This document shows positions 1-34,100 of a stretch of 34,100 nucleotides of DNA, piece by piece. The notes beneath the pieces were generated by a model. The model saw only the letters and a program-made list of their open reading frames with translations, did no database searches and was not told the DNA's origin. The DNA is from Oscillospiraceae bacterium. Lineage in GTDB: Bacteria; Bacillota; Clostridia; Oscillospirales; Ruminococcaceae. Position numbers and translations under genes: made by a program. Each line of letters begins with the position of its first letter. The stretch's first letter is position 1. Where the stretch lies: the NCBI GenBank assembly GCA_014799365.1, contig JAAVIF010000068.1, positions 1 to 34,100 of the forward strand. Direction: 5' to 3'.

Positions 1-136
1 CAGAGTACAATATAATTGTAAATTACCGGCATTTGTCAACTAACAAACTTATCTAAGTGACACTTCACGCACTGCTTTTGCTGAAGCAAAAAACAAATCT
101 TAAGCACTACGCATAGAGGGGGGTAAGGAAGGGATT

Positions 137-278
137 CTTAAGGTGAAACCTAAGAGGGGAGAGTGTCGGAACAAGCTCCGCAAACACTTTGTCTTTATTT
201 AATTTCAAAATTGCAGCTGTTATTCATCACTTTTTCGGAGCTTGTTTCGACTTCGCCCCCCTTTGGTGTCGCCTTAAG
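137..278. repeat. Imperfect long inverted repeat (arms ~137-180 and ~236-278, ~55 nt loop)
   Basis: cttaaggtgaaacc...gtcggaacaagctccg is complementary, with mismatches, to cggagcttgtttcgac...ggtgtcgccttaag. Confidence 0.6.
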
Positions 279-458
279 CCCCGCGCGGGAGCGCAAACTG
301 CACTCGCTTCCGAGAAAAAGAAAAGATTACATAAAGAGCAGTTCTAAAAAAGCACAAATACCACCTTGTTGCAACCAAAAACGGTATATTATAAATGCAA
401 TTTTAAAAAGGCATTTCGCCGACTGAGAAAATTTTGGGGAAACATAAAAAACACAGCA

Positions 459-487
459 TTGACATTTTTAAAGTAATTTTGTAAAAT
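459..487 (+). promoter_or_regulatory. Sigma-A type promoter upstream of sigma module 1
   Basis: TTGACA (459-464), 17 nt, TAAAAT (482-487). Confidence 0.75.
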
Positions 488-489
488 AA

Positions 490-527
490 TTATGGCTGCC
501 AAAAACGGGCAGCCATAAAATTTTTTT
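490..527 (+). terminator. Intrinsic terminator/attenuator-like hairpin right after the promoter
   Basis: ATGGCTGCC-aaaaacg-GGCAGCCAT followed by AAAATTTTTTT. Confidence 0.6.
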
Positions 528-641
528 AAAACCCCGTTACCTTTATTTGGGTTTATCGTCTTAATGTGTGAGGGGCAAAAAACCTCTCTTCAGATAAAAC
601 TTGCACCGCGGGCAGGTCATAACAGGAAAGGAAGAAGTTCA

Positions 642-1193
642 ATGGAGGACAGCAGGATAATCGATCTGTATTTTAAACGTTCGGAGGAAGCTGTTAAGGA
701 AAGTCAGACTAAATACGGCAGACAGTGTGGTATTATAGCCTATAACGTTCTGCGCTCCAAAGAGGAATCCGAGGAATGTGTCAACGATACATGGTTCAAG
801 GCGTGGAACAGTATTCCGCCCCACAAGCCCAACAAGCTTTCCGTTTTTCTCGGCAGGATCACCCGCAATCTGGCAATAGACAGATACAGAAGCCAAAGAC
901 GTGAAAAGCGCGGCGGCGGAGAAATAGCCGTTTGTCTGGACGAGCTTGCGGAGTGCGTAGGCTACGAGGAGACTTTTCCCGACGGACTTTCGCTGAGAGA
1001 CGCGCTCAAACAGTTTTTATGCGAGCAAGCACCGCAGGCAAAGGAAATATTTATGCTCAGATACTGGTACATATTCAGCGTAAAGGATATAGCGGAGCGG
1101 CTTAAGCTCAGCGAGGGAGCGGTCAAAATGTCGCTTCACAGAACTCGGACGGCTCTTAGGATATTTTTGGAAAACGAGGGATTTGATATTTAA
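642..1193 (+). CDS. RNA polymerase sigma factor, sigma-70/ECF-like (paralog 1)
   Basis: ATG at 642 after a GGAAAGGAAG RBS; sigma region 2-like (SEECVNDTWFKAWNSIPP...LGRITRNLAIDRYRSQ) and region 4-like (EIFMLRYWYIFSVKDIAERLKLSEGAVKMSLHRTR) motifs. The ORF call at 564 is an upstream extension. Confidence 0.9.
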   Translation: MEDSRIIDLYFKRSEEAVKESQTKYGRQCGIIAYNVLRSKEESEECVNDTWFKAWNSIPPHKPNKLSVFLGRITRNLAIDRYRSQRREKRGGGEIAVCLDELAECVGYEETFPDGLSLRDALKQFLCEQAPQAKEIFMLRYWYIFSVKDIAERLKLSEGAVKMSLHRTRTALRIFLENEGFDI

Positions 1194-1226
1194 TACTAAC
1201 ACCTTTTATAAAAAAGGTATTAGAAC
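1193..1226. repeat. Short hairpin of the ATACTAA-terminus family overlapping the sigma-1 stop codon
   Basis: ATACTAACACCTTTTataaaaaAGGTATTAG; 12-bp stem with one mismatch; the first A is the last base of the TAA stop. Confidence 0.45.
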
Positions 1227-1294
1227 ATGTTCCGATAAGATTGGTATAGCGGCGGCCGTTTGCGCAGTGCCGCCTTGTATGAAAGGAAAAAAAC

Positions 1295-3328
1295 ATGAGA
1301 AACAATGACAGATTGCTTTATGAGATAGGCGAGCTGGACGACGAGACCGTCCCCGCCATTGTTAAAGAAAAGAAAAAGGCGTCTCCCGTAACGTGGGCGA
1401 CGGTAGGGAGTATTGCCGCGGCAGCGGCAATCGCGGGCTTTGTGATATTTCGCAATACGGGTACGGGAGCGTTGCCCTGGGAGGAGTATCAAATTTTTTC
1501 ACCCGCCGATTACAGCAAGGAGGTAATTATCGACGAGCTGCCCAAAATCCCCTACGAGCTTATAAACTTTATTATCTACTGGGACGAACCGTACGAAGCA
1601 AGGGCTTATTTATACACGGCTTCGGATATAGAAAATTCCGCGGCTGATAACCCATGGAGCGAGGAAACGGAGCTTACCTCTCTTCCCGTGTTCAAAAACA
1701 AATCACCGGACACCTATGCGGGATTTATTCCGGAAGGCATACGCTGCCTTACCGAAGAGCAGTTGACTGAAATGCTGGATAACACGGTTCGGGCGTTGGG
1801 GGTTACTGTCCAAGAATCGGGCTTCGATCATATAAATTGGGACACGGGAGAAAACGCGGACCTTCCCGTATGGCTCGCCGCCCGGTGCAGCGGCGAAGAA
1901 TACGGAGTTGATATGATAGATATTACCGTTCGTGCCGACAGTAATATAAGCGTCAGCTTCATCGATCCTTTGAAGCTGCCCGAGGAATATATGATCGCCG
2001 ACCCCGACACGGATAATACCCGAAAGGAAAAATTATTGTCTTATCTTGCCGACCGCTTTAAAAATCTTCTCCAATTTGAAAATCCGATTTTAAGCATCTC
2101 AAACGATAAATACAGCGGCTATAAGGTATACGACGGTTCGGAAAATATTGTGAAAAGCATTGTCAATTACAATTTGGCGAACGCTTCATTCCGAATTGAA
2201 GAAGAGGGGCTTTATGAAATCCGGCTCGGAAATCTTTTGTGCATCTCCGACTATATGGGCGATTATCCCGTAATATCCCTCGAAAGAGCAAGGGAGCTGC
2301 TTTTGAGCGGCAGCTATCTGAAGCGTTTTCCCGACAGCTTTTTAAAGGGAGGCGCAATAAATGAGGAAGATATTGTCAAAGCTGAGCTGATCTATTTAAA
2401 CGACACCGACGACGAATACTTTAAGCCCTTTTACCATTTTTATGTGGAGATCGACTCCTCTTCGTTAGAGTTCTACGATGATGACGGGCAGCCTTTAACG
2501 CTGTACGGCGATGTATACGTTCCCGCCGTTGAAGCCGAATATATATTAAGCAGTGAGAACGAGCATATTTTAACCCCCGATTACAGCGGAACGGCCGTAA
2601 ACGCCTATCCCGAAAACGAGATCAGCCTTCCCGACAGCTCCGTTGTAAGCAAGAACGAGGCGGTAAGGACTTACAATGATAACGAGATGCCTGTTCTTGA
2701 ATTCAACTTCGGTTTCCTGCGCTACGCAAAGCCCGTATTCCAAAACAGTATTGACGACCCCGACTGCTATAATTATGACACTTGGACGTTTAACGATCCC
2801 ATTGACGTAATCATAGACGACCCGGATTATTTTAGGGTTGAAGCGGGAGACGTTCTGGAAAACGGAATGACGGTAGACAGCGCGAATTATAAGGTCATGT
2901 GGGAAAACGATAAGCAGACCTTTGTTGAAAGCGAGGTTATCATAAGCGGAGAAGTCGTTTATGAGGGAATTTTAATGTGCAGACAGGGCGAGAATTACGC
3001 CGAAGACGTTTATGACCTTGATTTTTACGCCGACCCGACGGGAGATAACCTGCTGCCAGTTTTTTGCAGCTCGGGGGACGGTTCGGAGCAGATAGAAACA
3101 TGGGTCGGGGACGACTTTGCGCTCATGACCGACTGCGGTCCCATCTTTTTGACAAACACCGACAGCCTTATCGCGGAAATGGAAGGATATTCCGAAATTT
3201 TAGGCTGCGACAGGGGAATAAAGGCAAGGCTGACTTTAAACAAAATTATTTTTACCGTAAACACCATAGGCGATTTTCATGCGGGGTATACCTACGCCGC
3301 GTATAAGGATTTGGAGATAATCGAATAA
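1295..3328 (+). CDS. Single-pass membrane protein, putative anti-sigma or sensor partner of sigma 1
   Basis: 677 aa; N-terminal cytosolic segment, then a TM helix (TWATVGSIAAAAAIAGFVIF), then a large extracytoplasmic region; downstream of an ECF sigma gene; paralog at 4224. Confidence 0.7.
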   Translation: MRNNDRLLYEIGELDDETVPAIVKEKKKASPVTWATVGSIAAAAAIAGFVIFRNTGTGALPWEEYQIFSPADYSKEVIIDELPKIPYELINFIIYWDEPYEARAYLYTASDIENSAADNPWSEETELTSLPVFKNKSPDTYAGFIPEGIRCLTEEQLTEMLDNTVRALGVTVQESGFDHINWDTGENADLPVWLAARCSGEEYGVDMIDITVRADSNISVSFIDPLKLPEEYMIADPDTDNTRKEKLLSYLADRFKNLLQFENPILSISNDKYSGYKVYDGSENIVKSIVNYNLANASFRIEEEGLYEIRLGNLLCISDYMGDYPVISLERARELLLSGSYLKRFPDSFLKGGAINEEDIVKAELIYLNDTDDEYFKPFYHFYVEIDSSSLEFYDDDGQPLTLYGDVYVPAVEAEYILSSENEHILTPDYSGTAVNAYPENEISLPDSSVVSKNEAVRTYNDNEMPVLEFNFGFLRYAKPVFQNSIDDPDCYNYDTWTFNDPIDVIIDDPDYFRVEAGDVLENGMTVDSANYKVMWENDKQTFVESEVIISGEVVYEGILMCRQGENYAEDVYDLDFYADPTGDNLLPVFCSSGDGSEQIETWVGDDFALMTDCGPIFLTNTDSLIAEMEGYSEILGCDRGIKARLTLNKIIFTVNTIGDFHAGYTYAAYKDLEIIE

Positions 3329-3331
3329 CGG

Positions 3332-3360
3332 TTGACATTTCAAGAGTAATTTTATAAAAT
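3332..3360 (+). promoter_or_regulatory. Sigma-A type promoter of sigma module 2
   Basis: TTGACA (3332-3337), 17 nt, TAAAAT (3355-3360); 28 of 32 nt identical to the promoter block at 459, spacer included. Confidence 0.75.
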
Positions 3361-3361
3361 A

Positions 3362-3487
3362 ATACTAATCTCTGTTTTGACGGTAGACAAAAAATAACAA
3401 AGTCTACCGTCAAAACAGAGTTACACCCTAAACACTAATACCTATTTAAAAAGCCATTTTATCCACTTTTTAAACAGGTATTAGTAT
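3362..3487. repeat. Double-hairpin MITE-like element, 126 bp
   Basis: ATACTAAT...ATTAGTAT termini. Hairpin 1 is 19-bp perfect (3370-3388/3402-3420); hairpin 2 is 3434-3453/3466-3485; they are separated by ttacaccctaaac. Confidence 0.75.
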
Positions 3488-3530
3488 AAGACTGTTGCAA
3501 AAAGCTTTTGCTTTGCGGCAGTCTTTTTAT
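3488..3530 (+). terminator. Intrinsic terminator-like hairpin in the sigma-2 leader
   Basis: AAGACTGTTGCAAA...TTTGCGGCAGTCTTTTTAT; 14-bp stem with two G-U pairs. Confidence 0.55.
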
Positions 3531-3610
3531 CTGAAATTTTATGTTGCATTTTAACTTTATTTTACGTCTATATAGGTGAAAGGGTAATTACACTTGAAGC
3601 GGAGAAAGGA

Positions 3611-4177
3611 CTGATAAAAACGGAGGACAGCAAGATAATAGAGCTTTACTTTAAGCGTTCGGAATCTGCTATTGAGGAAAGCCGAAAAAGGTACGGCAAA
3701 TACTGTAATACGGTAGCCTTTAATATCCTGCACTCCGCGGAGGAAAGCGAGGAATGCGTCAACGATACATGGCTCAAGGCGTGGAACAGTATTCCGCCGA
3801 ATAAACCCCAAAAGCTTTCGGTTTTCTTGGGAAGCATTACAAGAAATTTAGCTATCGACAGATACCGAAAATCAAATACGGGAAAGCGCGGAAACGGAGA
3901 AGCGGCGGTATGCCTTGAAGAGCTGGCGGAATGTATCAGCGATGAAAATATGAGCAGCTTTACCGACACGGTCTCTTTAAAGGACGCCTTGAACAGATTT
4001 TTAAAGGAGCTTTCGGGAAGCGCGAGGGATATTTTTATGCTGAGGTACTGGTATATGCTTCCCGTTAAGGAGGTAGCAAAACGCTGCGGAGTAAAAGAGG
4101 GTACTGTACGAATGTCTCTTTCGCGAACACGGCAGGCGTTAAAGGAGTTTCTTGAAAACGAGGGCTTTGAGCCTTAA
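3611..4177 (+). CDS. RNA polymerase sigma factor, sigma-70/ECF-like (paralog 2), non-canonical start
   Basis: The frame reads (LIK)TEDSKIIELYFKRSESAIEESRKRYGKYCNTVAFNILHSAEESEECVNDTWLKAWNSIPP..., colinear with paralog 1, but the ATG position is ACG (3620). The nearest upstream in-frame near-cognate is CTG at 3611. The ORF track calls only 3827-4177. Confidence 0.75.
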   Translation: MIKTEDSKIIELYFKRSESAIEESRKRYGKYCNTVAFNILHSAEESEECVNDTWLKAWNSIPPNKPQKLSVFLGSITRNLAIDRYRKSNTGKRGNGEAAVCLEELAECISDENMSSFTDTVSLKDALNRFLKELSGSARDIFMLRYWYMLPVKEVAKRCGVKEGTVRMSLSRTRQALKEFLENEGFEP

Positions 4178-4223
4178 ACCAACTGATTTGACACACTTAC
4201 ATATGAAAGAAAGGGTTATAAAA

Positions 4224-5522
4224 ATGAAAAACGAAGAAAAATTGCTTTATACCATAGGAGAGGTCGACGAAAAGCTTGTACCCTCCGACAAAATGAAAAA
4301 ATCCCCATTAAAGTGGGCGGTAATAGGCACTTCGGCGGCAGCGGCGGCTATTGCGGGATTTGTCGTAATGCGCGGCGCAGCTTTCTCAAATCTGCCGAGC
4401 ATCATCTCTCCTTTTGACGGAGAGGGCGTTGATATTGTGGAGACGGAGGATATTTCAATTACCGATGATTTTTTGATTGCGGAGAATATTTCGGTTTCTT
4501 CGGATATTGCCCCGAACGGTCTGCCTAAAATACCCTACAAGAGCTTTTGCTTTAACAGCGGCTTTATTGAGGAAAGTTTGGGGAATATGGGATATAACAG
4601 TGCCACATCGATGATACGGGATTGTCCTTGGAGCGAGGAACAGGGTATAACCGCTATGCCCGTGTATAAAAATCTTTCCTACAGTGGGGACTATGTTTAC
4701 CCCGAATGTTATTTTAACGAGGAAAAAATGAGAGTAATGGCGGAGGAAATTGCGGAAGCTCTCGGTGTGACAATAAAGGAATACGATTTTTTCAATGACC
4801 TTATCATCAACCATGAGGCCGATGAAAACATTGAATACGAACCGGAGAGAAACTGCCTTACCGCCATATGCGACGGGGAAAGCTACGGAGTTGAAGCTGT
4901 GTACATATATATCTACGGCAGAGGGAGCATTGCTATTTCGATCAGCGACTTAATGCCAAGTAATAATCCCAACTATATGAAGCTTCCGGAGGAATACGCA
5001 AATGATAAGGAAGCTCTTTCCGATTATTTAATGGAACGCTTTAAGGATCTGATCAATATGGAAAATCCTTCCGGCAGTGCATTGGATACAATGTATAATG
5101 TAACCGACGATCCCGTACAAAATATAGTAAATTATTCTCTTGAACCTTTTGAATTTCATGTACTTAATAATGAGCTTACGGGTATGATTATTGATAAAAA
5201 GCTGTGTGTCGCCGAAAAGGTGGGCGACTACGAAATAATCACCGCCGAAGAAGCACAAAGCAAGCTTTTAAATGCTTATAAGGACTTTGAGCTGCCCGAT
5301 GGCTGGCCCGACGAATGGTACGATAAATTTTTTAAAAGTGAATTGACGGCGGAGGATATAGAAAGCGTTACCCTCTTTTATAAGAACATAGAATTTCAAG
5401 AGTACTTTAAGCCTTACTACTGCTTTTACGTAAAAGCGTCAGGTTGGTCGCCCGATAACAATTGGGACGTTTATCAGGCTTTCTATGTTCCCGCGCTTCG
5501 GGACGAGTATATTTTAAACTAA
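4224..5522 (+). CDS. Single-pass membrane protein, putative anti-sigma or sensor partner of sigma 2 (paralog of 1295-3328)
   Basis: MKNEEKLLYTIGEVDEKLVP...SPLKWAVIGTSAAAAAIAGFVVMRG matches the N-terminus and TM segment of the first paralog. Confidence 0.7.
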   Translation: MKNEEKLLYTIGEVDEKLVPSDKMKKSPLKWAVIGTSAAAAAIAGFVVMRGAAFSNLPSIISPFDGEGVDIVETEDISITDDFLIAENISVSSDIAPNGLPKIPYKSFCFNSGFIEESLGNMGYNSATSMIRDCPWSEEQGITAMPVYKNLSYSGDYVYPECYFNEEKMRVMAEEIAEALGVTIKEYDFFNDLIINHEADENIEYEPERNCLTAICDGESYGVEAVYIYIYGRGSIAISISDLMPSNNPNYMKLPEEYANDKEALSDYLMERFKDLINMENPSGSALDTMYNVTDDPVQNIVNYSLEPFEFHVLNNELTGMIIDKKLCVAEKVGDYEIITAEEAQSKLLNAYKDFELPDGWPDEWYDKFFKSELTAEDIESVTLFYKNIEFQEYFKPYYCFYVKASGWSPDNNWDVYQAFYVPALRDEYILN

Positions 5523-5535
5523 GAAATAATATTTC

Positions 5536-5580
5536 AAATGTCAAGTGCAAGCCTGTGAGCCTGCACTTGACATTTTTATT
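5536..5580 (+). terminator. Intrinsic terminator after module 2
   Basis: AATGTCAAGTGCA...TGCACTTGACATTTTTATTTTT. Confidence 0.8.
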
Positions 5581-5599
5581 TTTCAATTTGCAAAATCTC

Positions 5600-5628
5600 T
5601 TGACATTAAATCAAAAATGGTTTACTAT
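5600..5628 (+). promoter_or_regulatory. Sigma-A promoter for the GH27-like gene
   Basis: TTGACA, 17 nt, TACTAT. Confidence 0.65.
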
Positions 5629-5659
5629 AAAAGCAACAAACACGAAAGGAAAAAACGAT

Positions 5660-6913
5660 ATGAAACACGCACCTATGGGCTGGAACAGCTGGGACTGCTA
5701 CGGAGCTTCCGTAAACGAGGAGATTGTCAGAAAAAACGCCGAGTATATGGCAAAGAATTTGAAAAAATACGGCTATGAGTACATTGTGGTGGATATACAG
5801 TGGTACGAGCCCACCGCGGAAAACCACGAGTACCACCCCTTTACCGAGCTTTGCGTTGACGAATACTCAAGAGTTATCCCCGCCGAAAACCGTTTTCCCT
5901 CTTCCAAAGGAGGAAAGGGCTTCGCGCCTTTGGCGGAATACGTTCACTCACTGGGATTAAAATTCGGCATACATATCATGCGCGGTATTCCGAGACAGGC
6001 GGTGCATATGAACAAAAAAATCCTCGGTACGGATAAGACCGCCCGTCAGATAGCCAAAACAGACAGTATCTGCGCTTGGAACAGCGATATGTACGGCGTT
6101 GATCCCGAAAAAGAGGGAGCAAAGGAGTACTACGAAAGCATTTTTAAGCTGTACGCTTCATGGGGCGTTGATTTTGTAAAGTGCGACGATATAGCGAGAG
6201 AAATGCCCAAGGAGGAAACGGAGCTTGTTATGCTGAGCAATGCCCTGCGCGGCTGCGACAGAGAAATGGTGTTAAGTCTTTCCCCCGGCCCCGCGCCTTT
6301 GGAAAAAGCCGAGCTGTTTAAGCAGACCGCCAATATGTGGCGCATTACCGACGATTTCTGGGATAAGTGGGAGCTGCTTTACGATATGTTCCAGAGAACG
6401 GAAAAATGGTGTACTCATACGGGCTTCGGAAATTATCCCGACGCCGATATGCTTCCTGTGGGGGCAATTTTGCAGGATTACGGCGAAAACAACCGCACAA
6501 AATTCACCAAGGACGAACAGTTTACCATGATGACCCTTTGGTGCATTTTCCGTTCACCCCTGATGATAGGCGGCGAGCTTACAAAAACCGACGAATTTAC
6601 ACTTGATCTACTCGCCAACGAGGAGATACTGAAAATGCACAAAAACGCCCGTCACTCTCATCAGGTGTGGAGAAAGGAAATAAACGGCATCGAACATATA
6701 CTGTGGACTGCGGCAAGCTGCGAGGGCGGTACTTACGCGGCAGTGTTCAACGCGGGAGAACAGGACAGCGAGATAGAAATACCTCTGACCGATCTGGAAA
6801 TATATGACTGCGTTAAAGGTAAGGAGCTTTGGAGCGGAAAGGAGCTTTCGATAAACAGCACGCTTGGTGTAAAGCTTCCTAAGCACGGAGCCAAGGCGTT
6901 TTATTTAGTTTGA
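5660..6913 (+). CDS. Alpha-galactosidase-like glycoside hydrolase, GH27-type
   Basis: MGWNSWDCYG, YIVVDIQWY, FGIHIMRG and GVDFVKCDD motifs; RBS aaagga then ATG at 5660; no signal peptide. Confidence 0.85.
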   Translation: MKHAPMGWNSWDCYGASVNEEIVRKNAEYMAKNLKKYGYEYIVVDIQWYEPTAENHEYHPFTELCVDEYSRVIPAENRFPSSKGGKGFAPLAEYVHSLGLKFGIHIMRGIPRQAVHMNKKILGTDKTARQIAKTDSICAWNSDMYGVDPEKEGAKEYYESIFKLYASWGVDFVKCDDIAREMPKEETELVMLSNALRGCDREMVLSLSPGPAPLEKAELFKQTANMWRITDDFWDKWELLYDMFQRTEKWCTHTGFGNYPDADMLPVGAILQDYGENNRTKFTKDEQFTMMTLWCIFRSPLMIGGELTKTDEFTLDLLANEEILKMHKNARHSHQVWRKEINGIEHILWTAASCEGGTYAAVFNAGEQDSEIEIPLTDLEIYDCVKGKELWSGKELSINSTLGVKLPKHGAKAFYLV

Positions 6914-6963
6914 TTTTTTGGTAAAGCATGTGAAGCCCGACCAAAAACAAACCGCAATATTTC

Positions 6964-6992
6964 TTGACTTTCAATACATAGTGTGTTATAAT
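6964..6992 (+). promoter_or_regulatory. Sigma-A promoter for the SDR gene
   Basis: TTGACT, 17 nt, TATAAT. Confidence 0.7.
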
Positions 6993-7031
6993 TTTAACAT
7001 AATAATTTTACATTTTACGGAGGTACGCGCT

Positions 7032-7781
7032 ATGGAACTTTTAAAAGATAAGGTCGCTTTGGTAACGGGCGGCACAAGAGGAATCGGCTACGCTATCGTT
7101 CGTACATTCCTTGAAAACAAAGCAAAGGTAATTCTCTGCGGCTCAAGACCCGAAACCGCGCAAAAGGCGGTGGACGAGCTTAAAAAAGAAAACACCGATT
7201 TTGAGGTCGAGGGAATCTCTCCCGATCTGACCGATTATGACAGCGTTGCAAAGGCTGTTGAAGAGGTCAAGTCAAAATACGGAAAAATCGATATTCTGGT
7301 AAACAACGCGGGTATAAGTGCTTCCGATCCGCTTTACAATTACGACCCCAAGAATTTTGACAAGATCATAAATCTTAATGTAAACTCTTGCTTTTATACC
7401 TCCAGAGCGGTTGCTCCGATTATGAAGGAGAACGGCGGCGGAGTTATTCTGAACACCTCCTCTATGGTGTCCATTTACGGACAGCCCGCAGGCGTAGGCT
7501 ATCCCGCGTCAAAGTTTGCTTTAAACGGTATGACCAAATCCTTGGCGCGTGAGCTTGCAAAGGATAATATCAGAGTTAATGCGGTAGCACCGGGCGTTAC
7601 CGACACCGATATGGTCGCCTCGCTTCCCGAGCAGACAAGACAGTATATCACCTCTACCATTCCTTTGGGAAGAATAGGAACTCCTCAGGACATTGCAAAC
7701 GCCTTCTTGTTCTTGGCAAGCCCCCTCGCTTCTTATATAACCGGCGAGATTCTTTCCGTTGACGGCTGCGCAAGGACATAA
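7032..7781 (+). CDS. SDR-family oxidoreductase (FabG-like)
   Basis: TGGTRGIGYAI nucleotide-binding motif, NNAGIS, S...YPASKFAL catalytic motif; RBS ACGGAGG; ATG at 7032. Confidence 0.9.
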   Translation: MELLKDKVALVTGGTRGIGYAIVRTFLENKAKVILCGSRPETAQKAVDELKKENTDFEVEGISPDLTDYDSVAKAVEEVKSKYGKIDILVNNAGISASDPLYNYDPKNFDKIINLNVNSCFYTSRAVAPIMKENGGGVILNTSSMVSIYGQPAGVGYPASKFALNGMTKSLARELAKDNIRVNAVAPGVTDTDMVASLPEQTRQYITSTIPLGRIGTPQDIANAFLFLASPLASYITGEILSVDGCART

Positions 7782-7811
7782 TTCGGATATTATTTTAATT
7801 TAATTTAACTT

Positions 7812-7852
7812 AATTTTCCCCTGCCTGTTTCGAGCAGGGGAAAATTTTTGTT
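7812..7852 (+). terminator. Intrinsic terminator after the SDR gene
   Basis: TTTTCCCCTGC-ctgtttcga-GCAGGGGAAAATTTTTG. Confidence 0.8.
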
Positions 7853-7927
7853 ATCAGCGGACTTTATCTTTTCGCACCTACGGAAAACAATCATAAAAAA
7901 TCCCGACCGTATTTGCAGTCGGGATTA

Positions 7928-8086
7928 ATACTAATTCTCGATTAAAATAAGACTAAGCCGGCGGGCAGGGCGTTTCTGGTCAAGGAAGTCCCGACGCAGG
8001 AATATGCGGATATTTCAAGTCGGGCTGACGCGGAGCAGGAACGCCCCGGTCGTTGGATTTGTCTGATTTTTATTGAGATTTAGTAT
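7928..8086. repeat. MITE-like structured element, 159 bp, inverted partner of 16195-16349
   Basis: ATACTAAT...TTTAGTAT termini with imperfect ~30-bp terminal inverted repeats; interior nearly identical to the reverse complement of 16195-16349. Confidence 0.85.
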
Positions 8087-8100
8087 AAACTATAGTAATC

Positions 8101-8334
8101 TGTCAAAAGGCGACTTGCCTTACAGACAGTATTCTCGAAGCAACCGACGCTCTCGACAACAAGCTTATTGAGGTTAAGAACTACCGCGACGGCGAAGCAA
8201 CAGCAAGATTTTACCGCGATGAAGTTTTTGCGGCAATGCAGTCTCTCAGAGCAGTTGTAGACGAGCTTGAAACAATAGCACCCGAAAACATCTGGCCGTT
8301 CCCAACATATACGGAGCTGCTGTTCGGCGTATAA
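8101..8334 (+). pseudogene. C-terminal remnant of type III glutamine synthetase
   Basis: Open frame ...LTDSILEATDALDNKLIEVKNYRDGEATARFYRDEVFAAMQSLRAVVDELETIAPENIWPFPTYTELLFGV*, resembling the GS III C-terminus; no N-terminal or catalytic part present. Confidence 0.8.
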
Positions 8335-8436
8335 TTCGGAAGCTTCCTTTATCCGTATGTATGGCTTGCTGCCGTAGGTCATATATCACTCACTATAAAG
8401 GCGGGTCAACCCCATACCCGCCAGTATCTCTCTGAT

Positions 8437-8476
8437 ACCGTCCGAAAAGTTCCGCACTTTTCGGACGGCTTTTTTA
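8437..8476 (+). terminator. Intrinsic terminator downstream of the GS remnant
   Basis: CCGTCCGAAAAGT-tccgc-ACTTTTCGGACGGCTTTTTT. Confidence 0.8.
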
Positions 8477-8619
8477 GAGGATAGAACAAAAAAACCGCCA
8501 TGATTTCTCAAAGCGGTTTATTGTTATTTGGCAGGTGCGCTATTCTCCTGTATCTCTCGGAATTTCTTCCTATAAATTTTCACTTTTGTCGAAATGACTA
8601 AATATTACAGCACATCGCT

Positions 8620-9477
8620 TCACACCAGTTTTTTGTATGCTGTTGTTTTTCTGTATTTTCCTAAATCCTCTCTTTCTCTATATGCTCTGATTTCCTCCAT
8701 ATCAAACTCAACATAGTATATCGTTTCCTCAAGCTCATTTCCTACGAAAATAGTGTTATCAAGTGGTATTCCTTCCTTTGTCCATACCATAGGATTAAAT
8801 GCGCAGGAATTTCCCATTCCCTGTGACGGAGGATTTGCCATCGCTATGCCGACCATATTTTCCATAGCCCGCACAGACAGTTCTTTTAATCTGGGCGGCA
8901 GCCCGCCGCAGCTATTGGGGTGCATGATCAGCTCCGCACCGTTCAGCATAAGCTCTCTGGCACTCTCCGGATATTCCCTGTCATAACAGATCATACATCC
9001 CATTGTGATTCCGTCAAACTTGCATACGGGAAAAGAATCTCCGGCTTCCAGATATCTTTCCCAGTCGAAATCACAAGTATGTACCTTTGAATACTTCAAA
9101 ATTACTTTTCCGTTTCTGTTGATTATCCATGCCGTATTTTGCGGATATTGCTTTCCCTTAGAAAAACCGGTTATGACAACGCCTATGTTCAGTTCAGCGG
9201 CAAGATTTGTTATTTGAACAAAATGTTCTTCATCTTCTGTCAAAGCATTTTCGCACCATTTTATAAATTGGGGATGACTTTCAATATCCTGAACCGGCAG
9301 CAATTTCTCACAAATATCCGGTGCTGCATACGCAGTAAGAAAGCATTCCGGAAATAATACTAAATCCGCACCATTTTTACTTGCTTCCCGAATCAGTTTT
9401 ATAGCTGTTATAGTATTCTGCTCTATATCAGGCATGACAGTATCATACTGAATAAGAGCTACCTTCAGATTTTTCAT
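8620..9477 (-). CDS. Carbon-nitrogen hydrolase (nitrilase superfamily)
   Basis: Glu-Lys-Cys motifs: LVLFPECFLTAY, KYSKVHTCDFDWE, GCMICYDREYPE; RBS ggaggac upstream of ATG at 9477. Confidence 0.88.
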   Translation of the reverse strand: MKNLKVALIQYDTVMPDIEQNTITAIKLIREASKNGADLVLFPECFLTAYAAPDICEKLLPVQDIESHPQFIKWCENALTEDEEHFVQITNLAAELNIGVVITGFSKGKQYPQNTAWIINRNGKVILKYSKVHTCDFDWERYLEAGDSFPVCKFDGITMGCMICYDREYPESARELMLNGAELIMHPNSCGGLPPRLKELSVRAMENMVGIAMANPPSQGMGNSCAFNPMVWTKEGIPLDNTIFVGNELEETIYYVEFDMEEIRAYREREDLGKYRKTTAYKKLV

Positions 9478-9689
9478 AAAGTCCTCCGTCATATTGACAA
9501 TCTTAATTTGCCGCATAATCGAAATATTTTTCAAAATCATGCGGGTGACGTTCTTTTATATGTTAGATTTGTTTATCGGTTATAATTACTTCGTCTGGTA
9601 TTATATCGGGTTTAACACATTTATATTTAGCAATATCAAGCTTACAGATATGCACATTGATTACCGCCATTCTTTTGTTATTATAATTT

Positions 9690-9717
9690 ATTATACCTAT
9701 TTCATGCGATTTGTCAA
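9690..9717 (-). promoter_or_regulatory. Sigma-A promoter, likely for the nitrilase-family gene
   Basis: On the minus strand: TTGACA, 16 nt, TATAAT; implies a ~200-nt leader. Confidence 0.6.
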
Positions 9718-9819
9718 CCGTTCCCCGCAAATAATTTTAAAATTATGATACCACATTATTTTTATAATCCGCTGTATTTGTTCTCATAACGATATTTTTG
9801 AAAAACTTCTACATCGCTA

Positions 9820-10113
9820 TCACCCTAAGTCACGTCCGCTGTACACAAAACGTCTTACCTCCATTACATCACCTATCACCACATAAAAAACGGTATAATT
9901 ACCGACATATATTCGATAATAAACATCCTTTCTTTCCTTAACGGAGTGAAACGGCTCAAAGGACAGCGGCATTTTAAGTCTTTCCGATATTGCCTTTTCC
10001 GTTTCTGTCAAAAGTCTTTCAGCAACCTGCGGATTGTTAAGCACATTTGCAATATAAGAAGTCGCTTCATACAGGTCTTTTTCAAAAAGCGGAAGATAAC
10101 GAAGCTTATACAT
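9820..10113 (-). CDS. Type II toxin, RelE/ParE family
   Basis: MYKLRYLPLFEKDLYEATSYIANVLNNPQVAERLLTETEKAISERL...YYRIYVGNYTVFYVVIGDVMEVRRFVYSGRD; overlaps the antitoxin by 8 bp. Confidence 0.85.
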   Translation of the reverse strand: MYKLRYLPLFEKDLYEATSYIANVLNNPQVAERLLTETEKAISERLKMPLSFEPFHSVKERKDVYYRIYVGNYTVFYVVIGDVMEVRRFVYSGRDLG

Positions 10114-10369
10114 CTCCACCCAATCTCCTGCGCACATTACCGAAAACTTCATCATGAGAAAGGCGTTTGTCCGATTTTTCGGCAGCTTTGTCCGCTTCGT
10201 CCAGCCTTGCCTCAACATCTCCCGTCAGTCTTGAATACTGCTCAATACTCAAAACAACCATTGCGCCATAGCCGTTTTTGGTAAGATATACCGGCTGTCC
10301 TTCATTCACAACACTTTCGATTTCGGGAAATTTATTTCTTAAATCCGATACGGGTCTGATTTGGATCAT
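10106..10369 (-). CDS. Type II antitoxin, Phd/YefM family
   Basis: MIQIRPVSDLRNKFPEIESVVNEGQPVYLTKNGYGAMVVLSIEQYSRL. Confidence 0.88.
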   Translation of the reverse strand: MIQIRPVSDLRNKFPEIESVVNEGQPVYLTKNGYGAMVVLSIEQYSRLTGDVEARLDEADKAAEKSDKRLSHDEVFGNVRRRLGGDV

Positions 10370-10397
10370 ATCAATAATCGCTCCTTTCTTTATCTTG

Positions 10398-10426
10398 ATT
10401 TTATCATAATTTTATCAAAATGTCAA
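10398..10426 (-). promoter_or_regulatory. TA operon promoter with overlapping GATAAAAT repeats (possible operator)
   Basis: Minus strand TTGACA, 17 nt, TAAAAT; spacer contains TTTTGATAAAATTATGATAAAATCAAG. Confidence 0.6.
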
Positions 10427-10571
10427 GATAATAACCGGTTTCCCATGTTTCACACCCAAAACATATTATTTCGCACCAAAACACTGGAAAAGAAATTCAA
10501 TTCGCGGTATAATAAAATTAACATGGATATTTGCAGCCAAAATTCTGAATAAATAAAAGGAAAATCATTAA

Positions 10572-11291
10572 ATGAAAATAGCAGTATGCGACGACAGCAA
10601 GGAAATTCGCCTTGAAATCGCCGATTTAATAAAAAAACAATCGGATAACGCAAAGATCGATTTCTTTGATTCGGGAGAGGCAATAACAGCTTCCGACGAG
10701 AAGTACGATATAATTTTTCTCGATATTGCCATGAAAGAGCTTTCGGGAATAGGCGCGGCAAAAAGCATAAGAGAGCGGCAGGAAAAAATCGGCGGCAAAA
10801 AAAGCATTATTATATTTATTACGGCGTTTAAGGATTACATGGAGGAGGCCTTTGACGTAAACGCGTTTCACTATCTTGTAAAACCGATAGACAGTGAAAA
10901 ATTTTCACGTGTTTTTTCAAGTGCCGTTAAAGAAGCGGATTTTGAAAAAAGAGACGGTTATATTATGGTAAAATCGGGCGGTGTTCAGCACAAGCTGTTT
11001 CTTCGCGATATTTACTATGTTGAAAGCAGCAACAAGAAAGCTATATATCACACCAAAAACGGGGTTTTTTCAACCTATGGAAAAATGGAGGACCTGGAAA
11101 GCAGGTTAGGCGGAAGCTTTTACCGCTGTCACCGCTGTTTCCTGGTTAATATGGAGAGCATATGCTCCTACGGCTTTGACGAAATAACGGTGATAAACGG
11201 AGATAAGCTGCTGCTTGCCCAGAAAAAGTATTCGGATTTTGTAAAGGCATATTTAAGGTACGCGAAGGAAGGCGGGATAGTCAATGTATAA
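10572..11291 (+). CDS. LytTR-family response regulator (AgrA-like)
   Basis: Receiver domain (MKIAVCDDSKE, IIFLDIAM, HYLVKPID) and LytTR DNA-binding domain (RDIYYVESSNKKAIYHT...FYRCHRCFLVNMESI). Confidence 0.9.
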   Translation: MKIAVCDDSKEIRLEIADLIKKQSDNAKIDFFDSGEAITASDEKYDIIFLDIAMKELSGIGAAKSIRERQEKIGGKKSIIIFITAFKDYMEEAFDVNAFHYLVKPIDSEKFSRVFSSAVKEADFEKRDGYIMVKSGGVQHKLFLRDIYYVESSNKKAIYHTKNGVFSTYGKMEDLESRLGGSFYRCHRCFLVNMESICSYGFDEITVINGDKLLLAQKKYSDFVKAYLRYAKEGGIVNV

Positions 11292-12747
11292 TACGTATTA
11301 CGACTATGAAATTCTTAATGCCGTAATGCTTATTGTGCGCTATGCGGCAAGCTCGGCTTTGTGCCTGAGTTACACACGAAGCTTTCTGAAGGAAAAAAAT
11401 GACAGACGCTATACCTTTGCGGTGTGGCATATTTTGTACATTCTGGGCGCGCTGACGCTGTACTTTGCCTTTAACACGGTAAATGTGCTTCAAAACATAA
11501 TCTGCACCGTCCTCAAGATCGTGTTTCTGATGATACTTCAAAGGCTGCTGTTTCATAACGGCGGGGCGATAAATTGGTTTACCGTGTTCAGCTTTTTAGT
11601 GGGACGGACCCTTACGCTTTCCATTATTGGGGTGTTGGTTTACCGTATAATGGGAGATACGCACATAAATATACTTTTCGGCATTTCGGAAATGGTCGGA
11701 ATGGACTCCGAGCAATTTCTTATTGAGTACGGATATACGGTGCTTTTTGTCTTATATATGATCACAGCGGTTATTGCCGCTATCGGATTTATTCTAATGC
11801 TGAAATTGTATTTAAGTATAATCAAGAAAAGCTTTAGGAAAAAGGATCACCGCTTACAGCGAAAGGAAAGCGTTTTCCTTATTTTCCCTCTGGCGGCGTC
11901 CCTCTGCATTTCAATTACCGTCAGAATGATGGAATATACCGATAACTCGGAAATATATTCGGATATTTTTGACGTGGTGCCTATTACAAAATTCTTTATA
12001 CCCTTCGTGGATTTTTTGCTTTTGTGTACAAATATCGCCGTGGTCATACTGTTTCAGAGCTTGGTGGAATACAACGAGGAGAAAAACAAGCGCGATCTTT
12101 TGGAGAGTCAGATATATCGAATGGAAAGCGAAATAAAGGAGATACAGGATATTTATTCGGATATACGGGGGCTTAGGCACGACATGAAAAATCATATTAC
12201 CGATATATCCATGTATGTGAAAAAAGCTTTGGGAAAGGACGATCCGATCGTGGAGAGCTATATCGGAAAAATGACGGAAACGGTAGACAGGCTCGATTTT
12301 TCCTTTAACACGGGAAATCCCATAACGGATATTATCGTACATCAGAAAAGCCAAGAGGCGGAAAAAAGGGGGATAAGCTTTAAATCGGATTTTTCCTTCC
12401 CTTTGAAAGGAAATATTGACGTTTATGACGTTGGCATTATTCTGAACAACGCCTTGGAAAACGCTGTGGAAGCCTGTGAAAATGTCAACGAGCCTTATAT
12501 TTTTCTGCGCTCCTACACAAAGGGCAATTTGTTTTTTATCGAAGCGGAAAATAATTTTTCGGGAGAAATAGAATTGGCCGAGGAAACGGGACTTCCGCTG
12601 ACCTCGAAGAAAAAGCCCGAATCCCACGGCCTCGGACTTTCCAATATCAGGCGCACGGCGGAAAAATATATGGGAGATATTGATATTTCAACCGAAAGAA
12701 AAGACGGGGAATGGATTTTTGTATTGACAGTTATGCTGAATGTTTAA
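11284..12747 (+). CDS. GHKL-domain sensor histidine kinase (AgrC-like)
   Basis: N-terminal multi-TM region; LRHDMKNHITDI H-box; NNALENAVEACE N-box; SHGLGLSNIRRTAEKY G-box; 8-bp overlap with the regulator gene. Confidence 0.9.
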   Translation: MYNTYYDYEILNAVMLIVRYAASSALCLSYTRSFLKEKNDRRYTFAVWHILYILGALTLYFAFNTVNVLQNIICTVLKIVFLMILQRLLFHNGGAINWFTVFSFLVGRTLTLSIIGVLVYRIMGDTHINILFGISEMVGMDSEQFLIEYGYTVLFVLYMITAVIAAIGFILMLKLYLSIIKKSFRKKDHRLQRKESVFLIFPLAASLCISITVRMMEYTDNSEIYSDIFDVVPITKFFIPFVDFLLLCTNIAVVILFQSLVEYNEEKNKRDLLESQIYRMESEIKEIQDIYSDIRGLRHDMKNHITDISMYVKKALGKDDPIVESYIGKMTETVDRLDFSFNTGNPITDIIVHQKSQEAEKRGISFKSDFSFPLKGNIDVYDVGIILNNALENAVEACENVNEPYIFLRSYTKGNLFFIEAENNFSGEIELAEETGLPLTSKKKPESHGLGLSNIRRTAEKYMGDIDISTERKDGEWIFVLTVMLNV

Positions 12748-12810
12748 TACCGACAGCTTTGAAAAAACAGAAGCGGTGAAGCTGCCGCTTCGGGCGTTGA
12801 CATCTTTCTC

Positions 12811-12868
12811 AATAAAAAATACCCGTCAAAACCTTATTTCTTCTTGGCTTTTGACGGGTTATATCTTT
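12811..12868. terminator. Probable bidirectional terminator hairpin
   Basis: ATACCCGTCAAAA...CTTTTGACGGGTTAT between converging genes. Confidence 0.55.
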
Positions 12869-12960
12869 TACTAATCCCTTTTAAAACTGTTGGATTAGTG
12901 TTTAGGGTGCAACCCTTTTTAAACTATGGATTTTTCCATAGTTTAAAAAGGGATTGGTAT
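12869..12960. repeat. 92-bp element, exact inverted copy of 14990-15081
   Basis: Its reverse complement matches 14990-15081 over all 92 bases by direct comparison. Confidence 0.9.
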
Positions 12961-13056
12961 TTATCCGCTTTTTACAGTATAATGTGTTTGGTATAATAAG
13001 CACGCTTGCTTTTTTATCGCAATTCAACGTTTACAAAAACGATTTCCCGAACAAAA

Positions 13057-13974
13057 TCACTTCAAAAATCCCTCAATGATCTTCTGCTCCGCTTCCTCTT
13101 CGGTCAATCCCAGAGTCATAAGCTTCAAAATCTGTTCCCCCGCGATCTTTCCGATTGCCGCTTCATGTATAAGCTGCGCGTCGGGATTTGCCGCGGTAAG
13201 CTCGGGAGCGGCGTTTACAGTTGCCCTGTCCGCAATGATCGCGTCACATTCCGAGTGACCCGTACAAGCGGCGTTTCCAATGATCTTAGAGCGGTAATTC
13301 TGCTGTGAATCACCCTTGGCAACCGAACGTGAAACCAAGTCCGTACCCGAATTTTCTCCGTTTAATTCAACCTCAAATTCGGTATTTGCGATCTGCTTTC
13401 CGTCGGTCATCAGAGATTCCCTTATAATAAGCTTGGCGTTTTCTCCAACCACTGCCTTTGTCTTGCGGTTGGTGGAATCTACTCCCTTTATCTGCACCGA
13501 TTCGATTTCGAGAACGGCTCCCTCCTCGAGAAAAGCTTCCGTTACGGGATCAATGGAGCGTGTACCGTCTCCCTCGCCTGTACCTATGTGCTTTTCCTTA
13601 TAAACAACGTGTGAGTTTTTGCCGAGGAAAAACCTGTGTATACCGTTATGTCTCGCTGTCTCGTGAGTATCGGTGTGAACGCCGCAGCCCGCCACTATTA
13701 CAATATCGGAGTTTTCTCCTATATAAAAGTCATTGTAAACAAGATCGTCAATATCACCTTTGGTAACGCAGGCGGGTATCGAAACCGTTTCCTTTTTGGT
13801 ATTGGGCTTGATTTTTATATCTATTCCCGGCTTGTCGGTTTTGTTGACAATATCTATATTTTCGGTAACGGCGCGCCCCGCGCACTGTCCGTTTTCTCTT
13901 ATATTATAAGCTCCCGCAAAGGTTCCCGTCCAATCGGAAACCACACTCAGCAGCTTTTCCGTTATAAGCTCCAT
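13057..13974 (-). CDS. SufB/SufD-family Fe-S assembly scaffold protein (short, SmsB-like)
   Basis: 305 aa; C-terminal GHSECDAIIAD...PELTAANPDAQLIHEAAIGKIAGEQILKLMTLGLTEEEAEQKIIEGFL typical of SufBD; adjacent to a SufC-like gene. Confidence 0.87.
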   Translation of the reverse strand: MELITEKLLSVVSDWTGTFAGAYNIRENGQCAGRAVTENIDIVNKTDKPGIDIKIKPNTKKETVSIPACVTKGDIDDLVYNDFYIGENSDIVIVAGCGVHTDTHETARHNGIHRFFLGKNSHVVYKEKHIGTGEGDGTRSIDPVTEAFLEEGAVLEIESVQIKGVDSTNRKTKAVVGENAKLIIRESLMTDGKQIANTEFEVELNGENSGTDLVSRSVAKGDSQQNYRSKIIGNAACTGHSECDAIIADRATVNAAPELTAANPDAQLIHEAAIGKIAGEQILKLMTLGLTEEEAEQKIIEGFLK

Positions 13975-13994
13975 TATGTCCTTTCCTCCTTGCT

Positions 13995-14708
13995 TTATTT
14001 CATCTGCGGACAGCCGCTTCTTACACCGTCGTTAAGCAGCGACGGCAATATTTCCTCGCGTGAGCCGTGACTTTTCACCTCTCCGCCGCTTATTACCACT
14101 ATCTCGTCCGCCACCGATAAAATACGCTCCTGGTGCGAAATTATTACAAGAGTCTTGTCCTGCTTCTGCCTTAGCTCGTCAAATACGGAAATAAGACTGT
14201 TAAAGCTCCACAGGTCTATTCCCGCCTCCGGCTCGTCAAATACCGCCAGCTTGGACGGTCTTTCAAGCACCGTCGCGATCTCGATGCGCTTTATTTCCCC
14301 TCCCGAAAGAGCGGAATTGACCTCGCGGTCTATATATTCGCGGGCGCAAAGACCCACCTTGCTTAAAACGGCGCAAAGGTTTTCCTCGGTGCGGTTTTCG
14401 CCCGCCGAAAGCCGTATCAGATCGCTTACGGTCAAGCCCTTGAATCTGACAGGCTGCTGAAAAGCGTAGCTGATTCCTTTTCTCGCTCGTTCGGTAACGT
14501 TAGCCTCGGTTATGTCCTCTCCGTCAAGCAGTATTCTTCCCGACGCCGGCTTTTCGATACCCGCTATAAGCTTAGCGATAGTGGTCTTTCCCCCTCCGTT
14601 GGGTCCCGTTACCGCAACCAAACGGTTGTCCGGTACGGTAAAGGAAACGCCCTTTAATATCTGCTCTCCGTCGGGAGCGGACCAGGTTATATTTTGAAGC
14701 TCTAACAT
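13995..14708 (-). CDS. SufC-like Fe-S assembly ATPase (SmsC-like)
   Basis: Walker A GPNGGGKTT, signature ALSGGEIKRIEIA, Walker B LAVFDEPEAGID; RBS aaggaagtg upstream of ATG at 14708. Confidence 0.9.
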   Translation of the reverse strand: MLELQNITWSAPDGEQILKGVSFTVPDNRLVAVTGPNGGGKTTIAKLIAGIEKPASGRILLDGEDITEANVTERARKGISYAFQQPVRFKGLTVSDLIRLSAGENRTEENLCAVLSKVGLCAREYIDREVNSALSGGEIKRIEIATVLERPSKLAVFDEPEAGIDLWSFNSLISVFDELRQKQDKTLVIISHQERILSVADEIVVISGGEVKSHGSREEILPSLLNDGVRSGCPQMK

Positions 14709-14813
14709 TAAGTCACTTCCTTTGTAATTATTAAGCGGCATTTTATCGCTCATTAAATTTTGAGCAATTTTCGCCTGCCGCGTTATCTTTCGGACGATCA
14801 GATTTCGCCTGTA

Positions 14814-14842
14814 CTATTATATACCATTTTAGTATAAATTGC
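14814..14842 (-). promoter_or_regulatory. Sigma-A promoter of the suf operon
   Basis: Minus strand TTGCAA, 17 nt, TATAAT. Confidence 0.6.
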
Positions 14843-14989
14843 AATAGCCGGAAAACTTTTTTTGAATGATCGCCGCACTGTAAAATACGATACCGGGAAA
14901 TGTGAAAAATCTCTTTAAACTATTTCCGAGGAAATTAAATGACCGTAATATTTCATAAAAAATAACCTCTTCCTTTCAAAAAACACGTT

Positions 14990-15082
14990 ATACCAATCCC
15001 TTTTTAAACTATGGAAAAATCCATAGTTTAAAAAGGGTTGCACCCTAAACACTAATCCAACAGTTTTAAAAGGGATTAGTAT
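14990..15082. repeat. Double-hairpin MITE-like element, 92-93 bp
   Basis: ATACCAAT...ATTAGTAT termini; 18-bp perfect hairpin (14998-15015/15020-15037), spacer gcaccctaaac, then a second hairpin. Confidence 0.85.
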
Positions 15083-15107
15083 TAAATTCGGACCATGATT
15101 TTGTGCA

Positions 15108-15221
15108 ATACTAATAACCATTTTGACACATAATAAAATCAAAGTCAAAATGGTTATTACTCCCGAAGCACTATTACCCAATTAAAAACCATTTTTCCTA
15201 TTTTTAATTGGGTAATAGTAT
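15108..15221. repeat. Double-hairpin MITE-like element, 114 bp
   Basis: ATACTAAT...AATAGTAT termini; 15-bp perfect hairpin (15113-15127/15144-15158), spacer actcccgaagc, 17-bp perfect hairpin (15172-15188/15201-15217). Confidence 0.8.
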
Positions 15222-15331
15222 TAAATTCCCATAGAAAAAAGCTATCGCGGACAATAAAAAAATTTAACTTGCTATATTGAAAAAAATATGATATTATTAA
15301 AATAAGAAAAAATAATAAGGACGTAATTAAA

Positions 15332-16195
15332 ATGAAAACTACCGATATTTTTAAAAAGAAAAGAGTTTTTTCCTTTGAGGTATTTCCTCCGAAACGCACA
15401 ATGCCAATCGAATCCGTTTACAATACTCTTGACGAATTGGCGGAGCTTAAGCCCGATTTTATTTCCGTGACCTACGGCGCGGGCGGCTCGGCAAGCTCCT
15501 ATACGATAGAGATCGCTTCAAAAATAAAAAACGAATACAATATTGAGGGCGTTGCGCATTTGCCTTGCCTGTATCTGTCCGAAAACGACGCCAAGGAGGT
15601 ATTGAACCGCCTTGAAAATGAAGGCATAGAAAACGTTCTTGCCTTAAGAGGCGACCGCTCGCCAGATTTTGAGCCTAAAGACCGCTTTCATTACGCAAGC
15701 GACCTTGTTTCCTTTATAAAAGAAAACAATAAAAACATAAATATATTGGGCGCGTGCTATCCCGAAGGACATACCGAATCCAAGGACAAAATAGACGATC
15801 TCCGCAATCTGAAAAAAAAGGTGGACGCGGGAGCAAGTCACTTGGTGTCACAGCTTTTCTTCGATAACGATTATTTCTTTGATTTTCTGGAAAAAGCGCG
15901 TATCGCAGGAATAGAAACACCCATCGAAGCGGGAATAATGCCCGTTGTAAACAAAAAACAGATCGAGCGCATGGTGAGCCTGTGCGGAGCTTCATTGCCC
16001 GATAAATTCCTTAAGATAATGAACCGCTACGAGAACAATCCCGAAGCCATGCGTGACGCGGGAATAGCTTACGCGGTGGATCAGATAGTCGATCTTGTCA
16101 CAAGGGGAGCGCAGGGAATACACTTGTATACCATGAATAATCCTTACATAGCAAAAAGAATCTCCGAGGCTGTCAGAACGCTGATAGAAGCGTAA
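15332..16195 (+). CDS. metF: Methylenetetrahydrofolate reductase
   Basis: FSFEVFPPK, FISVTYGAGGS, NVLALRGDRS and GIHLYTMN motifs of the MTHFR family. Confidence 0.92.
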   Translation: MKTTDIFKKKRVFSFEVFPPKRTMPIESVYNTLDELAELKPDFISVTYGAGGSASSYTIEIASKIKNEYNIEGVAHLPCLYLSENDAKEVLNRLENEGIENVLALRGDRSPDFEPKDRFHYASDLVSFIKENNKNINILGACYPEGHTESKDKIDDLRNLKKKVDAGASHLVSQLFFDNDYFFDFLEKARIAGIETPIEAGIMPVVNKKQIERMVSLCGASLPDKFLKIMNRYENNPEAMRDAGIAYAVDQIVDLVTRGAQGIHLYTMNNPYIAKRISEAVRTLIEA

Positions 16196-16349
16196 TACTA
16201 AATCTCAATAAAAATCAGACAAATCCAACGACCGGGGCGTCCCTGCTCTGCGTCAGCCCGACTTGAAATATCCGCATATTCCTGCGTCGGGTCTTCCTTG
16301 ATCAGGAACGCCCCGCCGGCTTTGTCTTATTTTAATCGAGAATTAGTAT
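16195..16349. repeat. MITE-like structured element, 155 bp, overlapping the metF stop codon
   Basis: ATACTAAATC...GAATTAGTAT; internal complementary arms GGGGCGTCCCTG/CAGGAACGCCCC (one mismatch) and CCCGAC/GTCGGG. Confidence 0.85.
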
Positions 16350-16400
16350 AAAAACAAAACAATTATTGCTAAGGGTGTAAACAAAATATATGAATAAATA

Positions 16401-16441
16401 TAAAAGAGGTGACCCAAAATCGGATCACCTCTTTTATTTGT
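16401..16441. terminator. Bidirectional intrinsic terminator
   Basis: AAAAGAGGTGA-cccaaaatcgga-TCACCTCTTTTATTTG. Confidence 0.75.
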
Positions 16442-16465
16442 TTATAAAGCTTTGCTGATTAACGA

Positions 16466-17503
16466 TTACTTAAGCTCTGCAAAGTACTTGATGGTTCTTA
16501 CCATCTGAGAAGTGTAGGAGTTCTCGTTGTCGTACCAAGAAACAACCTGTACCTCGTACAAATCGTCAGCGATCTTAGCAACCATGGTCTGGGTAGCGTC
16601 GAAGAGTGAACCGTATCTCATACCGATAACGTCGGAGGAAACGATCTGATCCTCGTTGTAGCCGAAGGACTCGGAGGAAGCAGCCTTCATAGCGGCGTTG
16701 ATGCCTTCCTTAGTAACGTCTGCGCCCTTAACAACTGCGGTAAGGATAGTGGTAGAGCCTGTGGGAACGGGAACACGCTGAGCGGAGCCGATCAGCTTGC
16801 CGTTGAGCTCGGGAATAACAAGACCGATAGCCTTAGCAGCACCTGTGCTGTTGGGAACGATGTTGGCAGCACCTGCTCTTGCACGTCTGAGGTCGCCCTT
16901 TCTGTGAGGACCGTCAAGGATCATCTGGTCGCCTGTGTAAGCGTGAATTGTGCTCATGATACCGCTCTGAATGGGAGCGTAATCGTTAAGAGCCTTAGCC
17001 ATAGGAGCAAGGCAGTTGGTGGTGCAGGAAGCTGCGGAAATGATAGTATCCTCGGCAGTAAGAGTGTTTTCGTTTACGCTGAATACTACTGTCTTAAGAT
17101 CGTTGCCTGCGGGAGCGGAAATAACAACCTTCTTTGCGCCTGCGTCGATATGAGCCTGAGATTTTTCCTTGGAGCAGTAGAAGCCTGTGCATTCCAAAAC
17201 TACGTCTACACCGATCTCTCCCCAAGGAAGATCGGCAGCCTTAGCCTCTGCGTAGATCTTAAGGGTCTTGCCGTCTACTGTGATAGTGCCTGCTTCGTCG
17301 TCAGCGGAAACAGTGTGCAGATTTTCACCGATAGTGCCGCAGTAGCCGCCCTGTGCGGTGTCATACTTTAAAAGCTGAGCCAGCATGGAAGGCTTTGTAA
17401 GGTCGTTGATAGCAACTACCTCATAACCCTCTGCGCCGAACATCTGTCTGAATGCGAGTCTTCCGATACGTCCGAAACCATTGATTGCAACTTTAACTGC
17501 CAT
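16466..17503 (-). CDS. gap: Type I glyceraldehyde-3-phosphate dehydrogenase
   Basis: [66 protein letters not shown]. Confidence 0.97.
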
Positions 17504-17620
17504 TGGAATAGTCCTCCTGAATTTTGTTTTATAAGTATGCGCTTATCGGAGTATTCCCGAAAATACCCGAAATACAGCCGTAAGCCCACGCTTTTTATAT
17601 TGGTAATTTTACCCTTTAAT

Positions 17621-17649
17621 ATTATACTAAATTTTACCGAAAATATCAA
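17621..17649 (-). promoter_or_regulatory. Sigma-A promoter of gap
   Basis: Minus strand TTGATA, 17 nt, TATAAT. Confidence 0.65.
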
Positions 17650-17773
17650 GGGGTTTGACAAAAGAATAACAATTTTTTATGTGTTTTTTACATAAAATTT
17701 TAATGAAAGCCAAATAAATTGGAAAAAACGCTGTAATCCCTAAAAATTTCTCTCTGTTTTAACGTGCTTCCTG

Positions 17774-17802
17774 TTGACAATCCGGGGAAAATATTTTATA
17801 AT
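17774..17802 (+). promoter_or_regulatory. Consensus sigma-A promoter of the LRR gene
   Basis: TTGACA, 17 nt, TATAAT, ~125 nt upstream of the start codon. Confidence 0.8.
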
Positions 17803-17926
17803 ATAAAAAAATAACAAAATATCGCTGTGGAAAACCGCATATTTATGTTAAATTGTACAAAATCTTGTTTTGCTTTTTGTGAAATAGTTTACAAGTCCGC
17901 AAAACCGGAAAGGAACTGCCAAAATC

Positions 17927-19033
17927 ATGACCGATATGAATCAAGCTTATGTTGCGGGAGCTTACTACCCCGTATCAACCACGACATACCTTAATCTGAC
18001 AGGCACAAGTCTGTCCTATTCCGACGTTATAGCTATCGGAAACCTTGAAAATCTGACCTATCTTAATTTAAACAATACAAAGATCGACGACGTTGCACCC
18101 TTGTCCAAGCTTACGCAGCTTACAATACTTTCGCTGAGCGGGAATAAAATTACCGATCCATCTCCCCTTGCTGCTCTGACCAAGCTTACATATCTGGATT
18201 TAAGGGACAACCCATTGAGACGGGATAAAACGGATATACTCGAAAGCAGCCTGACCGTGTGCAATCTGTCTTATGACGCGGCAAGCAGCGAATTAAACCT
18301 GCCTGTTGAAATAAACGGAGGAACTCATCTGAGCCTTGAAACCACCGAGCTTGAATTTACCGATACCGAGCTTACAAAAGAAGACTGCATAAATATTTCA
18401 AGGCTTGTTAACCTAAGCGAGCTGAGTATTACGCGCTGTAAGATCTCCAATATCGAAGCTTTGGGAGAATGTCCGAATTTATACAGACTTAGCTTGAACG
18501 AGGTAGACCCCATTGATCTCAGGCTTATTTCAAGACTTACCAAACTGGAAACGCTGAATATTTACAACTCCGATTTTACCAATTTAACGCCAATATCGGA
18601 GCTTGCCTCACTGGAGCAGCTTGAGCTTAACATTAACGGGATCGAGGATCTGACGCCTCTTTCAGGGCTGTCCGATCTGCACGCCCTGTCGCTTAACGTC
18701 AACAAAATTTCAGATATAAAACCGCTTGCGGGGCTTGCCGAGCTTACAAAGCTGGAGCTTTGGGGGAATCAGGTTTCCGATTTGTCCCCCCTTGCTACCC
18801 TTATCCATTTAAGCAATCTCAATTTGTTTGACAACCGTATTTCCGATCTGTCTCCTTTGGCAAATCATCTGAGCTTGACCAAGCTTAATTTGAAGAAAAA
18901 TTTAATAACCGATATTACTCCTCTCGCAAATTTAAGAAGTTTAAAGAATCTGTATCTTATCGCCAATCCCTTTACTCCCGAGCAAAGAGAGGCACAAAGA
19001 TTTTTGCTGCCCGACTGCAAGGTGTGGTGGTAA
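17927..19033 (+). CDS. Leucine-rich repeat protein (internalin-like repeats), no evident signal peptide
   Basis: Repeated LxxLxxLxLxxNxIxDLxPLAxL units of ~22 residues; N-terminus MTDMNQAYVAGAYYPV is not a signal sequence. Confidence 0.9.
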   Translation: MTDMNQAYVAGAYYPVSTTTYLNLTGTSLSYSDVIAIGNLENLTYLNLNNTKIDDVAPLSKLTQLTILSLSGNKITDPSPLAALTKLTYLDLRDNPLRRDKTDILESSLTVCNLSYDAASSELNLPVEINGGTHLSLETTELEFTDTELTKEDCINISRLVNLSELSITRCKISNIEALGECPNLYRLSLNEVDPIDLRLISRLTKLETLNIYNSDFTNLTPISELASLEQLELNINGIEDLTPLSGLSDLHALSLNVNKISDIKPLAGLAELTKLELWGNQVSDLSPLATLIHLSNLNLFDNRISDLSPLANHLSLTKLNLKKNLITDITPLANLRSLKNLYLIANPFTPEQREAQRFLLPDCKVWW

Positions 19034-19047
19034 ATAACAGCCGTAAA

Positions 19048-19092
19048 AACAAATCCCGCTTTCGTTATGAAAAAAGCGGGATTTTTAATTTT
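19048..19092 (+). terminator. Intrinsic terminator after the LRR gene
   Basis: AAATCCCGCTTT-cgttatg-AAAAAAGCGGGATTTTTAATTTTTT. Confidence 0.8.
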
Positions 19093-19126
19093 TTACAGCC
19101 CCTTGCGCCAGAAACACCAACAGGCA

Positions 19127-19582
19127 TTATTTGTATTTGCAGGTTCTGAACTTGCCGCCTATCCAAAATGTTGCCTCGATTGTATGAAACTTTATAAGTC
19201 TGAATTTAGGGTCGTCAATTCCCTTTTTGAAAAATCTGCGGTCGGTTTCATTCCAAATCTGCTCCTGTAATTCCCTGTCCTGTATAAATTCAACATTTCC
19301 TATCAGCGTTACGCTGTCGCCGCCTATGTGACAGCAAACGCTCGCTTTGGGATTATTTTCAAAATGCGTTACTTTTCCGTTTATATCGGAGCGTTTTGAG
19401 GATACAAAATAAATATCCCTGAAACCCTCCGCCCTTGCGACGGACAAAATACAGGTTCTGGGGTAACCCTTTTCGTTGATCGAGGTAAGCGCGGCTGTAT
19501 CGCACTCTTTTACCAGTGCGTCCGCTTTTTGCTCCAGCTCTGCCTGTCTTTCCTTCTGAATCTCATTTGCTGTTTTTTCCAT
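19127..19582 (-). CDS. Pyridoxamine 5'-phosphate oxidase-like FMN-binding protein
   Basis: DTAALTSINEKGYPRTCILSV...FVSSKRSDINGKVTHFENNPKASVCCH...VTLIGNVEFIQDRE. Confidence 0.8.
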   Translation of the reverse strand: MEKTANEIQKERQAELEQKADALVKECDTAALTSINEKGYPRTCILSVARAEGFRDIYFVSSKRSDINGKVTHFENNPKASVCCHIGGDSVTLIGNVEFIQDRELQEQIWNETDRRFFKKGIDDPKFRLIKFHTIEATFWIGGKFRTCKYK

Positions 19583-19603
19583 TATTATAATCCTCTCTTA
19601 AAT

Positions 19604-20155
19604 TCAATTCGATTTTTTTAAATAATCCACTAACGGCATTATGTATTTCTTGTCGGAAATATCAAAGGAGCTTTCGACGGCCTTCGCCATACCCGCTTCC
19701 AATCCGTCCTTGTCTTTTTTCTTTTTCAGCATAGATACGAAGCCTTTCATCATTATTTTATCAATGAAGGGCATTTTTTCATAGCACAAGCCGCCCTGCA
19801 TATAAAAATGAGGTATTTGCTCACGTTCCTCGGCGGTCAGGTTTTGTTCCCACACTTTTTTCAAAGTATCCTTAGTTTCGGGAGTGTCGGCAGGTGCAGC
19901 TCCCGTAGTGAAAATTATAAAGCGGTTTTTTCCCGTGCCGAACAGCTTTTTTGCTTTGGACAAGTTCTCTATAATCCCGGCGTGAAGCCTGCTTCCGAAA
20001 ATAACGGTGTCATATTCGCTTAATATTTCATTTACGCGCTTTTTTGTACATTCCTTAAAGCTAATCGGCGTCGCCTTTGTTTCCTCCGCTATCCATAAGG
20101 CGTACTTTTCAGTAAAGCCCGTCTTGCTGTTAAATATTACCGCCGTCTTATTCAT
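19604..20155 (-). CDS. Flavodoxin-domain protein
   Basis: MNKTAVIFNSKTGFTEKYALWIAEE...YDTVIFGSRLHAGII...FIIFTTGAAP. Confidence 0.82.
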   Translation of the reverse strand: MNKTAVIFNSKTGFTEKYALWIAEETKATPISFKECTKKRVNEILSEYDTVIFGSRLHAGIIENLSKAKKLFGTGKNRFIIFTTGAAPADTPETKDTLKKVWEQNLTAEEREQIPHFYMQGGLCYEKMPFIDKIMMKGFVSMLKKKKDKDGLEAGMAKAVESSFDISDKKYIMPLVDYLKKSN

Positions 20156-20726
20156 GGTTGTCTCCGTCCTCCTTTAACGCTTGATTTAAAAATGCTTGAT
20201 ACGCGTATTCCTGCTGTGAAAATATTTCCTCGGCAGGTATTCCGGGAATAGTACCCGAAAAGATCGCGCCTATGCCGATAGTGTAAATTATCATGTTTAA
20301 ATGAAGCTGCTTTGCTTTTGAAACACTGATATTCAGTCTCTCGGAAATCGCTTCGGCAAGCTGCGGGTCTGCTTCTTCCCTGTAAAGCTCCTCCAAAGTA
20401 GAAACGTTCTCTCTTTGGCGAAATATGAACATTTTGTAAATATTAGGTTCTTCCTTTGCCAATTGCAGATGTACCCGACCCGTTCCCCGAAAAGGGTCAG
20501 TCTTATCGATTCGTGCGGCAGTATACTCTTTTACATAGGTTTTCGCCTTTTCCGCAACTTCCTTTCGCAGCCCTTCCATGCTTGCGCAGTATGTGTAAAT
20601 CGGCTGTACGGAACAGCAAAGCCTTTTGGCAATGGCTTTTACCGTTATTTGTTCGATCCCTCCCTCTCTTGCCAATTCAAAGGCGGCATTTACAACCATT
20701 TCCTTGGTGATTTTTTGTTTTGGCAT
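20148..20726 (-). CDS. TetR/AcrR-family transcriptional regulator
   Basis: N-terminal HTH: KEMVVNAAFELAREGGIEQITVKAIAKRLCCSVQPIYTYCASMEGLRKEV. Confidence 0.88.
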   Translation of the reverse strand: MPKQKITKEMVVNAAFELAREGGIEQITVKAIAKRLCCSVQPIYTYCASMEGLRKEVAEKAKTYVKEYTAARIDKTDPFRGTGRVHLQLAKEEPNIYKMFIFRQRENVSTLEELYREEADPQLAEAISERLNISVSKAKQLHLNMIIYTIGIGAIFSGTIPGIPAEEIFSQQEYAYQAFLNQALKEDGDNHE

Positions 20727-20745
20727 TTTTGCTGCTCCTTTTCAT

Positions 20746-20790
20746 AATATAACCAATTTATATAAACTAATTATATAAATTGGTTATATT
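20746..20790. promoter_or_regulatory. 45-bp palindromic operator, probably for the adjacent TetR
   Basis: AATATAACCAATTTATATAA-actaa-TTATATAAATTGGTTATATT; 20-bp perfect arms. Confidence 0.8.
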
Positions 20791-20816
20791 ATATCACGCA
20801 TGTCCGATTTTGTCAA
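20788..20816 (-). promoter_or_regulatory. Consensus sigma-A promoter of the tetR operon, overlapping the operator
   Basis: Minus strand TTGACA, 17 nt, TATAAT. Confidence 0.8.
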
Positions 20817-20962
20817 GTGAAATTATATAATATCATTTTTATACTAATGGTATAAATTTTTATATTTTACACAGAATTTAAAATCTCCCGACCTAAAGCA
20901 ACAAGAACTTGCCAAAATCGGGAGATTATTTTATATACAAAAAGTATAATATGCCAAAATAT

Positions 20963-21445
20963 TTACCCTACGTTAATTTCTTCTATCAGCTTTTCCTCCG
21001 CAGCGGCCGCGTCAACATGACAAATCAAATAAGCGACTTCCCTTTCGCTTCCCACTACCGTAGCGTTAGCCGACTCCACCTGTTCGGGATAAAAAGCAAA
21101 ATCGTTAATAAGCGATTCCCTTCTTGCTTCCAAAGCCTCCACCGCTTTGCCTACCTCTCCGTCCTTTACCTTTAAAATAATAACCTCCACCACGTCAACG
21201 CTTAACATCTGCTGAACTACGGCATAGTCCTCGGCTATTGACAGATCAATTCCCATTTCCCCGATCCTGCTTTCATCCGTAACATCGATAAGCTGAGGAA
21301 AATCAATGCTGTTTACAACCGTATTCAACAGCTCCGCCGCAGTTTTATCGGTCTTACTTACAACGCCGCCTTCATTTGAGGAGCAGGCATTTAACATAAG
21401 CATAAGCGAAACTATCACCGCCAAAAAGGCCGTTATTTTTTTCAT
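20963..21445 (-). CDS. DUF4358-like lipoprotein
   Basis: MKKITAFLAVIVSLMLMLNACSS lipobox; TAAELLNTVVNSIDFPQLIDV... resembling DUF4358 proteins. Confidence 0.75.
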   Translation of the reverse strand: MKKITAFLAVIVSLMLMLNACSSNEGGVVSKTDKTAAELLNTVVNSIDFPQLIDVTDESRIGEMGIDLSIAEDYAVVQQMLSVDVVEVIILKVKDGEVGKAVEALEARRESLINDFAFYPEQVESANATVVGSEREVAYLICHVDAAAAEEKLIEEINVG

Positions 21446-22575
21446 AATCCAAACCTCTCTTTCATAATTCCTTTGACAAATTCCGCGTTTTTTTCGCTGT
21501 ACCAAGGCAGCTTGTCCAAGGTAAGACAGTAGTCGTTCTCAAAAAAGCTTTTTAACTCGCTTTCCGAGAATTTCTCGGGATTATGCAGCGGCAGGCCGTT
21601 TTTATCGAAAACGGGACGGTAATGCTCGTCTCTTTTATAAACGAACCCGCCCCACCACGGAAGCCACCACAGCCATTTTACATTATCCTTTTTCAGGTTT
21701 TCCGGGTCGGGCATATAACCGCATTCCGACAGTGCAGCCCTTTTGCCGTAGGTATATGAGGTAACATCAAGGTATCTTTCCTTTTGGGAAGAGTGGTCGA
21801 GAGGCAATTCCGAGTATATATCCTCTCCGCAAAAATCAAAGGTGTTTGGATTTACCGCCATTTCTCTGCTTTGACCGTTCCATACCCATATTAAATTGGT
21901 AAGCCTGTGATAGTTTTCCAAACGGTCGAAAATAATATACCAAAGCTTTTTGTAGGCCCTTACCGATTCCCCTCCGTCGTTCTTTCGGTTTCCCCACCAG
22001 AACCAGTTCCCGTCCGCTTCATGCAGGGGACGCCACAATACGGGAATATCCTCCGCTTCAAACCTCTTCAGCTCACTCGCCACCTTATCTATTTCCTCGA
22101 CGGCAAATTTGTATTCCGCCGTACCCTCCTCAACCGCCTTTATAATATCAAAGCTTGTTTTGCGGTCATAGTTCGTGGTCTTATAGTAAAACGCCCAATC
22201 GCAGTTTGCGGTATCGTTTATATTGTCGGGAGCATACCAGTGCCAGCACATAGTGATTATACAGCCGCTGTTTTTAGCCCAGTAAATCGCGCGGTCGGTC
22301 TGCGGCTGCTTAAGCTTCTTGTCAATATCCATAAAATCATAGCCCCTGACAGCGGGTAAGCGGTTTGTAATTCGATAATATACCGCATCCTCCAGCTCGG
22401 AGGGCTGTAAATACTGCTGTCCGCTTAAAATATTTTTCCCGTATATGGATTTCATATATTCAAAAAGCTTTTTTGTGGTTTCATTTGCGTTGCTTGAAAC
22501 AAGACAGTCGGGATCGACCTTCTTTTCTTCAAGCTCTTTTAAAAGTTTGTTCATATTTGTTTTATATATGCTCAT
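21442..22575 (-). CDS. Glycoside hydrolase, GH26 beta-mannanase-like, no signal peptide
   Basis: ILSGQQ, AVRGYDFMD, ITMCWHWYAP, DIPVLWRPLHEADGNWFWWG, NLIWVWNGQ. Confidence 0.87.
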   Translation of the reverse strand: MSIYKTNMNKLLKELEEKKVDPDCLVSSNANETTKKLFEYMKSIYGKNILSGQQYLQPSELEDAVYYRITNRLPAVRGYDFMDIDKKLKQPQTDRAIYWAKNSGCIITMCWHWYAPDNINDTANCDWAFYYKTTNYDRKTSFDIIKAVEEGTAEYKFAVEEIDKVASELKRFEAEDIPVLWRPLHEADGNWFWWGNRKNDGGESVRAYKKLWYIIFDRLENYHRLTNLIWVWNGQSREMAVNPNTFDFCGEDIYSELPLDHSSQKERYLDVTSYTYGKRAALSECGYMPDPENLKKDNVKWLWWLPWWGGFVYKRDEHYRPVFDKNGLPLHNPEKFSESELKSFFENDYCLTLDKLPWYSEKNAEFVKGIMKERFGL

Positions 22576-22598
22576 TTTTCCTCCGAAACAATGAAAAA

Positions 22599-22642
22599 TA
22601 AATAAGCTTCAAATTCCAAAGAACTTGAAGCTTACCTGTTTT
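22599..22642 (-). terminator. Hairpin between the YjfB-like and GH26 genes
   Basis: AAGCTTCAA-attccaaagaac-TTGAAGCTT. Confidence 0.5.
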
Positions 22643-22647
22643 ACAAC

Positions 22648-22842
22648 TTATGCTCTCACATCAAGCAGCGAGCCTACGCCCTCAGAGGGCATCGGTACGC
22701 TCTCGATCGCTTCGATAAGCTGTGCGCTTGCTGCTTCCTGACTGTCCATTACATTACGAAACATTTTCAAAGAAGCAGCGGACTGTGCGCTTTGCAGTGA
22801 CATATTCACCGACATCGCTGCAATTGCGGATACATAATCCAT
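22648..22842 (-). CDS. YjfB-family putative motility protein
   Basis: 64 aa; MDYVSAIAAMSVNMSLQSAQSAASLKMFRNVMDSQEAASAQLIEAIE; strong RBS (aaggaggg). Confidence 0.75.
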   Translation of the reverse strand: MDYVSAIAAMSVNMSLQSAQSAASLKMFRNVMDSQEAASAQLIEAIESVPMPSEGVGSLLDVRA

Positions 22843-22909
22843 AAGTCCACCCTCCTTTCCTGATTTTTACAACAATATTTTATCATAGCTTTTTTTAAAA
22901 GTCAACAGG

Positions 22910-24859
22910 TTACAGAACAGTTTTTTCATCATTTTCCTTTTTCAGCATATTACACAATTCTGTAATTCCCATTTTACCTATATCACCGCGTTTTCTGCAG
23001 CGAACGGAGGCGTTTCTTTCCTCAACCTCGTTATCGCCGATAACAAGCATATAATTTACCTTGTTCATCTGCGCTTCACGGATTTTGTAACCGATCTTTT
23101 CGCTTCTGGTGTCTATCTCGCAGCGAATACCTATCTCGTCAAGTGCTTTTCCTATCTCATAGCAAAAATCGTTGTGGCGGTCGGCTATGGGAAGTATTTT
23201 GACCTGCGTGGAAGAAAGCCAGAGAGGAAGCGCGCCCGCGTATTTTTCCAGCACATACGCCAGTGTGCGCTCGTAGCAGCCCAGACTGGTGCGGTGAATG
23301 ATATAGGGATTCTTCTTTGTGCCGTCAACGTCTACGTACTCCATACCGAAAAGCTTGGCAAGAAGCATGTCTATTTGTATGGTGACAAGGGTATCTTCCT
23401 TGCCGAACACGTTTTTATACTGAATATCCAGCTTAGGTCCGTAAAAAGCGGCTTCATCTATACCGACAGTATATTCTACGCCCAGATCGTCAAGTATTGT
23501 CTTCATGGTAGCCTGCGCCAGCTCCCACTGCTCGGCGGTACCCTCGTACTTGTTCTTGGGATTGGCGGGATCCCACTGAGAGAAGCGGAAGGTGCAGTCC
23601 TCAAGAAGTCCCACGGTACCCAGCATATATTTGGCAAGCTCCAGGCAGTTCTTAAACTCCTCTTCAAGCTGTTCGGGTCTTAAAATATAGTGTCCCTCGG
23701 AAATGGTAAACTGTCTTACTCTTATAAGTCCGTGCATTTCACCGCTGTCCTCGTTGCGGAAAAGCGTGGAGGTCTCGGTAAGACGCATTGGCAGATCGCG
23801 GTACGAACGCTGACGGTTAAGAAATACCTGATACTGGAACGGGCATGTCATGGGACGCAGCGCAAAGCACTCCTTTGTCTCGTCATCGGGATCGCCCAAT
23901 ACAAACATTCCGTCAAGGTAATGATCCCAGTGTCCCGAAATTTTATAAAGCTCGCGCTTGGCCATGTAGGGAGTTTTGGTAAGCATACAGCCGTGCTTTG
24001 CCTCAACGTCCTCCACCCACCTCTGCATGATCTGGATAACCTTTGCTCCCTTGGGCAGCAGAATGGGCAGACCCTGTCCGATATAATCAACGGTGGTAAA
24101 GTATTCAAGCTCTCTGCCGATCTTGTTGTGATCGCGCTTTTTGGCTTCCTCTAATCTGTCAAGATGCTCCTGTAATTCGGAAGCCTTGGGGAAAGCCGTG
24201 CCGTAAATACGGGAAAGCATTTTGTTCTTTGCGTCGCCTCTCCAGTATGAACCCGTGACCGAGGTAAGCTTAAACGCCTTGACCGCGGAAACGTTCATAA
24301 GGTGAGGACCGGCGCAAAGGTCGGTAAAGTCGCCCTGAGTATAAAAGCTGATGTCCTCGCCCTTGTCCGCATGCTCCTTGCACAGCTCAGCTTTATAGGG
24401 TTCTCCCTCGTCCTCCAGCTTTTTCATTGCCTCCTCGGGAGAGAGATAGAACTGTACCGGCTCCGCGCCCTCTTTTACTATCTTTTTCATCTCGGCTTCG
24501 ATCTTGGTAAGGTCATCGGCGGTAAAGGGGGTCTCTACGTCGAAATCGTAATAAAATCCGTTCTCGATAGCGGGTCCTATGGCAAGCTTTGCGTCGGGGA
24601 AAAGTCTTTTTACGGCTTGCGCAAGTATATGAGAAGCAGTGTGACGAAATGCCTTTCTGCCGTCCTCGTCATCAAATGTAAGTATTTCAAGCGAGGAGTC
24701 TTTATCGATGCAAGTTCGTAAATCACACACTTTTCCGTCAATTTTCGCGGCGCAGGCGGCTCTTGCCAGTCCCGCACTGATGTCCTTGGCAATGTCATAA
24801 GCGGTGGTGCCGTTCTGATACTCCTTTACGACGTTGTCCTTCAATGTGATTTGCATCAT
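22910..24859 (-). CDS. thrS: Threonyl-tRNA synthetase
   Basis: TGS domain, HTASHILAQAVKRLFPDAKLAIGP, FALRPMTCPFQYQVF, RLTETSTLFRNEDSGEMHGLIRVRQFT; RBS ggaggaattg; start at 24859 rather than the upstream call at 24934. Confidence 0.96.
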   Translation of the reverse strand: MMQITLKDNVVKEYQNGTTAYDIAKDISAGLARAACAAKIDGKVCDLRTCIDKDSSLEILTFDDEDGRKAFRHTASHILAQAVKRLFPDAKLAIGPAIENGFYYDFDVETPFTADDLTKIEAEMKKIVKEGAEPVQFYLSPEEAMKKLEDEGEPYKAELCKEHADKGEDISFYTQGDFTDLCAGPHLMNVSAVKAFKLTSVTGSYWRGDAKNKMLSRIYGTAFPKASELQEHLDRLEEAKKRDHNKIGRELEYFTTVDYIGQGLPILLPKGAKVIQIMQRWVEDVEAKHGCMLTKTPYMAKRELYKISGHWDHYLDGMFVLGDPDDETKECFALRPMTCPFQYQVFLNRQRSYRDLPMRLTETSTLFRNEDSGEMHGLIRVRQFTISEGHYILRPEQLEEEFKNCLELAKYMLGTVGLLEDCTFRFSQWDPANPKNKYEGTAEQWELAQATMKTILDDLGVEYTVGIDEAAFYGPKLDIQYKNVFGKEDTLVTIQIDMLLAKLFGMEYVDVDGTKKNPYIIHRTSLGCYERTLAYVLEKYAGALPLWLSSTQVKILPIADRHNDFCYEIGKALDEIGIRCEIDTRSEKIGYKIREAQMNKVNYMLVIGDNEVEERNASVRCRKRGDIGKMGITELCNMLKKENDEKTVL

Positions 24860-24907
24860 CAATTCCTCCGTTTTTTTAATTTTTGCGGCCCGTTTCGGCT
24901 TGCGGTC

Positions 24908-24961
24908 ATACCAATTCCTTTTGAACTGACGCAATACCCACAGTTAAAAAAAGGATCAGTG
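24908..24961. repeat. Short single-hairpin element (54 bp) in the thrS leader
   Basis: ATACCAATTCCTTTTGAACTGACGCAATACCCACAGTTAAAAAAAGGATCAGTGT; homologous to 25132-25186 and 33726-33781. Confidence 0.8.
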
Positions 24962-24985
24962 TTAACCATAAAACGGTCCTTGATT

Positions 24986-25014
24986 ATTTTATCACTTTAA
25001 GGGCAAAATGTCAA
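24986..25014 (-). promoter_or_regulatory. Sigma-A promoter of thrS
   Basis: Minus strand TTGACA, 17 nt, TAAAAT. Confidence 0.7.
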
Positions 25015-25068
25015 TGGAAATTATTTTTTTGGCGGTACAAAAAACATCAACAAAAGAAACAAAAAAAC

Positions 25069-25097
25069 TTGCAATATGTTAAAATATTTGTTATAAT
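25069..25097 (+). promoter_or_regulatory. Sigma-A promoter of the VWA-like gene
   Basis: TTGCAA, 17 nt, TATAAT. Confidence 0.65.
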
Positions 25098-25131
25098 ATA
25101 GTAAAGAATATTTTCAGCGAATACTCAAATA

Positions 25132-25186
25132 ATACCAATCCCTTTTTAAACTGATGCAATACCCGCAGTTTTAAAGGGATCAGTAT
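25132..25186. repeat. Short single-hairpin element (55 bp) in the leader of the VWA-like gene
   Basis: ATACCAATCCCTTTTTAAACTGATGCAATACCCGCAGTTTTAAAGGGATCAGTAT. Confidence 0.8.
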
Positions 25187-25206
25187 AAGAATCGGAGGGC
25201 AATGTA

Positions 25207-25809
25207 ATGGATAACAATCTGCATGAGCTTGTATTTATTTTTGACCAAAGCACGGAGATTGAAAAACAGTACACGGACGCACAAAAGGGCTTTATTGCTC
25301 TTATAGACGCGCAAAAGAAAGCGAAAACAAACACAAACGTTACAATCGACGTTTTCGGCAGCGAATATCTTAATGTTTGCGACGGCATTTCCATCAATGA
25401 CGTAAAATTTGCGGACGAGCTTTTCCCTCTCAGCGGAGTATGTCCTTTAACGGATTCGGCGGTAAAAGCCATTGACGATGTGGGAATAAGGCTCAACAGG
25501 ACGTATGAGAACTGCCGCCCCTCAAAGGTGATTGTCACCATTGTAACCTTCGGAAGGGACAACGCCAGCAAAAAGCACACCTATGACGAGCTGGCGGAGA
25601 TAATAAGGCGTCAGACCGAGGTTTACAAATGGAGCTTTTTCCTGCTTACCGATTTTTCCATAAATATGGAAAAGCTGAATATTCCCGAGGACAATACCGT
25701 TATCGTTAAGAAGAATGAAACGGACGGATTCAAAAAGGCCTATGAGGAGCTTAACGAAAAAATTACCGCGCTAAGAGATAAAATATCTTCGGAAAACAAT
25801 ACGCAATAA
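25207..25809 (+). CDS. VWA-like domain protein with degenerate MIDAS
   Basis: HELVFIFDQSTEIEKQY (DxSTE instead of DxSxS), CPLTDSAVKAIDDV, SKVIVTIVTFGRDNASKKHTYDEL. Confidence 0.65.
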   Translation: MDNNLHELVFIFDQSTEIEKQYTDAQKGFIALIDAQKKAKTNTNVTIDVFGSEYLNVCDGISINDVKFADELFPLSGVCPLTDSAVKAIDDVGIRLNRTYENCRPSKVIVTIVTFGRDNASKKHTYDELAEIIRRQTEVYKWSFFLLTDFSINMEKLNIPEDNTVIVKKNETDGFKKAYEELNEKITALRDKISSENNTQ

Positions 25810-25852
25810 TTTTTTATACTAAATTTAAATCAACAAGAGAAAGGACGCATAA

Positions 25853-26476
25853 ATGACACAGGCACAGATTTCGGAGATTGCGTCAACGGTCAACGCCGCA
25901 TCGGATTCGATATACGAAGCCTTGAAGTACGTATATTTCGTATGCTGCGATGACTTTTACAAAATCAACGTAAAAGACGTTTTTAAAATCGCTCTCAGCA
26001 ATGTGACCGACAGCAGGATATTAAGCAACTTGGGCTTTAAGCTGTACCCCGAAAAGATCGGAGATCTGAAAAATCCTCAGTTTGAGGAAGTGAAAAAGCT
26101 TATAAGCTACGCATTTGCAGTAAGACTGCCTTTTATAAAAAAATATCTTCCGCTGAAATCAAGCTTTACCGACGGCGATCTGAGAGATATGTTCAAGGCG
26201 GTTTGCGATTCGGGCGCGCGGAATATCGACAATATAATCACCATGGATTTTAAAACCAGCTTAAAGACAGCCACCAAGCAGAGAGAACAGGACGAGCCCG
26301 TTTTTGAAACCGAGTGGTTTAAAACATGGGTTTACGCCTACGGAAAAGAATTTGCGGTGATCAACAACAAAAATATGTTCTTTTTAGGCTGTGCCGACGC
26401 CTTGTTCGCTTTATACTGGGCCGCCCTTACGGACAAGCTTGTTGACATAGTTAAAAGCTCAATAACCGTATATTAA
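25853..26476 (+). CDS. Uncharacterised protein, partner of the VWA-like gene
   Basis: 207-aa ORF with RBS (agaaaggac); no family recognised. Confidence 0.7.
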   Translation: MTQAQISEIASTVNAASDSIYEALKYVYFVCCDDFYKINVKDVFKIALSNVTDSRILSNLGFKLYPEKIGDLKNPQFEEVKKLISYAFAVRLPFIKKYLPLKSSFTDGDLRDMFKAVCDSGARNIDNIITMDFKTSLKTATKQREQDEPVFETEWFKTWVYAYGKEFAVINNKNMFFLGCADALFALYWAALTDKLVDIVKSSITVY

Positions 26477-26487
26477 AATAACTATAC

Positions 26488-26522
26488 TCAAAAATTTCCC
26501 TTTTAACGGGAAATTTTGTTTG
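26488..26522 (+). terminator. Intrinsic terminator
   Basis: AAAATTTCCC-ttttaac-GGGAAATTTTGTTTG. Confidence 0.7.
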
Positions 26523-26551
26523 TAGAATAAAAAACGAAAAGGAAAAACATC

Positions 26552-27757
26552 ATGAAAAAAAAAATATCTTTATTATGCACCGCGGCAATAGTTATGCTGT
26601 CGCTGACAGGCTGCGGCGGCGAAAACCCCGGAAATAACGAAAACAACGAAAGCGAGACTCAGAACATGACGGAAAACAACACGGAGGAAACTGTGAAAGA
26701 AGCGGTCTATACCGCAAATGAGAATAACGTAAAGCTGCTGGGACGTACATATTTCGACGAGGACATTTTATACTGCGCTCTTTCGGGAACGGGTGCGGAA
26801 TTTACCTTTACGGGTACGAAATGCTCCGTTGTCATTAAGGGCGACGATAACAGCAGCAACTCCGGCGCGGCGGACAATCAGGCAAGAGTAGGCATTTACG
26901 TTGACGGCGAACGCGTTATTGACGATATGATAAACGACAGCGAAAAAAGCTATGACGTATTTGAAAGCGACGAAGCCAAAACGGTTTCCGTATCGGTGGT
27001 AAAGCTGTCCGAATCCCCTATGTCAACTATCGGCATTAAGGAGATCAAGGTTACGGGAAGCGAAATAAAGCCCACTCCCGACAAGGATATGTATATAGAA
27101 TTTATCGGCGACTCCATAACCTGCGGCTACGGTATCGACGACCCCGATAAGGATCACCACTTTGTTACAAGCACGGAGGACGTTACAAAGGCCTACGCTT
27201 ATCTTACCGCACGGGCTTTGAACGCGGATTACAGCATAGTTTCCTTCAGCGGCTACGGCATTATTTCGGGATATACCACCAACGGTGAAAAGGTAACCGC
27301 TCAGACCGTACCCCAGTTCTACACAAAGCTTGGTTACAGCTGGAGCACCAACGGCACTTTTTCACCCCAAAATGTTGAATGGGATTTCAGCAAGCGTCAG
27401 CCCGATCTGGTAGTGATAAATCTGGGTACCAACGATGACAGCTACACTCAGGGCGACCTTGACAAGCAGAATGAATATTCCGAAAATTATACCGAATTTA
27501 TAAAGCTTATAAGAGAGAAAAACCCGTCGGCCCGTATTCTTTGCGTATTCGGCGTTATGGGCGACAGACTGTACCCCTATGTTGAACAGGCGGTTGAAAA
27601 TTACACCGCCGAAACAGGCGATACCAACGTTTCCTCGCTGCAGTTAAGACAGCAAAACGCGCGCGACGGCTATTCCGCAGACTGGCACCCCTCAGTGACC
27701 ACACATCAGAGAACGTCGGACGCGGTTGTGGAAGAAATTCACAATCTTATGGGATAA
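26552..27757 (+). CDS. SGNH/GDSL hydrolase lipoprotein, CE2-like acetyl esterase
   Basis: Lipobox LSLTGC; FIGDSITCGYG block I; NLGTNDDSYTQGD; SADWHPS block V; N-terminal beta-sandwich-like domain. Confidence 0.85.
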   Translation: MKKKISLLCTAAIVMLSLTGCGGENPGNNENNESETQNMTENNTEETVKEAVYTANENNVKLLGRTYFDEDILYCALSGTGAEFTFTGTKCSVVIKGDDNSSNSGAADNQARVGIYVDGERVIDDMINDSEKSYDVFESDEAKTVSVSVVKLSESPMSTIGIKEIKVTGSEIKPTPDKDMYIEFIGDSITCGYGIDDPDKDHHFVTSTEDVTKAYAYLTARALNADYSIVSFSGYGIISGYTTNGEKVTAQTVPQFYTKLGYSWSTNGTFSPQNVEWDFSKRQPDLVVINLGTNDDSYTQGDLDKQNEYSENYTEFIKLIREKNPSARILCVFGVMGDRLYPYVEQAVENYTAETGDTNVSSLQLRQQNARDGYSADWHPSVTTHQRTSDAVVEEIHNLMG

Positions 27758-27773
27758 TTTATAATAAATAAAA

Positions 27774-27818
27774 AATAAAAGGGACATTTTCACCGCTGAA
27801 AATGTCCTTTTTTGTTAA
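27774..27818. terminator. Intrinsic terminator
   Basis: AAAAGGGACATTTTCA-ccgc-TGAAAATGTCCTTTTTTG. Confidence 0.8.
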
Positions 27819-27820
27819 CA

Positions 27821-29407
27821 TTAACAATCACACATCCTGTATATTTCCGCATTACCTTTTTTTCCCGCCTTATCAACCACACCCATATACAAAAGTATTT
27901 CCAGCATAAGCTTTGCGTCGGTGCTTTTGACGCATTTCTGAAATTCCTTTACGGTAAAATCTTCGGGAAGCTCCTCGCAGGAAGGGATCAATACTTTGTA
28001 ATCGGCGGGCTTTTCAAGGTAAATTTCACGTCTCAGAGCCAACGGAGTTTTTGTGTAAGCCCCTCTTTTTCTTCTTCTCCCCGTTTTTTCCGAAACATAA
28101 TTCACCCTTTCCACATCAAGCTCCGCAATGCAGATCGTTAAATTAGGATCGGTCAAAAAGCTTTTTATCCGGTACAGCTCCAGGAAAAAATCGGTCAAGC
28201 TGTTGTTGTATCTGAAGCCGCCCTCTCTTATAACTTCCCCGCTCGTATCGCTTGCGGTGATCACCCTTGTGCGCTTTTCATAGGGATAAACCACCGTCAC
28301 ATGACAAACCGACAGCATGACCTCCAGTTTTTTGTTCAGCTTCTTAAAATTGGCGGTCTGTATTTCAAAAATACCGTTCTCGGTAACAATATCGGCGTAA
28401 AAGCTCCCTATCTTTGCTTCCTGATCATAATCCTCGGAAAAATAATTTTTCAGCGCGGAATGAATACACTTTTCGTTCAGAGTTCCTATATTTACCGCTT
28501 CTCTTGCTTTCGCCTTTTCCACCGCTGTTTTAAAACGCATAGTGTCGGGTTCTTTTATAATGTTTTCATGAGGTGTATAATCAAAAACAGCCGCTTGTTC
28601 TTTTTCGATAAATCTCGGCACGCTTATATTTTCGTTGCTGCCCAAAACCCCCGCCGCAATTTCCTTAAGCTCCTCGACGGCATTTGACACCGCATAGGCT
28701 CTGTCGGCAACCTTAAACATAGAAATATCGTTCATATTGTCCCCAAAGCAAACTACCTCGTCAGCCCTCAGTATTTCCTTAAGCTGCAAAACCGCGCTTG
28801 CTTTGGTAGCCCTTGAGGAAAACACCTCAAGCCAAAAATCTTCCTTGTGATAGTGATCGAAATATCCTACTGAAGAAAAGCCCTTTTCCTCGGTGAAAAC
28901 CTCATTTATGACCTCTTTCGGCAAAACGGGGTTAGTAAAGGTAAAGTAATGAATATCCCCCTCAAATAACTCCTCATAGCTTTTGCAGGGTCGTAAGGTC
29001 TTATCGCCCTTTCTGTCATTAAGGTAGTTTTTTATGCGGCGCGTGTCATGCTCGAGATAGCTCACTCTTTGCTCTCCGTCAATAAAGGCATACACCAGCG
29101 GAGTCTCATTATACTCTGTTATAGTGTTTTTTACCTCAGTCAGATCCATGCCGCCGAAATCGTTGAGCTTTATCGGCTCTCCGCTTTGTCCGTCGGCAAT
29201 GATAACACCGTTCATCAAAATAACGGGCAGCTTTATTTCCGCCTTGCACATCTGAAAATTTGCCGAACCGAAACGTCTCGCGGTGGCATAGGTAAACAAA
29301 ACGCCGTTATCGGACAATCTTTTGAGCATTTCCGCCGCTCTGTCCTTCAATCCCGCTTTATTGGTGAACAAAGTGCCGTCTAAGTCGGATATGTACAGGG
29401 TTTTCAT
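27821..29407 (-). CDS. Cof-type HAD phosphatase fused to a C-terminal PD-(D/E)XK nuclease-like domain
   Basis: HAD motifs YISDLDGTLFT, CFGDNMNDISMF; C-terminal NIGTLNEKCIHSALKNYF...KIGSFYADIVTENGIFEIQTANFKKLNKKLEVML. Confidence 0.75.
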   Translation of the reverse strand: MKTLYISDLDGTLFTNKAGLKDRAAEMLKRLSDNGVLFTYATARRFGSANFQMCKAEIKLPVILMNGVIIADGQSGEPIKLNDFGGMDLTEVKNTITEYNETPLVYAFIDGEQRVSYLEHDTRRIKNYLNDRKGDKTLRPCKSYEELFEGDIHYFTFTNPVLPKEVINEVFTEEKGFSSVGYFDHYHKEDFWLEVFSSRATKASAVLQLKEILRADEVVCFGDNMNDISMFKVADRAYAVSNAVEELKEIAAGVLGSNENISVPRFIEKEQAAVFDYTPHENIIKEPDTMRFKTAVEKAKAREAVNIGTLNEKCIHSALKNYFSEDYDQEAKIGSFYADIVTENGIFEIQTANFKKLNKKLEVMLSVCHVTVVYPYEKRTRVITASDTSGEVIREGGFRYNNSLTDFFLELYRIKSFLTDPNLTICIAELDVERVNYVSEKTGRRRKRGAYTKTPLALRREIYLEKPADYKVLIPSCEELPEDFTVKEFQKCVKSTDAKLMLEILLYMGVVDKAGKKGNAEIYRMCDC

Positions 29408-29470
29408 TTTTCCTCCGTTTTTGGGTTTTATACTAATCTATATTATCAAATGATCTGTGCTTTGATGATA

Positions 29471-31363
29471 TTATGCCCCTATCTCATTACCGGTATAAAG
29501 CTGATAATACTTGCCCTTTTGCTCGATAAGCTGATCGTGGGTACCCCTTTCGATAATTCTGCCCTGCTCCATTACCATTATGCAGTCCGCGTTGCGTACC
29601 GTTGAAAGCCTGTGGGCGATAACGAAAGAGGTGCGTCCCGTCATAAGCGCGTCCATGCCGCGCTGTACAAGCTTTTCGGTACGGGTATCTATCGAAGAGG
29701 TAGCCTCGTCCAGAATAAGCACGGGAGGATCGGCAACCGCCGCGCGCGCTATGGCGAGAAGCTGCCTTTGTCCTTGGCTCAGATTCGCACCGTCGCCCGT
29801 AATGACCGTTTGATACCCCTCGGGCAAACGTCTAATAAATCCGTCAGCGTTGGCTAATTTTGCCGCCGCGATACATTCCTCGTCGCAGGCGTCTAATTTT
29901 CCGTAGCGGATATTGTCCATAACCGTACCCGTAAACAGATGAGTGTCCTGCAATACTATGGCGAGACTGTGGCGAAGATCGTCCTTTTTGATCTTGTTTA
30001 TGTTTATTCCGTCATACCTTATTTTACCGTCCTGAATGTCATAGAAACGGTTGATAAGATTTGTAATGGTGGTTTTGCCCGCGCCCGTGCTTCCTACCAA
30101 GGCTATTTTCTGTCCCGGCTCGGCGGTCATCTCTATATCGTGGAGCACCGGCTTGTCTTCAACATAGCCGAAATCCACTCCGTCAAAAACAACCTCGCCC
30201 TCAAGCTTTTTATACGTTACCGTGCCGTCCTCGGTATGACGGTGCTTCCAAGCCCATACGCCGGTGCTTTCGTCTGTTTCAATAATGCTTCCGTCACTGT
30301 TTTCCCTTGCGGTCACAAGCTCAACATATCCGTCGTCGGCCTCGGGCTTTTCGCCTGCCATGTCAAATACGCGCTGCGCACCCGCCGTTGCCATAACAAT
30401 ACTGCTGATCTGCTGGCTTATCTGGGTTATCGGCATGGAAAAGTTTCTGTTAAGGGTCAAGAATGTGACCAAGGTACCCACCGTCAGGCCCCATTGACCG
30501 CTCAGCGCAAGCACCGCGCCGAGAATCGCGCAGAGTACATAGCTTATGTGGCCTATATTGCCGTTTACGGGCATTATGATGTTGGCGATCTTGTTTGCGT
30601 CGTTGGCACTTTCTCTTAAGCTGCCGTTAAGCTCTCTGAACCGCTGCAGGGTCTTTTCCTCGTGGCAGAATACCTTAACCACCTTTTGCCCTTCGATCAT
30701 TTCCTCAATATAGCCGTTTACCTTACCCAGATTCTTTTGCTGGTTGATAAAGTACTTTGAGGAAAGTCCGCTGAATTTAACAGTGACAAACATAGCCACA
30801 GCCGCCATTATCACCGCCATAACGGTCAGCGGAACGCTTAGCACTATCATGCTCACAAAGGTTGAAACAAAGGTGATAGTGGAATTTATAAGCTGCGGGA
30901 AGCTTTGGCTTATTACCTGTCTCAGAGTATCTATATCGTTGGTGTACACCGACATAATATCGCCGTGAGCGTGAGTGTCAAAGTATTTTATCGGAAGCGA
31001 CTCCATATTTTCAAACAGCTCGGAGCGGAGTCTTTTCAGCGTACCCTGTGAAACGTTTACCATGATTCGGTTGTAACCGTAAGAGGCGATTATTCCCACA
31101 AGGAGAATCGACGCTAAAGTAACCAACGCCTGCGCCAAAGAAGCGTATTCGGGTATCTCCTGTTCGGTCAGAGGCTTTATGTAATCGTCTATAAGAGAGC
31201 GTATAAACAGCGTTCCGAAAAGGGTGGTTATCGACGATACTATTATCCCTATCACAACGACCAGGCAGGAAAATTTATAGTTTTTAAGCACATAGGCAAA
31301 GATATGTTTAAGCGTGAGCATGGGATTTTTGCTTTTCGCTCCGCCTCGTCTCATAGGTGGCAT
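29471..31363 (-). CDS. ABC transporter, fused permease/ATP-binding subunit (canonical catalytic residues)
   Basis: Walker A GSTGAGKTT, signature LSQGQ, Walker B VLILDEATSSID, H-loop VIAHRLST; start set at 31363 by the RBS. Confidence 0.92.
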   Translation of the reverse strand: MPPMRRGGAKSKNPMLTLKHIFAYVLKNYKFSCLVVVIGIIVSSITTLFGTLFIRSLIDDYIKPLTEQEIPEYASLAQALVTLASILLVGIIASYGYNRIMVNVSQGTLKRLRSELFENMESLPIKYFDTHAHGDIMSVYTNDIDTLRQVISQSFPQLINSTITFVSTFVSMIVLSVPLTVMAVIMAAVAMFVTVKFSGLSSKYFINQQKNLGKVNGYIEEMIEGQKVVKVFCHEEKTLQRFRELNGSLRESANDANKIANIIMPVNGNIGHISYVLCAILGAVLALSGQWGLTVGTLVTFLTLNRNFSMPITQISQQISSIVMATAGAQRVFDMAGEKPEADDGYVELVTARENSDGSIIETDESTGVWAWKHRHTEDGTVTYKKLEGEVVFDGVDFGYVEDKPVLHDIEMTAEPGQKIALVGSTGAGKTTITNLINRFYDIQDGKIRYDGININKIKKDDLRHSLAIVLQDTHLFTGTVMDNIRYGKLDACDEECIAAAKLANADGFIRRLPEGYQTVITGDGANLSQGQRQLLAIARAAVADPPVLILDEATSSIDTRTEKLVQRGMDALMTGRTSFVIAHRLSTVRNADCIMVMEQGRIIERGTHDQLIEQKGKYYQLYTGNEIGA

Positions 31364-31438
31364 TAAAATCAATCCTTTCTTTATATAAAATCAATTAGCG
31401 TAGCCTCATAATATGTGCCGAAAATGGCTGTGCAGTTA

Positions 31439-33181
31439 TTAAGCCGGCTTGTCGAAGTCTCCTCCCGCCTGCATTTGGACGTTATATATATCCTGGTATA
31501 TTTCATTGTTTTTAAGCAAATTTTCATGAGTATCGAAGCCGCTTACCTGTCCCTCGTCCAGAACAAGGATACGGTCAGCTTCCTGTATACTGGAAATACG
31601 CTGAGATATTATGAGCTTTGTTGTACCCGGAATACGCTGTGCAAAGGCTTTTCTTATTTTACTGTCGGTAGCCGTGTCAACCGCGCTGGTGGAATCGTCA
31701 AGTATAAGCACCTTTGGCTGCTTGAGCAACGCTCTCGCTATGCAAAGACGCTGCTTTTGTCCGCCCGAAACATTGGTGCCGCCCTGTTCTATCCAAGTGT
31801 TGTACCTGTCGGGGAAACGCTCGATAAATTCATCGGCGCAAGCCTGTCTGCACACCTCCTCACATTCCTCCTCGGTAGCGTCTTCCTTGCCCCAGCGGAG
31901 GTTGTCAAGAATAGTACCCGAAAACAAAACGTTCTTCTGAAGCACTACGGCGACCTGATTTCGCAGTGCTTCCATGTCGTAGCTGCGAACGTCTCTGCCG
32001 CCTACAAGCACCTCTCCCTCGGTCACGTCGTACAGTCTGCTTATAAGGTTGACAAAGCTGGATTTGCCGCAGCCCGTGCCGCCGATTATACCTATTGTTT
32101 CTCCCGCGTTGATCTTAAGGTTTATATTGTGCAGAGTGTCCTCGCCGCTGCCCTGCTTGTAGGAGAAGCAAACGTTCTTAAACTCGATGCTTCCGTTTTT
32201 AATATCGGTATCGGGTTCATCGGGATTTGTAAGATCGGGCTGCTCGTCCAATACCTCGCAGATTCTTTTCGCGCTTGCAATACTCATTGTTATCATAACA
32301 AATATCATCGAAAGCATCATAAGCGACATAAGCATGCTCATTATGTAGCTGAAAAGGGAGGTAAGGTTGCCGGTAGTCAATGTGCCGCCTACAATATAAT
32401 GCGCGCCGAGCCATGATAACGCTATCATACATCCGTAAACGGAAAGCATCATAACGGGACTGTTAAAGGCAAGAGTTGCTTCGGCCTTTATAAACATTCC
32501 GCAAAGCTTCTCGGCCGCCTTTGAAAATTTCTTGTTTTCGTAATCCTCGCGCACAAACGCCTTAACTACCCTTATTCCGGAAACGTTTTCCTGAACGCTT
32601 GCGTTAAGCGCGTCGTACTTTGCGAACACCTCGTTGAAAATAGGCATGACTCTTTTCATTATAAGAAAAAGAACAATGCCAAGGAAAAGCAAAACGGCAA
32701 AGAAAACCAAGCTCAATTTCACGTTTATTGAAAAGCTCATTATCATGCTGCAAATCAGCATTAAGGGTGAACGAACCGCGATTCTGAGGATCATCTGATA
32801 CGCGTTCTGCAAATTTGTTACATCGGTGGTCATACGCGTAATAAGTCCCGCGGTGCTGAACTTGTCAATGTTGGCGAAGGAGAACTTTTGGATGTTTTCG
32901 TACATTCCGTCTCTTAAATTATAGGCAAAGCCCGTTGAAGCATAGGACGCATACCGCCCCGCCTGTATGCCGAAAAACAGGCTTAATAAAGCCAACGCAA
33001 CCATAATGCCGCCGTAGATAAGAACATTGTTAATATTGTTCGCTTCAATGCCGTGGTCGATAATAGACGCGGTAACGTAGGGAATAAGTATTTCCATAAA
33101 TACTTCCATAGCGGTAAATATTGGCGTCAGGATCGAGGCTTTTTTGTACTTGCCTATAAATCTGCCAAGTGTTTTTAACAT
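31439..33181 (-). CDS. ABC transporter, fused permease/ATP-binding subunit (degenerate catalytic residues)
   Basis: Walker A GGTGCGKSS, signature VSGGQKQRL, Walker B VLILDDSTSAVD, H-loop position Q (LIISQRISS). Confidence 0.92.
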   Translation of the reverse strand: MLKTLGRFIGKYKKASILTPIFTAMEVFMEILIPYVTASIIDHGIEANNINNVLIYGGIMVALALLSLFFGIQAGRYASYASTGFAYNLRDGMYENIQKFSFANIDKFSTAGLITRMTTDVTNLQNAYQMILRIAVRSPLMLICSMIMSFSINVKLSLVFFAVLLFLGIVLFLIMKRVMPIFNEVFAKYDALNASVQENVSGIRVVKAFVREDYENKKFSKAAEKLCGMFIKAEATLAFNSPVMMLSVYGCMIALSWLGAHYIVGGTLTTGNLTSLFSYIMSMLMSLMMLSMIFVMITMSIASAKRICEVLDEQPDLTNPDEPDTDIKNGSIEFKNVCFSYKQGSGEDTLHNINLKINAGETIGIIGGTGCGKSSFVNLISRLYDVTEGEVLVGGRDVRSYDMEALRNQVAVVLQKNVLFSGTILDNLRWGKEDATEEECEEVCRQACADEFIERFPDRYNTWIEQGGTNVSGGQKQRLCIARALLKQPKVLILDDSTSAVDTATDSKIRKAFAQRIPGTTKLIISQRISSIQEADRILVLDEGQVSGFDTHENLLKNNEIYQDIYNVQMQAGGDFDKPA

Positions 33182-33207
33182 TCTGCAATCAGTCCTTTCT
33201 TTTTGTT

Positions 33208-33645
33208 CTAAGAATTGTTTATCATTTTCTGAAGCATATCTCGGAAAGCTTGCTTTTCCTCTTTGGTAAACCCTTTTAATATACGCTTATGATTTTCGTC
33301 CATGGAATTCATTACATGACTGCAAATATTTCTTCCGCTGTCTGTGATCCTGACTATCTTAATTCGCTTGTCGTCCTTATCTGTCACGCTTTCCACCAGT
33401 TTTTTCTTTTCAAGCCGCTGAATAATACCCGCGGCGGTGGACTGAGCTACTCCGAATCGGCGTTCAAGCTCCTTTAGCGGCATTTCCCCTTTTTCGTATG
33501 AGCCTTCCGAATGGACAACGGCAAGAAGCATTTTAAGCTGCGATGCTGTAATATCATTTGACTGTAAATCCGAATTGGCTTTTTTCTCCATAGTATCACT
33601 AAGCCTTTTCAACAGTTCAAATATTTGAAATTCTTCCCTTTCCAT
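33208..33645 (-). CDS. MarR-family transcriptional regulator
   Basis: SQLKMLLAVVHSEGSYEKGEMPLKELERRFGVAQSTAAGIIQRLEKKKLVESVTDKDDKRIKIVRITDSG wHTH. Confidence 0.9.
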   Translation of the reverse strand: MEREEFQIFELLKRLSDTMEKKANSDLQSNDITASQLKMLLAVVHSEGSYEKGEMPLKELERRFGVAQSTAAGIIQRLEKKKLVESVTDKDDKRIKIVRITDSGRNICSHVMNSMDENHKRILKGFTKEEKQAFRDMLQKMINNS

Positions 33646-33725
33646 TGCTTTTTTCCTCTTCTAATTCCTATAATCCCAAAGACGCGCAGGCCGCTTTGGG
33701 TTCTCATTTTACATTTTCTGTATTT

Positions 33726-33781
33726 ATACTAATCCCTTTTTAAACTGTGGGTATTACGTCAATTTAAAAAGGGATTGATAT
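33726..33781. repeat. Short single-hairpin element (56 bp) at the start of the marR-ABC leader
   Basis: Reverse complement ATATCAATCCCTTTTTAAATTGACGTAATACCCACAGTTTAAAAAGGGATTAGTAT is homologous to 25132-25186. Confidence 0.8.
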
Positions 33782-33782
33782 T

Positions 33783-33811
33783 ATTTTACCGCTTCAAACG
33801 CAAGCTGTCAA
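33783..33811 (-). promoter_or_regulatory. Sigma-A promoter of the marR-ABC operon
   Basis: Minus strand TTGACA, 17 nt, TAAAAT. Confidence 0.7.
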
Positions 33812-33939
33812 TAGCATGCGATTAAATTTGTTGAAATTACATAAGATATTTTTTATAGGAAAACTTATTTTGTGAAATGTTTTTTTAATTGGAAAAATAT
33901 GGGGAAATTTAATGTAAAGCAGGTGAAAAAACATTAAGA

Positions 33940-33975
33940 TGACACCGCACTGAAACAGCAGTGCGGTGCCGCCTT
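33940..33975. terminator. GC-rich hairpin, possible terminator
   Basis: CACCGCACTG-aaacag-CAGTGCGGTG. Confidence 0.45.
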
Positions 33976-33985
33976 AAAGAATATT

Positions 33986-34022
33986 TATAGTGAACGTCAA
34001 AAAAATTTTGACGTTCACTATA
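33986..34022. repeat. Perfect 17-bp inverted repeat with 3-nt loop
   Basis: TATAGTGAACGTCAAAA-aaa-TTTTGACGTTCACTATA. Confidence 0.75.
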
Positions 34023-34100
34023 ATAACTTATTTAAATTGCCTCGCATATCCGTTCGCTTCGCTCACTCCATGCGGATCGGCAAATAGCAAACGCCAAATA

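Follow-up and report, generated by a model that had tools for sequence, protein, structure and literature searches.

A single intact gene at positions 27821-29407 of the window (the whole 34,100-nucleotide stretch of Oscillospiraceae DNA analyzed here) encodes a Cof-type HAD phosphatase fused to a C-terminal half, hereafter the C-domain, in which a PD-(D/E)XK-like core is predicted to be followed by a winged helix. The interpretation we favor, with a probability of roughly 0.6, is that the C-domain represents a family of DNA-binding, metal-dependent nucleases (PD-(D/E)XK-winged-helix) engaged in chromosome maintenance, in front of which a Cof-type phosphatase was fused once. The fold class and the active-site variant are known; the C-domain family is new in that none of the libraries searched contains a curated model of it, and we rate it as a new PD-(D/E)XK–wHTH family with a HAD fusion confined to one lineage.

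The gene is a 528-codon open reading frame on the minus strand (29407→27821), with an ATG start and a GGAGG ribosome-binding site, and the original prediction had placed it at exactly these boundaries. The plus-strand frame over 27821-29407 is interrupted by stops. The following features were assigned:

27821-29407, minus strand: complete fused gene (HAD-IIB phosphatase, linker, PD-(D/E)XK-like core and winged helix), based on the open reading frame, the same architecture in other species and purifying selection
28604-29407, minus strand: Cof-type HAD-IIB phosphatase, residues 1-268, based on Pfam, NCBIfam and PDB matches (1nf2 and others)
28541-28603, minus strand: linker, residues 269-289, poorly conserved in the alignment
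27980-28498, minus strand: PD-(D/E)XK-like core, residues 304-476, based on AlphaFold models, invariant residues and a weak Foldseek match to YaeQ
28472-28474, minus strand: E312, putative motif I glutamate at the start of core helix 1, invariant in 86 homologues
28391-28393, minus strand: D339, putative motif II aspartate in core strand 2 (AlphaFold position), invariant in 86 homologues
28358-28366, minus strand: E348-I349-Q350, putative motif III (E-x-Q) in and after core strand 3 (AlphaFold position), with E and Q invariant in 86 homologues
28328-28330, minus strand: K360, putative motif IV lysine in core helix 2, 10 residues after Q350, invariant in 86 homologues and with the Q84-R94 spacing of RpnA
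27830-27958, minus strand: C-terminal winged helix-turn-helix, residues 484-526, based on AlphaFold and Foldseek
27782-27807, strand not assigned: terminator-like hairpin between the fused gene and a convergent CE2 esterase gene (11 pairs and a T-rich tail; consensus match only)

Residues 1-268 match Hydrolase_3 (PF08282) over its full length (E 1.8e-36; 126.6 bits, cut-off 20.9), and PDB relatives of this half include 1nf2. The HAD-SF-IIB model is passed (62.5 bits, cut-off 41.8), while TIGR00099 (Cof), the best NCBIfam model, stays under its cut-off (99.9 bits vs 137); for this reason the half is filed only as HAD-IIB, Cof-like. All HAD motifs I-IV (DxD, T/S, K, GDxxND) are present, with D8, D10, T42, K202, D223 and D227 as catalytic residues, and these six positions are retained in 34-35 of 35 aligned rows. 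The claim that the first ~270 residues make up a complete Cof-like HAD phosphatase is thus borne out. Members of the Cof class, with its IIB cap, usually act on small phosphorylated metabolites. They are normally stand-alone proteins of ~270 aa, whereas the window gene bears an extra C-terminal domain of 240 aa; stand-alone HAD relatives in sister genera show 34-36% identity.

The fusion is real and ancient. When the C-domain was searched alone, a match was found in 32 of 36 same-genus genomes, the window's own included, and the four genomes without a match are all drafts less than 90% complete. The fusion is intact in 30 of the 32 (the exceptions are L008, whose HAD half is decayed, and L049, which is cut by a contig end), and it is also found in L096, L097 and L099, which represent a second genus within the family. 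Assembly error or frameshift can be ruled out, as the same fusion occurs in dozens of species. In a phylogeny of 86 C-domains, the fused copies group together in a single clade (support 99) that is separate from the free-standing ones, and one fusion event therefore suffices. A second, independent fusion seemed to exist in L100, a 536-aa open frame that had been tallied as fused by the script used for the tree. On inspection this is not a fusion: the upstream part is arginine-rich and lacks HAD motifs, and an internal Met is most likely the true start of the protein.

Comparison of the window gene with its closest relative, L002, yielded dN/dS values of ~0.10 for the HAD half and ~0.06 for the C-half, which indicate purifying selection on both. 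In L008 (L008:1480-2772), the HAD half has lost most of the cap and the TAR motif (motif II), while the C-domain keeps every invariant residue; hence, an active HAD is dispensable for the C-domain. In another same-genus species, a 782-aa open frame (L098:3869-6214) carries a methyltransferase-like stretch in frame upstream of the HAD-nuclease fusion, which could be either a further fusion or an unterminated neighbor. The combination is unusual, as the original prediction had it. A literature search for HAD-nuclease fusions found nothing relevant, and the papers searched contained no instance of the HAD-(PD-(D/E)XK)-wHTH architecture.

Residues ~290-526 gave no significant match in Pfam, NCBIfam, PADLOC or PHROGs, and no credible sequence match in the PDB. 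A PDB profile match of the C-domain to mevalonate kinase (E 0.005) was discarded as a chance match because both fold and motifs differ. AlphaFold models built from the family alignment had a mean pLDDT of 92 and a pTM of 0.88 (240-residue model), and 92.5 and 0.87 for the core alone. The predicted order is helix-strand-strand-strand-helix-strand, a further helix and strands, and then a winged helix (helices 198-205 and 210-220, strands 223-229 and 232-237 in the numbering of the 240-residue model). The predicted α-β-β-β-α-β arrangement, made of helix 314-323, strands 329-333, 336-342 and 345-349, helix 354-367 and strand 370-386, is the order of the PD-(D/E)XK core.

Foldseek searches with the winged helix included returned mostly winged-helix proteins (CadC, NolR and others), with probabilities up to 0.97 and E-values of 0.1 or worse. 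With the core as the query, all four YaeQ crystal structures, which we take to have a PD-(D/E)XK-like fold, ranked within the top 11 chains of a library of 350,542. Their E-values (0.1-0.7), TM scores (0.32-0.39) and rmsd (9-11) make the fold match statistically non-significant. As the YaeQ matches come with non-significant E-values and poor superposition, we grade the PD-(D/E)XK fold of the C-domain as supported by prediction and motif, short of proof.

Ten residues are invariant in the 86 homologues: G308, E312, H316, K320, E330, D339, E348, Q350, K360 and P375. The majority are charged or polar, and they lie where a site of this type would have them. The same ten are invariant in alignment A2, made of 62 more diverse homologues with 25-73% identity to the window copy, and judging from these alignments the motif is beyond chance. 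D339 in strand 2 and E348-x-Q350 at strand 3 make up the PD-(D/E)XK motif without its canonical strand-3 lysine, which is replaced in this Q variant, with K360 lying on core helix 2. Similar departures have been described: CoiA has a PD-EXQ site like that of BglII plus a helix arginine (PMC1189080), and migration of the lysine to helix 2 has been proposed for DUF506/DUF790, while the YhgA-like/Rpn proteins carry an E-x-Q form of the site (PMC1913061). RpnA (D11, D63, E82-x-Q84, R94) is a demonstrated Mg2+-dependent endonuclease whose in vivo effects are abolished by D11A, D63A and E82A (PMC5350276). The spacing between the glutamine and the basic residue is 10 in both the C-domain (Q350-K360) and RpnA (Q84-R94).

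The original prediction of a restriction-endonuclease-like C-terminal part was based on two strings, NEKCIHSALKNYF and SFYADIVTENGIFEIQT, which are present as residues 311-323 and 335-351. Its core stands, as the topology and the invariant D...E-x-Q agree with it; the winged helix, K360 and the existence of a stand-alone family had been missed. Altogether, models and alignments support a nuclease-like nature of the C-domain, and nuclease activity is likely on prediction.

Comparison with known systems can be summarized as follows:

(i). YaeQ (PF07152; PDB 3c0u, 2g3w, 7tcb, 2ot9) provides the sole structures that Foldseek recovers consistently with the core model, and the structural alignment spans the whole ~175-residue core. 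However, YaeQ has neither a winged helix nor a HAD fusion, the C-domain has no sequence or profile match to PF07152, and no YaeQ match was found in the window genome.

(ii). Rpn/YhgA-like proteins (PF04754), CoiA (PF06054) and BglII are E-x-Q variants of PD-(D/E)XK with the same motif order as the C-domain: an acidic residue in helix 1, D in strand 2, E-x-Q in strand 3 and a basic residue in helix 2. Their C-terminal parts are, however, unlike that of the C-domain, which has no Pfam match to PF04754 or PF06054.

(iii). COG5482, TnsA and NaeI share the PD-(D/E)XK-wHTH architecture, a nuclease-like core plus a winged helix, and COG5482, like the window protein, has its winged helix at the C-terminus (PMC1189080). 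The site of COG5482 is different (E-CD-ELK), and TnsA works within Tn7-type transposons, no sign of which was seen here. No sequence match of the C-domain to any of the three was detected.

Outside the fusion, the C-domain is a free-standing protein of ~250 aa. The domain is present in 129 of the 395 sampled genomes of the order, nearly always as a single chromosomal copy, and stand-alone copies occur in many families. Beyond the order, a phylum-wide sample of 300 contained 8 carriers, from two families. Searches of 72,556 plasmids, IMG/VR and 50,697 phage records turned up no relatives, negatives whose sensitivity is limited because viral sequences were scanned with a single peptide pattern and plasmids with a single stand-alone query. 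The neighbors of stand-alone copies vary between lineages and none is conserved; among those examined there were no defense genes, and no HAD partner adjoins these copies.

A particular arrangement is found in the second fused genus, where the gene order is hisS, a pfkB-type kinase, the fusion, addB and addA (hisS was assigned by eye). The fusion and addB are separated by gaps of 4-8 bp or overlap slightly (L096:4992-10332, L097:5622-10797, L099:1741-6785). The best NCBIfam models for these neighbors are those of AddB and AddA, both under cut-off, and AddA is truncated at the end of the locus. This adjacency is the sole hint provided by gene context, and because it concerns a single lineage among several dozen, it may have arisen by chance. 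Control by the SOS response was discarded, as 124 upstream regions contained no LexA-type GAAC-N4-GTTC-like box. Replacement of the resolvase RuvC by the C-domain was also discarded: of 148 genomes from the order, 144 have RuvC, and the two show no complementarity.

A tentative model can be proposed in which the winged helix would bind duplex DNA, one or more metal ions would be held by E312, E330, D339 and E348, and Q350 and K360 would place water and phosphate, the active-site lysine having presumably shifted from strand 3 to helix 2. The role would probably be chromosome maintenance and not defense. The gene for a Cof-type metabolite phosphatase would have been joined once, in the ancestor of the two related genera, and the HAD domain is most likely either an independent activity borne by the same polypeptide or a partner with a regulatory function, because the nuclease half exists elsewhere without it. 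The nuclease reading is favored by the core topology, the ten invariant residues, the ranking of YaeQ, the layout typical of ExQ families and the winged helix, and also by the stand-alone copies, the single fusion clade, L008, the dN/dS values and the adjacency to addB-addA. Weighing against it are the non-significant Foldseek scores, the lack of a YaeQ profile or Pfam match, of a conserved neighbor and of a LexA-type box, and the restriction of the addAB adjacency to a single lineage.

One alternative, which we consider unlikely, is that the protein is a one-component regulator: the PD-(D/E)XK-like domain would bind a ligand that the HAD domain makes or removes in phosphorylated form, and the winged helix would bind an operator. 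A winged helix at the C-terminus, the fusion to a small-molecule phosphatase, the replacement of the lysine of E-x-K by Q and the solitary nature of the genes are all in line with this idea. Nevertheless, the full invariance of ten residues in 86 divergent sequences looks like that of a catalytic and not a ligand-binding site, the motif order is that of active ExQ nucleases, and the stand-alone copies have no adjoining HAD partner.

Coupling of both activities, with the HAD domain removing 3'/5' phosphates or nucleotides from the ends that the nuclease generates, seems quite improbable. The halves do stay fused, with both active sites intact, in 30 same-genus genomes, purifying selection acts on both, and in one genus the gene lies in an operon with AddAB, a DNA-end-processing enzyme. 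However, Cof/IIB caps leave the active site accessible to small substrates only, and the DNA 3'-phosphatases known to us are capless HADs; furthermore, L008 lost HAD function and kept the nuclease, and most of the C-domain family lacks HAD. The related notion of a novel type of bifunctional DNA-repair enzyme, a winged-helix PD-(D/E)XK nuclease that would work with AddAB in DNA-end processing while the HAD domain cleans or recycles phosphorylated products, appears very doubtful. Least likely of the rivals is the defense effector contemplated in the original prediction, in which the nuclease would cut invading DNA and the HAD domain would process nucleotides or a signal: PD-(D/E)XK folds are common in restriction, and RpnA, a functional analogue, is from a family whose members were subsequently reported to be phage-defense toxins (PMC10327210), but relatives in phages, plasmids and viral contigs, a PADLOC family, conserved or defense neighbors and an antitoxin-like partner were all missing from our searches, and the gene is nearly always a single chromosomal copy, present in about one third of the order.

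The C-domain defines an uncatalogued, widespread, single-copy family from gut-type Clostridia, characterized by an invariant E...D...ExQ...K site plus a predicted winged helix. It offers a concrete candidate chromosomal nuclease, amenable to assay, from organisms in which DNA maintenance has received little study. Fixation of the HAD fusion across a genus, together with loss of the HAD half alone in one species, provides a natural experiment on the mutual dependence of both activities.

In the window, the fused gene lies 64 bp downstream of a group of same-strand genes (29471-33645, minus strand) that encode a MarR regulator and two ABC exporter halves, and the group and the fused gene may share a transcript in the source species. 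Ordinary genes for plant-fiber degradation are found on the other side, namely a CE2/GDSL carbohydrate esterase (26552-27757, plus strand) and a GH26 glycoside hydrolase (21442-22575, minus strand). Two adjacent plus-strand open reading frames of ~200 aa (25207-25809 and 25853-26476) have no Pfam match; the first, judged by eye, looks like a degenerate von Willebrand A domain.
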